From Comamonas sp. GB3 AK4-5 (lineage in GTDB: Bacteria > Pseudomonadota > Gammaproteobacteria > Burkholderiales > Burkholderiaceae_C), in contig NZ_CP166730.1 of the NCBI RefSeq assembly GCF_041320665.1, positions 2,790,001 to 2,854,000 on the forward strand: 64,000 nt of DNA. Direction: 5' to 3'. Made by a program: the position numbers and the translations under genes. Under the pieces are notes generated by a model. The model was not told the origin of the DNA. It worked only from the letters and a program-made list of their open reading frames with translations, and ran no database searches. Shown piece after piece: positions 1 through 64,000 of this stretch (the first letter of the stretch is position 1; the number at the start of each line of letters is the position of its first letter).

Positions 1-977
1 GTGCGCTCGCGCGGCGGCAGCTTGGATTTGCTGCGCAGCGACAGATTGGGCACGAACTGGATGGGCTGCACCGTCGCAACGGACTGTGCGTTGTTTTGGC
101 CGCTAACGCATGCACCATCTGTAGAAGGCGCTTCACTTTTTGCAGCATCTTCCTTGGAGCAGCTTTGGCCCTGGGCCTCTGCCTGCTCGCTGGTGGTCAT
201 ATAGGGGTTGATGTGGGGCTCCACCTCGCCAGGTGCATCCACCGTGCTGGAGTCCACCTCGAACCACCCTTCCTCCGAAGCCCGGCGGAAAAACGCCGTA
301 CCGCGCACATCGGTGATGCTCTCCACCGGCTCGCGCGCGGCAATGCGGTGCGCCACCTCCACCAGGGCACGCTCGGCATTGCCATAGAGCAAGATGTCGC
401 ATTTGCTGTCCACCACCACCGAGCGGCGTACCTTGTCGCTCCAGTAGTCATAGTGGGCAATGCGGCGCAGCGACCCTTCGATGCCGCCCAGCACAATGGG
501 CACATCCTTGTAGGCCTCGCGGCAGCGCTGGCAATAGACAATGGCAGCGCGATCCGGGCGCTTGCCCGCCACATCGCCGGGCGTGTAGGCATCGTCAGAG
601 CGGATTTTTCGATCAGCCGTGTAACGGTTGATCATGGAATCCATATTGCCCGCCGTCACCCCCCAAAACAGATTGGGCTTGCCCAGGGCCTTGAAGGCCT
701 CGGCGCTGTGCCAGTCCGGCTGGGCAATGATGCCCACGCGAAAGCCCTGGGCCTCCAGCACACGGCCGATCACGGCCATGCCAAAGCTGGGGTGGTCCAC
801 ATAGGCATCGCCTGTGACCAGAATCACATCGCAGCTGTCCCAGCCCAGCTGGTCCATCTCCGCCCGGCTCATAGGCAGGAACGGCGCCGGACCAAAGCGC
901 TTGGCCCAGTACGGTTTGTAGCTGGTCAGCGGTTTGGCCGCGCGTTCAAAGAAGGAAACGTCGATGGGGGCATTCAT
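1..977 (-). CDS. ygiQ: YgiQ family radical SAM protein, N-terminal part (runs off the left edge)
   Basis: The reverse strand reads [20 protein letters not shown] and continues open to the window edge (325 codons visible). Segments such as [20 protein letters not shown] and [20 protein letters not shown] are characteristic of the N-terminal domain of YgiQ (UPF0313) proteins. In this family the radical-SAM CxxxCxxC cluster lies further downstream, so it is outside the window; the CQRC near residue 175 is not that motif. Residues about 275-315 form a Ser/Gln/Ala-rich low-complexity stretch, probably a flexible insert. The start ATG at 977 fits homologues, with no upstream gene on this strand. 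The substrate of the family is not established. Confidence 0.9.
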
Positions 978-1268
978 GGGTGAATGGCTGCTAGAAGGCA
1001 AAGAACCGGGCAGTGTACGTTTGCATGCACACCATTGCTGCTGTGGGTGTATCCGTGGAGCGGCCTGGGCCTGCTTTGGGGTCTGCTTTCGCGGCATACA
1101 CAACAGATACAACTCCATGCCTACTTTCAACACCAGGCAGTCACAACATCCTTGCCAACATGGGCTTCGACGGCCATCAAAGGCCAGAATCCCCCTTTTT
1201 TCCCGGCTTTAGCAACGTAACATCCAATCTACATTTCCCTCACTGTTTTGTTTGTCAGGGAGATGGTT

Positions 1269-1490
1269 ATGGACATTTCATTCGCCGCCGCCGTTCGCAA
1301 TGCCAGCAATGCCTGGGCACAAGGCCGTACCACGGATGCAGTGACCATGGCCGAGCTCACCAAGCGCCAACTGGGCAACCAGTCTCCCGCCCAGTTGACC
1401 GGACAGCTCTCGGCCTCCCAGTTGGCCGTGCTGCAACCCGAGTTGGCCCGCTATGGCCAACTGGGCACCAAACTCAATCTGTATGCCTGA
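1269..1490 (+). CDS. Small hypothetical protein (73 aa)
   Basis: A short frame reads MDISFAAAVRNASNAWAQGR and ends NLYA. I chose the ATG at 1269 because the purine-rich AGGGAG at 1257-1262 lies at normal ribosome-binding distance from it but directly abuts the ATG at 1263. The protein is Gln/Leu/Ala-rich, with no signal peptide, membrane segment or recognised domain. It lies about 100 bases upstream of an XRE regulator on the same strand and may share its transcript. I do not recognise the family. Confidence 0.5.
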   Translation: MDISFAAAVRNASNAWAQGRTTDAVTMAELTKRQLGNQSPAQLTGQLSASQLAVLQPELARYGQLGTKLNLYA

Positions 1491-1589
1491 GCACTGCACC
1501 CGCAGTTGCCGCACGCACTGCGACGCATGGCACGCCAGACACCCAGGCTGGCGACTACAGTGACCGCCCCACTCCACCACCGCACAGCT

Positions 1590-1892
1590 ATGTCAGACAG
1601 CAGCACCTCTCAGGCTTCGGATACCTTGACCTCCATCACTCCCCTGGTGGCCACCCTGGCGCAGGCACGCAAGCTTCAGCAGATGACGCAGGCAGAGCTG
1701 GCCAGCCAGGCCGGACTGTCCCGCATGACCGTGCAACGCCTGGAAAGCAATGGCCTGGATCCACGCCTTTCCACCCTGAATGAAATGGCCCGGGTACTGG
1801 GCTATGTGCTGCTGGCCGTTCCGCAAAACTCGGAAGGCTTGGTTCTGCGGGCACTCCAGCAACACGCTGCCGCCTCGGCGCCAACGCTGTAG
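1590..1892 (+). CDS. XRE-family helix-turn-helix transcriptional regulator (100 aa)
   Basis: The protein carries one Cro/CI-type helix-turn-helix: ARKLQQMTQAELASQAGLSR followed by MTVQRLESNGLDPRLSTLNE, where recognition-helix and capping positions fit the XRE family. An N-terminal 25-residue Ser/Thr-rich tail precedes it. The ATG at 1590 (MSDSSTSQ) is preferred because the upstream in-frame extension is Arg/Pro-rich and unlike the family. Similar single-domain proteins act as autoregulators or as antitoxin subunits of HipBA-type modules, but no kinase toxin gene follows. A strong terminator comes directly after the gene. Confidence 0.8.
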   Translation: MSDSSTSQASDTLTSITPLVATLAQARKLQQMTQAELASQAGLSRMTVQRLESNGLDPRLSTLNEMARVLGYVLLAVPQNSEGLVLRALQQHAAASAPTL

Positions 1893-1914
1893 CCACAGCC
1901 ATACCCCATATCCA

Positions 1915-1945
1915 GCGCACGGTGACTACACCGTGCGCTTTTTTC
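1915..1945 (+). terminator. Rho-independent terminator after the XRE gene
   Basis: A perfect 10-bp stem GCGCACGGTG / CACCGTGCGC closes a 4-nt ACTA loop and is followed by six T residues. It lies 23 bases after the XRE stop codon. Confidence 0.9.
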
Positions 1946-2043
1946 GTTTTGGCCTTACATGCCATTTCCTGCCGGGAATGGCTGCTGCACCTGGAAAGCG
2001 CGGGCAGTTGTGCTGGATCAGATGCGCATCAAACTCAGCACTC

Positions 2044-2074
2044 AATGTAAATTTATTTACCTTTTATTTACATT
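2044..2074. promoter_or_regulatory. Operator-like inverted and direct repeats
   Basis: Arms AATGTAAAT (2044-2052) and ATTTACATT (2066-2074) form a perfect 9-bp inverted repeat. Overlapping it, TTTATTTAC occurs twice (2052-2060 and 2063-2071), 11 bases apart, which puts both copies on one face of the helix. The site is far more AT-rich than its surroundings and lies 56 bases upstream of the hypothetical gene at 2130. The layout suits a dimeric repressor, conceivably the neighbouring XRE protein; that link is inference. Confidence 0.5.
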
Positions 2075-2129
2075 TGACCGGTGTGCGACACAGAACAATT
2101 CCACCCGAGAACACTATAGATACAAAGCC

Positions 2130-2504
2130 ATGCGCTCCACCTTCGAGACCCGGCTGGTCACCTTGCTGAACAAACTGGAAGCCGCACCCCTATGCGGCAA
2201 TGCCGACGCCGCTTTCGCACTGTTTCATGCAGCCTGGCTGGCCACCAACGAAGCCCACAAAAGCCCTCCCGCACTGCTGGCGCATTGGCGCAGCCAGCGC
2301 CTGTGCTCCGAGCATGGCTGGCAAGACCTGCACACCCAGGCAGCCCATCTGAGCTTTGCCGAGTCCCCCAACATCCGCGTGTATCTGCACGCTGATGGCG
2401 GTATCGTCATCCAGCGCATGGCGCCTGCCTGCGGCAGCATCCTCTGCGCCAAACTTGGACAAGCTCGCATGGAGCTGGCCGCTGTGCCTGAATTCGTGCG
2501 CTAA
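2130..2504 (+). CDS. Hypothetical protein (124 aa)
   Basis: The frame reads MRSTFETRLVTLLNKLEAAP and ends MELAAVPEFVR. It is predicted soluble and mostly helical, with four Cys and no signal peptide or membrane segment; I do not recognise the family. The ATG at 2130 was chosen because codons upstream belong to the AT-rich operator-like region. The TAA stop (2502-2504) is exactly the target site at which the following IS element inserted. The target duplication is TAA, so the stop codon survives and the protein is probably unchanged. Confidence 0.55.
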   Translation: MRSTFETRLVTLLNKLEAAPLCGNADAAFALFHAAWLATNEAHKSPPALLAHWRSQRLCSEHGWQDLHTQAAHLSFAESPNIRVYLHADGGIVIQRMAPACGSILCAKLGQARMELAAVPEFVR

Positions 2505-3337
2505 GAACGTGTTCAAAGTCTCCTGAGCAAGAGCCCCAAGAACGCCAGATGGACGAACTGCAAGCTGGTGTTGAGCCATCGCTCGCAGTTCTTCCACAAC
2601 CTCCTGTTCTTCTCTAGCCAGGCGAGGCTGCGCTCGACGATCCAGCGCTTGGGCATGATCTTGAAGCTGTGCATCTCGCTTCTCTTGGCGATTTGCACCG
2701 TGACGTGCCCGCCCAAAATCTCCTACCCCCCTTGCGTGAAGGGCTGACCCACGTAGCCGCTGTCGCACAGCACGCCTTGCACTCGGCCCAACGTCCGCTT
2801 ACAGCGCTGCAGGGCACCTTTGCGGTCCGTTACCTCGGCCGTGGTCACCGCAATGGCATGTGGCAGCCCCTGGGTGTCCACCGCAATATACCGCTTGATC
2901 CCACAGACCTTCTTGCCAGCGTCATAGCCCTTCAGCCCCGCCGTGTCCGTGTTCTTCACGCTCTGCGCGTCCACGATCAAGAACGCGCTGCATGCGTTGC
3001 GCCCCAGTTTCTCGCGGGCCGCGCCAACCTGATTTTTTTAAAGCCTGCTCCAGCAGGCTGCCACCCTCGCGGGACTCGCTCCAGATCGCCCAGTACGAAT
3101 GCACCGTGCGCCACTTGGGAAAGTCGCTGGGCAGCGCTCGCCACTGGCAGCCCGTGCGCAGCAGATACAGCACGGCGCAGAACACCTAGTAAAGCTCCAC
3201 CTTGCGTGGGGGCGTCCTTTTGTGCGCACTCTCCAGCATTGGCCGGATCACTTCGAACTGCTCACGCTTGATATCGCTGGGGTAGCCTTTTCTCATCCTG
3301 CGAGCTTCTCACATCTGGCGAGACTTTGAACACGTTC
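2505..3337 (-). mobile_element. IS5-family insertion sequence (IS427-like), 833 bp, decayed
   Basis: Perfect 18-bp terminal inverted repeats lie at 2505-2522 (GAACGTGTTCAAAGTCTC) and 3320-3337. They are flanked by a direct duplication TAA at 2502-2504 and 3338-3340. A 3-bp TNA target duplication, a length near 830 bp and a DDE transposase resembling IS427-group proteins all fit the IS5 family. The single transposase gene runs on the minus strand and is interrupted. Both ends are intact, so the element could still be moved in trans by an active relative. Confidence 0.92.
2513..3296 (-). pseudogene. IS5-family transposase, disrupted by two TAG codons and a frame change
   Basis: Translation begins MRKGYPSDIKREQFEVIRPM at 3296. 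An in-frame TAG at 3188-3186 interrupts [18 protein letters not shown], where relatives usually have Asp. A run of seven A residues (plus-strand T run near 3034) then separates the first frame from the frame encoding [21 protein letters not shown] second TAG at 2725-2723 interrupts QPFTQGG*EILGGHVTVQIA, before the C-terminal KRWIVERSLAWLEK block. The homopolymer shift could be programmed slippage as in some IS5 relatives, but the two stops argue for a dead gene. The final stop lies in the left terminal repeat. Confidence 0.88.
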
Positions 3338-3352
3338 TAAGGGCCAAGCCCT

Positions 3353-4138
3353 TTACCCAGCACCCGCTCCATCGTCCATGGCCAATACGGCAGCCAGGCT
3401 GACCGTGGCTGGCCCGCGCAGCACAGCATCGGCCACCGTGTCCAAATCCGTGGCAGTGGTGTTGAGCACCACCACGCGCCGGCCGCAGCGGTGGGCCAAT
3501 TGGGCCAGGCCCGCTGCGGGATAAACCACACCGGCCGTACCCACCACCAACAACAGATCGCAGGCTTCGGCCGCTGCCTGGGCGCGCGCCAGCACGCTGC
3601 CGGGCAGCATTTCACCAAACCACACCACGCCGGGGCGGCGCAGATTGCCGCAATGGGGGCATGCCGGTGGCTCGCCATCGCTCAGCACCTCAGGATTGCA
3701 CTGCGGGCAAGGCCGGTTCAGCCAGCGGTCTTGCCACAGGTCACCGTGCAGGCACAGCACATCGGCGCTGCCTGCGCGCTGGTGCAGCCCGTCCACATTC
3801 TGGGTCACCAAGGTCATCCGATCTGGATGCTGGCGGGCCCAGTCCGCCAACGCCAAATGGGCGGCATTGGGCTGGACAGCGGCGATCAATTCACGACGGT
3901 GCTGGTACCAGCGCCACACGCGCTCGGGGTTGGCGCGAAAGCCGGCCTCGCTGGCCATGTCCTCGGCACGAAACTGCGCCCAGTAGCCCGTCTGGGCATC
4001 GCGAAAAGTCAGCACACCCGAGGCTGCGCTCACACCTGCCCCGGTCAGCACACACAAGCGACTGGCCTGCGCCACCCAGTTGCGCACGGTATGTACGCTG
4101 GCAGCGTCCAAGGTGTTTTCAGGCGTGCAGGCAGTCAT
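3353..4138 (-). CDS. Sir2-family NAD-dependent protein deacylase (261 aa)
   Basis: Sirtuins remove acyl groups from lysine with NAD as co-substrate. Visible motifs in order are GAGVSAASGVLTFRD (NAD loop, about 33-47), TQNVDGLHQRAG (112-123), catalytic His131 in LHGD, zinc-binding Cys144/147 and Cys160/163, and VVGTAGVVYPAAG. A Tyr78-x-x-Arg81 pair in WYQHRR matches the Tyr/Arg pair that CobB and SIRT5 use to bind succinyl or malonyl groups, so desuccinylase activity is plausible. Length fits bacterial CobB-like enzymes. It lies between the IS element and rlmB, with about 36 bases to the latter. Confidence 0.9.
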   Translation of the reverse strand: MTACTPENTLDAASVHTVRNWVAQASRLCVLTGAGVSAASGVLTFRDAQTGYWAQFRAEDMASEAGFRANPERVWRWYQHRRELIAAVQPNAAHLALADWARQHPDRMTLVTQNVDGLHQRAGSADVLCLHGDLWQDRWLNRPCPQCNPEVLSDGEPPACPHCGNLRRPGVVWFGEMLPGSVLARAQAAAEACDLLLVVGTAGVVYPAAGLAQLAHRCGRRVVVLNTTATDLDTVADAVLRGPATVSLAAVLAMDDGAGAG

Positions 4139-4174
4139 GGTGCGCTCAAGCAGCTATCAAAAAAGAGGTCGACC

Positions 4175-4933
4175 TCAGGCTGCCGGCACCTGACGTTGTC
4201 GCAGCGCCTCATACAGGCACACGCCGCTGGCCACGGACACATTCAGGCTTTCCACCGCACCCTGCATGGGGATGCTGACCAGCGCGTCGCAGGTCTTGCG
4301 GGTGAGCTGGCGCATGCCATCGCCTTCCGCACCCAGCACCAAAGCGGTAGGGCCGGTCAGGTCCATCTGGTAGAGGTGCTTGTCGGCATCGCCGCTGGTG
4401 CCAATCACCCAGATGCCGCGCTCCTTGAGCTCCTTGAGCGTGCGGGCCAGATTGGTGACCATGAAATACGGCACAGTTTCGGCCGCGCCGCTGGCCACCT
4501 TGGCCACGGTGGCGTTGATGCCAGCCGCGTGGTCCTTGGGGGCGATCACGGCATGCACGCCAGCGCCGTCGGCCACGCGCAGACAGGCGCCCAGGTTGTG
4601 GGGATCGGTCACGCCGTCCAGCACCAGCAGCAGCGGGGCCTTGACACCGGACTCTTGCAGGTCATCCAGCAGCTCGTCGAGCGTGCGGGTGTCCTTGACC
4701 TCTTCCACGCGCGCGGCCACGCCCTGGTGGCCATGGCTGCCAGCCAGTTTGGCGATGCGCAGGGAGTCGGCCTCGATCAACCGGGCGCCCACCTCCTTGG
4801 CACGCTCCAGAAACTGGCGCATGCGCGCATCGCGGCGCGAGGCCTCGTAGTAGATTTCGATGATGGATTGCGGCGCGGTCTTCAGGCGCACGCCCACGGC
4901 ATGAAAGCCGAAAAGCACTTTGGGGGACGACAT
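4175..4933 (-). CDS. rlmB: 23S rRNA (guanosine(2251)-2'-O)-methyltransferase RlmB
   Basis: RlmB is a SPOUT (TrmH-type) methylase acting on G2251 of the ribosomal P loop. [20 protein letters not shown] opens the N-terminal substrate-binding domain. The three SPOUT motifs are visible as [40 protein letters not shown] and [19 protein letters not shown]. The open frame extends to 5149, but conserved homology starts at the ATG at 4933, giving 252 residues, near the family norm. The ribosome binding site is weak. It is transcribed in the same direction as the downstream sirtuin and divergently from sstT. Confidence 0.95.
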
Positions 4934-5161
4934 AGGAGCGGCATTATCCAGCCAAGCCAATGTCCGAGAAGAAAATGGGCCGCACGCCAGCCTGCTCCGC
5001 CCGCTGCGGCCTGCCATGGCGGTGACACACAGCTCCCCCTGCACCCAACTTTCGTAAGTACCTGCTAACCACTCGGCTTTCCCTGGACACCTACACTGCC
5101 GGCATCGGTGTGGCGCAGGGCCCTGGCAGCCCCACACCTTCTCTTCCACCGGTCATGGAAA

Positions 5162-5235
5162 GTCGCTGTATTGCAGCGACCGTCCAGGGCCGGTTTCCTT
5201 TTTATGTGCTGCAGGCCGGGCGCCGGCCCTGCAGG
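5162..5235 (+). promoter_or_regulatory. Structured leader upstream of sstT (two hairpins)
   Basis: The 319-base gap between rlmB and sstT holds two hairpins just before sstT. GTCGCTG (5162-5168) pairs with CAGCGAC (5174-5180). A GC-rich near-palindrome spans about 5209-5235 with CTGCAGG and CCTGCAG arms. The second lies 17 bases before the start codon and could mask the translation start or act as an attenuator. I do not recognise a named riboswitch here. Confidence 0.35.
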
Positions 5236-5252
5236 TCTTTGCGTTTTTCACC

Positions 5253-6485
5253 ATGATGCTTTCCCCTCTGATGAACCGCCTATGCCACACCAGCCTGGTC
5301 ACACGCATCGTGACTGGTTTGGTGCTGGGCATTGTGCTGGCCCTGGCCTGGCCACAAGGCGCATTGCATGTCGAGCTGCTGGGCACCCTTTTCATCTCGG
5401 CCCTGAAGTCCCTGGCCCCGGTGCTGGTGTTTGTGCTGGTGATCGCCGCCATCGGCAACCACCGCCCTGGCGAGGTCACCTTGCTCAAGCCCGTGCTATG
5501 GCTGTATGTGGTGGGCACGCTGGCCGCGTCCGTGGTGGGTGTGGCGGCCAGTATGCTCTTCCCCTCGGTGCTGCATTTCAAGGATGCGGCCACCGGCGTT
5601 TCCGCCCCTGGCGGCATCCGCGAAGTGCTGATGGGCGTGCTGTTGAGCGCCGTGGACAACCCGGTCAACGCCCTGCTCAAGGCCAACTACATCGGCATTT
5701 TGGTGTGGGCCATTGGCTTTGGCGTGGCGCTGCGCCATGCCAGTGAAACCACGCGCCGCGCCGTGTCCGATCTGTCCAACGGCGTGACCTTCATCATCCA
5801 GACCGTGATCCGCTGCGCGCCTCTGGGCATCTTTGGCCTGGTGGCCTCCACGGTGGCCGCCACCGGCCTGGATGCGCTGTCCGGTTACCTGCGCGTGCTG
5901 ATGGTGCTGCTGGGCTCCATGCTGTTTGTGGCCCTGGTGGTCAACCCGCTGATTGTGTGGTGCAAGATTCGCCGCAACCCCTATCCGCTGGTGTGGATGT
6001 GCCTACGCGAAAGCGGTGTCACCGCCTTTTTCACGCGCAGCTCGGCCGCCAACATCCCCATCAACATGGCGATTGCCAAGCGCCTGGGACTGAACGAGAG
6101 CACCTACAGCGTGGCCATTCCGCTGGGGGCCACCATCAACATGGCCGGCGCGGCCATCACCATCAGCGTGCTGACACTGGCCGCCGCCCACACCCTGAAC
6201 ATGACGGTGGACATTCCCACAGCCTTGCTGCTGTGCGTGGTCTCGGCCCTGTGTGCCTGTGGCGCCTCGGGCGTGGCAGGTGGCTCGCTGCTCTTGATTC
6301 CGCTGGCCTGCAGCCTGTTCGGCATCTCCAACGACATTGCCATGCAGGTGGTGGGCATTGGCTACATTATCAGCGTGCTGCAGGACTCGACCGAGACGGC
6401 GCTGAACTCCTCCACCGACGTGATCTTCACCGCAGCGGTCTGCCTTTCGGAAGAGCAGCGCCAGGCCCAGGCCGTGCAGGCCTGA
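5253..6485 (+). CDS. sstT: Sodium-dependent serine/threonine symporter SstT
   Basis: SstT belongs to the dicarboxylate/amino acid:cation symporter family and imports Ser and Thr with Na+. The 410-residue protein has about eight hydrophobic helices. Characteristic segments include [58 protein letters not shown] and [20 protein letters not shown], corresponding to the reentrant-loop and cation-site regions. ATG at 5253 is used; an in-frame ATG at 5271 ([14 protein letters not shown]) resembles homologue starts equally well and neither has a clear ribosome binding site. The gene stands alone. Confidence 0.95.
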
Positions 6486-6506
6486 GCCTTTTACCCCAGC
6501 CAAGCA

Positions 6507-6536
6507 GGGCGGATTGCACATGGCGGCAATCCGCCC
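6507..6536. terminator. Hairpin after sstT without a T tract
   Basis: An 11-bp perfect stem GGGCGGATTGC / GCAATCCGCCC with an 8-nt loop starts 22 bases after the sstT stop. No T run follows, so it may protect the 3' end or pause polymerase rather than terminate by itself. Confidence 0.45.
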
Positions 6537-6698
6537 GCCCTCCCCCATCACCGCTTCCTCGGCGATTCAACTGCATGGCAGCGTGCTGCGTATCACGCTT
6601 TCTGCAAGTTTTTTTCATTTCCCCTATAAATACGATACCTTATTAAGCCTCGGGGCTCATAAAATAATCATACACCCAACCACATAATGGGATGGTCT

Positions 6699-6758
6699 GC
6701 AGAATTCCTATTTTCAAGGAATCGCAGAACATAATCCAGGAGACGCAGAATCCCTATT
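6699..6758. promoter_or_regulatory. Direct repeats upstream of the GH105 gene
   Basis: GCAGAATTCCTATT (6699-6712) and GCAGAATCCCTATT (6745-6758) are 14-base direct repeats with one mismatch, 46 bases apart. An inverted ATTCC/GGAAT pair overlaps the first copy. They lie 56-115 bases before the GH105 start in an AT-rich region, a position suited to regulator binding. Confidence 0.4.
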
Positions 6759-6813
6759 GACATCTGCTGTCGCACTCTGATTGACCGCATCATCTGTGAA
6801 GGACTTCATAGCG

Positions 6814-7956
6814 ATGAGAGTGAAAAAATATGTGGCCCGATGGGTGTATGCCATGGCCATCGTGTTGGGTGGTTGCGCCAATACAGTGCCCAACACGGGC
6901 ATGCAACGCAGCGAGGTGCTTGCGGCCATCAACCAGGTCAATACTTACTGGCAAACCCGAACGCCTGCACAGCAAGATGCCTACTGGGACGTGGCCACCT
7001 ATCACACAGGCAATATCGAGGCCTATCGTGTAACGGGCAACCCGCATTATCTGCGTTACTCAGAGGCCTGGGCTGAGCACAACCAGTGGATGGGCGCAAA
7101 ATCCACCGACAAGGCCAATTGGAAATACCAGTCCGCCAGCAAAAAAGAAGATTACGTGCTCTTTGCGGATTGGCAAACCTGTTTTCAGGTCTATATCGAT
7201 CTCTACCACCTAGAAAAAGACCCGCGCAAGATTGCACGCGCCCAGGAAGTCATGGCCTACCAAATCAGCACAGCGCCACAAGACTATTGGTGGTGGGTGG
7301 ATGGCTTGTATATGGGTATGCCCGTGATGACCAAAATGCACAAAATTACCGGCGATCGCCAGTACCTCGAGAAAATGCATGCGTATTACAGCTACACCAA
7401 CAGCATCATGTATGACGCTGAGGCAGGGCTGTATTACCGTGATGCGCGCTATGTCTACCCCAAGCACCAAAGCAGCAGCGGAAAAAAGGATTTCTGGGCG
7501 CGGGGTGATGGCTGGGCCTTTGCCGCGCTGGCCAGGGTGCTGGCAGAGCTGCCGCAGGATGATCCCCACCGCACCGAGTATGTGCAGCGCCTGCAGGCCA
7601 TGGCGGCCGCGCTGCTGCCCACCCAGCAGGCCGATGGCTACTGGACACGCAGCCTGCTGGACCCCGCCCATGCGCCAGGCCCGGAAACCAGCGGCACCGC
7701 CTTTTTCACCTATGGCCTGCTGTGGGGCGTCAACAATGGTCTGTTGCCGCGCGATCAATACCTGCCTGCGGCCCAACGCGGCTGGCGCTATCTGACCAAG
7801 ACCGCCATGCAGCCCGACGGCAAGCTGGGCTATGTTCAGCCGATTGGCCACAGGGCCATTCCTGGTCAGGTGCTGGACCAGGACTCGACGGCGGACTTCG
7901 GCGTCGGCGCCTTCTTGCTGGCGGGCGCCGAAATGATCCGCCTGCTCGACCAATAA
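6814..7956 (+). CDS. Glycoside hydrolase family 105 (unsaturated uronyl/rhamnogalacturonyl hydrolase-like) lipoprotein
   Basis: GH105/GH88 enzymes cleave the unsaturated uronic acid left at the end of oligosaccharides by polysaccharide lyases. The (alpha/alpha)6-barrel pattern is visible: YWDVATYHTGNIEAYRVTG, the catalytic-type Asp in WWWVDGLYMGMPVMTKM, WARGDGWAFAALARVL and ETSGTAFFTYGLLWGVNNG. The N-terminus is a lipoprotein signal with Cys in VLGGCANT, implying membrane anchoring on the periplasmic side. ATG at 6814 gives a proper signal peptide. The DUF4861 gene follows after 19 bases. The natural substrate cannot be told from sequence; no lyase or sugar transporter is adjacent. Confidence 0.85.
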   Translation: MRVKKYVARWVYAMAIVLGGCANTVPNTGMQRSEVLAAINQVNTYWQTRTPAQQDAYWDVATYHTGNIEAYRVTGNPHYLRYSEAWAEHNQWMGAKSTDKANWKYQSASKKEDYVLFADWQTCFQVYIDLYHLEKDPRKIARAQEVMAYQISTAPQDYWWWVDGLYMGMPVMTKMHKITGDRQYLEKMHAYYSYTNSIMYDAEAGLYYRDARYVYPKHQSSSGKKDFWARGDGWAFAALARVLAELPQDDPHRTEYVQRLQAMAAALLPTQQADGYWTRSLLDPAHAPGPETSGTAFFTYGLLWGVNNGLLPRDQYLPAAQRGWRYLTKTAMQPDGKLGYVQPIGHRAIPGQVLDQDSTADFGVGAFLLAGAEMIRLLDQ

Positions 7957-7975
7957 GCCCAGCAAGGAGCAGCAC

Positions 7976-9178
7976 ATGCGAAGCCCTACCTTCATGCTGG
8001 CGGCATGGCTGGCGCTGGCCACGCTACAGGCCGAGGCGGCCGAGCGCATGCTGGTGAGCGTCCAGCATATGCTGAAAGCAGCACGCCCTTCCGAGACCAT
8101 CGCCATCCCTTGGGCAGAGGTGGTCCGGCACCTGCCCGGGGCGCAGATGCTGCAGCTGCTTGTGCGCGATGCCGACGGCCGCACCCTGCCCTACCAGGTC
8201 ACCAACGTGGCGCCGCTGGCCAAAGACCCCAAGGGCGAGGGCCAGGCCTACGGCGAGCTGATCTTCCAGCACGACTTCGCCGCCTACGAGCAGCAGGCCC
8301 GCTTCACCATCGAGAAGACCGCGACGGTTGCACCGCCGTTTCCAACCCAGACATTCGCACGCTATGTCCCCGAACGCCTCGATGACTTCGCCTGGGAGAA
8401 CGACAGAGTGGGCCACCGGACCTACGGGCCAGCGCTGGCCGAGCCTGCGCCGGCGGGCAGCGACAAGGAGGTGCTGGTGGCAAGCGGCATCGACATCTGG
8501 TTCAAGCGCGTCTCCTACCCCATCATCGATCGCTGGTACAGGAAAGGGCACTATCACAGGGACGATGGAGAAGGTCTGGACATGTACTCCGTGGGCCACA
8601 CGCGCGGCGCCGGTGGCACAGGCATCTGGAGCGGCGGCCGGCTGTTTGTCAGCCGCAACTACACGGGCTGGCATGTGATCACCAATGGTCCGATCCGAAC
8701 CGTCTTCGAGCTGCGCTACGACTCGTGGGACGCTGGCGGCGTGGCCGTCAGCGAGGTAAAGCGCTTCACCGTCGATGCGGGGCATCTGTTCGATACGGTC
8801 GACAGCATCTTCACCGCCCCAAGTTCACAGACGCTGCCGGTGGCGCTAGGCCTCAACAAAAAGCCGGCCTATGCCGCGCAAACGCCATCGATTGCCACCT
8901 ACCGCGCACCAGACACCTTGATGCAATGGGTGCGCCAGCGCAGCGCTGGCGACTTTGGCACAGCCATCATTCTTCCTGGCGCCGAGGGCTATGCGGCAGA
9001 CGCCGACAACGAGCTCATCCTCGCCAAGGCCAAGACCGGCCAGCCCTTGCGCTACCACCTCGGCGCAGCCATCAGCTGGTCTGGCGAAATCACCACGGCC
9101 ACCGCCTGGCAAGCCTATGTGCAAGCCTACCGCCAGCGCGTGGCCTCGCCGGTTCACATCGAGCTGGGCATGGAATAG
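7976..9178 (+). CDS. DUF4861 family exported protein (400 aa)
   Basis: A Sec signal peptide (about residues 1-22, ending LQAEAA) precedes a mature domain with DUF4861 landmarks: DDFAWENDRVGHRTYGPAL, IDIWFKRVSYPIIDRWYR and YHRDDGEGLDMYSVGHTRG. The family is often encoded next to GH88/GH105 hydrolases in polysaccharide-use loci, and here it follows one by 19 bases with an AAGGAG ribosome site, so the two are probably one operon. Its biochemical role is unknown; a polyuronate-related function in the periplasm is inference. Confidence 0.8.
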   Translation: MRSPTFMLAAWLALATLQAEAAERMLVSVQHMLKAARPSETIAIPWAEVVRHLPGAQMLQLLVRDADGRTLPYQVTNVAPLAKDPKGEGQAYGELIFQHDFAAYEQQARFTIEKTATVAPPFPTQTFARYVPERLDDFAWENDRVGHRTYGPALAEPAPAGSDKEVLVASGIDIWFKRVSYPIIDRWYRKGHYHRDDGEGLDMYSVGHTRGAGGTGIWSGGRLFVSRNYTGWHVITNGPIRTVFELRYDSWDAGGVAVSEVKRFTVDAGHLFDTVDSIFTAPSSQTLPVALGLNKKPAYAAQTPSIATYRAPDTLMQWVRQRSAGDFGTAIILPGAEGYAADADNELILAKAKTGQPLRYHLGAAISWSGEITTATAWQAYVQAYRQRVASPVHIELGME

Positions 9179-9297
9179 CCGGGCCCTGTGCGCCGGGCCT
9201 CAGGCGGCAGCGCCAGGCCAAGCACTACGAGCTCCATAGCAACCTCTGCTTATGTATCAAGCATTTGAGAGGGATTTCACCATCAAGCTGAGAAAAC

Positions 9298-10020
9298 TCA
9301 GCGCTCCTGCTCCGTCACCGGCGCGGCATATTCATCGCTGACCAGGGCGCCTGCGGCGATGGTCAGCACGCGCTGGCAACGTGCGGCCAGGCCGCGGTCA
9401 TGGGTGACCAGCACCAGGGTAGTGCCCTGCTCGCGGTGCAGCTCCAGCATCAGCGCCATCACGGCCTCGCCGGTGGCAAAGTCCAGGCTGCCCGTGGGCT
9501 CGTCGGCCAACAGCAGGGCCGGCCGCACCACAAAGGCCCGCGCCAGCGCCACGCGCTGCTGCTCGCCACCGGACAGCAGCTTGGGGTAGTGCTGCAGCCG
9601 CTGGCCCAGGCCCACGCGCTGCAGCATCTCGGTGGCCTGCTGGCGCGCGCCGGCCACGCCGGCCAGCTCCAGCGGCAGCATCACGTTCTCCTGCGCGGTG
9701 AGATTGCCCATGAGCTGAAAGCTCTGGAACACAAAGCCTATTTTTTGCGCCCGCAGCGCGGCCCGGGCGTCCTCATCCAGTGCGAACATGTCCTGGCCTA
9801 GCAAACGCACCGTGCCGCGCGAGGGGGTATCCAGCCCCGCCAGAATGGACAACAAGGTGCTTTTACCCGATCCCGATGCGCCGACAATGGCCACCGTCTC
9901 CCCGGCCTGCAGATTGCAGTGAATGTCGCGCAGAATATCCAGCACACCCGTGGAATCGCTGACGGATTTGTACAGATGTTGCACCTCGATCAAGGGGGTG
10001 CGGACCAGGGTCTCAGTCAT
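9298..10020 (-). CDS. YbbA/LolD-type ABC transporter ATP-binding protein
   Basis: This 240-residue ATPase has Walker A GASGSGKST, signature LSGGEQQRVALARA, Walker B LLLADEPTGSLD and the H-loop LVTHDRG. Sequence and context match YbbA, an ATPase of the MacB/LolD class that usually works with a large YbbP-type permease encoded next to it. Here the permease is missing from the vicinity; the next gene downstream on this strand is far away. The gene is divergent from the tesA-like gene with only 12 bases between start codons, as ybbA and tesA are in many proteobacteria. Confidence 0.88.
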   Translation of the reverse strand: MTETLVRTPLIEVQHLYKSVSDSTGVLDILRDIHCNLQAGETVAIVGASGSGKSTLLSILAGLDTPSRGTVRLLGQDMFALDEDARAALRAQKIGFVFQSFQLMGNLTAQENVMLPLELAGVAGARQQATEMLQRVGLGQRLQHYPKLLSGGEQQRVALARAFVVRPALLLADEPTGSLDFATGEAVMALMLELHREQGTTLVLVTHDRGLAARCQRVLTIAAGALVSDEYAAPVTEQER

Positions 10021-10032
10021 GAAAGGCTTTCA

Positions 10033-10716
10033 GTGAACGCATTGCACGTCATGCAGGGAAATCGCCGCCACTTTATCGCGCTGGCGGCCGCCATGGTGGC
10101 TGGTCACACCGCGCCGCTGCGTGCCCAGGACAAACCCAAGGGCAGCACGCTGCTGGTGCTGGGAGACTCGCTCAGCGCCGAATACGGCCTGGCGCGGGGA
10201 ACGGGTTGGGTGGCCTTGCTGGAGCAGCGGCTGGCACAGCACCAGCTACCGGTGCATGTGGCCAACGCCAGCATCAGCGGGGAAACCACGGCGGGCGGGC
10301 GCTCGCGCCTGCCCTCGCTGCTCAAACGCTACCAGCCGCACTATGTGCTGATTGCCCTGGGCAGCAACGATGCGCTGCGCGGTCTGTCACTGTCCAGCAC
10401 GACCGAGAATCTGCGTTTGATGCTCCAGGCCTGCCAGGAAAGCGGCGCCCAGCGTCTGCTGGTGGGCATGCAGATGCCGCCCAACTATGGCGCAGCCTAT
10501 GCCCGCGACTTTGCGCAGATGTTTGACACCGTGGCCCAGGAAACGCGCACGGCGCTGGTGCCTTTTCTGCTCAAGGGGGTAGCCGATGCCCCCAATGCTG
10601 TCAGCCTGTTTCAGGCCGACCGGCTGCATCCCAATGCCCAGGCCCAGCCGCAGATGCTGGACAACGTCTGGCCGGCGCTGGCCAAAGTGCTGAACGCACG
10701 TCCAGCCAAGGCCTAG
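10033..10716 (+). CDS. tesA: TesA-like arylesterase/lysophospholipase (SGNH hydrolase), exported
   Basis: SGNH-family blocks are clear: catalytic Ser in LVLGDSLSAEYGL, Gly in SISGETTAGG, Asn in IALGSNDALRG, and the Asp/His pair in QADRLHPNAQAQ. TesA hydrolyses acyl esters and thioesters in the periplasm. The N-terminus contains RRHFIALAAAMVAG, a signal peptide with a twin-Arg motif resembling Tat signals, with likely cleavage after PLRA. GTG at 10033 is chosen because GAAAGG lies 6 bases upstream; ATG at 10051 is the alternative. It diverges from the YbbA gene. Confidence 0.85.
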   Translation: MNALHVMQGNRRHFIALAAAMVAGHTAPLRAQDKPKGSTLLVLGDSLSAEYGLARGTGWVALLEQRLAQHQLPVHVANASISGETTAGGRSRLPSLLKRYQPHYVLIALGSNDALRGLSLSSTTENLRLMLQACQESGAQRLLVGMQMPPNYGAAYARDFAQMFDTVAQETRTALVPFLLKGVADAPNAVSLFQADRLHPNAQAQPQMLDNVWPALAKVLNARPAKA

Positions 10717-10731
10717 CCTGGGAATAGGGCT

Positions 10732-10929
10732 TTACTGCGGATTCGCCCCGCCGCCCTGCGCAGCCCCGGGGCCGGCTTCCGGCGCCCCATTTTGCGGCTC
10801 GTGCCCTGCAGCGGAGGCAGATTCAGGGTGCAGCTTGCGCTGCTCGCGCTCACGAACCTTTTCTTCCTTCTTTTTCTTCTTGGCCAGTTCGCGTTGACGT
10901 TTTTCGTATCCGTAGTTAGGTGTTGCCAA
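10732..10929 (-). CDS. Small Lys/Glu-rich hypothetical protein (65 aa)
   Basis: The frame reads ATPNYGYEKRQRELAKKKKK and then an acidic/basic helix followed by a Pro/Gly/Ala-rich tail ending GGGANPQ. I recall small proteins beginning MATPNYGYEKRQ in Burkholderiales, which points to the TTG at 10929 as the start; GGAG lies 10 bases upstream. The charged part is likely a single helix or coiled coil. Function is unknown. Its end faces the end of tesA only 15 bases away. Confidence 0.6.
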   Translation of the reverse strand: MATPNYGYEKRQRELAKKKKKEEKVREREQRKLHPESASAAGHEPQNGAPEAGPGAAQGGGANPQ

Positions 10930-10997
10930 TGTGATCAAGCTCCATAGAAAGTGAGGGAAGCCCCCATCGTGCACCAAATCCCCTCTGAACGCGCGTT

Positions 10998-11849
10998 TCA
11001 CACCGAATCCACAGCTTGCGGTGCTGTTATAGCGGCCGACAAAGGCGGCGGCTGCACCGCACTGCGGTAGGCATGCCAGCTGGCGCAGCCCAGCAGCGGG
11101 CCTACCGCCACCAGGGGCAGGCCCCAGAGCAGCAAAAAACTCAGCGCCACCAGCGCGGCAATCAGCACACCCCACAGCAGCATTACGCCTGGCTGGCCCA
11201 GGACCACGCGCAAGCTGGTGAGAGCCGCCGTGAGCGCATCCGTGCCCTGGTCCAGCATCATGGGCATGGACACGGCCGTGGCGCCATACACCAGCAGGGC
11301 AAACACCATTCCCACGACCAGATAGACCGCGATGAATTCCCAGTTCTCCGGCCGGAAGATGGCCTGCAGCACGCCCGTGGTGGAGGGCATACCCGTTTCG
11401 AAAAACACCGCAAACACCACCAGCGAAGCCCTGCCCCACAGCAGCTCCAGCACCATCAGCACAAGGACCAGCATGCCCATGCCACCCAGGTTGCGGTCCC
11501 ATGCGGTGATGGAACGCCCCAGCGCCGCGCCCTGCCCCTGTTCCAGCCGGCGGCTGGTGTCATACAGGCCCATGGCCAGAAAAGGCCCCAGCAACAGACA
11601 GCCGCTGGCCATGGACATCACGTATTCCGGGCTGGCCCTGAACACCCAGGCCACCATCAGCGCCATGCCCCAAAAGCACAGGCCATAGAACAGGGCCACA
11701 CCCCAGGCCCGGGCCACATCGCGCGCCCCCATGACCAGCCAGCGCCAGGGATCACTCCAGCGCAGCACGCACAGCTGCACGCCCGCAGGCGTTTCAGGAG
11801 CCCCAGGCGCTGTGGCTTGCGGCGACGGTGTGACAGGTGTGTCCGGCAT
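10998..11849 (-). CDS. DUF2189 family integral membrane protein (283 aa)
   Basis: After a Pro/Ala-rich N-terminus, the protein shows WRWLVMGARDVARAWGVALF and six hydrophobic segments typical of DUF2189 proteins. These span about 55-75, 80-100, 125-150, 175-200, 215-240 and 240-260. No enzymatic motif is visible, so function is unknown. The gene is on the minus strand and is not closely linked to others; the PepSY gene is transcribed divergently about 210 bases away. Confidence 0.8.
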   Translation of the reverse strand: MPDTPVTPSPQATAPGAPETPAGVQLCVLRWSDPWRWLVMGARDVARAWGVALFYGLCFWGMALMVAWVFRASPEYVMSMASGCLLLGPFLAMGLYDTSRRLEQGQGAALGRSITAWDRNLGGMGMLVLVLMVLELLWGRASLVVFAVFFETGMPSTTGVLQAIFRPENWEFIAVYLVVGMVFALLVYGATAVSMPMMLDQGTDALTAALTSLRVVLGQPGVMLLWGVLIAALVALSFLLLWGLPLVAVGPLLGCASWHAYRSAVQPPPLSAAITAPQAVDSV

Positions 11850-12061
11850 GGCGCAACTCCCGTATATGGAGCTGACGTATCCGCGGCCCTTGCGCTACTC
11901 CTTCGGACACGCCCAGCTCGGCGCAGCCTAACAGCCCAGCTCCCAGACCCGCCCAAGGAAAACACGGAGTCCATGCAGGCTCGCGGCCTGGGCTGACAAA
12001 AGGCCTGTCGCGCTGCAGCTCACAATGGCCGGTGTTCCCCTCTGTTTCCAAGGAGTTTTTG

Positions 12062-12589
12062 ATGCGTCCATCCCTTCGCCTGAGCGCCCTGTCACTGGCC
12101 CTGGCTGCCATGAGCAGTCTGGCCATGGCCAAATCCCCAGCCGAGTGGCAGCAGCTGGTGGCCCAGTCCAAGCTGACGCTGAACCAGGCCATCGTGCAAG
12201 CCACCCAGGCCGTACCCGGCACGGTGATCGATGCGGAGCTGGACGATGGCGACCTGCAAGCACCCCACTATGCAGTCGAAATCATCACCCCGGCGGGAGA
12301 AAGTGTGGAGGTCAAAGTGGATGCGGTCAGCGGCCAAGCCGGCCCAGCCAAGCATGATGGCAAGGCCAAGAACAAGGATATGCAACGCCTGAAAGCGGCC
12401 AAGACCAGCATGCAGCAAGCCATCGAAGCGGCCACGGCCCATACGCCGGGCACGGCAGTGGGGGCCGAGCTGGACAACCACTGGGGCACCACCAGCTACC
12501 AGGTGAATGTGCTGCAGGCCGACGGCCAGATGATGGAGGTGAAGATCAACGCCGCCAATGCGCAGGTGCTGCGCGCCAAGCGCGACTAA
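12062..12589 (+). CDS. Exported protein with two PepSY domains (175 aa)
   Basis: MRPSLRLSALSLALAAMSSL is a Sec signal peptide with probable cleavage after SLAMA. The mature part consists of two homologous units: KLTLNQAIVQATQAVPGTVI with its YAVEIITPAGESVEVKVDAV, then KTSMQQAIEAATAHTPGTAV with YQVNVLQADGQMMEVKINAA. Each matches the PepSY fold, known as a propeptide-like inhibitor or ligand module. The duplication suggests internal gene doubling. AAGGAG before ATG 12062 fixes the start. A periplasmic regulatory or metal-linked role is possible but unproven. Confidence 0.85.
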   Translation: MRPSLRLSALSLALAAMSSLAMAKSPAEWQQLVAQSKLTLNQAIVQATQAVPGTVIDAELDDGDLQAPHYAVEIITPAGESVEVKVDAVSGQAGPAKHDGKAKNKDMQRLKAAKTSMQQAIEAATAHTPGTAVGAELDNHWGTTSYQVNVLQADGQMMEVKINAANAQVLRAKRD

Positions 12590-12634
12590 GTCCGGCCTGC
12601 TCGCCGCTCGGCAACCCGCTCTGCCCTTTCCCTG

Positions 12635-12658
12635 ACACCGGCTTGGCCGGTGTTTTTC
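12635..12658 (+). terminator. Rho-independent terminator after the PepSY gene
   Basis: Stem ACACCGGC / GCCGGTGT with a 3-nt loop is followed by a run of T residues, 46 bases after the stop codon. Confidence 0.85.
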
Positions 12659-12756
12659 TTTGACGCTATCAAATATAGAGCATTCATAGCTTACCAGCCA
12701 TGCGCAATCTGGCATTTCGATGAGAAAACGCCAGATCTGGAGCCTTTGCAGAACGC

Positions 12757-13806
12757 CTAGGCCTGCGCCAGCATCTGTGCGGCCACCGCATCGATGCCGC
12801 TTCCCGTCAAATCGCCGCTTTCCACCACCTGGCGCTGTGCCCAGTGGTTGAAATGCTTGGCCTGCGAGCGCGCGTATTGTGGGTCGTAGTGCAGCTGCAT
12901 CAGCTCGTCGAACAGCAGCGGCAATGCGCCCTCCTGCGCCCACTGCTGCCAGCGCGTCACCCGCTCCCGGCCCTGCAGCTCCTTGAGATAGCCCAGCTTG
13001 TGGGCCAGGCCTTCGGCGTCGTCGCCCAGATAGGCATAGTCCTGCAGCAAAAAGGCCAGCCGCGCCGCATGCGTGGCGCGCAGCTCCACCACCGGCGACA
13101 GGCGCATATGCTCCACCAGCCCCAGCGGCAGGGCGATGCGGCCTATCTTGGGGCTCTCACCCTCCACATACACCGGCCGCGACAGATCCAGCTGTGCCAG
13201 CTGGGCATGCAGCAAGGTGTCGAAATGCTTTTGGCTGGGCTGCTCCACACCGGGCAAGCCCCCCAGCAGCGAGCCCTTGTGTTGGGCCAGCCCTTCCAGG
13301 TCCAGCACCTGGGCGCCTTGCTGCTGCAAGGCATGCAGCACGCGGGTCTTGGCGCTGCCGGTGGCGCCGCACAGCACACGCAGCTGCAGCTGGGGCACCA
13401 AGGCCTCCAGTTGCTCAATCACATGGCCGCGAAAAGCCTTGTAGCCGCCGGCCAGTTGCTGGGCGCCCCAGCCCACCAGGCGCAGCCAGGTGACCATGGA
13501 GCCGCTGCGCAGCCCCCCGCGCCAGCAGTACACCAGGGGCTTCCAGTTCGCGGGCTTGTCGCTGAAGGTGTCGTGCAAATGGCGCGCCAGATTCGCCGCC
13601 ACCATGGCCGCGCCCAGGCGTTTGGCCTCGAAGGGGCTGACCTGCTTGTAGATGGTGCCTATCTGAGCCCGCTCTTCGTTGCTCAGTACCGGGCAGTTGA
13701 TGGCGCCGGGAATATGGTCCAGCGCGAATTCCGCCGGCGTGCGCGCGTCGATCAGGGTGGTGTATTGCGCGATATCGTTCACGCGGACGGGTTGGCGATG
13801 GGACAC
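12757..13806 (-). CDS. mnmH: tRNA 2-selenouridine/geranyl-2-thiouridine synthase MnmH (SelU)
   Basis: MnmH converts wobble 2-thiouridine of certain tRNAs to 2-selenouridine via a geranylated intermediate. An N-terminal rhodanese domain (LIDARTPAEFALDHIPGA) contains catalytic Cys in YCWRGGLRSGS. It is followed by a P-loop NTPase-like domain with GATGSAKTRVL and the family blocks LDLEGLAQHKGSLLGGLPG and VEGESPKIGRIALP. GTG at 13806 gives 349 residues, close to the E. coli length; the frame stays open to ATG 13923, adding 39 poorly conserved residues, so the start is uncertain. The selenophosphate synthetase gene is not in the window. Confidence 0.9.
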   Translation of the reverse strand: MSHRQPVRVNDIAQYTTLIDARTPAEFALDHIPGAINCPVLSNEERAQIGTIYKQVSPFEAKRLGAAMVAANLARHLHDTFSDKPANWKPLVYCWRGGLRSGSMVTWLRLVGWGAQQLAGGYKAFRGHVIEQLEALVPQLQLRVLCGATGSAKTRVLHALQQQGAQVLDLEGLAQHKGSLLGGLPGVEQPSQKHFDTLLHAQLAQLDLSRPVYVEGESPKIGRIALPLGLVEHMRLSPVVELRATHAARLAFLLQDYAYLGDDAEGLAHKLGYLKELQGRERVTRWQQWAQEGALPLLFDELMQLHYDPQYARSQAKHFNHWAQRQVVESGDLTGSGIDAVAAQMLAQA

Positions 13807-14082
13807 GGTATGTGGCAGAGCGATCAGGTCATCAGCAAGTACCCGGCATGGCAGGCCCGCGACATTCACCACAGTGCCCGCCCCACCGGTACGGCACAAG
13901 GAGTCGATCGAGCCTCGATACAACGCCAGCAGCCAGTTGCCCGCTGCCGCCTTGTCTCAGAACATATGCATGCTCCAAGGCGAAATTGTGGCATGTCTAG
14001 CCGCCGCAGCGCAGGGAGTGCGCACCATACCCGTGTGCCGGGCTACGCCACATGCACCCCGCTGCTCCGGTCAGCCCTCCTG

Positions 14083-14808
14083 TCAGCGCACCGGCAGAAA
14101 CTGCAGAAAAGGACCAGCAATCAGGCTTTGCCCATAGCCAATGGCAGAGCGGCGGTAGCGCTCCGTGGCGTAGCTGGCCAGCAGGTCCAGGCGCCCGATG
14201 ATCTTGCCCATCTCCCGCTCGAAGCTGAGGTTCTGCCCCTGCCCATCCAACTGGTTGGACAGCAGCAGCGGCCTGCCGTCCGCGCCCTGGCGGGTGTTCA
14301 AAATCCAGTTGGCAATCTCCAGATTGCGCGCCGCGTTGTAGAGATGCTGCGGCTCCAGACTATCGACCAGGGTGAAGCGGACCTTGCCTGCATGGGCCGC
14401 AATGATGGTGTCGGCCGCAGCATAGATGAAGGCTGCCACGCGGTCGCCCACAAAATGGGGCTGCAAAGCCAGTGACAGGGCCGCCACATCGCGCTGCCCT
14501 TGCAGATCGGACCAGGCCTGGCGCTCCAGCACCGCAATGCGCAAATAGGTCAGCGCCTCTTGCCGGCTGTGGGCGCTTTTCTTCCATTCGGCAGGGTTGC
14601 GCTGGTAGAGCTTGTCCGCAATCCGCCACAGGCTGTCCAGGTTGTCGCGCATGGCCAGCGTGGCCATGCGGTTGCTGTCCGACTGCCACATCTCCCCGGA
14701 AGAAAAACCCTCCCCCTGCACAGTCCCATGCGGCCCTCCTGGGCTGGAGCAGCCCATCGCGGCCAGCAGCAACCCCAGCACCGCCATGCACACCGCTGCA
14801 CACCGCAT
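14083..14808 (-). CDS. Hypothetical lipoprotein (about 241 aa)
   Basis: The N-terminus MRCAAVCMAVLGLLLAAMGC is a lipoprotein-type signal with the modified Cys at the end, so the protein is probably membrane-anchored. The mature part is largely helical (DNLDSLWRIADKLYQRNPAE and NAARNLEIANWILNTRQ) without recognised catalytic residues. The frame extends upstream to 14874, but ATG 14808 gives the sensible signal peptide. I do not recognise the family. It stands alone on the minus strand beyond mnmH. Confidence 0.6.
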   Translation of the reverse strand: MRCAAVCMAVLGLLLAAMGCSSPGGPHGTVQGEGFSSGEMWQSDSNRMATLAMRDNLDSLWRIADKLYQRNPAEWKKSAHSRQEALTYLRIAVLERQAWSDLQGQRDVAALSLALQPHFVGDRVAAFIYAAADTIIAAHAGKVRFTLVDSLEPQHLYNAARNLEIANWILNTRQGADGRPLLLSNQLDGQGQNLSFEREMGKIIGRLDLLASYATERYRRSAIGYGQSLIAGPFLQFLPVR

Positions 14809-15302
14809 CGCCTGTTTCGCTCTACCCACCCTGTCCTCCTGACGCACCCCCCGGCGCAGCGTCTGCCAGCCCAAGCCTCATATTGCACTCCCTGCAGAAA
14901 TCAGCATCGATCACACCACAGGTCCCCACGGGATTTATCCCTTCACACAGTTTTGAACAGGATTTCGGAAGGGAATAAGAGCCGCTCACACGACCCAGAA
15001 AATCGAAGATTTGCGTTTGAGACAAGGCGCGAAGTCGCCGGCAGTACAAAGGTACGACAAGACGAAGCAACGACGTATCAAGGGATGTGTGGGAGCGGGT
15101 CTAAGCAGGCATCCGCCAGACAGGCTCTGGCCCGCATGCCCCCACCTCCCGAACATGCTGCCCTGTTGGTACAAAAGTTGGTACGAGAAGGCCTAGCCCC
15201 CATGAACATCGTGATTTCGGGAAACCAATCGGCTCCTCTAAAAAATACCGAGTCCTGGACCCAAACTACGCAAAAATCTACGCCGTTTATCTCCCAGTGA
15301 AA
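14809..15302. other. Non-coding stretch without a supported gene
   Basis: No frame here looks like a real gene. Positions about 15011-15085 contain a low-symmetry repeat-like block (GAGACAAGGCGCGAAGTCGC and onward, through TACAAAGGTACGACAAGACG). It resembles dispersed intergenic dyads seen in proteobacteria, but I see no second copy in this window. Confidence 0.4.
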
Positions 15303-15339
15303 TAAAAAACAACCCCGGCACCAATCACATACCGGGGTT
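15303..15339 (-). terminator. Rho-independent terminator of the tRNA-like gene
   Basis: Read on the minus strand, AACCCCGG and CCGGGGTT form an 8-bp stem around a 13-nt loop, followed by GTTTTTTATT. It lies 26 bases past the 3' end of the tRNA-like gene, so that gene is an independent transcription unit. Confidence 0.85.
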
Positions 15340-15364
15340 ACTTCCTTACAGATGTGGCGCACAC

Positions 15365-15460
15365 AAGGAACGGCAGGATTCGAACCTGCGAGGTCATCTA
15401 TTGATGCCCGCGCAGTCCCGTATGGGCGCTGCGCCCATTAAGCCGCTCTGGCACGTTCCT
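15365..15460 (-). tRNA. tRNA-like gene, type II architecture, anticodon undetermined (possible pseudo-tRNA)
   Basis: On the minus strand AGGAACG (15460-15454) pairs fully with CGTTCCT (15372-15366) as a 7-bp acceptor stem. GCAGG-TTCGAAT-CCTGC is a perfect T arm. TGCCAGAGCGGCTTAATGG resembles the D arm of Ser/Tyr tRNAs. GGGCATC-AATA-GATGACC forms a long variable arm, as in Ser, Leu and Tyr tRNAs. The anticodon stem CGCAG/CTGCG, however, encloses 13 nt that can pair further as CCC/GGG, leaving the tetraloop ATAC, so no normal 7-nt anticodon loop or anticodon is evident. CCA is not encoded. A terminator follows. Confidence 0.6.
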
Positions 15461-16208
15461 GTGAGCAGTGTATCGAAGCAAGCTAGGCCCAATGTGGGTG
15501 GCTATTTGCAGCCCACCCAAAAAAATCCCCGGCCACACCTTCCACATCAGCTGCATGCCGATCAACCTGACGCGAGAGCTCTCCAGCACCATTCGACCAT
15601 CGCACACTTTCCGGATGCTCTGTACCACCATGCTCTGCCTCGTTGCCGGCGTCAGGCCCAGACAGCGCCGCTGGCTTGCTGCAATGCCAGACGTGCGCCA
15701 GATGCGGTCGTGGCGTTCTGCGCAGAGCAACCAACATGGCTACCCCTTTGCAGCGGCCATGTTGCCAGAACTGCCTGCAACACCTCTCGGCCATGGCGCA
15801 AGAGGCATTTGTTTTTAAGCAGCCAATCATCCGGGATGCGGCACCTATGGAGCTGCTAGGACGAAGGCCTTTATCGCCATGTTTTGCAGAAAATGCCCGC
15901 TGGCTTAGCAACGACCACACACCGGCAGCAACTGCTGCACTGGTGGCTTGAATGCAAGCATCCTGGGGCCTGAGCACAGCACTCGGCCTACCCTTATTTT
16001 TCAGGCTATCGCAGACAATTTATTGCAATGCACCTCCAGAATCACCCGGCCAGCAATGCAAAAAGCGTAGTTTATTTATCAAATAAAGCCTGGTTTGGGA
16101 CACTCTGCAAGTGCAATTCAAATTATAGGAATAGTCTTATTTATTATTATTTTTCAAGCCATAAAATTAATAAATTATTGGCCAATTAGCATCGCGATGA
16201 GGATAGTA
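15461..16208. other. About 750 bases with no supported gene; one AT palindrome
   Basis: Several frames are open here but none has convincing codon use, start site or recognisable similarity, so the stretch may be decayed DNA. GC falls sharply from about 16000 onward. TTTATTT-ATC-AAATAAA (16071-16087) is a perfect palindrome about 120 bases upstream of the fimbrial gene and could be an operator or promoter element. Confidence 0.5.
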
Positions 16209-17333
16209 ATGAATAACAACCATAAATACTACCCAATACTTAAATGCGTTATTATTTTATTCACATTTTTCATAATCATACCTAATGCTCTTTTAGCTCA
16301 TGCACAAGCATATTGTTCAATGAGCGGAAAGATGACGTCAGATGGCTGGAAAATGAGCTCACCCGGAACGGATTTTTATAATGGACAGGTTATTGGATCA
16401 ACAAGGGCAAGCGTTACCTATAATATGCCAGTACCTCAAAACCTTCCAATTGTTACAGCAGGGAGCCCAACAGCCGAGACCAGTCAATACAATGCCATTC
16501 CTATGCCGATGACACCAGGCGTTGGCGTACGAGTCAAATGGGGCGGGGGCTACAGCCCATACAATATCAATGTCACTTACCAAGCTCCAATTGGTACTAT
16601 TCTTACCAGAAGGTACTGGCAGGATGTATTTAGGGCAACATCCAGCTACAGCTTTCCAATTATATTTTATTACAATTACGAGATCATCGTCATTGATAAA
16701 GACAAATATAAAGGCGGTAAATTAATCATTACTGACTCAACGTCAGTTACAGCAATAACTGCAACGGCAAGACCCGGAATGATCCCACAATCTTGCGGTG
16801 GTGGTTTTATAAATTTGATGACAGCCGTCACGAATGAGCTTAATGTTCCTGAGCTACCAGAGCCTGCAGCCCCGACCTGCGCATCAGCGGACATTACGCT
16901 AAATACAAAAATGAAATCCGTCAACTCTTCTCAAGTGGCGTCTTATGGAAGCAGCAGAAACAGCGGAACGGCTGGAGAATTACCCCTTCGACTCATTGGC
17001 CGAAATTGCCCAAAAGGAACGGTAATTAAGGCTTATTTCACAGACGCTCGCTCGCCATCAGCAACGAATGATTACTTAAACTCTTCTAATCAATCTGTTG
17101 GTGTGCGTCTATATTACGACCAAGACCAAACACCAATAAAATTTGGCCCAACTCCGAATGGCTCTACACTTCCAACACGTTCACCAATCATTGAAGGTCC
17201 TGCGACAAACGATAACTCCACCCTTTACATTCCTATCACCGCACAATATGTGCGGCGCCCTGGTGTGACCGCCGGTGATTTGACGGCCGGTGATATGAAG
17301 GCAGCAACCACGGTCACCTTCATATACGACTAA
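16209..17333 (+). CDS. Fimbrial adhesin-like protein (374 aa), AT-rich orphan
   Basis: A long hydrophobic signal peptide (about residues 1-32, ending LLAHAQA) is followed by an N-terminal domain of roughly 200 residues with two Cys. A C-terminal pilin-like domain follows: CASADITLNTKMKSVNSS, a second Cys in RLIGRNCPKGTVIKAYFTD, and a terminal beta-strand ATTVTFIYD as in chaperone-usher pilins. Such two-domain proteins act as tip adhesins. ATG 16209 has GAGGAT upstream. Base composition is far more AT-rich than neighbours, suggesting transfer. No chaperone, usher or major pilin gene is in the window. Confidence 0.75.
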   Translation: MNNNHKYYPILKCVIILFTFFIIIPNALLAHAQAYCSMSGKMTSDGWKMSSPGTDFYNGQVIGSTRASVTYNMPVPQNLPIVTAGSPTAETSQYNAIPMPMTPGVGVRVKWGGGYSPYNINVTYQAPIGTILTRRYWQDVFRATSSYSFPIIFYYNYEIIVIDKDKYKGGKLIITDSTSVTAITATARPGMIPQSCGGGFINLMTAVTNELNVPELPEPAAPTCASADITLNTKMKSVNSSQVASYGSSRNSGTAGELPLRLIGRNCPKGTVIKAYFTDARSPSATNDYLNSSNQSVGVRLYYDQDQTPIKFGPTPNGSTLPTRSPIIEGPATNDNSTLYIPITAQYVRRPGVTAGDLTAGDMKAATTVTFIYD

Positions 17334-17436
17334 TCAAAGGAGATCAGAGAGGGATCTATTAGCGTCGCCTGGGGCCATACAAAAAACCGCTACTTCTTCT
17401 CAATCTCTATTCCAGCCCGTCCGGCCCAAGCCGCGC

Positions 17437-17460
17437 GGGCTTTGTCTTTTCTGGAGTCCT
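17437..17460 (+). repeat. 24-base leader repeat, copy 1
   Basis: Bases 17437-17460 (GGGCTTTGTCTTTTCTGGAG then TCCT) recur at 19297-19320 with two mismatches. Each copy combines the end of a terminator-like stem with a CTGGAG ribosome binding site and sits directly before an ATG (17463 and 19321). Confidence 0.7.
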
Positions 17461-17462
17461 GA

Positions 17463-18020
17463 ATGCAAACCGTTGCCGTGCTATTCGCCCGCGCAGACAG
17501 CACCTACAAGCCCCTTACCGACGTAAATATGTGGGATGCCGAGCGCGATGCACGCAACTGGCCAGGTGGCCGCCCTGTGGTTACCCACCCTCCGTTCCGC
17601 GCATGGGCACGGCTGCGTCTGTTTTCAAAGCCACGCAAAGGCGAACGTCTTCCGGCAGCATGGGCAGTACGGCAAGTCTGCCTGCGGGGGCGTGCTGGAG
17701 CACCCCGTGGGTTCACAGCTTTGGAAAAAGGCGGGACTTCCAGGGCCCCAGGCCAGCTCGACAAATATGGCGGATGGACGCCCCATTCACCAGCACTGGC
17801 GGGGGCATCGAGCCGAGAAAGCGACATAGCTCTACATCGTGGGATGCAAGCCGGCTGAGATTCCTGACCTTCCTTTGCGCCTTGGAGAGCCCGCCCATGT
17901 TGTCGAAAGCAGAAAAAGTCATGGATCAAGGCCCCGCATCACCAAAGCCGAGCGAGAGCACACGCCAACGCCCCCTAACCCCCAAGGCCCGTGCTCGCGA
18001 AACCCAGCGGTGAAGCTGCC
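17463..18020 (+). pseudogene. Frameshifted phage/accessory gene, conserved hypothetical
   Basis: The first frame reads MQTVAVLFARADSTYKPLTD and RPVVTHPPFRAWARLRLFSK up to WAVRQV. The sense then moves to another frame (ACGGVLEHPVGSQLWKKAG), returns briefly for DKYGGWT, and continues as HQHWRGHRAEKAT, a TAG, LYIVGCKPAEIPDLPL and AHVVESRKSHGSRPRITKAE. I recall this arrangement from intact proteins of phage-associated gene sets. At least three frame changes and one nonsense codon show the gene is dead. It marks the region as old mobile DNA. Confidence 0.7.
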
Positions 18021-18269
18021 AGACCAAGCTTTTCTGACCTTCTGCCTTCAGGGACATAGGGATAAGCCATGCTCGCCCCCGAAACAAACGCTTCGACAAC
18101 CTCAAAGACAGGGAGACTGATTCCTCACATGGAAAGAATGCTCCCATTTACATAGCACACAATCTACATCGATGTAAGTATTCGCCCGAAAACGGTTTTT
18201 ATGTCCGCAAGAGAGTAGTGTTCAGGTTGGCAGTCGATTTTGACTTGCCTTGACGGCCCGGAGGTCAAA

Positions 18270-18482
18270 ATGTCGATCCTCAACAGAGTTGCCGCTCTCT
18301 TTGGTGGCCCCCTGCAAATCCGCCCGGATATTAAAGACCCGATAATCGTTGGCGATGATTTTATTTATCCACCCCTACAAGAAGAACTCCCTGATTCTCC
18401 GTGGTTCAACAAGCACTCCAAGGAGCTTATACAGGCAAACAAAATACCTAAACAGCACAGAACAGCTGAAGAAGACTATTGA
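18270..18482 (+). CDS. Small hypothetical protein (70 aa)
   Basis: MSILNRVAALFGGPLQIRPD begins at ATG 18270, with GGAGG five bases upstream. The C-terminal half is charged (KHSKELIQANKIPKQHRTAE). No domain is recognised. It is followed by a terminator at 18599, so it is a single-gene unit within the accessory stretch. Confidence 0.55.
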   Translation: MSILNRVAALFGGPLQIRPDIKDPIIVGDDFIYPPLQEELPDSPWFNKHSKELIQANKIPKQHRTAEEDY

Positions 18483-18598
18483 TTCCGCACCTAAGCCTAT
18501 AGGCTATAAATTATTAGCATCAATTTTTATTTTAATTCTTGATAGTAAATAGGTACTTTCTGAACAGGGTGAATCTTCATCTGAATCGCCAGAAAATC

Positions 18599-18626
18599 AA
18601 GCCCGCTAACTGCGGGCTTTCTATTT
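18599..18626 (+). terminator. Rho-independent terminator
   Basis: Stem AAGCCCGC / GCGGGCTT with a 5-nt loop, followed by TTTCTATTT. It ends the unit of the 70-residue protein gene. Confidence 0.8.
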
Positions 18627-18749
18627 CAGAATTTATTGCTTACAAAAAATCCATCTCCGGCCTATTTGACTACACAGGAATATGATATTTAGGCGCATCC
18701 TTAACCATCAGAGGCCAATTCTGGCATTTGATAAATCTAGGAGTTAGTT

Positions 18750-18896
18750 ATGTCTGTTTTCCAAAATACCCCAGGTAAGGGTCAGCAGCCTGAAAACAAG
18801 CCCAGCCCTGCTCAGCAGGAACAGAGCCCCTCTCAGCAGGCTCGCCCAGGCTCTCCCGAGGAGCAAAAGAAGAAACCTGAGCAAGCTCAGCTGTAA
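18750..18896 (+). CDS. Very small Gln/Pro/Lys-rich protein (48 aa)
   Basis: MSVFQNTPGKGQQPENKPSP starts at ATG 18750 with AGGAG six bases upstream and ends PEQAQL. The composition (Q, P, K, E, S) predicts a disordered, hydrophilic peptide with no signal or membrane segment. A compact terminator at 18917 follows. The strong ribosome site, own terminator and conserved-looking spacing support a real gene despite its size. Function unknown; similar small disordered proteins occur in phage and island regions. Confidence 0.55.
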   Translation: MSVFQNTPGKGQQPENKPSPAQQEQSPSQQARPGSPEEQKKKPEQAQL

Positions 18897-18916
18897 TACC
18901 ACTACCACCTGAGTTG

Positions 18917-18937
18917 AAGGGCCTTCCGGCCCTTTTC
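18917..18937 (+). terminator. Rho-independent terminator
   Basis: Stem AAGGGCC / GGCCCTT around TTCC followed by TTTT, 20 bases after the 48-codon gene. Confidence 0.8.
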
Positions 18938-19068
18938 GCAATATCCAGCATCTACGAACACAATGTCTTGGTCGCACAGCGTGCAAGTCCTAGATATCGC
19001 AGGGCCACCCCATGCCAGCCCTGTGCAACCTGCTCGTGATCACAAGTTTGACTAAAGGGGACTCTCAC

Positions 19069-19254
19069 ATGAGCGAAACCAAGACAAGCACCCTGCTCCA
19101 CATCATGGAAAAGAAACTCTGGGATCTGAAGCGAGAGCAAGAACGAATCACGTACCCGCCTGGGCATGCTGCCCCTGTGCAGATGGACTGGCGCCAGCGC
19201 GAAAGCTACTCAGCAACTGACCTGGACTATCGAGGACGGGGCAAGGCCCCGTAG
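19069..19254 (+). CDS. Small hypothetical protein (61 aa)
   Basis: MSETKTSTLLHIMEKKLWDL starts at ATG 19069 with AGGGG eight bases upstream. The first 30 residues are a likely amphipathic helix (LLHIMEKKLWDLKREQERI); the tail is polar with Tyr/Arg. No family recognised. The next small gene follows through a terminator-like hairpin at 19282. Confidence 0.5.
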   Translation: MSETKTSTLLHIMEKKLWDLKREQERITYPPGHAAPVQMDWRQRESYSATDLDYRGRGKAP

Positions 19255-19281
19255 GCATCTACTCAACGCGACTTCTCACAC

Positions 19282-19303
19282 AAGCCCTGTTCTGCGGGGC
19301 TTT
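19282..19303 (+). terminator. Terminator-like hairpin overlapping the second leader repeat
   Basis: AAGCCC (19282-19287) pairs with GGGCTT (19297-19302) around a 9-nt loop; the T run is short. The 3' arm is the beginning of the leader repeat copy 2. Confidence 0.45.
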
Positions 19304-19320
19304 GTCATTTCTGGAGCCCT
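19297..19320 (+). repeat. 24-base leader repeat, copy 2
   Basis: This copy matches 17437-17460 at 22 of 24 positions and directly precedes the ATG at 19321, providing its CTGGAG ribosome binding site. Confidence 0.7.
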
Positions 19321-19422
19321 ATGAGCACATCCCAGCAGCAACCCCTTCAAGCGTTGCGTCAGCTGCGGCGCTCCATCCACAAAGAGCCCGCCAGAAGCGA
19401 AGGCCTACCCTGCGGGCACTGA
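19321..19422 (+). CDS. Very small Gln/Arg-rich ORF (33 aa)
   Basis: MSTSQQQPLQALRQLRRSIH begins directly after the leader repeat, with GGAG five bases upstream of the ATG, and ends GLPCGH. It may be the stub of a longer lost gene, since the same leader stands before the decayed gene at 17463. A terminator follows at 19465. Confidence 0.35.
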   Translation: MSTSQQQPLQALRQLRRSIHKEPARSEGLPCGH

Positions 19423-19464
19423 AGCGAGTGTCCTACTACCTAAATAAACCCCTATGACAACCAA

Positions 19465-19487
19465 CCCCGCGAAGCCGGGGCTTTTTA
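19465..19487 (+). terminator. Rho-independent terminator
   Basis: Stem CCCCG / CGGGG around CGAAGC followed by CTTTTT. Confidence 0.7.
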
Positions 19488-19967
19488 AGACCACACGAAC
19501 TGACAACCATCACCATCACTTCACGCCTGGTAGAGAAACACCTCGCTGCACAGCTCTTGCGCATTTCCATAAAAATCTTTGAGCGCCTTGTGCAGCAAGA
19601 CGGGATGCCGAAGCCTGCGCTATAGCAGGCCGGTCACCGATCTTGCGGTGACGTATAACGATCAATCCAACTTTTTCCGGCTTTACTGGCTTCAAGGCGC
19701 AAGCCTTGGCAGCCTTGAACGACAATAGTCGAACCAGCCTGCAACGTCTTGGCTTCCCGCGCGTCAAAATGCATCACAGCCCCAGATCAACGTAGGTTTC
19801 GGCGCTCGCACCAAAACTACGCCCAAAGCTGCCCAGCCTGGTGGAATGCGATGTCCCTGCGCTGGCTACACCACGGCGAAAACCTACGCGACAAAAGCCC
19901 AAAAGGCTATGCCTACCGAGTCCATAAATCTAGATTTACCCAGTTAAATCAATAGCTTAGAGAATCA
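19488..19967. other. 480 bases with no supported gene
   Basis: An 83-codon minus-strand frame (19767-19516, MTRGKPRRCRLVRLLSFKAA) is open, but it lacks a ribosome site and recognisable similarity. A plus-strand frame at 19749 is equally unsupported. This may be the right edge of the accessory stretch; normal high-GC core coding resumes at 19968. Confidence 0.5.
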
Positions 19968-20981
19968 ATGCAACCGATTAACATCGTGATTCTGGACGAC
20001 TACCAAGACGCAGTTCGCAAGCTCCACTGCGCCAGCCGCCTGGATGCCTTCAATGCCAAGGTCTATACCAACACCGTCAAGGGCCAGGGCCAGCTGGCCG
20101 TACGGCTGCGCGATGCCGACATCATTGTGCTGATCCGCGAGCGCACCCCCATCACCCGCCAGCTGCTGGAAAAACTGCCGCGTCTGCGGATGATTTCGCA
20201 GACCAGCCGCGTCGGAGCGCACATTGATCTGCAGGCCTGCACCGACCACGGAATTGCCGTGGCCGAAGGTATGGGCTCCCCAGTCGCCCCCGCCGAGTTG
20301 ACCTGGGCACTGATCATGGGTGCCAGCCGGCGCCTGCCCCAGTACATCGCCAACCTTAAGCATGGCGCCTGGCAACAGTCGGGCTTCAAGGCTGCATCCA
20401 TGCCCCCCAACTTTGGTCTGGGCACGGTGCTGCGCGGCCGCACCCTGGGCATCTGGGGCTATGGCCGCATCGGCCAGCTGGTGGCCAGCTATGCCCGTGC
20501 CTTTGGCATGGGCGTCAAGGTCTGGGGCAGCGAAGCGTCTCGCACCCGGGCATTGGCGGATGGCTACCAGATCGCCCATTCCCGTGAAGATTTTTTCTCC
20601 AGCTGCGATGTGCTGTCCCTGCACCTGCGGCTGACCCCGGAAACCCAGCACAGCATCACGCTACGAGATCTGTCGCTGATGAAGCCCACCGCCCTCTTCG
20701 TCAACACCTCGCGCGCCGAGCTGCTGGAGCCCGATGCCCTGGCCACGGCCTTGCACCAGGGGCGCCCCGGCATGGCGGCGGTGGATGTCTTCGAGTCCGA
20801 GCCCATCTTGCAAGGCCACGCGCTGCTGCGCATGGAAAACTGCATCTGCACGCCCCACATCGGCTATGTGGAGCAGGACAACTATGAGCTGTACTTTGGC
20901 GCGGCTTTCGAGAACGTGGTGAATTTCGTCGACGGCCAGCCCAGCAACATCGTCAATCCCGAGGTGCTGGCAGCGCGTTAG
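19968..20981 (+). CDS. D-2-hydroxyacid dehydrogenase family protein (337 aa)
   Basis: The NAD-binding Rossmann motif GRTLGIWGYGRIGQLVASYA and the catalytic set Arg (FVNTSRAELL), Glu (VDVFESEPI) and His (TPHIGYVEQ) identify a 2-hydroxyacid dehydrogenase related to SerA, PdxB and lactate/glyoxylate reductases. These enzymes interconvert a 2-keto acid and its D-2-hydroxy acid. Length (337) excludes the C-terminal ACT domain of full SerA. The gene is monocistronic, so no pathway partner fixes the substrate. The start follows AT-rich sequence with no clear ribosome site. Confidence 0.88.
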   Translation: MQPINIVILDDYQDAVRKLHCASRLDAFNAKVYTNTVKGQGQLAVRLRDADIIVLIRERTPITRQLLEKLPRLRMISQTSRVGAHIDLQACTDHGIAVAEGMGSPVAPAELTWALIMGASRRLPQYIANLKHGAWQQSGFKAASMPPNFGLGTVLRGRTLGIWGYGRIGQLVASYARAFGMGVKVWGSEASRTRALADGYQIAHSREDFFSSCDVLSLHLRLTPETQHSITLRDLSLMKPTALFVNTSRAELLEPDALATALHQGRPGMAAVDVFESEPILQGHALLRMENCICTPHIGYVEQDNYELYFGAAFENVVNFVDGQPSNIVNPEVLAAR

Positions 20982-21032
20982 CCCCTCTCTCCGCGCCCTG
21001 GGGAAGGTGCAGCAAACCGCTCTGTGGGTGCG

Positions 21033-21425
21033 CTATTTCCGCAGCGCGGCACTGTGCTCCTGCACGATGGCATCGGCCACGGCCGCACGCACCACATCTT
21101 CTGCTGCCACGCGCAGGCTGCGGACCAGCACCTCGGCATGGGACTGCATCACCTCGGCCACGGCATCGCGCAGCTGCGCTTCCAGCATGGGCTGCACCCG
21201 CTCCAGCAGGCGCGCCACTAGCGCCTCGTGCACCTGCGCCGCAGGCATCTCCGGCGCGGTGGGGGCGGCAAGCTCGGCCTCCCCGCCATGCGCCTGCTGC
21301 TGCCCTTCCAGGGGCTGCGCGGCCCCCTGCGCCGACTCGGCCGGCCGGCGAATGGGCAGCCCCTCGGCCACCACATCCGTCAAGGTCGGCACATAGCGCG
21401 GCGGCTGGCGTCCAAACGGCTCCAT
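21033..21425 (-). CDS. Hypothetical protein downstream of holC (130 aa, DUF2486-like)
   Basis: The N-terminus MEPFGRQPPRYVPTLTDVVA is followed by a Gln/Ala/Glu-rich linker and a long C-terminal helix (VHEALVARLLERVQPMLEAQ to the end). Burkholderiales commonly encode such a protein (DUF2486) right after holC. ATG 21425 overlaps the holC stop (TGATG), and GGAG lies five bases upstream, so translation is probably coupled. Function unknown. Confidence 0.7.
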   Translation of the reverse strand: MEPFGRQPPRYVPTLTDVVAEGLPIRRPAESAQGAAQPLEGQQQAHGGEAELAAPTAPEMPAAQVHEALVARLLERVQPMLEAQLRDAVAEVMQSHAEVLVRSLRVAAEDVVRAAVADAIVQEHSAALRK

Positions 21426-21856
21426 CACTGCTCCTTCAACACCAGGTCATGGCGCTGGATGGCATAGCCCTGTGCGGCATAGCCCTTCCAGCGCTGGCGG
21501 GCCAGTGCACGGTCCATATCGTCCAGCGACACCACCTCCACCACCCGCTCGAAAGCCTGCGGCGCTGCAGGCAGCGCGTCATGCAGGTTCACCAGAATCT
21601 GGTGGTACGGCGACTGGGCGGCGTCCTCCACCAGCACCACAGGCGACAGCGCGGCCAGTGCAGCGTCGCAGCCGGGCGTGGCATGCGCCAGAAAGTCGCT
21701 GGGCGCGCTCTTCCACAGGCGTGCAGACAAATGCGCCAGCACCGGTGCCGGCGCCGCCACGGTCACTCGGACATCGTGGCGCATCGCCTTGCGGACAAAG
21801 CGACACACATAGCCCAGCTTGTCCGGGGCGTTGAAGTGAAAGGCCACCTCGGTCAT
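21425..21856 (-). CDS. holC: DNA polymerase III subunit chi
   Basis: Chi links the clamp loader to single-strand DNA-binding protein. MTEVAFHFNAPDKLGYVCRF, RKAMRHDVRVTVAAPAPVLA and DDMDRALARQRWKGYAAQGY are typical HolC segments. ATG 21856 matches homologues; a GTG at 21868 would overlap the pepA stop by four bases and is the alternative. pepA, holC and the DUF2486-like gene overlap or nearly touch and form one operon. Confidence 0.9.
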   Translation of the reverse strand: MTEVAFHFNAPDKLGYVCRFVRKAMRHDVRVTVAAPAPVLAHLSARLWKSAPSDFLAHATPGCDAALAALSPVVLVEDAAQSPYHQILVNLHDALPAAPQAFERVVEVVSLDDMDRALARQRWKGYAAQGYAIQRHDLVLKEQ

Positions 21857-21864
21857 GGCTGCAG

Positions 21865-23541
21865 TCACGCGCCCTGGCCGGCACCGGGGGCCACGGCCTC
21901 CACCGCGGCAACAGTCGCTGCCGCAGCCGGAGCAGCAGTCACGCGCTTGGCCGCCGCTACACGAGGGCGGCGCTGTGGCTGGGGCTTGGCAGCCACGGCA
22001 GGCTTACTGGGCGCCGCGGTCTTGGCCTCCTTGGCGTCCTTGACCACCTTGCTTGCTTTGACGACCTTGGGAGCCTTGCCCGCTTTCTCGGTCTTGACCG
22101 CAGCGGCCTGGCCCAGCAGGTAATGCACCAGCAGACCCACGGGACGGCCTGTGCCACCCTTGGCGGCGCCTTCCTTCCAGGCCGTGCCAGCGATGTCCAG
22201 ATGCGCCCAGGGAATATCACCCACAAAGCGCTGCAGGAACTTGGCCGCCGTCACCGAGCCGGCGGCGCGGCCGGCCACATTGGCCACATCGGCGAAAGTG
22301 CTCTTCAGGCCTTCGGCATAGTCGTCATCCAACGGCATGCGCCAGCACAGGTCTTGTGCGGCTTCGCCGGCAAGGTGCAGGGCGTCGGCCAGCGCGTCGT
22401 TGCTGGCATACATGCCGCTACGCAAGCCACCCAGGGCAATCACGCAGGCACCGGTCAGCGTGGCCACGTCCACCAGCGCTGCGGGCTTGAAGCGGGCGGC
22501 ATAGGTCAGCGCATCGCACAGCACCAGACGGCCTTCGGCGTCGGTGTTCAGGATTTCAATGGTCTGGCCGCTCATGCTGGTAACCACATCGCCCGGCTTC
22601 ACGGCCATGCCGTCGGGCATGTTTTCGCAGGCGGGGATCAGGCCCACCACATTGATGGAAGGACGCAGCTCGGCCAGTGCGCGGAACACGCCCAGCACAG
22701 AAGCAGCACCGCCCATGTCGAACTTCATCTCATCCATGCCGGCAGCGGGTTTGAGCGAGATACCACCGGTGTCAAAGGTAATGCCCTTGCCCACCAGCAC
22801 CACGGGCGCTTGCGACTTGGCCGCGCCCTGGTAGTGCAGCTCGATGAACTGCAGCGGCTCGCGCGAGCCCTGGGCCACGGCCATGAAAGCACCCATGCCC
22901 AGCTTGGCCACGTCCTTGGGGCCATGTACCTTGCATTGGATGCTGTTGTTTTCCTTGGCCAAGGCCTTGGCGGCGCCCGCCAGCATGGTGGGTGTGGCGT
23001 GGTTGGCGGGGCGATTGGCCCATTCACGCGCCATGCCCACGCCAGCAGCCACGGCCTCGCCCAGAGCAAAAGCCTCTGCGGCTGCAGCCTTGTTTGCCAC
23101 GCCCACCGTCACGCGGGACAGGGCCAGCACCTTGGCTTCGGGCTTGGTGGCGGTATAGACATAGCTGACCTCGGCCACTGTTTGCACGGCAGCCGCCACC
23201 ACGGCAGGTGCGTCCAACGCAGCCAGGCAGACCACGGCACGCTTGCATGCCGGCGCCTTCAGCATGGCGGCCGCTGCGACCAAGGCGGTGCGCACGGCCT
23301 TGGCATCGCCAACGCCCGCGCCCAGCAGCAGCACACGGCGCGCGGCCACACCTGCGGGTTGGTACAGCGCCAGTTGCTTGCCTGCGGCCAGCTCCAGATC
23401 CCCGGCCTTGCGCGCCTGCGCAATGCACTGGGACAGTGGGTCCTTGCCGGGCTTGAAGCCCTCGGGCACCAGCACCAACAAAGCATCACATTTTTCGGCG
23501 GCAGCACCCGCCAGGTCCAAGGCCTTGAGATCAAAGTTCAT
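21865..23541 (-). CDS. pepA: Leucyl aminopeptidase PepA with an unusual basic C-terminal tail (558 aa)
   Basis: PepA is a hexameric M17 metallo-aminopeptidase that removes N-terminal residues from peptides; in E. coli it also binds DNA. The catalytic domain shows [20 protein letters not shown] (metal and catalytic Lys), the signature [14 protein letters not shown], and ends near [11 protein letters not shown] at about residue 488. The usual protein is close to 500 residues. Here about 70 more follow, rich in Lys, Ala, Val and Pro ([20 protein letters not shown]), resembling histone H1-like tails. The gene diverges from lptF with 23 bases between starts. Confidence 0.95.
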
Positions 23542-23564
23542 AATCGGTGTTTTCCTTTAAGCCG

Positions 23565-24668
23565 ATGTTATTCGATTCATCCATACGCAAAGAGCTGGCC
23601 CGCAGCTTTGGTGCCACCCTGGTGGTGTTGATCACCGTGGTCATGACCATGATGCTCATCCGCACCCTGGGCCAAGCTGCCAAGGGTTCCGTCAGCCCTT
23701 CCGACGTCCTGCTGGTCATGGGTTTCACCGTGCTCAGTCAGCTCTCCACCATTCTCATGCTGAGCCTGTTTGTGGCCATCGTGGGCACGCTCACGCGCAT
23801 GTACAGAGACAGCGAAATGGTGATTTGGTTCGCCAGCGGCCGCGGGCTGGCCAGCCTGTACCGCCCGCTGCTGCGCTTTTCCTGGCCGGTGGTGCTCATC
23901 ATCGGCCTGCTGTCGCTGTGGGTCTGGCCCTGGAGCAACCAGCAGGTACAGCAGATGCGCGAGCAGTTCGAGCAGCGCAGCGATGTGGACCGCATCGCCC
24001 CAGGAGAGTTCCAGGAATCCGCCAATGGCCAGCGGGTGTTCTTCATCGACAAGGAGTCCTTGTCGGCCGAGTCGGCCAGCAATGTCTTCATCGTGGACAA
24101 CACCCAGGGCAAGGAGGTGGTGACCTCCTCCAAGAGCGCAAGACTGCAGATACAAAACGGCGACAAGATGGCTGTTTTGGTGGATGGCCAGCGGGTGGAA
24201 ACCAAACCCGATAACGCCGGCCTGCGCATCAGCCAGTTCCAGGAATACAGCGTGCGCCTGTCCGAAGGCAACAGCGCCAGCGCGGCCGCCAAGCTGACCA
24301 AGGCCAAGCCCACGCTGGAGCTCGTGGGCTCCGACAATATCCCGGAACAGGCCGAGCTCGGCTGGCGCATAGGCCTGCCGCTGGCAGCCATCAACTTTGT
24401 GCTGCTGGCCCTGGCCATCACCAGCGCCAACCCGCGTGCGGGCAAAAGCACCAGCCTGGCCGTCGCCCTGCTGGCCTTTGTCATCTACTACAACCTCATG
24501 ACCCTGGGCCAGAGCTGGGTGGGATCGGGCCGGCTGACCATGCCCAGTTTTGTGCTGGGCCTGCATGGTGTGGTGCTGCTCATCGGTGGCCTGGCATTGC
24601 TGGCACGCCACCACCGCTGGTCTCCCGCACAGCTGCTGCCGCGCCGCAAACAAGGAGCCGCCGCATGA
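23565..24668 (+). CDS. lptF: LPS export ABC transporter permease LptF
   Basis: LptF pairs with LptG in the inner-membrane LptB2FG complex that extracts lipopolysaccharide. MLFDSSIRKELARSFGATLV is the typical N-terminus. Three N-terminal helices, a periplasmic jellyroll domain (about 130-270) and three C-terminal helices (AAINFVLLALAITSANPRAG and onward) are visible. ATG 23565 is chosen over the frame opening at 23547 by homologue starts. The stop overlaps lptG by four bases. Confidence 0.93.
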   Translation: MLFDSSIRKELARSFGATLVVLITVVMTMMLIRTLGQAAKGSVSPSDVLLVMGFTVLSQLSTILMLSLFVAIVGTLTRMYRDSEMVIWFASGRGLASLYRPLLRFSWPVVLIIGLLSLWVWPWSNQQVQQMREQFEQRSDVDRIAPGEFQESANGQRVFFIDKESLSAESASNVFIVDNTQGKEVVTSSKSARLQIQNGDKMAVLVDGQRVETKPDNAGLRISQFQEYSVRLSEGNSASAAAKLTKAKPTLELVGSDNIPEQAELGWRIGLPLAAINFVLLALAITSANPRAGKSTSLAVALLAFVIYYNLMTLGQSWVGSGRLTMPSFVLGLHGVVLLIGGLALLARHHRWSPAQLLPRRKQGAAA

Positions 24669-25765
24669 AGACGCTGCGCCGCATGATTTTTCGCGACGTC
24701 ATCACCACGGTGGCCTTCGTGACCCTGGCGTTTTTGGCGCTGTTCTTTTTCTTCGACCTGCTCGATGAGATGCGCTATGTGGGCCGCTCCGAGAGCTACA
24801 CCGCTGGCTACGCCATGCTGGTGGTGCTGCTGGAAGTGCCCAACCACCTGTATGAGCTGCTGCCCATCACGGTGCTGATCGGCACCATCTACGTGATGGC
24901 CAGGCTGGCCCAGAGCTCGGAATTCACCATCATGCGCACCAGCGGCCTCGGGCCCTGGCTGGCCCTGCGCACCCTGCTCACCGTGGGCGCCGGCTTTGTG
25001 CTGCTGACCTTTGTGATCGGCGACTATATTGCCCCCCTGTCCGAGCGGGCTGCCACGGCCGCCCAGGCCAAGTTCATGGGCCAGACCGTCACCACGGGCT
25101 CCACCGGCGCCTGGCTCAAGGAGCGCCGAAGCGGCAACACCCTGGCCATCAATGTGCGCAATATTCGCGGCGATGAGCTGCTGAACATCCGCATTTTCGA
25201 GTTCGACAGCGAAGGCCGCATGCGTCGCCAGATCCATGCCGCCAGAGGCCTGGCCGAAGACGGCGCGCACTGGCAACTGGAGCAGGTGCAGCGCTCGGAA
25301 TTTCACTACCCCGGCGCCACCGAGGCCAAGGTGGAGCGTTTCAGCGAGCCCCTGTACAGCTTCCCCACCGAGCTGACCGTCGACATGGTGGCCGCGGCCG
25401 TGCACAAGCCCGACCGCATGCCCACCATCGAGCTGTTCCAGTTCATCCAGCATCTGGAGAGCAACGACCAGTCGGCCCAGAAGTACGAGATCGAGTTCTG
25501 GCGCAAGGTGTTCTACCCCTTGAGCTGCCTGGTGATGGTGGTGCTGGCCCTGCCCTTTGCCTATCTGCATTTCCGCTCCGGCGGCATTGCCGGCTATGTG
25601 TTTGGCGGCGTGATGGCGGGTATCAGCTTCTTCCTGCTGAACAACGTCTTTGGCTACGCCGGCAACCTCAACAACTGGCAGCCCATGCTCACAGCGGCAG
25701 CCCCCGGCGTCATCTACTCCCTGCTGTCCCTGGGCGCTTTTGCCTGGCTGGTGCTGCGGCGATGA
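24665..25765 (+). CDS. lptG: LPS export ABC transporter permease LptG
   Basis: MKTLRRMIFRDVITTVAFVT begins the six-helix LptG permease, with a central periplasmic jellyroll and C-terminal helices including FRSGGIAGYVFGGVMAGISF. Its ATG overlaps the lptF stop (ATGA), so translation is coupled. The ATPase LptB is encoded elsewhere, as is usual. The downstream cbiX-like gene overlaps its stop in the same way. Confidence 0.94.
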   Translation: MKTLRRMIFRDVITTVAFVTLAFLALFFFFDLLDEMRYVGRSESYTAGYAMLVVLLEVPNHLYELLPITVLIGTIYVMARLAQSSEFTIMRTSGLGPWLALRTLLTVGAGFVLLTFVIGDYIAPLSERAATAAQAKFMGQTVTTGSTGAWLKERRSGNTLAINVRNIRGDELLNIRIFEFDSEGRMRRQIHAARGLAEDGAHWQLEQVQRSEFHYPGATEAKVERFSEPLYSFPTELTVDMVAAAVHKPDRMPTIELFQFIQHLESNDQSAQKYEIEFWRKVFYPLSCLVMVVLALPFAYLHFRSGGIAGYVFGGVMAGISFFLLNNVFGYAGNLNNWQPMLTAAAPGVIYSLLSLGAFAWLVLRR

Positions 25766-26181
25766 CCGCCGCCAGCACCAGCGCCGTGCCGCGCTCGCCA
25801 CGGGCCGGCGTGCTGCTGTTTGCCCATGGCTCGCGCGACCCGCTGTGGCACCGCCCCATACAGGCCGTGCAGGCCGAGCTGCAACGCCTGCAGCCCGATC
25901 TGGCCTGCATCTGCGCCTACCTGGAAATCAGCAGCCCCTCGCTGCCCGCCGCCGTGGACCAGCTGGTGCAGCAGGGCTGCAGCCACATCACCGTGCTGCC
26001 GCTGTTTCTGGGCACCGGCCGCCATGCGCGCGAAGACCTGCCCCTGCTGCTCGATGCGGCACGCGCCGCCCACCCCGGCCTGGTGCTGGAAAGCGCCACG
26101 CCCGTGGGCGAAGACCCCCGTGTGATTGGGCTGTTGGCACAAATCGCACAGGGCGAGATGCATAAAAAATCAAAATCTTAG
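25762..26181 (+). CDS. cbiX: CbiX/SirB-type sirohydrochlorin chelatase domain protein (139 aa)
   Basis: Small CbiX proteins insert Co2+ or Fe2+ into sirohydrochlorin. The metal-binding His are visible in LLFAHGSRDPLWHRPI and LFLGTGRHAREDLP. Single-domain length (139) fits the CbiX(S)/SirB half-size type. The gene overlaps lptG by four bases. It precedes cysB, so a siroheme role in sulfite reduction would suit the neighbourhood; this is inference. Confidence 0.85.
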   Translation: MTAASTSAVPRSPRAGVLLFAHGSRDPLWHRPIQAVQAELQRLQPDLACICAYLEISSPSLPAAVDQLVQQGCSHITVLPLFLGTGRHAREDLPLLLDAARAAHPGLVLESATPVGEDPRVIGLLAQIAQGEMHKKSKS

Positions 26182-26185
26182 ATAA

Positions 26186-26200
26186 ATCATTCATAATGAT
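26186..26200. promoter_or_regulatory. Palindrome upstream of cysB
   Basis: ATCATT-CAT-AATGAT is a perfect 6-bp-arm palindrome lying 24 bases before the cysB ATG in an AT-rich stretch. LysR-type regulators bind such T-N11-A dyads, so this is a candidate autoregulatory site. Confidence 0.45.
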
Positions 26201-26224
26201 GTCCAACCCAGCTGACATCCGCTT

Positions 26225-27166
26225 ATGAACTTGCACCAATTCCGCTTCGTCCAGGAAGCTGCCCGCCGAGGCCTCAACCTCACCGAGGCCGCCAAGGCCC
26301 TGCACACCTCGCAGCCCGGCGTGTCCAAGGCCATCATCGAGCTGGAAGAAGAGCTGGGCGTGGACATCTTCGCCCGCCACGGCAAGCGCCTCAAGCGCAT
26401 CACCGAACCCGGCCAGCATGTGCTCAAAAGCATTGAACTCATCATGCGCGAGGTGGGCAACCTCAAGCGCATTGGCGAACAGTTCAGCGCCCAGGACAGC
26501 GGCACCCTCAGCATTGCCACCACCCACACCCAGGCGCGCTATGTGCTGCCCACGGCCGTGGCCAAGCTGCGCGACACCTATCCCAAGGTCAACATCAGCC
26601 TGCACCAGGCCACGCCGCATGAGGTGGCGCGCATGGTGCTGGACGAGGTGGCCGAGATCGGCATGGCCACCGAGTCGCTGGCCGACTACCCCGACCTGGT
26701 CACCCTGCCCTGCTATGAATGGGAGCACGTGCTGGTGGTTCCCAAGGGCCACCCCCTGGCTACCAAGGAGCGTATCGGCCTGGAGGACATCGGCCAGGAA
26801 GCGCTGATCACCTACCACCCCTCGTTTACCGGTCGCAACAAGATCGACACTGCCTTTGCCACCCGCAAAATCACGCCGCGCATCGTGCTGGAGGCCATTG
26901 ACTCCGACGTGATCAAGACCTATGTGCGTCTGGGTCTGGGCGTGGGCATCGTGGCTGAAATGGCCATGCGCGAAGACCCGGGCCTGGACCTGGTCTCCCG
27001 CCCCGTAGGCCATTTGTTTGGCCAGAGCGTGGCCCGCGTGGCCTTCAAGCGCGGCGCCTACCTGCGCAACTTTGTCTACAAATTTGCCGAGTCCCTGAGC
27101 GACCGCCTCAGCCGCGACCTCATTGCCCGCGCCATGACGGGCCAGGTCAACGACTACGAGCTGTGA
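26225..27166 (+). CDS. cysB: CysB-family LysR-type transcriptional regulator
   Basis: The protein starts MNLHQFRFVQEAARRGLNLT and has the CysB winged-helix sequence ALHTSQPGVSKAIIELEEEL. Its effector domain includes the CysB/Cbl landmark TTHTQARYVLPTAVAKLRD and the ligand loop ITYHPSFTGRNKID. CysB activates sulfate assimilation and cysteine biosynthesis genes, with acetylserine as inducer and sulfide/thiosulfate as anti-inducer. 313 residues fits the family. Located next to cbiX, whose product may support siroheme synthesis. Confidence 0.92.
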   Translation: MNLHQFRFVQEAARRGLNLTEAAKALHTSQPGVSKAIIELEEELGVDIFARHGKRLKRITEPGQHVLKSIELIMREVGNLKRIGEQFSAQDSGTLSIATTHTQARYVLPTAVAKLRDTYPKVNISLHQATPHEVARMVLDEVAEIGMATESLADYPDLVTLPCYEWEHVLVVPKGHPLATKERIGLEDIGQEALITYHPSFTGRNKIDTAFATRKITPRIVLEAIDSDVIKTYVRLGLGVGIVAEMAMREDPGLDLVSRPVGHLFGQSVARVAFKRGAYLRNFVYKFAESLSDRLSRDLIARAMTGQVNDYEL

Positions 27167-27229
27167 AGTAAACACCACCGTTTTTGCCAGCCAGGCGCCA
27201 GGCTTTCTGGCCCTGCGCTTGGGCAAAAA

Positions 27230-27355
27230 ATGCCGGCAGGAGCGGGCCCATGCGGCACAGCGAGCGCTGGAGCACAAGCCCAACGGCTAGAAGACAGTAT
27301 GGGCATACGACCAGGGCATGCAACAAAGCATCAAGCGCTGTATGGCCGCGACAAA
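27230..27355 (+). repeat. Dispersed intergenic repeat, family 1, copy A
   Basis: This block shares an ordered series of matches with 63440-63592: CCCAACGGC, GCATACG, GCAACAAAGC, TCAAGCGCT and TATGGCCGC, with one segment longer in the other copy. Both lie upstream of plus-strand genes in the same orientation. The opposite strand encodes similar short peptides in both copies (ALDALLHALVVC versus ALEALLRALAVC), which follows from shared DNA ancestry. Confidence 0.65.
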
Positions 27356-27428
27356 ACGGGGAGCCTTCAAAGCCCGCTGCCCCACATATTGATTTGCCAT
27401 CCCGTATGGATCTTTTTCTTGTCCTGCA

Positions 27429-28598
27429 ATGACTTCTGCGCACACCCCTTCCACGCCCACATTTCCCAGCCGCCTGCCCCAGGTCGGCACCACCATCTTC
27501 AGCGTGATGTCCGCCCTGGCGGCCGAACACCAGGCCGTCAACCTGGGCCAAGGCTTTCCCGACTTTGGCTGTGACCCCTTGCTGCTGGACGCCGTCAACG
27601 ACGCCATGCGCGCCGGCCACAACCAGTACCCGCCCATGCCTGGCATGCCCCAGCTGCGCGAGGCGGTTGCAGCAAAAATCAAAGCACTGCATGGGCGTGC
27701 CTATAGTGCTGCCAGCGAAATCACCATCACAGCCGGTGCCACACAAGCCATCCTGACGGCCATTCTGGCCACGGTGCAGGCGGGAGACGAGGTCATCGTG
27801 CTCGACCCCTGCTACGACAGCTACGCCCCGAATATCGCGCTGGCCGGCGGCACCGTGGTGCGCGTGCCGCTGACGCCGGGCAGCTTCCGCCCCGACTTTG
27901 CCAAGATCTCCGCCGCCCTCACGCCCAAGACCCGGCTGCTGATCGTCAACACCCCGCACAACCCCAGCGCCACGGTGTGGACCGCCGCCGAGATGCAGCA
28001 GCTCGAGGACCTGCTGGCGCCCACCAATGTGCTGCTGATCAGCGACGAGGTCTACGAACACATGGTGTTCGATGGCGACCAGCACCAGAGCGCGGCGCGC
28101 TTTCCCGGCCTGGCAGCGCGCGCCTTCATCGTCTCCAGCTTTGGCAAGACCTACCACGTCACCGGCTGGAAAGTGGGCACCGTGGCCGCCCCCGCCGCGT
28201 TGATGGCCGAGTTCCGCAAGGTGCACCAGTTCAATGTGTTCACCGTGAACACGCCCATGCAGGTGGGCCTGGCCAGCTATATGCAAAACCCGGCGCCCTA
28301 TCTGGAGCTGCCTGCCTTCTACCAGCGCAAGCGCGACCTGTTTGCCCAAGGCCTGGCGCAAACCCGCTTCAAGCTGCTGCCCACGGCGGGCACTTATTTC
28401 CAGTGCGCCGATATCTCGGCCATCAGCGATCTGAACGAGGCCGACTTCTGCCAATGGCTGGTCCGGGAAGTGGGCGTGGCCGCCATCCCGTTGTCCGCCT
28501 TCTATGGCGATGGCTTTGACCAGAAGGTGGTGCGCTTTTGCTTTGCCAAGCAGGACGAGACGCTGCTGGCGGCGCTTGCGCGGCTGCGCAAGCTGTAA
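27429..28598 (+). CDS. PLP-dependent class I/II aminotransferase (methionine aminotransferase YbdL-like)
   Basis: The fold-type I aminotransferase signature SSFGKTYHVTGWKVG contains the PLP-binding Lys. VNLGQGFPDFGCDPLLLDAV, NQYPPMPGMPQLREAVAAKI and NTPHNPSATVWTAAEMQQLE match the subgroup that includes E. coli YbdL and kynurenine aminotransferases, which prefer Met, aromatic amino acids or glutamine. The protein is 389 residues with no signal. ATG 27429 is used; no strong ribosome site is seen. A very strong terminator follows. Confidence 0.9.
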   Translation: MTSAHTPSTPTFPSRLPQVGTTIFSVMSALAAEHQAVNLGQGFPDFGCDPLLLDAVNDAMRAGHNQYPPMPGMPQLREAVAAKIKALHGRAYSAASEITITAGATQAILTAILATVQAGDEVIVLDPCYDSYAPNIALAGGTVVRVPLTPGSFRPDFAKISAALTPKTRLLIVNTPHNPSATVWTAAEMQQLEDLLAPTNVLLISDEVYEHMVFDGDQHQSAARFPGLAARAFIVSSFGKTYHVTGWKVGTVAAPAALMAEFRKVHQFNVFTVNTPMQVGLASYMQNPAPYLELPAFYQRKRDLFAQGLAQTRFKLLPTAGTYFQCADISAISDLNEADFCQWLVREVGVAAIPLSAFYGDGFDQKVVRFCFAKQDETLLAALARLRKL

Positions 28599-28617
28599 AC
28601 CGCCCGGGCACTGCACT

Positions 28618-28657
28618 CAAGAAAGGGAGCTGCTGATGCGCTCCCTTTCTTGTTTTC
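28618..28657 (+). terminator. Rho-independent terminator after the aminotransferase gene
   Basis: A perfect 13-bp stem CAAGAAAGGGAGC / GCTCCCTTTCTTG around a 9-nt loop, followed by TTTT. Confidence 0.9.
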
Positions 28658-29068
28658 AGCTGTATTTCATGCTGAAAGTGGCTGTCTACCAACAAGGACA
28701 GCTATGGTTTTCTCAATGCTCCAGTTGCCCGCTTTGCTTGCGCACAAAGCCGTCGCGCGTCAGTTGGGCCTCCATGGGTGACAGCAGCAAGGCCATTTGC
28801 TTGGGGGTGGTCAGCAGCGCATTCAGCATGCCAACAATCCGCCACCGCGCGCATGGGCACGATAATGGACAGGCCTCAGACGCTGTCGTTGACCGCGTTG
28901 GGCCATTCGGCAAAAGCGTGCCTGGAAACCCTGAAGGCGTGCAGCGCCTGCACCTTCCCCTGAAGCCGACTCCCACACACCGGTCACCGCGTCGCACGGT
29001 TGTGCGCCCCAGCCACTGCCTGCTGACGCGTCCAGACCGGCAAAACCTTGCCAACACCTGTCCACCCT
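28658..29068. other. About 410 bases, only a weak minus-strand frame
   Basis: A minus-strand frame (29057-28713) is open. Only its last 38 codons (MLNALLTTPKQMALLLSPME, then AQLTRDGFVRKQSGQLEH) look protein-like; they could be a small gene or the end of a decayed one. No ribosome site supports it, so it is not called as a CDS. Confidence 0.4.
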
Positions 29069-29770
29069 ATGAGCACCACCCAGCCCACCGCCACCTTGCA
29101 TTACATCTTTGACCCGCTGTGCGGCTGGTGCTACGCGGCCGCCCCCTTGGTGGATGCTGCCCGCCAGGTGCCGGGCCTGCAGCTGCAGTGGCATGCCGGC
29201 GGCATGCTGGCCGGCGCACAGGCCAAGCGCATCACCGCCGACTGGCGCGCCCATGTGCTGCCCCATGACCAGCGCATTCACCAGCTCACCGGCCAGCCCT
29301 TTGGCGAGGCCTATACCGATGGCCTGCTCAACCAGGTGGGCACGCCCCTGGACTCCGGCCCGCCCATCACCGCCCTGCTGGCCGTGCAAGCCATGGAACA
29401 GCCCGCTGGCACACAGGTAGAGGCGCTGGACCTGCTGCACCGCATCCAGCAGGCCCACTATGTGCAAGGCCGCACCATCAGCGACGCCGACACCTTGCAA
29501 CAGATCGCCGCCGAGGCCGGGCTGGACCCCCAGGCCTTTGCTGTCGCCTACATCAGCCAGCTGGGCGACCCCACGCTGGCCCATATCCAGGACAGCCGCC
29601 ACTGGCTGCAACAAGTGGGCGGTCAGGGCTTTCCCACCTGGGCACTGGAATGGCAAACCACCGCCGACACCGCACCCCAGCTCCAAGCCGTGGATGCATC
29701 GCCCTTTCTGGGCCAGGCTTCCGCCTGGCAAGACGGACTGCAGCGCTGGCTGGCCGCGCTGGCGGCCTAG
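29069..29770 (+). CDS. DsbA-family thioredoxin-like protein (FrnE-type), cytoplasmic
   Basis: A thioredoxin-fold oxidoreductase with active-site FDPLCGWCYAAAPL (C-G-W-C), the helical insertion typical of DsbA/FrnE, and the cis-Pro loop GGQGFPTWALEW. No signal peptide is present, so it probably acts in the cytoplasm, as FrnE-like proteins do. 233 residues fits the group. ATG 29069 (MSTTQPTATLHYIFD) is chosen over the in-frame ATG at 29048 because conserved sequence begins there. Redox substrate unknown. Confidence 0.85.
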   Translation: MSTTQPTATLHYIFDPLCGWCYAAAPLVDAARQVPGLQLQWHAGGMLAGAQAKRITADWRAHVLPHDQRIHQLTGQPFGEAYTDGLLNQVGTPLDSGPPITALLAVQAMEQPAGTQVEALDLLHRIQQAHYVQGRTISDADTLQQIAAEAGLDPQAFAVAYISQLGDPTLAHIQDSRHWLQQVGGQGFPTWALEWQTTADTAPQLQAVDASPFLGQASAWQDGLQRWLAALAA

Positions 29771-29857
29771 AAATCACCGGCGCAAAAAAGCCTCTGTCTG
29801 ACACCCCGGGCACAAAGTGCCTTCCTAGAATGAATCACATTGCATAGGAGGTTGCAC

Positions 29858-30112
29858 ATGATGTCGCTGTTAGGCACTTTGGCGGTGGGACTGGTCATCG
29901 GACTGATCGCCCGCGCGCTGAAACCCGGGGACGACAGCATGGGCTGGATCATGACCGTGCTGCTCGGCATTGCCGGCTCATTCCTGGCCAGCTACCTGGG
30001 CGCTGCCATGGGCTTGTACCTGCCCGGCCAGCCCGCAGGCTGGATTGCCTCGGTCGTGGGTGCCATTGCCTTGCTGGTGCTCTACCAGCTCGTGCGCAGC
30101 AAAGGGCCTTGA
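29858..30112 (+). CDS. GlsB/YeaQ/YmgE family (transglycosylase-associated) membrane protein
   Basis: An 84-residue protein with three hydrophobic segments and the family pattern GLVIGLIARALKPGDDSMGW, LLGIAGSFLASYLG and GWIASVVGAIALLVLY. Members are small inner-membrane proteins often induced by stress; function is poorly defined. AGGAGG lies six bases before ATG 29858, a near-perfect ribosome site, which decides the start. Confidence 0.9.
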   Translation: MMSLLGTLAVGLVIGLIARALKPGDDSMGWIMTVLLGIAGSFLASYLGAAMGLYLPGQPAGWIASVVGAIALLVLYQLVRSKGP

Positions 30113-30265
30113 GCGGCCCGGTTTTTCCTTCAACTTTCTTCGGCTTCACCGGTTTCTTCGTCGCGCTCTCCTCCTTCTCAGGTGCCTTCCATGCACCTGT
30201 TTTTTTGCCTGTCTGCTGCACCCTGCATGCAAAGGGCCTGCGCGCAAATCGGCGATCATTGCGCC

Positions 30266-30739
30266 ATGACTGACGCCCACACGCCCCGCTACTGGCTCAT
30301 GAAGAACGAGCCCGACGCCTATTCCATAGACCACGCCCTGGCCGCTCCCCAGCAAACCATTGCCTGGGACGGCGTGCGCAACTACCAGGCCCGTAACTAC
30401 ATGCGCGACCAGATGCGCGTGGGCGACGGCGTGCTGTACTGGCATTCCAGCTGCGCCGAACCCGGCATCTACGGCATCGCCCGCATTGCAGGCAAACTGC
30501 GCGTGGACGACAGCCAGTTCGACCCCGCATCGCCCTATTACGACCCCAAGAGCCCCCGCGACAAGCCGCGCTGGCTGCTACTGGATGTACAGGCCCTGAG
30601 CAAGACCCGCCCCATCCTGATCCCCGAGCTGCGCGAGCATGCAGCGCTGCAGGAGATGCGTGTGCTGCAGCGGGGCAATCGTCTGTCCATCACCGAGGTC
30701 ACGCCAGCGGAGTGGGAGCACATCAAAAAAATGCTGTGA
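30266..30739 (+). CDS. EVE domain-containing protein (157 aa)
   Basis: RYWLMKNEPDAYSIDHALA and WDGVRNYQARNYMRDQMRVG, followed by VLYWHSSCAEPGIYGIARI, are hallmarks of the EVE domain, a PUA-like fold thought to recognise modified bases in DNA or RNA. ATG 30266 (MTDAHTPRYW) fits homologues. In some bacteria EVE proteins accompany restriction systems, but nothing of that kind is adjacent here and many stand alone, as this one does. A dispersed repeat begins directly after the stop codon. Confidence 0.9.
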   Translation: MTDAHTPRYWLMKNEPDAYSIDHALAAPQQTIAWDGVRNYQARNYMRDQMRVGDGVLYWHSSCAEPGIYGIARIAGKLRVDDSQFDPASPYYDPKSPRDKPRWLLLDVQALSKTRPILIPELREHAALQEMRVLQRGNRLSITEVTPAEWEHIKKML

Positions 30740-30741
30740 AA

Positions 30742-30840
30742 CACCCCCCTGAGTCGCTACGCGCCTTCCCCCCGCTCTCGCATCGCGCTGCGATGCAGGC
30801 AGGGGGACGCTGCCAGCGCGGCGGGGCGGCCCTTGCGCGG
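30742..30840 (+). repeat. Dispersed GC-rich intergenic repeat, family 2, copy A
   Basis: This element starts just after the EVE gene stop with CACCCCCCTGAG and ends with a 28-base core (30813-30840) that is identical, in reverse orientation, at 40177-40204. Intervening sequence is similar but imperfect. In both places the repeat begins at a stop codon, suggesting a 3'-end role. Elements of this kind are common in Comamonadaceae. Confidence 0.8.
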
Positions 30841-30925
30841 CAGCCCTGACTTGGAGCGTGCCAGTTTTGCGCGCTGCAGATGGCGCATAACGCCATGGAT
30901 CACGAAGACACCCCCACTTGCCGCC

Positions 30926-32182
30926 ATGTCCATCCCCCCTTGCCCCGTCACGCCGCTGCTTTCTCCACGCGCCCGCTGGCGGCGGGTGTTGGAGGTGTTT
31001 GGCGTGTTTCTGCAACTGGGCCTGACCTCGTTTGGTGGGCCAGTGGCCCATCTGGGCTATTTCCGCACGGCTTTTGTGCAGCGCCGCCAGTGGCTCAGCG
31101 ACGCGCAGTACGCCGACCTGGTGGCGCTGTGCCAGTTTCTGCCCGGCCCAGCCAGCAGCCAGGTGGGCATGGCCCTGGGTCAGCTGCGCGCCGGCGGTTG
31201 GGGTGCGCTGGCGGCATGGCTGGGCTTTACCCTGCCTTCGGCCCTGCTGCTGATGGCTCTGGCCGTGGGCCTTTCACAGGCTCCGCATGGCGTGCAGTGG
31301 GCTCATACCGGCCTGCTGCATGGCCTCAAGCTGGTGGCGGTGGCCGTGGTGGCCCAGGCCGTCTGGGGCATGGGTCGCAGTCTGTGCCCGGATCGGTTGC
31401 GCGCGGCCATGGCCCTGGGCGCGGCCGTGCTGGCCATAGCGTTGCCCGGCACCAGCGTGCAACTGCTGGTGATAGCCCTTGGCGCGCTGCTGGGCTGGCG
31501 CTGGGTACGCCCTGCCTTGCCTGCGGCATCGGCTGCACCCTGCGATGAGGCAGCGCTGCATGTGAATATTTCGCGCCGCACCGGAGCCGCTCTGCTGCTG
31601 CTGTGCCTGGCGCTGGGCCTGGCCCTGCCGCTGCTGGCCCACGGCACGCAGTCACCGCTGTGGCAGGCTGGCAGCGTGTTCTACCAAGCGGGTGCATTGG
31701 TGTTTGGCGGCGGCCATGTAGTGCTGCCGCTGCTGCAAAACGGCGTGGTGCAGCCCGGTTGGCTGGACAATGAACAGTTTCTGGCCGGCTACGCGGCTGC
31801 CCAGGCCGTGCCCGGCCCGCTGTTCACACTGGCAGGCTATCTGGGCGCTTTGCTGCCGCTGGGGGCCTGGACGGGTTGGGCTGGAGGCCTGCTGGCCCTG
31901 GTGGCCATTTTTCTGCCCGCCGCCCTGCTGGTGCTGGGCGCACTCCCGTTCTGGACCTGGCTGCGCACCGCACCCGCAGCCCAGCGCGTGCTGGCCGGTG
32001 TGAATGCCGCCGTCGTGGGCCTGCTGCTGGCCGCGCTGTATGACCCGGTGTGGACCAGCGCCATCCATGGCCGGCAGGACTGTGCGCTGGCCCTGCTCTA
32101 TCTGGCACTGCTCACCGTGGGCCGCCTGCCACCGGTGGCCGTGGTGCTACTGGGAGCCATGACAGGCGCAGCCTTGGGCTGA
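30926..32182 (+). CDS. chrA: Chromate transporter ChrA (two-domain CHR family)
   Basis: The protein contains two CHR units: LGLTSFGGPVAHLGYFRTAF with LCQFLPGPASSQVGMALGQL, then GALVFGGGHVVLPLLQNGV with AAQAVPGPLFTLAGYLGALL. About ten to twelve membrane segments are present over 418 residues. Long CHR proteins export chromate across the inner membrane. ATG 30926 (MSIPPCPVTP) is used. No chrB regulator is adjacent, so constitutive or unrelated control is likely; some CHR proteins do not confer resistance. Confidence 0.9.
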   Translation: MSIPPCPVTPLLSPRARWRRVLEVFGVFLQLGLTSFGGPVAHLGYFRTAFVQRRQWLSDAQYADLVALCQFLPGPASSQVGMALGQLRAGGWGALAAWLGFTLPSALLLMALAVGLSQAPHGVQWAHTGLLHGLKLVAVAVVAQAVWGMGRSLCPDRLRAAMALGAAVLAIALPGTSVQLLVIALGALLGWRWVRPALPAASAAPCDEAALHVNISRRTGAALLLLCLALGLALPLLAHGTQSPLWQAGSVFYQAGALVFGGGHVVLPLLQNGVVQPGWLDNEQFLAGYAAAQAVPGPLFTLAGYLGALLPLGAWTGWAGGLLALVAIFLPAALLVLGALPFWTWLRTAPAAQRVLAGVNAAVVGLLLAALYDPVWTSAIHGRQDCALALLYLALLTVGRLPPVAVVLLGAMTGAALG

Positions 32183-32324
32183 CAAGCAGGCTGTCACTTT
32201 CTTCATCTCAAACAGTCGGCCTGTTTTGGATGTTTTGCAATTGATCTCCCCGGGACCTACAAGACGACAAAGACTGCCCTCCTACAATGCGCGCCACTAG
32301 ATTCATAACAAAGGGAAGCGTTGT

Positions 32325-33176
32325 ATGTTCAAGTCCGTCGCCGCAGCTGTGCTCGGCCTGTCATTGTCTTTGGGCACCTGGGCCAAGAATGCCGAACCCA
32401 CCAACGAGCTGCCTCCAGAAGTCCAGCAGTTGCATTGGGTGGAAAAAGGCCAGGGCGACATCGCTAACAAGGCCAGCATCACCATCCCCGAAGGCTATGC
32501 CTTTCTGGCCCCTGCCGACACTTCCACACTGCTGCAGGCCATGGGCAACCCGCCCAGCAGTGATCGCTATCTGATCGCGCCCAAGTCCCTGGACTGGTTT
32601 GTGGTGTTCTCCTTCGATGAGACCGGCTATGTGAAGGACGACGAGAAAATCGATGCGGCCGAGTTGCTCAAGTCCATGCAGGCCGACGATAAGGAGAGCA
32701 ACCAGGAGCGTCAGCGACTGGGCCTGGAAGCGGTGTATACCGAGGGCTGGGAAGTCCCACCCCACTATGACGAAAGCACGCGCCGCCTGGAATGGGGCCT
32801 GCGCCTGCGTGACGAATCGGGCCAGCGCAATGTGAACTACACCTCGCGCATTCTGGGCCGTACCGGTGTGATGAGCGCCACTTTGGTGTCTGACATCGAC
32901 ACACTGGGCCAGGACACCCAGGAATTCAAAAAGCTGCTCACGGGCTTTCAGTACAACAGCGGCCTGAGCTATGCCGAGTTCAAGAACGGTGACAAGCTGG
33001 CCGCCTTCAGCCTCGGCGCCCTGGTGCTGGGCGGCGCCGCTGCCGTGGCTACCAAGAAAGGCCTGTGGGGCGTGATTGGCGGCTTCCTGGCCGCTGGCTG
33101 GAAGTTCATTGCCGCTGCCGTGGTGGCCTTGTTCGCCGGCCTGGGCCGCTTCTTCAAGCGCAAGAAGAACGACTGA
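32325..33176 (+). CDS. DUF2167 family membrane-anchored exported protein (283 aa)
   Basis: A signal peptide (MFKSVAAAVLGLSLSLGTWA) precedes the DUF2167 domain, with VEKGQGDIANKASITIPEGY, DWFVVFSFDETGYVKDDEKI and WGLRLRDESGQRNVNYTSRI. A glycine/alanine-rich C-terminal segment of about 50 residues with hydrophobic stretches and a basic tail (RFFKRKKND) anchors it in the membrane. AAGGGA precedes ATG 32325. Function unknown. A terminator follows closely. Confidence 0.88.
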   Translation: MFKSVAAAVLGLSLSLGTWAKNAEPTNELPPEVQQLHWVEKGQGDIANKASITIPEGYAFLAPADTSTLLQAMGNPPSSDRYLIAPKSLDWFVVFSFDETGYVKDDEKIDAAELLKSMQADDKESNQERQRLGLEAVYTEGWEVPPHYDESTRRLEWGLRLRDESGQRNVNYTSRILGRTGVMSATLVSDIDTLGQDTQEFKKLLTGFQYNSGLSYAEFKNGDKLAAFSLGALVLGGAAAVATKKGLWGVIGGFLAAGWKFIAAAVVALFAGLGRFFKRKKND

Positions 33177-33198
33177 TCGCCTGCATCCCCCAAGCAGG

Positions 33199-33234
33199 CC
33201 CCAGGCATCGTTAAGATGCCTGGGGTTTGTTTTT
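33199..33234 (+). terminator. Rho-independent terminator after the DUF2167 gene
   Basis: A perfect 11-bp stem CCCCAGGCATC / GATGCCTGGGG around GTTAA, followed by TTTGTTTTT. Confidence 0.92.
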
Positions 33235-33286
33235 GCCGCCACGAAAGCGCAGCGCCTTGTATTTCACGATCTCCGCAGAAGTGCAG

Positions 33287-34009
33287 ATGGTTTTGGCCAT
33301 CGCCCTGTTCTATCTGTATGACGCCGCCCTGGCATTGCAGCCCGAGCAAGGCCTGCTGCGCCGAGGGCGCAAACAGTGGCTGGCACGGCTGGCTACCGAG
33401 GGGTTTGAACTGCGTCGCCAACGGCTGTTGTGGCCGCCGCTGTGGCTGTTGCACCAACCCCTGTACCGACTGCATTGGAATCCAACCCGCATCGTCCTGC
33501 CTGGCGAGCCCGCTCCCGCCCTGGCCCTGGCCACCCATGCCGCCAGCTTCAAGGGCTTTGCGCTGCCGCTGTATCTGCTGGCTGCAGCGCTGTTCATCGC
33601 CCTGCCCATTGCCTTGTTTGCACTGCATTCGGAGGCCATCTTGCTTGCCATGCTGGCGCTGATTTATCTGTGCACCCTGTGCATCGCCCTGCTGACGCTG
33701 CGCCACGGCCGCCGGGGCCATAGCGAGCGGCGCCTGGCGCGCTCGACCGCGCTGCAACTCATGCTGTGCCCGCCCTTTGCGCTCAATGCCGTGCGTAAGT
33801 TGTCGTTGGCCCATGGCGTAGACGGCGATTTGCTGCAAAGCGCCCAGCAACTCATGGCGCCAGCACAGTGGTCGGTATTCGCCGGGCGCGTGCAGGCCGT
33901 GATGGAGCAAGAGCTGCAGGAGATTGCCGAGCTGCCCGAATATGCCCAGCACCACGCCCACATGCAGACGGCACTGGAGACGCTCAAGACCGGCCTCGCC
34001 GGCAAGTGA
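33287..34009 (+). CDS. Hypothetical membrane protein (240 aa)
   Basis: MVLAIALFYLYDAALALQPE is a hydrophobic N-terminus, followed by a basic cytoplasmic stretch. Two adjacent membrane segments (about 85-135, LPLYLLAAALFIALPIALFA and ILLAMLALIYLCTLCIALLT) and a soluble C-terminal region ending ETLKTGLAGK complete it. No enzymatic motif is seen and I do not recognise the family. ATG 33287 is chosen; an upstream TTG at 33257 would add ten residues. It lies just past the DUF2167 terminator and before the DUF2322 gene. Confidence 0.6.
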   Translation: MVLAIALFYLYDAALALQPEQGLLRRGRKQWLARLATEGFELRRQRLLWPPLWLLHQPLYRLHWNPTRIVLPGEPAPALALATHAASFKGFALPLYLLAAALFIALPIALFALHSEAILLAMLALIYLCTLCIALLTLRHGRRGHSERRLARSTALQLMLCPPFALNAVRKLSLAHGVDGDLLQSAQQLMAPAQWSVFAGRVQAVMEQELQEIAELPEYAQHHAHMQTALETLKTGLAGK

Positions 34010-34096
34010 GACGCTGGTCAAAGCCCGGCCCTTGCAGCAAGCCCATGCGATGTGGCCCACAATCTGCGGTTTTGATCCACCCAACCCCCATACACC

Positions 34097-34411
34097 ATGG
34101 CCTTTGCCGATAACCTGCGCCAGCTGCCCGCCATCACCGATATCGCCGCCCTGCAGCTGCTGGATGAAAACGGCAGCGTGGTGGCCGAGATCCCCAATGC
34201 GCCGGGCAAGATTGGCTCGCTCACCATCTACCACGCGCTGGCACTCAAGCATGGCCGCATTGATGCGGCGGCAGCCGCAGAAGGCCTGCAGCTGTTTGCC
34301 GAGCACACCGAAGACGCCAAGGCCCGCCCCGGCGCCCACCCCAATATCGACCGCCTGCTGGAAGTGATCGCCACCGGCAAGGGCTATGCGGTGCAGACAA
34401 CCCCGGCCTGA
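34097..34411 (+). CDS. DUF2322 family protein (104 aa)
   Basis: MAFADNLRQLPAITDIAALQ, PGKIGSLTIYHALALKHGRI and EHTEDAKARPGAHPNIDRLL match the small DUF2322 family found across beta- and gammaproteobacteria. Cytoplasmic; function unknown. Length fits the family. Confidence 0.85.
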   Translation: MAFADNLRQLPAITDIAALQLLDENGSVVAEIPNAPGKIGSLTIYHALALKHGRIDAAAAAEGLQLFAEHTEDAKARPGAHPNIDRLLEVIATGKGYAVQTTPA

Positions 34412-34535
34412 TCGCTGCCGATTCATTGCAGCCAGTCAGTCACCTGTGCGCCAGCCAGCCTGCAGTGGCACGCAAGCACAACACCTGCCGTTTATGCCAG
34501 TGGAACGAAGACGCCTTGCCGCCTAGAGTGCGGGC

Positions 34536-35429
34536 ATGACTGCATCCACCACTTCGACCACTTCCGCCCTCCCCGCCCTCAGCCATTTCCGCTTCACGCT
34601 GCAAGACCATATCGCCCACCTGCAGCTGGCCCAGCCCGAACGCATGAACGCCATGAGCCCCGGCTTCTGGCGTGAGCTGGACGCCGTGCTCCAGCATCTG
34701 CAGCACCACCCCGACGCCCGCCCGGCCCGCGCTCTGGTCATCAGCAGCAGCGGCAAGCATTTCTGCGCCGGCATGGGACTGGAGACCTTTGCCAACCCCG
34801 GCTTTGCACCCGATGACCGCAGCCCCGAAGGCCGCTCCGCACTGGCCGAGATGCTGTGGGACATGCAGGCTACGCTGACCCGCATCGAACAGCTGCGCAT
34901 GCCGGTGATTGCCGCCATCCAGGGCGGCTGCGTGGGCGGTGCGCTGGACCTGGTGGCCTGCGCCTGCATACGCTATGCCACGCAGGACGCCTTCTTTTGC
35001 GTGCAGGAAATCAACATCGGCATGGTGGCCGACATTGGCAGCCTGCAGCGCCTGCCCAAGCTGCTACCCATGGGCCTGGTCAAGGAACTGGCCTATACCG
35101 GCCGCCGCTGGCCTGCGGCCCAGGCCCAGCAGCACGGCTTTGTGAATGCGGTACTGGACAGCCCCGAAGCCGCGCTGCAGGCCGCCATGGACTGCGCCCT
35201 CGATATTGCCCGGCACCCGCCCGTGGCCATCTGGGGCAGCAAACAGGCCCTGCACTACGCGCGCGACCACAGCGTGGAAGACGGCCTGCGCCAGATGGGC
35301 TGGCTGCAGTCCGGCATCTGGAGCAACCGCCATGTGATGGAGGCCGTGCAGGCCGGCCAGCAAAAACGCGAGGCCAGCTTTCCCGACACCGGGGGCTATC
35401 CACGCTTTGGCCAGCTGGATATGCCGTAA
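34536..35429 (+). CDS. Enoyl-CoA hydratase/isomerase family protein, dienoyl-CoA isomerase-like (297 aa)
   Basis: A crotonase-fold protein with the oxyanion-hole segments SSGKHFCAGMGLETFA and IQGGCVGGALDLVACA. The catalytic region reads VQEINIGMVADIGSLQRLPK. The Glu and the Asp eight residues later correspond to the pair used by delta3,5-delta2,4-dienoyl-CoA isomerase (ECH1) rather than to the two Glu of enoyl-CoA hydratase. It therefore probably shifts double bonds of unsaturated fatty acyl-CoA intermediates. Adjacent LysR gene follows after 79 bases on the same strand. Confidence 0.8.
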   Translation: MTASTTSTTSALPALSHFRFTLQDHIAHLQLAQPERMNAMSPGFWRELDAVLQHLQHHPDARPARALVISSSGKHFCAGMGLETFANPGFAPDDRSPEGRSALAEMLWDMQATLTRIEQLRMPVIAAIQGGCVGGALDLVACACIRYATQDAFFCVQEINIGMVADIGSLQRLPKLLPMGLVKELAYTGRRWPAAQAQQHGFVNAVLDSPEAALQAAMDCALDIARHPPVAIWGSKQALHYARDHSVEDGLRQMGWLQSGIWSNRHVMEAVQAGQQKREASFPDTGGYPRFGQLDMP

Positions 35430-35508
35430 GAGCGAGTTCAAAGTGCGCGGCCATGGCCTATGAGCCATGGTGGGCTGTGACCTGTGTCCCAGCAGCCACA
35501 ATCCCCCC

Positions 35509-36426
35509 ATGCGCGATCTCAATGATTTGTACTTTTTTGTCCAGGTGGTCGACCATGGCGGCTTTGCGCCAGCAGGCCGTGCTTTGGGCATTCCAAAATC
35601 CAAGCTGAGCCGGCGCATTGCCTTGCTCGAGGAGTCTCTGGACGTGCGTTTGCTGCAGCGCTCCAGCCGGCGCTTTGCGGTGACAGAGATTGGCCAGGAG
35701 TACTACGCGCGTTGCCAGGCCATGCTGGTGGAGGCCGACTCCGCCCAGGAAGTCGTCGACCGGACCCAGGAGACCCCGCAAGGCATGGTGCGCCTGAGCT
35801 GCCCGCTGGCGCTGCTGGACTACCAGGTCGCCGACATGCTGGCGCGCTTCATGGTGCAGCACCCGCGCATACAGCTCCAGATCCAGAGCACCAACCGCCG
35901 GGTGGATGTGATCCGCGAAGGCCTGGACATTGCCTTGCGCGTGCGTTTTCCACCGCTGGAAGACAGCGATCTGGTGATGAAGACCCTGGGCGAAAGCACG
36001 CAGTTTCTGGTGGCCAGCCCCCAGCTGGTGGCGGCCATGGGGGGCATGCCGCAATTGGCGGATCTGGCGCAATGGCCCAGCCTGGGAGATGGCCAGCTGC
36101 AGCGCAGCGAGAGCTGGCTGCTGCAAGGCCCGCAGGCGGCCACGGCTGAGGTGCACCACCAGCCCCGCATGGTCTGCGAAGACCGCATCGCCCTGCTCCA
36201 GGCGGCCTTGCATGGCGTGGGCGTGGTGCAGCTGCCGGCCATGATGATTTTGGAGGAACTGCGCAGCGGGCGCCTGGTGGACGTCATGCCGGGCTGGAAG
36301 CCGCGTGCCGGCATCGTCCACGCGGTATTCCCCTCACGACGTGGCCTGCTGCCCTCTGTCAGGCTGCTGCTCGATTTTCTGGGCGCGGAGTTTGCCGCCT
36401 TGCAGGCACAGATCCCGCAGACCTGA
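35509..36426 (+). CDS. LysR-type transcriptional regulator (305 aa)
   Basis: The N-terminal winged helix reads MRDLNDLYFFVQVVDHGGFA and GIPKSKLSRRIALLEESLDV, with the effector domain starting near residue 90 (GMVRLSCPLALLDYQVADML). The SKLSRR variant is typical of the DsdC/PecT-like CrgA subgroup. ATG 35509 gives the standard length. Its target is not clear; LysR genes often regulate a divergent neighbour, but here both flanking genes are on the same strand. Confidence 0.88.
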   Translation: MRDLNDLYFFVQVVDHGGFAPAGRALGIPKSKLSRRIALLEESLDVRLLQRSSRRFAVTEIGQEYYARCQAMLVEADSAQEVVDRTQETPQGMVRLSCPLALLDYQVADMLARFMVQHPRIQLQIQSTNRRVDVIREGLDIALRVRFPPLEDSDLVMKTLGESTQFLVASPQLVAAMGGMPQLADLAQWPSLGDGQLQRSESWLLQGPQAATAEVHHQPRMVCEDRIALLQAALHGVGVVQLPAMMILEELRSGRLVDVMPGWKPRAGIVHAVFPSRRGLLPSVRLLLDFLGAEFAALQAQIPQT

Positions 36427-36870
36427 GCCGCACACAGGGCCAGCGGCCCAGAGCAGCCCCCCAAGCCCCAAGCCGACTTTCCAGCGTTCCACCTGGTGAA
36501 CGCTGGTGGCCAAAATCTCCGTCTATTCAGCGCCGCCGCGCTTGCCTACAGTGACTTCCAAGTCGCACGCCCGCCCTCTTGCGCTGGCGTGCTTCAGGAG
36601 AAGTCCATGCACCCCATTGTTCCAGCCCTTGACCTCGCACCTTCGCAGTGCCTGTCAGCACGCAGACCCAGCTCCCAGGTTCTGCAGCACTGCCAGCAGC
36701 AGCCCCAGTGCAAACAGCAAGGCCTGCAGCGTCACGTGGGCTGTTAGCCATTTCGGGCCCCAAGCAGGGTTTCCAGGCTCGCCGCCGCTTCAGCGGCTTT
36801 CTTCCACTTCTGCGTACCGTGCCTCGTCGTCAACCGTGAGGGCGCGCCCGCTTTTTCATCTCCAGACGCC
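36427..36870. other. 444-base gap with one candidate small leader ORF
   Basis: Apart from the 46-codon frame listed separately, nothing here is convincing. A minus-strand frame across the same bases encodes a hydrophobic stretch (TLQALLFALGLLLAVLQNLG) but has no start codon in place, so it could be the stub of a lost membrane protein. Confidence 0.4.
36607..36747 (+). CDS. Possible small ORF (46 aa) upstream of the EamA transporter
   Basis: ATG 36607 has AGGAG seven bases upstream, and the frame runs MHPIVPALDLAPSQCLSARR to QRHVGC. The Gln/Cys-rich composition is unusual. A leader peptide for the downstream transporter gene is possible, but chance cannot be excluded. Confidence 0.25.
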   Translation: MHPIVPALDLAPSQCLSARRPSSQVLQHCQQQPQCKQQGLQRHVGC

Positions 36871-37758
36871 ATGAACGCCAAATTTTCTGCCGCAGCCGCC
36901 GCCATTCTTTGGGGCTTTACCTATGTGTTGACCACCACATGGCTGCCTCCCCATCCTTTGTTTCTCGCAGCGTTTCGGGCACTGGGCGGCGCCCTGGTCT
37001 TGCTGGCCATTGTGCACTGCGCGCCCCCTCGCATCTGGTGGGGGCGGCTTGCGGTGCTGGGCACCTTGAATGCAGGCCTTTTCTTTGCCCTGTTCTTTGT
37101 GGCCGCAACCCGCTTGCCGGGCGGCGTGGCCGCCATCTTCCAGGCGCTGACGCCATTGGCCGTGATCTTTATTGCCTGGGGCGTTCTGGGCGCGCGTCCC
37201 ACGGTGGCCAAGATAGGCTCGGTGCTGCTGGGCGCCCTGGGGGTATCGCTGGTGGTGCTCTCCAGCACCGCCCAACTTGACCCACTGGGTATTGCCGCCG
37301 CCATCGGCAGCATGCTGGCCATTGCCACAGGGGGTGTGCTGCTGAACAAATGGGGGCAGCCTCCCATGCCCTTGCTGGGCTTTACCGGCTGGCAGCTGCT
37401 GATTGCGGGCGTAGAGCTCACGGTGGTTGCCGCCATCGCGCAAGACATGCCTTCGCAGTTGAACGCCGCCAACGTCCTGGGCCTGGGCCTGCTTGCCGTG
37501 GCGCTGACGGCCGTGCCTTTTGCCCTGTGGTTCGGGGCCATTGAACGCGCCGGTGCGGTGGCGGTGTCGCCTTTTATGCTGCTGGTGCCGGTGACGGCCT
37601 TTGTTCTGGATGCGCTCGTCAAAGGCGTTCAGCCTACCGGTTTGCAAGTCGCCGGGGCTGCCCTGGTGATGGGGGGGCTGATGCTCAGCCAGCGTGCCGT
37701 CGGCAAACAGGGCAATAAATCCACGCGCCATGTGCGCAACACCGTGGTCCGCGATTGA
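36871..37758 (+). CDS. EamA/DMT-family transporter (295 aa)
   Basis: Ten membrane segments in two five-helix EamA repeats are visible: AAAAAILWGFTYVLTTTWLP through LGALGVSLVVLSS, then GIAAAIGSMLAIATGGVLLN through QVAGAALVMGGLMLSQRAVG. Drug/metabolite transporters of this kind export amino acids, metabolites or toxic compounds; the substrate cannot be read from sequence. The stop overlaps sequence just ahead of the DoxX gene (about 29 bases to its start), so both are likely co-transcribed. Confidence 0.88.
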   Translation: MNAKFSAAAAAILWGFTYVLTTTWLPPHPLFLAAFRALGGALVLLAIVHCAPPRIWWGRLAVLGTLNAGLFFALFFVAATRLPGGVAAIFQALTPLAVIFIAWGVLGARPTVAKIGSVLLGALGVSLVVLSSTAQLDPLGIAAAIGSMLAIATGGVLLNKWGQPPMPLLGFTGWQLLIAGVELTVVAAIAQDMPSQLNAANVLGLGLLAVALTAVPFALWFGAIERAGAVAVSPFMLLVPVTAFVLDALVKGVQPTGLQVAGAALVMGGLMLSQRAVGKQGNKSTRHVRNTVVRD

Positions 37759-37787
37759 ACCCGGCCGCGCCCCGCCTGGAGCCCGTC

Positions 37788-38210
37788 ATGCATGTCCTGA
37801 TCACACAATTGCTGCACTCCCGCCTGCTGTATGTGCTGGCCACGGCCTTACTGACCTATGTCTTTTGGTGGAGCGGTGTGAACAAGGCACTGGACTTTCC
37901 ATCCGCCGTCCAGGAGATGGCGCATTTCGGCCTTCGCCCCGCTGCAGGGTTTGCAGCGGCCACCATTGCGCTGCAGCTTGTGGCTCCGCTGGCCATCATG
38001 GCCTGCAGCCGCTGGACCTGGCTGGCTGCCGGCGCTCTGACGGCGTTCACGCTGGCCACCATTCCCATTGCCCATCGATTCTGGGACATGCAGGGCCTGG
38101 AAGCCGCTCTCGAAAAAGCCCTGGTCCAGGACCATGCCAGCATCATTGGCGGGCTGGTCGTGGCCGCTATCTTGGCGCACCAGCGCCGCCAGGCCCTGGC
38201 TTCGGGCTGA
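37788..38210 (+). CDS. DoxX family membrane protein (140 aa)
   Basis: Four hydrophobic helices with the DoxX pattern YVFWWSGVNKALDFPSAVQE, HFGLRPAAGFAAATIALQLV and LVAPLAIMACSRWTWLAAGA. DoxX-like proteins are small membrane proteins tied to redox or quinol metabolism in some cases, but most have no known function. GGAG lies seven bases before ATG 37788. It follows the EamA gene closely. Confidence 0.85.
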   Translation: MHVLITQLLHSRLLYVLATALLTYVFWWSGVNKALDFPSAVQEMAHFGLRPAAGFAAATIALQLVAPLAIMACSRWTWLAAGALTAFTLATIPIAHRFWDMQGLEAALEKALVQDHASIIGGLVVAAILAHQRRQALASG

Positions 38211-38453
38211 AGCGTCCACCGCCCCAGCAAGGGCCGCAGACCGCCGCCGCTATCTATCAGATTTTGGAAAAGGCCATGCAATGGCCCAAATAAAACGGTC
38301 TTTTTCTAGACCCTCTTGCCCGCCCCTCAGCAAGACATGCCCAAGCCTTGGACACTAGTGTTTCTACCTATTTTTACCCCTCTCGCCAGGTAAAAGCCTT
38401 TGCCCATGCGGCATTCCCGGGGTACAGGCGTCTGGCGGAAAAAGAAACATTTC

Positions 38454-40001
38454 ATGAAATTGTCCCAGCTGAACATTGGCTCACGCTTGAGCCTGGGCTT
38501 TGCCGCCATGCTCGCGTTCACGGTCTTTACCACCGCCATTGGCATGTGGCAGTTGCGTGCCGTCGGCCTGGCCACGCAGGCCATGATGCAGCAGCCGCTG
38601 ACCAAGGAGCGCCTCATCAGCGACTGGAACAGCAATATCGCCGTGGCCGTGGCGCGCACCACCGCCATTGCCAAGAGCAGCGACGCCAGCCTGGTGCCTT
38701 TCTTTGCCGACGACATCGCCGCCACCAGCAAAAGCACGGCCGATCTGCTGACCCAGATTGAGCCCCTGCTCACGCCGCAAGAGCACCAAGTCATGGACAA
38801 GATCATGGAAATCCGCAAGGACTACCTGGTCGCTCGCGACAAGGTCAGCCAGCTCAAGGGCAATGGCATGGCCAGCGAGGCCGAAGCGCAGCTGATGCAG
38901 TCCTATCTGCCCTCGGCCCGCAATTACATGCAGCATGTGGCCGATCTGGTTCGCCTGCAGCGCAGCAGCCTGGATGCCCGGGCCACCGAGGTGCAGCAGA
39001 TCGAGAAGAACAGCCAGGCCTATCTGCTGACGCTGGCAGCTCTGGCCCTGGCCATGGGCGTGTTCGCAGCCTGGCGCCTCACGGTCGGTATCACCCGGCC
39101 GCTGCAAAACGCCGTGTCTGTGGCCCGCCGCGTGGCCGATGGCGATCTGAGCGCCGACATTCAAAGCCACGGCTCGGACGAAACCGGCCAGCTGCTGCAG
39201 GCCCTGCACGATATGAATGCCAGCCTGGGCCGTCTGGTGGGCCAGGTGCGCCAGGGCACCGACAGCATTGCCACCGCCTCCGGCCAGATCGCTGCGGGCA
39301 ACCATGACCTGTCGGCCCGCACCGAAGAGCAGGCCAGCTCGCTGCAGCAAACCGCAGCCTCTATGGAAGAGCTCACCTCCACCGTCAAGCAAAACGCCGA
39401 CAACGCCCACCAGGCCAACCAGCTGGCGCTGTCCGCCTCGGACGTGGCCGTCAAGGGCGGCCAGGTGGTGTCTCAGGTGGTCGAGACCATGGGCGCCATC
39501 ACCGACTCGTCCAAGAAAATCGCTGACATCATTGGCGTGATCGACTCCATCGCCTTCCAGACCAATATCCTGGCGCTGAACGCGGCCGTGGAAGCGGCCC
39601 GCGCCGGCGAACAAGGCCGGGGTTTTGCCGTGGTGGCCGGTGAGGTGCGCACCCTGGCCGGGCGCAGCGCGGAAGCCGCCAAGGAAATCAAGGCCTTGAT
39701 CAGCAACTCCGTGGACAAGGTCCAGGAAGGCAGCCAGCAGGTCAACGAGGCCGGCCAGACCATGCAGGAGATCGTCCACAGCATCCAGCGCGTGACCGAC
39801 ATCATGGGCGAGATCACCGCCGCCAGCCACGAGCAGACCTCGGGCATCGAGCAAATCAACCGTGCCGTGGTCGAAATCGATCTGGTCACCCAGCAAAACG
39901 CCGCCCTGGTGGAGGAGTCCACCGCCGCCGCCCAATCCATGCAGCAGCAAACCACGGAGCTGTCGCAGATGGTCAGCGTGTTCCGCCTGAAGCAGGCTTG
40001 A
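38454..40001 (+). CDS. Methyl-accepting chemotaxis protein (515 aa)
   Basis: Two membrane helices (about 10-30 and 190-210) flank a periplasmic four-helix-bundle sensor. A HAMP domain ([20 protein letters not shown]) and a long cytoplasmic coiled coil follow. The hairpin tip [31 protein letters not shown] is the conserved kinase-control region. The C-terminus ends VFRLKQA without a CheR-tethering NWETF pentapeptide. ATG 38454 ([12 protein letters not shown]) is the standard start. No chemotaxis gene is adjacent; ligand unknown. Confidence 0.92.
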
Positions 40002-40176
40002 CGCGACCCCAAGCATCAACGGCCCATGGCGGGCCGCTTCAAGACATCTTCATATCCCGCCTTTGGTGGGATTTTTAATGGCCGCATCGGCGGCGCAATG
40101 CCCATGGCCCCGTGCATTCCGCACTATGCCCGTGGCGTCACGCTGTCGAAAACCGGCACCGCCCCACCCCAAGGCA

Positions 40177-40268
40177 CCGCGCAAGGGCCGCCCCGCCGCG
40201 CTGGTGCCGTCTCCCTCCCGCGCGCAGCGCGAGAGAGGGGGAAGACGCGCAGCGTCTCAGGGGGTGTT
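40177..40268 (-). repeat. Dispersed GC-rich intergenic repeat, family 2, copy B
   Basis: Inverted relative to copy A at 30742-30840. The 28-base core at 40177-40204 is identical, and the part next to the gene (CACCCCCTGAGACGCTGCGC on the minus strand) closely matches. Like copy A, it starts at the stop codon of the preceding gene (40267). Confidence 0.8.
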
Positions 40269-40668
40269 ATCGCGGCATTCCGCCGCTGGCCTTCCAGCTG
40301 CCATCTTCCTGCTTGCAGAACCAGAACTTCCAGGTCTCTTGCGATTTGTGCTGGCGGATATCGGCATTCAGCAGGCGGCAGGTGCTGAAAGTCTTGGTCT
40401 CGGTCGTCTGCAGCGGTGTCAGCGCGGCCTGCACCGGCGCTCTGCGTGGCACGCCCTCGGAGCTGCTCCACTGCGTGGTCTGGCCATCGGCCGACTGGTT
40501 CAGCACCTCGGCCACCGTGGCCTGGAACGCGGGCACATCCTTGGCCGGAATGCGGTTGGTGATGGTGTGGTTCAGAAAGGACAGGCTGGCTGCCCCAGCC
40601 ACGCTGGGCAGCACAGCGCCCAAACCAACCACCAAAGCACCGGACAGCAAGAGCGAAGAAGGTTTCAT
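40267..40668 (-). CDS. Hypothetical exported protein (133 aa), surface-antigen-like
   Basis: A signal peptide (MKPSSLLLSGALVVGLGAVL, cleavage probably after VAGA) is followed by a small domain with two Cys: STCRLLNADIRQHKSQETWK and FWFCKQEDGSWKASGG. The closing CKQEDGSWK block and the preceding DGQTTQW resemble RT0821/Lpp0805-type 17-kDa surface proteins, but the match is weak. Probably periplasmic or outer-membrane associated. A dispersed repeat abuts the stop codon. Confidence 0.65.
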   Translation of the reverse strand: MKPSSLLLSGALVVGLGAVLPSVAGAASLSFLNHTITNRIPAKDVPAFQATVAEVLNQSADGQTTQWSSSEGVPRRAPVQAALTPLQTTETKTFSTCRLLNADIRQHKSQETWKFWFCKQEDGSWKASGGMPR

Positions 40669-40930
40669 GGGGAAGAGGCCTCGTGGAGTAAAAAAGTGCT
40701 AACGAGTGTAGCGGCTGTTCAGCACCGGTTTGCGGCTCCGCCGGCCCTGCACGACTGGGGAAACATGGGCTGTGCGATGGCACGGCCATGCAATCCGCCC
40801 CTCGCTTGACGAAAAAGAATACAAGCACTTACGATCAGCGGCGCTTTTGCGCCCTAGCCCGCGCCCCACATCTGCACGGGGCCTGTCCACCTGCGCTGCC
40901 CACACCCTGGCCAGCGCCCTCACATCCCCC

Positions 40931-42145
40931 ATGGTTGCCACCGTCATCCTCGGCATGCTTTGCGTGCATCTGCTGTGCTTTTGCCTGATGTTCTGGCTGA
41001 TCAGCACCCGGCTGCACGGCCGAAAAATGGGCATGGAGGTGTTTGCGCTGGGCAATCTGATGCTGGGCTGCGCCTACATCCTGCAGCTGCTGGATGGGCC
41101 CGCGGGCTGGAGCTGGGTCAGCGTCATCAACCACACGCTGACGCTGTGCGCGCCCGTGGTGTATGTGCTGGGCGCCATGCGTTTTTTCAATCGACCCACC
41201 CCAGTGCTGTGGCCGCTGCTGGCCCTGGCCGCAGGCTACACCACAGCCCAGTTGATCGTGCAGGGGGCGCTGGGTTCGACCGCCCGCCATGCGCTGCTGG
41301 CTGGCAGCTGCAGCCTGTTGTTTCTGGCCATGACGCTGGCCGCCCTCCATGGCATACGCAGTTTTGCCAAGGATTTGCGCGCCGAGATGCTGGTGTTTGC
41401 GCTGCTGATTGCCGGCATATGCGGGCTGAACGTGGCCAAGCTGGTGATCATCCTCTCGGGCGGCATGCAGGCTCTGAGCATGGGCAGCCGCTTTCAGACG
41501 GTGTTCTACATCTATATGTCTTTTCTGGGTACGGTGCTGCCGCCCTGCGCCGTGTGGCTGGTGCTGCGCCGCCTCACCGATGAGCTGCATGCCATGGCCT
41601 CGCAAGACCCGCTCACCAAACTGCTGAACCGGCGCGGCCTGCAGCAAGGGCTGGAGGCCTATTTCCGCTCCCGCAGCGCCGGCCCGGCCCATGTGCTGCT
41701 GGTGGACATAGACCACTTCAAACACATCAACGACAGCTACGGCCACAAGGTGGGCGACCTGGTGCTGTGCCGCGTGGCCGAGGTGCTGCAAAGCACGGCG
41801 CGCCAGGGCGATCTGGCATGCCGGCTCGGGGGCGAGGAATTTGTGCTGGCCTGCCTGAACGCCGATGACGCGGGCGCTCTGCAGCTGGCCGAGCGCCTGC
41901 GCATGGCCATTGCCCAGGCCCAGGTGCCCGGCCCTGCTTTGCACGGCCCCATACGCTGCACCGCCACCATTGGCATCTCCAAAAGCTTTGACCATGTCAG
42001 CGCCCTGGATCAGGCCCTGCAGCAGGCCGATGCGGCCCTCTACCGTGGCAAGGCCGGAGGGCGCAACCGGGTGGAGCTGGCCCAGCCGGAACTACCGGAT
42101 ACCAGGCCTGACGAGGCGGAAAAGATGCTGGCGGCAGTGCACTGA
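40931..42145 (+). CDS. Diguanylate cyclase with N-terminal membrane sensor (404 aa)
   Basis: Six to seven N-terminal hydrophobic helices (from MVATVILGMLCVHLLCFCLM to about residue 215) lead into a GGDEF domain. It has DPLTKLLNRRGLQQGLE, VDIDHFKHINDSYGHKVGD and the active-site RLGGEEFVL, so c-di-GMP synthesis is expected. An RQGD motif five residues before GGEEF is the product-inhibition I-site. ATG 40931 is chosen as the first with a plausible membrane start; the frame stays open further upstream. No EAL domain. Confidence 0.9.
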   Translation: MVATVILGMLCVHLLCFCLMFWLISTRLHGRKMGMEVFALGNLMLGCAYILQLLDGPAGWSWVSVINHTLTLCAPVVYVLGAMRFFNRPTPVLWPLLALAAGYTTAQLIVQGALGSTARHALLAGSCSLLFLAMTLAALHGIRSFAKDLRAEMLVFALLIAGICGLNVAKLVIILSGGMQALSMGSRFQTVFYIYMSFLGTVLPPCAVWLVLRRLTDELHAMASQDPLTKLLNRRGLQQGLEAYFRSRSAGPAHVLLVDIDHFKHINDSYGHKVGDLVLCRVAEVLQSTARQGDLACRLGGEEFVLACLNADDAGALQLAERLRMAIAQAQVPGPALHGPIRCTATIGISKSFDHVSALDQALQQADAALYRGKAGGRNRVELAQPELPDTRPDEAEKMLAAVH

Positions 42146-42257
42146 AAACCGCCGGGCTTGGCTACCTCAGGCATGGTGCAGCGCCCCCCGGGCAAACGCG
42201 CGCCCTGACATTTGTCGCGCAGCCTTGCTGAGAGCGCCTCTCAAGCCGTGCCCGCCC

Positions 42258-42995
42258 TTACTCCACCACCACGCGCCCATTGAGTGGCTGCGGCGGCCGG
42301 TTGTTCGCATGCTCCAAGGCTTCTTCAAAGGCTTCAATCTGCGCTTTGGATGTTTTGATGGACTGCTTCATCACCAACCACACCACCCCTTCGGTGCAAG
42401 GCGGCGTGGTCAGCGAACCACTGAAACGGTAGTAATGCCGGCTCTTGGGATAGAGCGATGAAATATTGATGGTGGTATTCAAGGCCTCCGCCTTGTTCTT
42501 TTCTGCGGGCAGGGATTTCAAAATCTCTGCGATGGCAGGATTTGGCTTGCCCTCCTCCACCATCACGGCCAGCACCGCAAGGCGGTTGCCATCCTCTTCC
42601 ATCGCATGCACAAAATGAATTTCCAGCGGAAAATTCTTTCCTTTGATCTTGTTTTCGCTGGGACTGTGAAAGTGAAATTGCTTTAAATTATAGTCTTTGC
42701 CATCAATTGAAAAATCATCATCATTGGCCACATTGATCTGTATGGAATGGCCGTTGTTAATGATTTCCTGATTTTTCACATGAATATTGATATCCAGCGC
42801 TGGTAATTTTCCATTTACCGTTCTTTGAATATCTATGGGGGATTGGTTGAACCCCTTTTCACAGATCTGAAACTCCTGGCTCAGCTTTCCCCAGTTTTCT
42901 GGCGCTCCACTGCCTTCATAGCTCCAGAGTTCATTGCAGTGCGCCGAAGCACCCAGCACCAGCACCATCAATCCGGCCCATGATTTAATTTGCAT
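42258..42995 (-). CDS. Alpha-class carbonic anhydrase, periplasmic (245 aa)
   Basis: A signal peptide (MQIKSWAGLMVLVLGASAH) precedes an alpha-carbonic anhydrase with zinc His ligands in LKQFHFHSPSENKIKG and LEIHFVHAMEEDG. The substrate-site segment FSGSLTTPPCTEGVVWLVMK and the paired Cys of bacterial enzymes (QICEKGF and PPCTEG) are also present. It interconverts CO2 and bicarbonate in the periplasm. Its middle is clearly more AT-rich and Lys/Asn-rich than neighbouring genes, suggesting transfer. Confidence 0.93.
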   Translation of the reverse strand: MQIKSWAGLMVLVLGASAHCNELWSYEGSGAPENWGKLSQEFQICEKGFNQSPIDIQRTVNGKLPALDINIHVKNQEIINNGHSIQINVANDDDFSIDGKDYNLKQFHFHSPSENKIKGKNFPLEIHFVHAMEEDGNRLAVLAVMVEEGKPNPAIAEILKSLPAEKNKAEALNTTINISSLYPKSRHYYRFSGSLTTPPCTEGVVWLVMKQSIKTSKAQIEAFEEALEHANNRPPQPLNGRVVVE

Positions 42996-43249
42996 ACGGT
43001 TCCTTGCAGAAATTTAAAAAACCATTGCTTGAAGTTCAAAACCACTCGCGCAATGCGCGGCCGGATATGCAGAGCCTGAGGGAAATGCCGCCGCACCTTG
43101 TGCTTGCTACGGCGCCAATCTCTTGAAATATTCCGGCGCAGAAAAGCCTATCAGCGCCCACCAGAGCCTGTACAGGCTGCTGGTACACCCTGTGGAGCAG
43201 GGCGGCCAACACCAACTGCTGCTGGTCCAGAAATTGGGCGAGGTCTTGC

Positions 43250-44686
43250 CTAACGTCCTTGGCCGGCCTGCCAAGCCTTCCACTCACCAGGCCGCAGACC
43301 ATAGCGCGCCAACACGCCCTCGTGCAGGCGGCGCAGCTCATCCAGAATCAAGGCCTTGAGCTCGGCTCGCAGAGCCGGTGACGCCTGCTGTACGGCCTGC
43401 TCCACCAGTGCGATAGCGTCAGCCCCCGGCTGCTGGACCACGGTACGCACCGTGTCTTTGATCAGCGCTCGATAGCCCAGGCGCAACGGATCGGGCTCGG
43501 CCAGGGTCTGGCGAATGGCCGTGTACTCCTGCGTGCTGCGCTCATAGGCCCAGATGAACCAATCGCGCAGCAGCTCCACCCGGCCCATTTCATACACACC
43601 CAGCATCGCCTGGGCGTAGCTGTCCACCGGCACACCCACAAAGGTCAGCGGCGCCAGATTGGCGCGAAACAGCGGCGCATTGGCGGCCAGGCGCGAAACG
43701 CGCTTGTTGATATCGGCAAAGGGCTGCAGATAGGGCAGATGCACCATCATGAAAAACGCCTGCTCAAACGGATCGGCAATGGCGTTGACCTTTGCCAGCA
43801 CCAGGCCCAGCAATTCATCCAGCACCTGCGGCGCACCAATGGGGCGGTAAACGCTGAGCCCAATATCCACCACATGCTGACGCACGCGGCCTTCGTCGGC
43901 AGGGTTGGGCAGCAGGTTTTCCGCCAGCGCGGCGTGCAGATTCATCAGCAGATAGCGGCGCCACAACGGTGCGCCCGGCTGCAGCTGGGCGATGCTGTCC
44001 ACCAGCAGCTCGATGGCGGCCTTGTGGTTCAGGATCATCTGCGTCTCCACCTGCCCCTTGCCCTGAGCGGCCGCGCCCTCTTCGATCAGCCTGCGCGTGT
44101 CCAGCCGCGAATAGGTATTGCCCTCCATATGGCTGGAGGCCCAGGACAGATCAATCAGCAGCCGGTTCAACACCGCACGGCTGTAGGTGCCTGCGGGTGC
44201 TGTGGCATCTGCTGTACGCCCCTGGGCATGCAACTGGCGGCGCACGGTTTCGGGCAGATAAAAGCTGTGATTGGGCTGATAGCTCTCCAGCAAATCGCGC
44301 TGGTAACCCACCGGCGCGCGCTGCGCCAAGGGCTGCTGCACATAGGCACGCACCTCCTGCGCATCGGGGGCCAGCAACAAGGCCGTTGCGGCCTGCGCCC
44401 AGCCCGCCTGCGGCTCCTCCACCGCAGCGAAAGCGGGCACGGCCGCTGCCTGGTATTGGGGCCTGGCCAGATAACGCCGCCCCCTGCCCTCGCCCTGGGC
44501 CGCAATCCAGCCTTCGCTCACCCATTGCGCCAACCAGCGCTGGGCCGTGCGGCGCGATAGCACTGGAAATTGCGCCATTAATTGCGCCACAGCCACGCCC
44601 TTGGGGGCGGCATTTTGCACTGCCCGCAACAGCGCTTCCTCCTCTAAAGAAAGGCTGCTTTCGAGCTTGATGGGGCTTGCGAACAT
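43250..44686 (-). CDS. Fic-family protein with degenerate active-site motif (478 aa)
   Basis: An N-terminal winged-helix region (VAVAQLMAQFPVLSRRTAQR) is followed by a Fic domain. The inhibitory helix motif SSHMEG (184-189) matches the S/TxxxE(G/N) class with the inhibitor on the N-terminal side. The active-site loop reads HLPYLQPFADINKRVSRLAA. At the catalytic His position of HPFxxGNxR there is Gln321, and one Gly is Ile. AMP transfer may therefore be lost or altered. The gene is autonomous, with an inverted repeat upstream. Confidence 0.82.
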   Translation of the reverse strand: MFASPIKLESSLSLEEEALLRAVQNAAPKGVAVAQLMAQFPVLSRRTAQRWLAQWVSEGWIAAQGEGRGRRYLARPQYQAAAVPAFAAVEEPQAGWAQAATALLLAPDAQEVRAYVQQPLAQRAPVGYQRDLLESYQPNHSFYLPETVRRQLHAQGRTADATAPAGTYSRAVLNRLLIDLSWASSHMEGNTYSRLDTRRLIEEGAAAQGKGQVETQMILNHKAAIELLVDSIAQLQPGAPLWRRYLLMNLHAALAENLLPNPADEGRVRQHVVDIGLSVYRPIGAPQVLDELLGLVLAKVNAIADPFEQAFFMMVHLPYLQPFADINKRVSRLAANAPLFRANLAPLTFVGVPVDSYAQAMLGVYEMGRVELLRDWFIWAYERSTQEYTAIRQTLAEPDPLRLGYRALIKDTVRTVVQQPGADAIALVEQAVQQASPALRAELKALILDELRRLHEGVLARYGLRPGEWKAWQAGQGR

Positions 44687-44717
44687 GGTGGCGCGTTGAT
44701 GGATGGTGTGGCGCTTA

Positions 44718-44744
44718 TTTTGGCGCGATTTTAATCAATGCGCC
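44718..44744. promoter_or_regulatory. Inverted repeat upstream of the first fic gene
   Basis: TTGGCGC (44718-44724) and GCGCCAA (44738-44744) are perfect 7-bp arms with a 13-base AT-rich spacer, 32 bases before the fic start. Another GGCGC copy lies between this site and the gene. Candidate operator, possibly for the winged helix of the Fic protein itself. Confidence 0.45.
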
Positions 44745-44910
44745 AAGTTCCGAGATGGCTGCTGACTAGCGGTCTAGCAGATCGGTATGGGGGAACGTGT
44801 CGAGGGCGGTCTGTCTGCTTCAGGCATCAAACTAGCCACCGGAGCATATGCAGCGAGCATTGGTCGCTATCAAAAGAGAATCTACTTTCCCTTCCTTGAC
44901 CTCAACTTCA

Positions 44911-44975
44911 TTACCGATCGGGAAATTTTCAAAGAAAAAGCAGGCAAAGCTTGAAATATTTACCGATCGGGAATT
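44911..44975. promoter_or_regulatory. Two operator-like repeats just past the hipB-like gene
   Basis: TTACCGATCGGGAA occurs at 44911-44924 and again at 44960-44973, each with the palindromic core CCGATCGG. Related to the dyad at 45284-45303 upstream of the same gene. They lie immediately after its stop codon region, where a hipA gene would normally begin. Confidence 0.5.
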
Positions 44976-44983
44976 CCAAGCAG

Positions 44984-45265
44984 TTATGCGCCATGGCGTT
45001 TGCCCTTCGCTGTCGCTACGGCCTGGCCTACAGCGTTTTCGGGCACAGCACCCGACAAACCCGCCAGCTGCAGCTCGCCCCCCAGAGCATCAATCACCCG
45101 CAGCACATGCTCCAGCCGCACCGTGGGCTTGCCCACCTCCAAGTCCACGATAAAACGCGTGCCCACGCCAGCGGCCAACGCCAGTTGTGGCTGGGTCAGG
45201 CGCAGTTGTTTGCGGGCGCTACGCAAAGCTGTGCCGAGTTGGTCGGTGGTGCGGATGGTGGACAT
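44984..45265 (-). CDS. HipB-like XRE transcriptional regulator (y4mF type), without HipA
   Basis: A 93-residue protein with the helix-turn-helix ALRSARKQLRLTQPQLALAA and GVGTRFIVDLEVGKPTVRLE, typical of HipB/y4mF antitoxin regulators, which bind palindromic operators and neutralise a HipA-type kinase. ATG 45265 (MSTIRTTDQLG) is chosen; the frame extends to 45310. A TTCCCG/CGGGAA dyad lies just upstream. No HipA kinase gene follows on this strand; the space up to the fic gene is only 297 bases, so the toxin has been lost or never accompanied it. Confidence 0.82.
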   Translation of the reverse strand: MSTIRTTDQLGTALRSARKQLRLTQPQLALAAGVGTRFIVDLEVGKPTVRLEHVLRVIDALGGELQLAGLSGAVPENAVGQAVATAKGKRHGA

Positions 45266-45283
45266 GGTGTGGCTGCGTTTGAA

Positions 45284-45303
45284 ATTCCCGTTCGGGAAAT
45301 TAT
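45284..45303. promoter_or_regulatory. HipB-type operator dyad upstream of the hipB-like gene
   Basis: AATTCCCGTTCGGGAAATT contains the near-perfect palindrome TTCCCG-TT-CGGGAA, 19-38 bases before the hipB-like start, where a repressor would overlap the promoter. Confidence 0.55.
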
Positions 45304-45502
45304 GATGCATAACACCGTGTCTTTGATCAAGGCACGATGCGTCAAGCGCATCGTGTCAGGCTCGGCACGGACATGAAAAGCGGCAGTGTATTTCTGCGTA
45401 CTATGCCCAGAGAGCAGGGCTTATGCATAGGTATTAACCGGCACACCAGAAAACCCTGCGTAGCTGGATTGGTATGAAACAACAACACATTGGCAATGTT
45501 TC

Positions 45503-45519
45503 GCTATCAAATGAATAGC
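45503..45519. repeat. Dispersed intergenic motif GCTATCAAA (fullest copy) and its relatives
   Basis: GCTATCAAATGAATAGC is a short inverted repeat. The 9-mer GCTATCAAA also occurs at 4153, 12665, 44866 and 49229, always between genes, and a variant dyad GCTATC-AGCAC-GATAGC lies at 61204-61220. I recall similar AT-rich dyads as frequent intergenic motifs in Comamonadaceae. Confidence 0.55.
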
Positions 45520-45689
45520 AAAAAAGATCCAGCTGATGGCATCGCTGCATTGCGAAATAAAACCGGAAGTACTCACTCTCAGATTATTTCTTTTATACAG
45601 GTTCTTTATATATGGTGCAGCCTGAACAATTTATACGAACTCACCATCCCCCAGAGGATTGCTAACACTCAAATTTTTGTTGCAAATTG

Positions 45690-45712
45690 TTTCAATTGAG
45701 GTACAATTGAAA
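45690..45712. promoter_or_regulatory. Perfect inverted repeat upstream of the ATPase-nuclease operon
   Basis: TTTCAATTG-AGGTA-CAATTGAAA is a perfect 9-bp dyad, 36 bases before the ATPase start codon. It could be an operator or a leader hairpin controlling the operon. Confidence 0.55.
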
Positions 45713-45748
45713 TCATCTCTCACTCCTCTATAAATTCAATATCCAATT

Positions 45749-47008
45749 ATGAAACTAATAGTAGAGAATTTTTCCTGCATAAAGAATACAGAAGTAGACA
45801 TTTCAAGAGTTAACATTCTTATTGGTCCACAGGCGAGCGGGAAAAGCGTATTATCAAAATTAATATATTTTTTCTATTGCATAAAAGATCTTCATTCGGA
45901 ACAAATAAGCTCTGAGAGAAACATCGAGCAATTCTCTACTGCAATCAAAGAAAAATTTATTGCATGGTTCCCTATAATTGCATGGGGAGATGAGAAATTC
46001 AAGATATCTTTTGAATCTAATAAATTTAAAATTACAATTTCTCGTGTGATCTACAAAGGAGAACTAGGAGAAAATCTACGCATAACCTTATCAGAAGGCA
46101 TAAAAAATATTCATACAGAATTAGTGCACTCAGCCAGCCTAATTAATTCTGAAATAGAAAAAAATGACGATTTCTACATACAATACCAAATACAAAGAAA
46201 GATCAATGAAGAAATACAAAAAAGATATTCAGAAATATTTGGCGAAGATTATATCGATAGCGTAACCTACATACCCGCAGGCAGATCATTTTTCACAAAC
46301 CTGGGAAGAGCTCTAATGGCATTTGAAAGAGCCAATATGCTTGATCCAGTCACAGTTGAATTTGGAAGAACTTATAGCAATTTTATCCAGGGCAATGATG
46401 CATTACTTAGATTTATCAGAAAAGATAGCAGTTCACGTTTCTTAACCGACATTATTGGGGGCGATATAATTAATGAAAAGGGTGATTATTATATAAAATC
46501 ACCTGATGGCAGATCAATACCATTTCACTCTTTATCATCTGGACAGCAAGAATTACTTCCACTACTACTAACCTTTGGACTTCTTAGTCGGTATAAAAAT
46601 AACTCTTCTCTCTTTTTCATAGAAGAGCCTGAAGCCCATCTTTTTCCAAATGCGCAGAGTAAAGTCATTGAAGGTCTAGCTGCCTATCTCAATGAAAATA
46701 AGAATAGATCTATATTTATTACAACCCATAGCCCTTATGTCCTTTCAAAAATAAATAACCTAATTAAAGCAGGTCTTATTGAAAGAACAAGTAAAAGCAA
46801 GGAGCAACTATCCAAACTAGATCAAGTCGTTTCAAAGCAGAAGCGAATAGATCCCTCACACATTCGGGCATATTGCATTGAAGATGGTGTAGTAAGCAGC
46901 ATCATCGATGATGACACAAAATTAATAAATGCCGATTATCTAGATGAGATATCCAATCAAATTGGGAATCAATTCAGCGATCTATTAAATATTCAATACA
47001 CATATTGA
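45749..47008 (+). CDS. AAA15-type ATPase of a candidate defence operon (419 aa)
   Basis: An SMC/OLD-like ATPase with Walker A GPQASGKS (26-33), an ABC-type signature LSSGQQELLPLLL (262-274), Walker B SLFFIEEPEAHLF (287-299) and the switch His in TTHSPYVLSK (325-334). A charged helical insert (about 110-165) separates the halves. The C-terminal 80 residues lack the TOPRIM nuclease of OLD/GajA proteins. DNA is strongly AT-rich versus the genome. The next gene starts one base after its stop, giving an ATPase plus nuclease-like pair as in several anti-phage systems. The start has no strong ribosome site. Confidence 0.85.
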   Translation: MKLIVENFSCIKNTEVDISRVNILIGPQASGKSVLSKLIYFFYCIKDLHSEQISSERNIEQFSTAIKEKFIAWFPIIAWGDEKFKISFESNKFKITISRVIYKGELGENLRITLSEGIKNIHTELVHSASLINSEIEKNDDFYIQYQIQRKINEEIQKRYSEIFGEDYIDSVTYIPAGRSFFTNLGRALMAFERANMLDPVTVEFGRTYSNFIQGNDALLRFIRKDSSSRFLTDIIGGDIINEKGDYYIKSPDGRSIPFHSLSSGQQELLPLLLTFGLLSRYKNNSSLFFIEEPEAHLFPNAQSKVIEGLAAYLNENKNRSIFITTHSPYVLSKINNLIKAGLIERTSKSKEQLSKLDQVVSKQKRIDPSHIRAYCIEDGVVSSIIDDDTKLINADYLDEISNQIGNQFSDLLNIQYTY

Positions 47009-47009
47009 G

Positions 47010-47471
47010 ATGTCTGCATTAATAAAACAAACACTTATTAATAAAAACTCTGGTCATGCTAACAGAAAAGAGTCTCTCATTAAAATTCATGACCAGAAAA
47101 GTTCATCCTTATTCATAAAAAACAACCAGCCCGCATCAACCTTAATAGAATTTTTTTATGATGGGAAAATCGTAAAAAACGTCATTGCTTGCGACAGAAT
47201 ATTAATCTGCGATCAATCTACAAACATCTCAGCAGTAGAGTTAAAAGGATCAGATCTTCGCCATGCTATGGAACAATTAGAAGAGACTTTCAAAAGAGAG
47301 AATATAAAGAGTAGCACATCCAAAAAAACTGCTGTAATTGTGTATAGCCAAAGCCCTTCAAATATTAGTACTGCAAAGCAAAATTTTGCAGAAAAGATGT
47401 TTAAAACATATAAAGCACGAGTTTTTTATTGCAAAAGTGGAAGCAATGTTAGCTATTCAGAAATTTTATAA
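47010..47471 (+). CDS. Small PD-(D/E)XK-nuclease-like protein, partner of the AAA ATPase (153 aa)
   Basis: I do not recognise a named family. The core reads IACDRILICDQSTNISAVEL followed by KGSDLRHAMEQLEETF. Asp62 or Asp68, Glu77-Leu-Lys79 and Gln89 fit the D...ExK...Q pattern of PD-(D/E)XK endonucleases, with a hydrophobic strand before each acidic residue as expected. The reading is based on pattern only. Located one base after the ATPase stop and followed by a terminator, it is the second and last gene of the operon. A toxic nuclease effector controlled by the ATPase is the likeliest role. Confidence 0.7.
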   Translation: MSALIKQTLINKNSGHANRKESLIKIHDQKSSSLFIKNNQPASTLIEFFYDGKIVKNVIACDRILICDQSTNISAVELKGSDLRHAMEQLEETFKRENIKSSTSKKTAVIVYSQSPSNISTAKQNFAEKMFKTYKARVFYCKSGSNVSYSEIL

Positions 47472-47551
47472 TTCACTCCATCCATAATTAATGCATCCAA
47501 GATAATTTTCTAAAAATTAAGCATCGATAAACCACCCTTAAAAACCGTAAT

Positions 47552-47583
47552 AAAAAGGCAGTCATGAAGGCTGCCTTTTTTAT
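47552..47583 (+). terminator. Rho-independent terminator of the ATPase-nuclease operon
   Basis: A 10-bp stem AAAAAGGCAG / CTGCCTTTTT with a 9-nt loop and T-rich tail, 80 bases after the nuclease-like gene. Confidence 0.9.
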
Positions 47584-47721
47584 TTATTAACTCAATTACA
47601 TAACAATAAATATTTATACACTTTTATTTTTATACTATCGAAGAATTCCGATGAAATCGACAATTTCAGAAAAAACACTATAACTGTCCCCTAACAGCAA
47701 GAGAAATAAGGCGATACTTCT

Positions 47722-47876
47722 TCACAGGCGAAATATCTGACCAGTCGCCATTTCGACGGCCAGGGATATTTCACCAATCATTTCATCGGCGTGCGTGCCG
47801 CACCATGCCACAGCCCAGGATAGGCCACGGACTTTGGGCTGCAATCAATTAGCAGCTTGATAAAGCCCTTGTCACA
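47722..47876 (-). pseudogene. Remnant of a dihydrolipoyl dehydrogenase (lpd) gene
   Basis: On the minus strand, GFIKLLIDCSPKS, then ILGCGMV in a shifted frame, then CGTHADEMIGEISLAVEM align in order with [16 protein letters not shown] and [17 protein letters not shown] of the intact lpdA at 49292. Nucleotide similarity is obvious over about 60 bases. Two frame changes separate the pieces and an early stop follows, so this is a dead fragment of about 50 codons. It directly abuts the end of the second fic gene. Confidence 0.8.
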
Positions 47877-49065
47877 CATCCGCCTCAGCCTCCGGCCACA
47901 GCCGGGGAAACAAAAACCGCAGCGCATGCTGCGGCAGCCCAAAGCGCACCTTGCCTTGCGGGCTGTCGCTTTTGAGCAGGCCGCGTTTAACCAACGCGCC
48001 CAGCGCATCCGTAGCCATGCGGTCACCCAGGCCCAGCATGGTCTTGAATTCACCACGGGGCATTTCTTCACCGCTCAGGAATAGATAGTGCAAGGGGCGC
48101 AGTGCTTCTTTGCGCACGCCGGTTTTGAGCACGGATGATTCAAATACCAGCGCGGCCTCGATGCGGTCTTTGATGAGGTCGAAGTCCAGCATGCGGGCCA
48201 TGAACTGCAGCTGATCCAGGCAGAGATCGAGCACATAGTCGGCCCAGGCGATCAGTGCCTGCTCGCTCAGATTGCCGCGGCCGTCCAAGTCGCCACGGCG
48301 GGCACTGTCGGCGTCGGCCAGCAAGGCGTAGTAGCGCTCTTGCCCGCGTGCAAAGCCGCGCAGGGGCGACCACAGGCCATTGGTGTAGCCCAGGCTGCTG
48401 AGCAAGGTGTGCGTATGCAGGCGCATGACGCGGCCGTTGCCGTCCATGAATGGGTGAATCCAGCCCAGACGCTGGTGGGCACAGGCCATGGCCACCAGCG
48501 CAGCCTCGCCCCGGCGCACGTTGCCGTAGCGGCTGGCCCAACGCTCCATAAACACAGGCACGCTGGCGGCCGCTGGGGCGATGTGCCGGCCTACGCTGAC
48601 CTCCTTGTCACGCAGCTGGCCGGGCACCACGGTCTGGCCTTCGGCCACATCCCAGTCGGACTCTGGCAAGCGACCAAACAACTCGCGGTGCAGGTCTTGC
48701 ACGCCGGCCTGGCTGTAGAGCGCACGCACGCCCTCCTCACCTTGGTAGCGCTGCTCCAGTGCGGCTTCGGCCTCGATATGCGCCACGGCCAGGCGCTGCT
48801 TGGCTGCCAGTTCTTTGTTGCTGGAGAAATCCTGGGCCAGCGCCAGCTCAATCTCGTGCGGGCGCGTGTGCTGGCCTTCGATGCGGTTGGTGTAGTAGGA
48901 ATTCATGCTGCGCAGCAAGGTGCGCAGTTCGGGCGGCACAGGCTTGCCCACCAGCGATGTGGTAGCACGCACCACATCCCCGGCCTTGGAGAGCAAGGGC
49001 TCTATGTGGGCGTCCGATGGCATCAGGGGTTCGAACTGATGGGCCGATGTGTAGAGCGCTGTCAT
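47872..49065 (-). CDS. Fic-family AMP transferase-like protein with intact active site (397 aa)
   Basis: Fic enzymes transfer AMP or related groups to target hydroxyls. The active-site loop IHPFMDGNGRVMRLHTH is complete (catalytic His204). An inhibitory helix TNRIEG (59-64) indicates autoinhibition. An N-terminal DUF4172-like helical region and a C-terminal winged helix (FLSGEEMPRGEFKTMLGLGD) complete the protein. ATG 49065 is preferred over the frame start at 49083. The end overlaps the lpd remnant. Upstream repeats of GCCAAGTT could be its operator. Confidence 0.88.
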   Translation of the reverse strand: MTALYTSAHQFEPLMPSDAHIEPLLSKAGDVVRATTSLVGKPVPPELRTLLRSMNSYYTNRIEGQHTRPHEIELALAQDFSSNKELAAKQRLAVAHIEAEAALEQRYQGEEGVRALYSQAGVQDLHRELFGRLPESDWDVAEGQTVVPGQLRDKEVSVGRHIAPAAASVPVFMERWASRYGNVRRGEAALVAMACAHQRLGWIHPFMDGNGRVMRLHTHTLLSSLGYTNGLWSPLRGFARGQERYYALLADADSARRGDLDGRGNLSEQALIAWADYVLDLCLDQLQFMARMLDFDLIKDRIEAALVFESSVLKTGVRKEALRPLHYLFLSGEEMPRGEFKTMLGLGDRMATDALGALVKRGLLKSDSPQGKVRFGLPQHALRFLFPRLWPEAEADV

Positions 49066-49066
49066 A

Positions 49067-49160
49067 TTGCCAAGTTTACACATGCTGCATCTATTTGTTT
49101 ATAAAAAGAAAACTCCAAATACCTCCAACTATTTCGCCAAGTTAAATGCCAAGGTTTTGA
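49067..49160. promoter_or_regulatory. Three GCCAAG-type repeats upstream of the second fic gene
   Basis: ATTGCCAAGTTTACA (49067-49081), TTCGCCAAGTTAAAT (49133-49147) and AATGCCAAGGTTTTG (49146-49160) are direct copies of one motif. The first overlaps the fic start region. CGCCAAGTT also occurs at 44740-44748 upstream of the first fic gene. Confidence 0.45.
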
Positions 49161-49240
49161 GCCTCTCTGTGCGCTCTGGCAAGCTGCAGCAAAATCCGCT
49201 GTTTGCGCATACACAGCAAGCACGAGCAGCTATCAAAATA

Positions 49241-49269
49241 ATAAAAAAGGCAGCCCGAAGGCTGCCTTT
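49241..49269 (-). terminator. Rho-independent terminator of the PDH cluster
   Basis: Stem AAAGGCAGCC / GGCTGCCTTT with a 4-nt loop; on the minus strand it is followed by TTTATT, 23 bases beyond the lpdA stop codon. Confidence 0.88.
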
Positions 49270-49291
49270 GTCTTGGTGCAAGTTCTAAAAC

Positions 49292-51157
49292 TTACTTGCG
49301 CACCGGCGGCACGTCCGTGCAAGAGCCATGCGCCACTTCCGCCGCCATGCCGACGGACTCGCCAAGGGTTGGGTGGGGGTGGATGGTCTTGCCGATGTCC
49401 ACGGCGTCGGCGCCCATTTCAATCGCCAGGGCGATCTCGCCAATCATGTCGCCGGCGTGGGTGCCGACGATGCCGCCGCCCAGGATCTTGCCGTGGCCAT
49501 GGGCCTCGGGCGAGTCGTCGAACAGCAGCTTGGTCACGCCCTCGTCGCGGCCGTTGGCGATGGCGCGGCCGGAGGCCACCCAGGGGAACAGGCCCTTCTT
49601 GACCTTGATGCCTTGGGCCTTGGCCTGGTCTTCGGTCAGGCCCACCCATGCCACTTCGGGGTCGGTATAGGCCACGCTGGGGATGACGCGGGCGTTGAAG
49701 GCGGCGGATGCCAGCTCCTTGTTGCCCTGCAGCTCGCCAGCGATGACTTCGGCCGCCACGTGCGCTTCGTGCACCGCCTTGTGCGCCAGCATGGGCTGAC
49801 CCACGATGTCGCCGATGGCAAAGATGTGGGGCACGTTGGTGCGCATCTGGATGTCGACGTCGATAAAGCCGCGGTCGGTCACGGCCACGCCGGCCTGGTC
49901 GGCGCCAATCTTTTTGCCATTGGGCGTGCGACCCACGGCCTGCAGCACCAGATCATAGGTTTGCGGCTCGGGCACTGTGATGCCGTCCTTGGCCGGGGCG
50001 AACGAGACCTTGATGCCCTCAGGCGTAGCCTCAGCGCCCACGGTCTTGGTGTTGAGCATGATGTTGTCGAAACGCGGGGCGTTCATCTTCTGCCAGATCT
50101 TGACCAGGTCACGATCGGCGCCCTGCATCAGGCCATCCATCATTTCCACCACGTCCAGGCGCGCGCCCAGCGTGGAGTACACCGTGCCCATTTCCAGGCC
50201 GATGATGCCGCCACCCAGAATCAGCATGCGCTTAGGAACACCCTGAAGCGCCAGCGCGCCGGTGGAGTCCACCACGCGCGGGTCGTTGGGCATAAAGGGC
50301 AGGCGCACAGCCTGCGAGCCGGCAGCGATGATGGCGTTCTTGAACTGCACCACCTTTTTGCTGCCCGTGCGCTCGGTGCCCTCACCCGTGGTCTCCTCGA
50401 CCTCGATGTGGTGGGCGCCGACAAAGTTGCCGTAACCACGCACCACGGTGACCTTGCGCATCTTGGCCATCTGGCCCAGGCCGCCGGTGAGCTTGCCAAT
50501 GACCTTTTCCTTGTGGATACGCAACTGGTCGATGTTAACCTCGGGCGCGGCGAACTTGACGCCGGCGACTTCAAGGTGCTTGACCTCGTCCATCACCGCC
50601 GCCACATGCAGCAGCGCCTTGGAGGGGATGCAGCCCACGTTCAGGCAGACGCCGCCCAGGGTGGCATAGCGCTCGACCAGCACCACCTTCAGGCCCAGAT
50701 CGGCCGCACGGAAGGCGGCGGAATAGCCGCCGGGGCCGCCACCGAGCACCACCACGTCGCAGTCCAGATCGACCGCGCCGCTGAAGTTGCTGGCCACAGG
50801 TGCAGACACCGGCGCTGCCACGGCAGCAGGAGCAGCTTGTGCAGGTGCGGCGGGCGCTGCAGCCGAAACTACACCCTCACCCCTGCCCTCTCCCGCCGGG
50901 GCGGGAGAGGGAGAAGATGCAGCGGCTTCCAGCGCAATGATGACCGAGCCTTCGGCGACCTTGTCGCCGATCTTGATCTTCACCTCCTTGACCACGCCAG
51001 CGTGGCTGCTCGGAATCTCCATGGAAGCCTTGTCGGACTCCACGGTGATCAGCGATTGGTCCACGGCCACGGTGTCGCCCACCTTGACCAGCAGTTCGAT
51101 CACGCCCACTTCGGCGAAGTCGCCAATGTCGGGTACCTTGATATCGATGAGGCTCAT
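49292..51157 (-). CDS. lpdA: Dihydrolipoyl dehydrogenase (PDH E3) with N-terminal lipoyl domain
   Basis: E3 reoxidises dihydrolipoamide with NAD. Residues 1-78 form a lipoyl domain with the modified Lys in [14 protein letters not shown] flexible linker (about 79-125) follows, then the flavoprotein: FAD motif [16 protein letters not shown], redox disulfide [16 protein letters not shown] motif [17 protein letters not shown] and the C-terminal active-site His in [10 protein letters not shown]. Lipoylated E3 is usual in Burkholderiales and Neisseria. 621 residues fits. The linker contains a palindromic repeat. Last gene of the PDH cluster. Confidence 0.96.
50871..50916. repeat. Palindromic intergenic-type repeat inside the lpdA linker
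   Basis: CCCTCTCCCGCC (50886-50897) and GGCGGGAGAGGG (50900-50911) are perfect 12-bp arms separated by two bases, preceded by ACACCCTCACCCCTGC. The block resembles mobile GC-rich palindromes usually found between genes. Here it is read in frame as [18 protein letters not shown]. Confidence 0.7.
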
Positions 51158-51238
51158 ATGCGCTCCTATCTTGGTTTTTGTCTCTGTGCCGCCCTATTGC
51201 GAGCGCGGCTGAAAACGGTTTTTTCGGGTTCTGAAGCC

Positions 51239-52111
51239 TCAGCTCCAGTCAAAGGTCAGCAGCACGGTGCGGCTTTGGGGCTCGTAGAACAACAGGGTTT
51301 CGGTGCCCATTTCGGTAAACGCATCGGCATTGGTGCTAGCGATGAATTCGAAATGCGCCCCGGTTTCCGGGTGGATGGGGTGAACGCCGTCTTCCGTGCC
51401 CAGGCTGCTGAGCAGCGGCTCGGTCACATTGCTCCAGTTACCGCCCCAGGATGGGCCGCCCAACACGCCCAGCACATAGCGACCGGAGCTGGTTTCATAG
51501 CAATCCGTACCCGGCTCGTACAAGGGCAGCTTGGCCACTTCGGCAGCGTCATCCCAGGCGTTGGCCGGGTTCCAGCCGTGGGCCACAAAGTCCTGCTTGG
51601 CCTGGTCATAGGCCGCGTGCTGGATGGCGTAGTGCAGCTCCATGCTATCGCGATCGGAATAGCGGGCCTCGTGGTCCAGGGCAAACGGCGGCGCAACGCC
51701 ACGTTTGACCAGCTCACGGTGCTGGTCCCGCACCTCGCGCCAGCTGTGCTTTTTCTCGGCCCAGTCGGCGCGGTCCTGCTCCAGCATGAAGTAGCGCCAG
51801 TCGCCCAGCAGCTCGTACTTGCCTTGTTCGTTCAGCTTGAAAGCCAGCCAGTTGGGCTTGAGCAGCGCATTGCCAAACTCGGTGCCCCACTCCCCGACCA
51901 CTCCCTCCATGGGTTCGCAGGGGGTGATGAGGTGAATCGGCCCACTCCAGCCATCGTCGAGCAAGGACAGATCGATGCTCACCAGCGGCAAAAAATGCCG
52001 CGCGTAGCGCTCGACCGGCTCGGCGAAAACATCCGCCGCATCCGGAAAGGGCCGGATGCCAGGGATGACACCGCGCACATGCTCGATGGGATGCTGTCTC
52101 AGGTTCTTCAT
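51239..52111 (-). CDS. Hypothetical protein between aceF and lpdA (290 aa)
   Basis: MKNLRQHPIEHVRGVIPGIR begins at 52111. The protein is soluble, rich in Trp, Tyr and acidic residues, with segments such as LDDGWSGPIHLITPCEPMEG and GKYELLGDWRYFMLEQDRAD. A C-terminal GLY/Trp-rich block (VLGVLGGPSWGGNWSNVTEP) follows. No signal peptide or known domain is recognised. It lies between two PDH subunit genes in the same direction (gaps 119 and 81 bases), so co-transcription is likely, yet it has no known PDH role. Confidence 0.75.
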   Translation of the reverse strand: MKNLRQHPIEHVRGVIPGIRPFPDAADVFAEPVERYARHFLPLVSIDLSLLDDGWSGPIHLITPCEPMEGVVGEWGTEFGNALLKPNWLAFKLNEQGKYELLGDWRYFMLEQDRADWAEKKHSWREVRDQHRELVKRGVAPPFALDHEARYSDRDSMELHYAIQHAAYDQAKQDFVAHGWNPANAWDDAAEVAKLPLYEPGTDCYETSSGRYVLGVLGGPSWGGNWSNVTEPLLSSLGTEDGVHPIHPETGAHFEFIASTNADAFTEMGTETLLFYEPQSRTVLLTFDWS

Positions 52112-52230
52112 CTCACTCACAGGGCTTGCCAGGTGAAGCACAAGCTACTCAAAAACAAGAGCAGCCGGTGCTATTGGGATAAGCGCTGCAGGCCGGTTTC
52201 ATGCAAAACCGGCCTGCCCGGCCACAGGGC

Positions 52231-53919
52231 TTACAGCAGGATGCGACGGTAGTCGGCCAGCACGGCGCCCAGGTAGGCGTTGAAGCGGGCGGCGGCAGCG
52301 CCGTCGATGACGCGGTGGTCATACGACAGCGACAGCGGCAGCGTCAGGCGCGGCACAAAAGCCTTGCCATCCCACACCGGCTTCATGGCGCTCTTGGACA
52401 GGCCCAGAATCGCCACTTCCGGCGCGTTGATGATGGGCGTGAAGTGCGTGCCGCCAATGCCACCCAGCGACGAGATGGAGAAGCAGCCGCCTTGCATATC
52501 GGCCGCACCCAGCTTGCCGTCGCGGGCCTTTTTGGCCAGCTCGGTCATTTCCTGGCTGATCTGCAAAATACCCTTTTTGTCGGCATCCTTGAGCACCGGC
52601 ACCATCAGGCCATTGGGCGTGTCTGCCGCAAAGCCGATGTGGAAGTACTGCTTGTAGACCAGGGTGTCGCCATCCAGCGAGGCGTTGAACTCGGGGAACT
52701 TCTTCAGCGCAGCGACCACGGCCTTGATGACAAAGGCCAGCATGGTCACCTTGACATCGCTCTTGGCCTTGGCGCTTTCGGCATTGGTCTGCACGCGGAA
52801 GGCTTCCAGCTCGGTGATGTCGGCCTCGTCATTGTTGGTGACGTGGGGAATCATCACCCAGTTGCGGTGCAGATTGGCGCCCGAGATCTTCTTGATGCGC
52901 GACAGGTCCTTGCGCTCCACGGCGCCGAACTTGGCAAAGTCCACCTTGGGCCAGGCCAGCACTTCCAGACCACCCACATTGCCGCCCGCAGACTTGGCGG
53001 GCGCTGCGGCCTGCTGGGCCAGGGTCTGCACGGCGCCCGCCATCACCGACTTGGTGAAGGCCTGCACGTCGTCGGCCGTGATACGGCCCTTGTTGCCCGA
53101 GCCCTTGACCTCAGCCAGCGGCACGCCCAGCTCGCGAGCGAACTTGCGCACCGAGGGCGATGCATAAGGCAGCGCGCCCGAAGGCGCCACCGTGGGGTTG
53201 TGGGCAGGCGCGGCAGCGGTGGCTGCCACGGCTGCTGCAGCCACTGGGGCGGCAGCAGGTGCAGCAACCGGCGCCGGTGCAGTGGAGGCAGCAGCAGCCA
53301 CGGGGGCTGCAGCCGCAGCGCCCTGCACCGTCATCTGGCCGACCACGTCGCCCACATTCACGGTGTCGCCCATCTTCAGCGTCAGCGCGGTGATGGTGCC
53401 GGCGGCGGGCGACGGGATTTCCATCGATGCCTTGTCGGATTCCACGGTGAACAGCGATTGCTCGGCCGTCACGGTGTCGCCCACCTTGACCAGCATCTCG
53501 ATCACGGCCACATCCTTGAAGTCACCGATGTCAGGGATCTGGATGGCCAGCGTGCTGGAGGCTACCGGCGCAGCGGCAGCCACGGGGGCTGCTACAGGCG
53601 CAGGAGCAGCCTGTGCAGGTGCAGCGGGCGTTGCAGCCGGTGCGGAGGCCGCAGACGCGGCAACCGGCGCAGAAGCGGCATCGGCCGTCTCCAGCACGGC
53701 AATCACCGCGCCTTCGCTGATTTTGTCGCCCAGCTTCACGCGCAGCTCCTTGAGCACGCCGGCGTGGCTGCTGGGGATTTCCATGGAGGCCTTGTCGGAC
53801 TCCACGGTCACCAGCGACTGCTCGACCTTGATGGTGTCACCCACATTGACCAGCACTTCGATCACGCCCACGCTGTCGAAGTCGCCAATGTCCGGAACCT
53901 TGATTTCTGTCAGTGCCAT
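52231..53919 (-). CDS. aceF: Dihydrolipoyllysine acetyltransferase (PDH E2)
   Basis: E2 carries acetyl groups from E1 to CoA and forms the complex core. Two lipoyl domains, each with [12 protein letters not shown] (near residues 40 and 160), are joined by Ala/Pro-rich linkers. The peripheral-subunit-binding domain reads PSVRKFARELGVPLAEVKGS. The catalytic domain ends with the active-site SYDHRVIDGAAAARF. 562 residues matches two-lipoyl E2 proteins. It follows aceE by 18 bases. Confidence 0.97.
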   Translation of the reverse strand: MALTEIKVPDIGDFDSVGVIEVLVNVGDTIKVEQSLVTVESDKASMEIPSSHAGVLKELRVKLGDKISEGAVIAVLETADAASAPVAASAASAPAATPAAPAQAAPAPVAAPVAAAAPVASSTLAIQIPDIGDFKDVAVIEMLVKVGDTVTAEQSLFTVESDKASMEIPSPAAGTITALTLKMGDTVNVGDVVGQMTVQGAAAAAPVAAAASTAPAPVAAPAAAPVAAAAVAATAAAPAHNPTVAPSGALPYASPSVRKFARELGVPLAEVKGSGNKGRITADDVQAFTKSVMAGAVQTLAQQAAAPAKSAGGNVGGLEVLAWPKVDFAKFGAVERKDLSRIKKISGANLHRNWVMIPHVTNNDEADITELEAFRVQTNAESAKAKSDVKVTMLAFVIKAVVAALKKFPEFNASLDGDTLVYKQYFHIGFAADTPNGLMVPVLKDADKKGILQISQEMTELAKKARDGKLGAADMQGGCFSISSLGGIGGTHFTPIINAPEVAILGLSKSAMKPVWDGKAFVPRLTLPLSLSYDHRVIDGAAAARFNAYLGAVLADYRRILL

Positions 53920-53937
53920 TGTCTGTCTCCGGTCCTT

Positions 53938-56655
<2,718 letters not shown>

Positions 56656-56821
56656 GGTTGTCTCCTGTCAAGAGGCTGCGGGTCATTCGGGCCGTGCCAG
56701 TGCGCAGGGCTGCATGTTGTCTGTACGAAATGCCTTGCAGCCATGTTTTCGCGCACACGCAGCGCCCACAGGCCTATGGCTTGTTAGCGTGGCCGAGTTT
56801 CGCATATTTTCTTCTTATTTC

Positions 56822-56852
56822 AAATCGTGCTTTTCGATTTCATAATATGAAA
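56822..56852. promoter_or_regulatory. Palindromes between aceE and the kinase gene
   Basis: AAATCG (56822-56827) pairs with CGATTT (56835-56840). Overlapping it, TTTCAT-AAT-ATGAAA (56838-56852) is a perfect palindrome. They lie in the AT-rich centre of the divergent region, suited to control of either promoter. The sequence does not match the E. coli PdhR consensus. Confidence 0.45.
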
Positions 56853-56939
56853 AAATGCTGCAAACGCACATCACCCTACTCTCCTATGGGACAGTGCTCG
56901 AGCCTCGGGAAAGCCCTGTAATTCACCTACACTTTGCTC

Positions 56940-59528
56940 ATGCATTCGCACCCCGATCCGTCCAGCTCCGGACCTGACACTGCTTCTCCTGCCTTCTATA
57001 CATCCGCGCCCCCCGTGCATTGGTGGCGCACCTGGTGGCGCAGCCTCTCCCCCACCCGCCAGGATCGTCTGGCCGCGCTGGCGCCCATGGCGGCCGTGGC
57101 CTTGTTTCTGACAGCAATCCTGGTGGCGTTCTGGTATTTGCGCGCAGAGGAAGTCGATCGCGAGCAAGAAGCGCTGCGCCGTGACGTGGAATATGCCCAG
57201 CAGCGCCTGCGCCTGCGCCTGCTGGAACGCCAGGAACAAGTCATGCGCCTGGCCCGCGATGCAGCCAATGCCGACATAGGCCCCACCGAATTCGGCAACC
57301 GCGCCGAGGTGCTGATCACCCAATACCCCGAGCTGCAGGAGCTCAGCTGGGCCACGCCCGCCGGCAAGATTTTGGCCACCCATGCCGCCCCCACGGTGGC
57401 CAGCGAACAGCTGCGCCAGGTGGGCGAGGCCCTGGACACCGGCGAGACGGCCGAGACCTTTCGCACCGTCAGACTGCAGCTGCAGCCCGTCTACCTCCAG
57501 CCCCACCGCGAAGCCGGCGAGCAGCTGGCGCCCATGCTGCAGCTGCAGGTGCCGCTGAACAGCTCGGGGGAATTCGGCGGCGTGGTGCTGGCCGAGTTTT
57601 CGGTTGACAGCCTGCTGCGCTACGGCATTCCCACCGAGGTGCTGGCGCGCTACGCGCTGAGCCTGCGCGACGACAGGGGCAAGCTGCTGGCCGGCACACC
57701 GCTGCAGGCCCCGGCCCACCCCGTGAACTGGATGGGGCTGCGCCCTAAGGCCAACCAATACGAGGTGGCCGTGGGCCCGGTGGGCAATGCCCTGGTGCTG
57801 CATGCCCAGGCCTACCGCGCCTCGCTGGGCATGGTGGGCAGCGCCCTGTTCTGGCTGGTGGGCACCTTGAGCGTGATGACGGCCTGGCTGCTGCTGGCCA
57901 CCTGGCGCCACACCCGCAAGCGCATGCGCACCCAGGAGGCCCTGGTGGCGGAGACCAACTTCCGCCGCGCCATGGAGAACTCCGTGCTCACCGGCATGCG
58001 CGCCCTGGACCTGCAGGGCCGCATCACCTATGTGAACGCGGCGTTCTGCCAGATGACGGGCTGGAACGAGCAGGAGCTGGTGGGCCAGTTGCCCCCTTAC
58101 CCCTATTGGCCGGACACCGACTACGACACCCTGCGCGCCAAGCTGCACGACGAGCTGTCGGGCAAGACCATACACGGCGGCTTTCAGGTGCGGGTGCGGC
58201 GCAAGAACAGCACCCACTTCGATGCCCGCCTCTATGTCTCGCCGCTGATTGATGCCCACGGCCAGCACACGGGCTGGATGTCGTCCATGACAGACATCAC
58301 CGAGCCCAACCGCATCCGCGACCAGCTGGCCGCCTCGCACGAGCGCTTTACCGTGGTACTGGAGGCGCTGGACGCCTCGGTGTCCGTGGCGCCCCTGGGC
58401 AGCACCGAGCTGCTGTTTGCCAACAAGCTCTACCGACAATGGTTTGGCAGCGAGGCCGACGGCCATCTGCGCCTGGTGGAGCAGGCCGGCGTGCCCAGCG
58501 CCCACAGCCGCAACCACAGCACCATGGACGACGAGGACGGCCTGATGGGCCTGCCCACCGAAGAGCTGACCAGCTCCAGCACCGGCAATGCCGAGATCTA
58601 TGTGACCGAGCTGGGCAAATGGCTGGAAGTGCGCTCGCGCTATCTGAGCTGGGTGGACGGGCGACTGGCGCAGATGGTGATTGCCACCGACATCACGCCC
58701 CGTCGCCTGGCCGAGGAACAAAACGCCCGCCAGGCCGAGCGCGCCCAATCGGTGAGCCGCCTGATCACCATGGGCGAGATGGCCTCCAGCGTGGCCCATG
58801 AGCTCAACCAGCCCCTCACCGCCATCAGCAACTACAGCAGCGGCATGCTCACCCGCCTGGCCAATGGCTCGCTGACCGAAGACCAGATGAAGTTCGCGCT
58901 GGAGAAAACCGCCCACCAGGCGCAGCGCGCGGGCCAGATCATCCAGCGCATACGCTCCTTCGTGAAGCGCAGCGAACCCAACCGCATGCTGGCCAATGTC
59001 AACGACATGGTGGAAGAAGCGGTGGAGCTGGCCGACATCGAGCTGCGCCGGCGCAATGTGCGCCTGAGCCACCATATCGCGGCACGCCTGCCCCAGGTCA
59101 TGGCCGACCGCATTCTGATCGAACAGGTGCTGGTGAATCTGATGAAAAACGGCGCCGAGTCGGTGGACCTGTCCAACCGTTCGTCAGGAAATCGCAGCGT
59201 AGAGTTACAGGTGCGACCCAATATGCAAGACGGCAAGCAGGGCGTGGAGTTCGCCGTGCTTGACAGCGGCAAGGGCCTGCCGCCCGAGGTGCTGGAGCGT
59301 TTGTTCGAGGCCTTCTTCACCACCAAGAGCGAAGGCATGGGCATGGGCCTGAATCTGTGCCGCAGCATTGTGGAGTCTCACCACGGCCGGATGCAGGCAC
59401 AGAACCTCTACAATGGTTCCGAGGTCACCGGCTGCCGGTTTTCATTCTGGCTGCCGCTGGCACATCCCAAGGACAGCGAGACATCTCCCCCTCAGGCAAA
59501 CAATCCAAATCCAAGGACACCTGTATGA
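56940..59528 (+). CDS. PAS-domain sensor histidine kinase (862 aa)
   Basis: Two membrane helices (about 50-70 and 305-325) bound a periplasmic sensor region. Two PAS domains follow (RAMENSVLTGMRALDLQGRI and ERFTVVLEALDASVSVAPLG). The H-box is SSVAHELNQPLTAISNYSSG with His620; N-box NLMKNGAES and G-boxes DSGKGLPPE and GMGMGLNLCRSIVESHHG complete the FixL-type kinase core. ATG 56940 is used. Its stop overlaps the response regulator start (ATGA), so they are translated together. Signal unknown. Confidence 0.92.
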   Translation: MHSHPDPSSSGPDTASPAFYTSAPPVHWWRTWWRSLSPTRQDRLAALAPMAAVALFLTAILVAFWYLRAEEVDREQEALRRDVEYAQQRLRLRLLERQEQVMRLARDAANADIGPTEFGNRAEVLITQYPELQELSWATPAGKILATHAAPTVASEQLRQVGEALDTGETAETFRTVRLQLQPVYLQPHREAGEQLAPMLQLQVPLNSSGEFGGVVLAEFSVDSLLRYGIPTEVLARYALSLRDDRGKLLAGTPLQAPAHPVNWMGLRPKANQYEVAVGPVGNALVLHAQAYRASLGMVGSALFWLVGTLSVMTAWLLLATWRHTRKRMRTQEALVAETNFRRAMENSVLTGMRALDLQGRITYVNAAFCQMTGWNEQELVGQLPPYPYWPDTDYDTLRAKLHDELSGKTIHGGFQVRVRRKNSTHFDARLYVSPLIDAHGQHTGWMSSMTDITEPNRIRDQLAASHERFTVVLEALDASVSVAPLGSTELLFANKLYRQWFGSEADGHLRLVEQAGVPSAHSRNHSTMDDEDGLMGLPTEELTSSSTGNAEIYVTELGKWLEVRSRYLSWVDGRLAQMVIATDITPRRLAEEQNARQAERAQSVSRLITMGEMASSVAHELNQPLTAISNYSSGMLTRLANGSLTEDQMKFALEKTAHQAQRAGQIIQRIRSFVKRSEPNRMLANVNDMVEEAVELADIELRRRNVRLSHHIAARLPQVMADRILIEQVLVNLMKNGAESVDLSNRSSGNRSVELQVRPNMQDGKQGVEFAVLDSGKGLPPEVLERLFEAFFTTKSEGMGMGLNLCRSIVESHHGRMQAQNLYNGSEVTGCRFSFWLPLAHPKDSETSPPQANNPNPRTPV

Positions 59529-60163
59529 ATATGACCCCCAAAAAAGGCACCGTGTACGTAGTCGACGACGACGAAGCCGTCCGCGACTCACTGCAATGGC
59601 TTCTGGAGGGCAAGGATTACAGAGTGCGCTGCTTTGAATCGGCCGAGGCCTTTTTGGCCCGCTACGATCCGCGCGAAGTGGCCTGCCTGATCGTCGACAT
59701 CCGCATGACCGGCATGACCGGCCTGGAGCTGCAAGACCGCCTGCTGGAGCGCAAGTCGCCCCTGCCCATCGTCTTCATCACCGGCCACGGCGACGTGCCC
59801 ATGGCCGTCAACACCATGAAGAAAGGTGCGCTGGACTTCATCCAGAAGCCTTTCAACGAAGACGAGCTGCTGGGCATTGTGGAGCGCATGCTCGAGCATG
59901 CCCGCGAGGCCTTTGCCGACCACCAGCAGGCCGCCAGCCGCGATGCCCTGCTGGGCAAGCTCACCGGCCGCGAAGCCCAGGTGCTGGAGCGCATTGTGGC
60001 CGGCCGCCTGAACAAGCAGATCGCCGACGACCTGGGCATCAGCATCAAGACGGTGGAAGCCCACCGCGCCAACATCATGGAGAAGCTCAACGCCAACACC
60101 GTGGCCGATCTGCTGAAGATCGCCCTGGGCCCCACCACGGGAGCCGCCAAGGTATCGGCATAA
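59525..60163 (+). CDS. FixJ-type LuxR-family response regulator (212 aa)
   Basis: The receiver domain has VYVVDDDEAVRDSL, phosphorylated Asp58 in CLIVDIRMTGMTG and Lys108 in FIQKPFN. The output domain is a LuxR-type helix-turn-helix, LTGREAQVLERIVAGRLNKQ and ISIKTVEAHRANIMEKL. It pairs with the overlapping kinase gene. Targets are unknown; the divergent PDH genes are the nearest candidates. Confidence 0.93.
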   Translation: MNMTPKKGTVYVVDDDEAVRDSLQWLLEGKDYRVRCFESAEAFLARYDPREVACLIVDIRMTGMTGLELQDRLLERKSPLPIVFITGHGDVPMAVNTMKKGALDFIQKPFNEDELLGIVERMLEHAREAFADHQQAASRDALLGKLTGREAQVLERIVAGRLNKQIADDLGISIKTVEAHRANIMEKLNANTVADLLKIALGPTTGAAKVSA

Positions 60164-60182
60164 AGCGACTCCTTTATCCGTA

Positions 60183-60224
60183 GCTGCCAGTGCTTGTACC
60201 CCAAGCGCTGGCAGCGTTTTTTAT
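60183..60224 (+). terminator. Strong terminator between the regulator gene and folD
   Basis: GCTGCCAGTGCTTG (60183-60196) pairs with CAAGCGCTGGCAGC (60202-60215), 14 positions with one T-G pair, followed by GTTTTTT. The T run ends only 14 bases before the folD ATG, which is unusually close and leaves no room for a promoter. Confidence 0.85.
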
Positions 60225-60235
60225 TGAAAAAACCA

Positions 60236-61090
60236 ATGACTGCACAACTCATAGACGGCAACGCCCTCTCCCGCCAACTGCGCACCGAAGTCGCTGCACG
60301 CGCCGCTGCCCTGAAAGCCAAGGGCACCACGCCCGGCCTGGCCGTGATTTTGGTGGGAGACAACCCGGCCTCCCAGGTCTATGTGCGCAACAAGGTCAAG
60401 GCCTGCGAGGACGCAGGTTTTCATTCCGTGCTGGAAAAGTACGACGCCAGCATGACCGAGGCCGAGCTGCTGGCCCGCGTCGAGGCGCTGAACAACGACC
60501 CCAGCATTCACGGCATCCTGGTGCAGCTGCCCCTGCCCAAACATATCGACGACCACAAGGTCATCGAGACCATCTCGCCCGCCAAGGATGTGGACGGTTT
60601 TCACGTGGCCAGCGCCGGCGCGCTGATGGTGGGTGAAGTCGGCTTCAAGGCCTGCACCCCCTACGGCTGCATGAAGATGCTGGAATCGATTGGCATGAAA
60701 GACCTGCGCGGCAAGCATGCCGTGGTGATCGGCCGCTCCAACATCGTGGGCAAGCCCATGGCCATGATGCTGCTGGCCGCCAACGCCACCGTCACCATCA
60801 CCCACAGCGGCACCGCCGACCTGACCGCCATGACGCGCCAGGCCGATGTGGTGGTGGCCGCCGTGGGCAAGCGCAATGTACTGACCGCCGACATGGTCAA
60901 GCCCGGTGCCGTGGTGATCGACGTGGGCATGAACCGCAACGACGAAGGCAAGCTCTGCGGCGACGTGGATTTTGACGGCGTCAAGGAAGTGGCCGGCTTC
61001 ATCACCCCCGTGCCCGGCGGCGTGGGCCCCATGACCATCACCATGCTGCTGGTCAACACCATGGAAGCGGCCGAGCGCAGCGCGGCCTGA
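60236..61090 (+). CDS. folD: Bifunctional methylenetetrahydrofolate dehydrogenase/cyclohydrolase FolD
   Basis: FolD interconverts 5,10-methylene- and 10-formyl-tetrahydrofolate with NADP. Catalytic-domain motif [20 protein letters not shown] contains the active-site Tyr and Lys. [32 protein letters not shown] (NADP loop) and [20 protein letters not shown] are the signature blocks. 284 residues is standard. ATG 60236 lies directly past a strong hairpin with no Shine-Dalgarno, so the gene is either attenuated or reads from an upstream start inside the hairpin. Confidence 0.96.
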
Positions 61091-61110
61091 TTGCCCACTG
61101 CCTCGTGCCA

Positions 61111-61146
61111 AGCCCCTGCTCGCCTCTGGCCAGCAGGGGCTTTTTA
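61111..61146 (+). terminator. Rho-independent terminator after folD
   Basis: Perfect 10-bp stem AGCCCCTGCT / AGCAGGGGCT with an 11-nt loop and TTTTTA tail. Confidence 0.9.
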
Positions 61147-61266
61147 CTGGCAGAAACTTTGTGGCCGAACAAAGCTCTTATCCTGCTGTAGAGCGCACAC
61201 CCAGCTATCAGCACGATAGCTGCCCATACAACTTGAAACCCCGCCAGTTGACGCAAAATGCAAGCC

Positions 61267-63315
61267 ATGACCAATGCCCTGCTTGAATCCACCGGATTGC
61301 CCCCGTTCGACCGCATCACCCCCGCCGATGTGGGCCCCGCCATCGACCAGCTGATGCAGCAGGCCAGCACGGCACTGGAGACCGTCACCGCCCCCGCCTT
61401 TCCCGCCCAGTGGGACGCCATCGCCAAGGTGCTGGACGTGTCCACCGAACAACTGGGCATGGCTTGGAGCGCCGTCAGCCACCTCTCCAGCGTGGCCGAC
61501 ACGCCCGAGCTGCGTGCGGCCTATAACGAAGCCCTGCCCAAGGTCACCGATTTCTGGACCCGTTTGGGCGCGGACGAACGCCTGTACGCCAAGTACAAGG
61601 CGATTGATGCCAGCACACTGACCCCTGCCCAGCAAAAAGCCCATGCCAATGCGCTGCGCGGCTTTGTGCTGTCCGGCGCCGAGCTGCAGGGCGAGGCCCG
61701 CGAGCGCTTTGCCAAGATCCAGGAGCGCTCGGCCGAGCTGGCGCAAAAGTTCAGCGAAAACACGCTGGATGCCACCGACTCCTGGAGCTACTACGCCAGC
61801 GCGTCCGAGCTGGCCGGCGTGCCCGCCGATGTGGTGAACACGGCCCGCGCCGCTGCCCAGGCCGAGGGCAAAGAGGGCCACAAGCTCACGCTGAAGATGC
61901 CTTGCTATCTGCCCATCATGCAGTTCGCCACCAGCAGCGCCCTGCGCGAAAAGCTCTACCACGCCTATGTGACCCGCGCCTCCGAGCAGGCCGAGGGCGA
62001 GGCCGTGAAGTTCGACAACACGGCCATCATCAAAGAGATTCTGGCCCTGCGCCTGGAAGAAGCCCGCCTGCTGGGCTATGCCAACTTTGCCGAAGTCTCC
62101 CTGGTGCCCAAGATGGCCGAGTCGCCCCAACAGGTGACGGCCTTTTTGCGTGACCTGGCCCACCGCGCCCGTCCCTTTGCCGAGCAGGATGTGGCCGATC
62201 TGCGCGCCTTTGCCAAGGACGAGCTGGGCATTGCCGACCCGCAGCCCTGGGACTGGACCTTCATCTCCGAGAAGCTCAAGGAAGCGCGCTACGCCTTCAG
62301 CGAGCAAGAGGTCAAGCAGTACTTCACCGCGCCCAAGGTGCTGGCCGGCCTGTTCAAGATCATCGAGAGCCTGTTCGACGTGAGCATCCGCCGCGACGAG
62401 GCCGCAGTCTGGAACCCCTCCGTGCAGTTCTACCGCCTGGAGCGCGCCGGCAAGGTGGTGGGCCAGTTCTACCTGGACCAGCCCGCCCGCGCCGGCAAGC
62501 GCGGCGGCGCCTGGATGGACGATGTGCGCAGCCGCTGGCTGCGCCCCGACACCGGCGCCCTGCAAACCCCGGTGGCCCACATGGTGTGCAACTTTGCCGA
62601 TGGCGTGGATGGCAAGCCTGCCCTGCTCACGCATGACGATGTGATCACCCTGTTCCACGAATCCGGCCACGCCCTGCACCACATGCTCACCCAGGTGAAC
62701 GAAAAAGATGTCTCCGGCATCAACGGCGTGGAATGGGATGCGGTGGAGCTGCCCAGCCAGTTCATGGAAAACTTCTGCTGGGAATGGGAAGTGCTGCGCC
62801 ATATGACGGCCCATGTGGACAGCGGCGAGCCCCTGCCCCGCGCGCTGTACGACAAGATGATTGCCGCCAAAAACTTCCAGGCCGGCATGGGCACGCTGCG
62901 CCAGATCGAGTTCTCGCTGTTCGACATGCTGCTGCATTCCGAACATGCCCCCGACGCCGACTATTACGCCCTGCTCAAGGCCGTGCGCGATGAAGTGGCC
63001 GTGCTGCCCACCACGCCCTACAACCGTGGCACCAACACCTTCAGCCACATCTTTGCCGGTGGCTATGCGGCGGGCTACTACAGTTACAAATGGGCCGAAG
63101 TGCTGAGCGCCGATGCCTATGCCGCCTTCGAGGAAACTCAAGGGCCTGACGGCCATGCCAGCCAAGCCACGGCGCAGAAATACCTGCACCACATCCTGGA
63201 AATGGGCGGCAGCCGCAGCGCCATGGACAACTTCAAGGCCTTCCGCGGCCGCGAGCCGCAGCTGGATGCGCTGCTGCGCCACCAGGGCATGGCCGAGGAA
63301 AGCGTGGCCGCGTAA
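61267..63315 (+). CDS. prlC: Oligopeptidase A (M3 family zinc metallopeptidase)
   Basis: M3 oligopeptidases degrade short peptides, including released signal peptides. The zinc motif is ITLFHESGHALHHMLTQVNE (HExxH with the following helix), with the third ligand region VEWDAVELPSQFMENFCWEW. The N-terminus LLESTGLPPFDRITPADVGP matches OpdA/PrlC. ATG 61267 gives 682 residues; an in-frame ATG at 61258 is the alternative. No signal peptide, so cytoplasmic. It follows the folD terminator and has its own. Confidence 0.94.
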   Translation: MTNALLESTGLPPFDRITPADVGPAIDQLMQQASTALETVTAPAFPAQWDAIAKVLDVSTEQLGMAWSAVSHLSSVADTPELRAAYNEALPKVTDFWTRLGADERLYAKYKAIDASTLTPAQQKAHANALRGFVLSGAELQGEARERFAKIQERSAELAQKFSENTLDATDSWSYYASASELAGVPADVVNTARAAAQAEGKEGHKLTLKMPCYLPIMQFATSSALREKLYHAYVTRASEQAEGEAVKFDNTAIIKEILALRLEEARLLGYANFAEVSLVPKMAESPQQVTAFLRDLAHRARPFAEQDVADLRAFAKDELGIADPQPWDWTFISEKLKEARYAFSEQEVKQYFTAPKVLAGLFKIIESLFDVSIRRDEAAVWNPSVQFYRLERAGKVVGQFYLDQPARAGKRGGAWMDDVRSRWLRPDTGALQTPVAHMVCNFADGVDGKPALLTHDDVITLFHESGHALHHMLTQVNEKDVSGINGVEWDAVELPSQFMENFCWEWEVLRHMTAHVDSGEPLPRALYDKMIAAKNFQAGMGTLRQIEFSLFDMLLHSEHAPDADYYALLKAVRDEVAVLPTTPYNRGTNTFSHIFAGGYAAGYYSYKWAEVLSADAYAAFEETQGPDGHASQATAQKYLHHILEMGGSRSAMDNFKAFRGREPQLDALLRHQGMAEESVAA

Positions 63316-63361
63316 AGCCGTCGCCACTCCAGCGCTGCTGCCCCGCGCAGCAGCCACCCAG

Positions 63362-63396
63362 GCATGTGCGGCCCCCAGGGCGCACATGCTTTTTTA
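63362..63396 (+). terminator. Rho-independent terminator after prlC
   Basis: Perfect 9-bp stem GCATGTGCG / CGCACATGC with a 10-nt loop and TTTTTT. Confidence 0.92.
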
Positions 63397-63439
63397 TTGC
63401 CTCAACATTGGGCTTCGGTCAAAGACTTGGATTTCGCTG

Positions 63440-63592
63440 CCGGCCGGAGCGGGCATAGGCAGCGCAGCGGGCGTTCAAGCACAGTCCCAACGGCCAGATA
63501 GCGCTTCAGGCGCGGCGCGTGCCCGCAGACAGTTGTGCATACGGCAAGAGCGCGCAACAAAGCCTCAAGCGCTCTATGGCCGCCCCTAAACG
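63440..63592 (+). repeat. Dispersed intergenic repeat, family 1, copy B
   Basis: Homologous to 27230-27355 (shared blocks CCCAACGGC, GCATACG, GCAACAAAGC, TCAAGCGCT and TATGGCCGC), with about 30 extra bases in the middle. It lies upstream of the binding-protein gene, as copy A lies upstream of the aminotransferase gene. Confidence 0.65.
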
Positions 63593-63727
63593 ATTCACAG
63601 CCACATACAAAGACCTGCACAATGCCCGCAGCGGTCTGTGTACCGCCCTATTTGCGACGTCTCACAACGCCGCCCCCATTAAACCGCCGTGTTTCCGGAC
63701 GGCGGTGGCTTATTCAACGGAGCACTT

Positions 63728-64000
63728 ATGCAGCAATCTCTCGCACGCCGCCAGGCGCTGCGCGGCTTGGCCTTTGCCGCCCTGGCCGCCTCTTCCCTGA
63801 GCACTTTCAGCGCCCACGCCGACACCCCCGCCGTGCTGCGCGTCTCGGCCATCCCCGACGAGGCGCCCACCGAGCTGCAGCGCAAGTTCAAGCCCCTGGG
63901 CGACTACCTGTCCCAGGCCACGGGCATGAAGGTGGTGTTCACCCCCGTGTCCGACTACGCCGCCGTGGTCGAATCGCTGGCCACCAAGAAACTGGACCTG
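63728..64000 (+). CDS. PhnD-like periplasmic substrate-binding protein, N-terminal part (runs off the right edge)
   Basis: MQQSLARRQALRGLAFAALA is a signal peptide with a twin-Arg pair, probably cleaved after SAHA. The mature start VLRVSAIPDEAPTELQRKFK and PLGDYLSQATGMKVVFTPVS matches phosphate/phosphonate/selenate-type ABC binding proteins of the PhnD group. GGAG lies six bases before ATG 63728. A CCGCCG/CGGCGG hairpin (63684-63705) sits in the leader. 91 codons are visible; the ligand and transporter genes lie outside the window. Confidence 0.82.
   Translation, partial: MQQSLARRQALRGLAFAALAASSLSTFSAHADTPAVLRVSAIPDEAPTELQRKFKPLGDYLSQATGMKVVFTPVSDYAAVVESLATKKLDL

Follow-up and report, generated by a model that had tools for sequence, protein, structure and literature searches.

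Within the 64,000-nt stretch of Comamonas sp. GB3 AK4-5 DNA analysed here (the window), two adjacent genes on the + strand most likely form an anti-phage system composed of a WonA-like ABC/OLD-type ATPase (45749..47008, 419 aa; assigned by motifs, Pfam, and a structural model) and a WonB-like PD-(D/E)XK-type nuclease (47010..47471, 153 aa; assigned by motif, predicted fold, and profile). Adams et al. (2025, PMC12137116) report that WonAB pairs an OLD-type ABC ATPase with a PD-(D/E)XK nuclease, requires both, and defends by abortive infection. We think it likely that the window pair is an abortive-infection system of this type. It is a divergent new relative of a partly tested family and not a new kind of system. 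The first-pass annotation had proposed a compact ATPase-effector module, and motif, fold, profile, and co-occurrence evidence supports this in the form of an ATPase and a PD-(D/E)XK-type nuclease. Sequence, predicted fold, and cassette exchange at the locus give good support to the reading as a defence module. The pair extends a family whose defence function was tested recently by a branch that is only half recognised by the PADLOC models used, which detect the ATPase but not the window nuclease.

Stop and start codon of the two genes are separated by a single base, and the GC content amounts to 0.34 for the ATPase gene and 0.32 for the partner gene compared to 0.61 for the whole window; coordinates, frames, sizes, spacing, and AT-richness given in the first-pass annotation are borne out. 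The 9-bp perfect dyad with a 5-nt gap reported upstream of the operon was found again in a repeat search (45690-45698 / 45704-45712, no strand assigned) and is possibly an operator or part of the promoter. Concerning the terminator ascribed to the operon, a terminator-like hairpin is present on the + strand at 47552-47580, but by count it does not exceed chance, with one hairpin of this type in the region vs a mean of 1.6 (sd 1.5) in shuffled sequences. An Rfam scan of 45000-48200 yielded zero families at the gathering threshold, and therefore no catalogued RNA, e.g., a retron RNA, was recognised there.

The ATPase carries the motifs of a putative composite ATP site, all on the + strand and mostly invariant in 53 aligned sequences, as had been read from the sequence before. 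These are Walker A GPQASGKS (residues 26-33, 45824..45847; G26, G31, K32, and S33 invariant), the ABC signature LSSGQQE (residues 262-268, 46532..46552; S263, S264, G265, Q267, and E268 invariant), the Walker B stretch IEEPEAHLF (residues 291-299) with IEEPE at residues 291-295 (46619..46633; E292-E295 invariant), and the H-loop TTHS (residues 325-328, 46721..46732; T326, H327, and S328 invariant). Pfam assigned AAA_15 and AAA_21, with SMC_N slightly below the cut-off and nSTAND3 as a weak match, and gave no TOPRIM match in the 419-aa protein, in agreement with the earlier statement that this domain is absent. The closest solved fold of the predicted structure is PtuA of Septu, and Rad50-type similarity was seen in the structure comparison as well. 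Residues 372-419 (46862..47005, +) form a C-terminal extension with the conserved pattern ADYLD..S..I..EF..LL, which is proposed, by analogy to WonA (PMC12137116), as a candidate nuclease-binding surface; residues 404-408 within it have a pLDDT < 50. Named relatives of the ATPase stem from Comamonas, Hydrogenophaga, and Caenimonas.

The partner combines a predicted PD-(D/E)XK-like fold with an invariant active-site pattern. Residues N39, D51, D62, E77, K79, G80, and Q89 are kept in all 193 aligned family rows (189 distinct), which derive from alignments of 74 and 119 rows, four of the 119 duplicating a sequence of alignment A2 within the core. Alignment A2 omits eight of the 77 partner loci (L011, L031, L049, L061, L065, L069, L089, and L090), which are cut, interrupted near the N-terminus (L011 and L069), or near-duplicates. 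In the profile alignment with HsdR, the "PD" aspartate D62 (47193..47195, +), the (D/E)XK motif E77-L78-K79 (47238..47246, +; E77 and K79 invariant), and Q89 (47274..47276, +), aligned to the helix glutamine, fall on matching HsdR residues. The nuclease pattern proposed by the first-pass annotation therefore stands for D62, E77, K79, and Q89 (74/74 and 119/119), but not for D68, which is placed outside the active site because an aspartate occurs there in just 12 of 74 and 10 of 119 partner sequences. The model of the partner (pLDDT 93) fits the PD-(D/E)XK nuclease fold, the comparison by which the earlier reading was to be checked, and a structure search gave a NucS-like fold match. Profile searches of Pfam and NCBIfam left the partner unnamed, Pfam showed no HNH match in the window partner, its profile reached E 0.35 (4ic1) and E 1.1 (7p2y) against PDB sequences, and no match below E 0.001 was obtained in a viral structure library. 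The alignment with its seven invariant residues offers a means to find such pairs and names targets for loss-of-function mutations.

Out of 520 relatives in the genome collection 80 ATPase loci were kept, and the partner is located directly downstream of the ATPase gene at 77 of these, its N-terminal frame being interrupted in L011 and L069. Among the loci without a full partner, two stop at a contig edge and L054 holds an apparent remnant; in L083 the ATPase frame is interrupted. Co-occurrence is thus near-obligate. Order-wide, eight of 399 genomes, including that of the window, carry the ATPase at 1e-40, with an adjacent partner in all eight; genus-wide, the pair was found in one of 53 genomes, namely the window's own. 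A ninth order-level partner (L099) is situated behind a more distant ATPase, which matches PDC-M29A over almost its full length (5.8e-37); at this locus (188-3311) another AAA ATPase gene, unlike that of the pair, comes after the PDC-M29-type pair. A weak partner match (E 0.0027) in L010, from another genus of the same family, was dropped, its 3.3-kb stretch lacking such an ATPase.

On viral contigs, scanned with alignment A3 (80 of 99 relatives kept), 15 ATPases were detected below 1e-40, 13 of them with a partner. The remaining two (L205 and L207) are ATPases of the wider family with no recognisable partner gene, in case of L208 the partner adjoins a weaker ATPase match, and L200-L202 are near-copies of one another. 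The pair of L200 sits between P2-type replication (gpA) and portal genes, named by eye, which we take to be where P2 carries old/tin. An initial scan of viral contigs with a single-sequence query had given no matches, and tblastn of the ATPase returned merely partial matches in three plasmid and two phage records. Partner and ATPase distances correlate (r 0.75, 30 pairs; 0 of 5000 permutations as high), which may be caused by shared species history. A housekeeping DNA-repair pair of a RecF/SMC-like ATPase and a nuclease, as suggested by the SMC_N and Rad50-type similarities and the NucS-like fold match, is hardly credible in view of the rarity of the pair in genus and order, its foreign base composition, and its presence on viral contigs.

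The pair occupies a chromosomal slot beside lpdA (the labels fic, hipB, hipA, and lpdA were assigned by eye from translations). Its right border is a degenerate copy of the lpdA 3'-end (47748..47873, - strand), supported by blastn alignments of 74-136 columns (71-85%) with the lpdA genes from five relatives and by tblastn (18 aa at 72%). A fic-like remnant (45301..45453, - strand) forms the left border, with 42% identity over 69 residues to the protein of 43250-44686 in tblastn. At 43250-45310 a hipB-like gene adjoins the Fic-like gene. Since this hipB is succeeded by a hipA-like gene in several relatives, hipA has apparently been lost from the window.

Slot contents were surveyed in 11 relatives chosen for matching flanks. 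G760, with the best-matching flanks (91 and 94% identical), contains another AT-rich pair, a HEC-01A-like ATPase (2.4e-101) with a HEC-01B-like protein (2.7e-15). Altogether, five of the 11 relatives hold AT-rich modules with PADLOC matches beside fic/hipB and lpdA, which are HEC-01-like in G760, NsnB-like in G754, G747, and G745, and NsnA-like in G774. These assignments are based on 10 of 12 cargo ORFs scanned against PADLOC, eight of which matched at 1e-5, and an AAA ATPase tends to match a large number of PADLOC models; the two unscanned ORFs belong to L167 and L170. The slot of G761 is filled by one 1425-aa gene without PADLOC matches, and no AT-rich cargo was seen in five relatives, among which hipB and lpdA-side sequence of G767 are merely ~74 bp apart. 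A partial lpdA 3'-end copy borders the cargo in the window, G754, G761, and G745. Because relatives hold different AT-rich modules there together with partial lpdA ends, the slot resembles a site at which defence-like cassettes are exchanged. The gene pair is a horizontally acquired cassette in this genus. The slot is a place to seek more modules in Comamonas.

In three other genomes of the genus, the partial lpdA ends that border the cargo lie at L164 4601-4696, L166 8059-8199, and L168 2775-2858. AT-rich modules of two or three genes, mostly an AAA ATPase with a partner, lie beside lpdA in L161 (4017-6039), L164 (1158-4480), L167 (4379-6638), L168 (3023-5927), and L170 (3009-4884). The 350-aa partner of L168 and a 1425-aa protein in the lpdA slot of L166 (3706-7983) have no PADLOC match at 1e-5.

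Acquired, tightly linked, and flanked by genes that look by eye like fic and hipB, the two genes would also suit a simple toxin-antitoxin pair, maintained by addiction, with the ATPase neutralising the nuclease and no anti-phage role. We regard this as rather improbable, as the ATPase is big for an antitoxin and its catalytic motifs are invariant in the 53 sequences, and as WonB overproduction, in the account of Adams et al. (PMC12137116), is toxic only alongside active WonA, so that the nuclease requires the ATPase rather than being neutralised by it.

Enrichment of defence genes around homologous pairs, a further check proposed with the first-pass annotation, was surveyed at 40 loci, using 268 of the 312 ORFs of up to 1200 aa that lie no more than 6 kb away, and in 40 control regions taken from the same genomes, using 268 of their 383 ORFs. 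PADLOC families matched at 1e-20 numbered 7 and 80 in the two foreground batches and 32 and 69 in the control batches, and no clear enrichment near the pair resulted from these 40 neighbourhoods and 40 controls. The family counts are coarse since one protein can match several families and the control regions held, among the matches listed, apparent type I-F CRISPR and Dnd genes. The survey does not support defence islands as the general setting, and an association of this kind was seen only at the single lpdA slot.

Similar to WonAB, the window pair is a two-gene operon with the ATPase first, an OLD-type ABC ATPase, and a small partner with a PD-(D/E)XK core. Protection was lost with WonA K34A, R182A, E300A, or H333A and with WonB K71A (PMC12137116). 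By motif and spacing, rather than by an alignment with WonA, K32, R179, E293, and H327 of the window ATPase, all invariant in the 53 sequences, correspond to WonA K34, R182, E300, and H333, with a spacing of 147/114/34 compared to 148/118/33 taken from published residue numbers. K79 was matched to WonB K71 by published residue numbers and not by sequence. WonAB resides in the WASA-1 prophage, whereas the window pair is situated in a chromosomal slot.

In the ATPase tree, which does not contain WonAB itself, the window ATPase clusters together with 34 further loci (support 0.83), outside the clade (support 0.99) that contains L200, a viral-contig relative with WonAB-like residue numbers (32% ATPase identity to the window; 34% over 74 residues for the partner), and the window pair is therefore probably on another branch than WonAB. 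The trees have long branches and only the ATPase grouping was used, weakly; the partner tree lacks resolution, and L199, not the ATPase neighbours, adjoins the window there. Tentatively, and with considerably less confidence than in the WonAB-type reading, it may be speculated that the pair represents a branch of the WonAB superfamily that differs in function, responding to a trigger of its own and perhaps having a DNA rather than a translation-related RNA target, the lpdA slot swapping ATPase-effector cassettes with duplicated lpdA ends.

In a WonAB-type system, an ATPase dimer would detect a sign that arises late in phage infection, and the nuclease would be held and licensed by the C-terminal extension of the ATPase (residues 372-419); in the model of Adams et al. 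(PMC12137116), dimerised WonA C-terminal extensions are bound by WonB. After ATP-dependent activation the nuclease would act on a host component and, by analogy with WonB, translation would stop, probably via RNA cleavage, so that the infected cell yields no phage. The trigger and an RNA or DNA target are, like phage protection itself, what we infer here. Direct restriction similar to Septu, in which the complex recognises and cuts phage DNA and the host is not shut down, is unlikely considering the findings reported for WonAB, i.e., phage DNA replication that continues at a 2.7-fold lower level, chromosomal DNA that stays intact when WonB is overproduced, and a halt of translation that the authors attribute to WonB (PMC12137116).

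With Septu the window pair shares the combination of an ATPase and a small nuclease as well as PtuA as closest solved ATPase fold. PtuB is an HNH nuclease, as its PDB titles indicate, whereas the window partner shows no HNH match in Pfam and is predicted to adopt a PD-(D/E)XK-like fold. In PARIS (AriA-AriB), AriB is described with a TOPRIM domain and has also been linked to DUF4435, and the window pair has no such partner. OLD and Gabija differ in a TOPRIM domain fused to the ATPase, which Pfam did not find in the 419-aa window ATPase.

PDC-M29 of PADLOC-DB is the same kind of pair. The window ATPase matches PDC-M29A at 3.8e-30 in two stretches (best 278-416), the AriA model scoring slightly better (2.1e-30). 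Of 74 partner-family sequences, 52 match a PDC-M29B model with E ≤ 0.1, the lowest value being 1.4e-13, and the window partner gave no match to the PDC-M29B models up to E 10. PDCs are described as unvalidated in the source consulted (PMC12988326), and PDC-M29 is named in no paper of the literature searched. According to Adams et al. (PMC12137116), WonAB is related to operons of the type "OLD-ABC ATPase + Novel REase" (Krishnan et al. 2020), given as present in 0.96% of genomes and also cited in PMC12409358. Likened by description only, these operons, among which WonAB is the tested member, have the architecture of the window pair. The small partner, which the first-pass annotation could assign to none of the kinds familiar to it, is thus matched in architecture by WonB and the "Novel REase" (PMC12137116), and the pair in kind by the PADLOC candidate PDC-M29.
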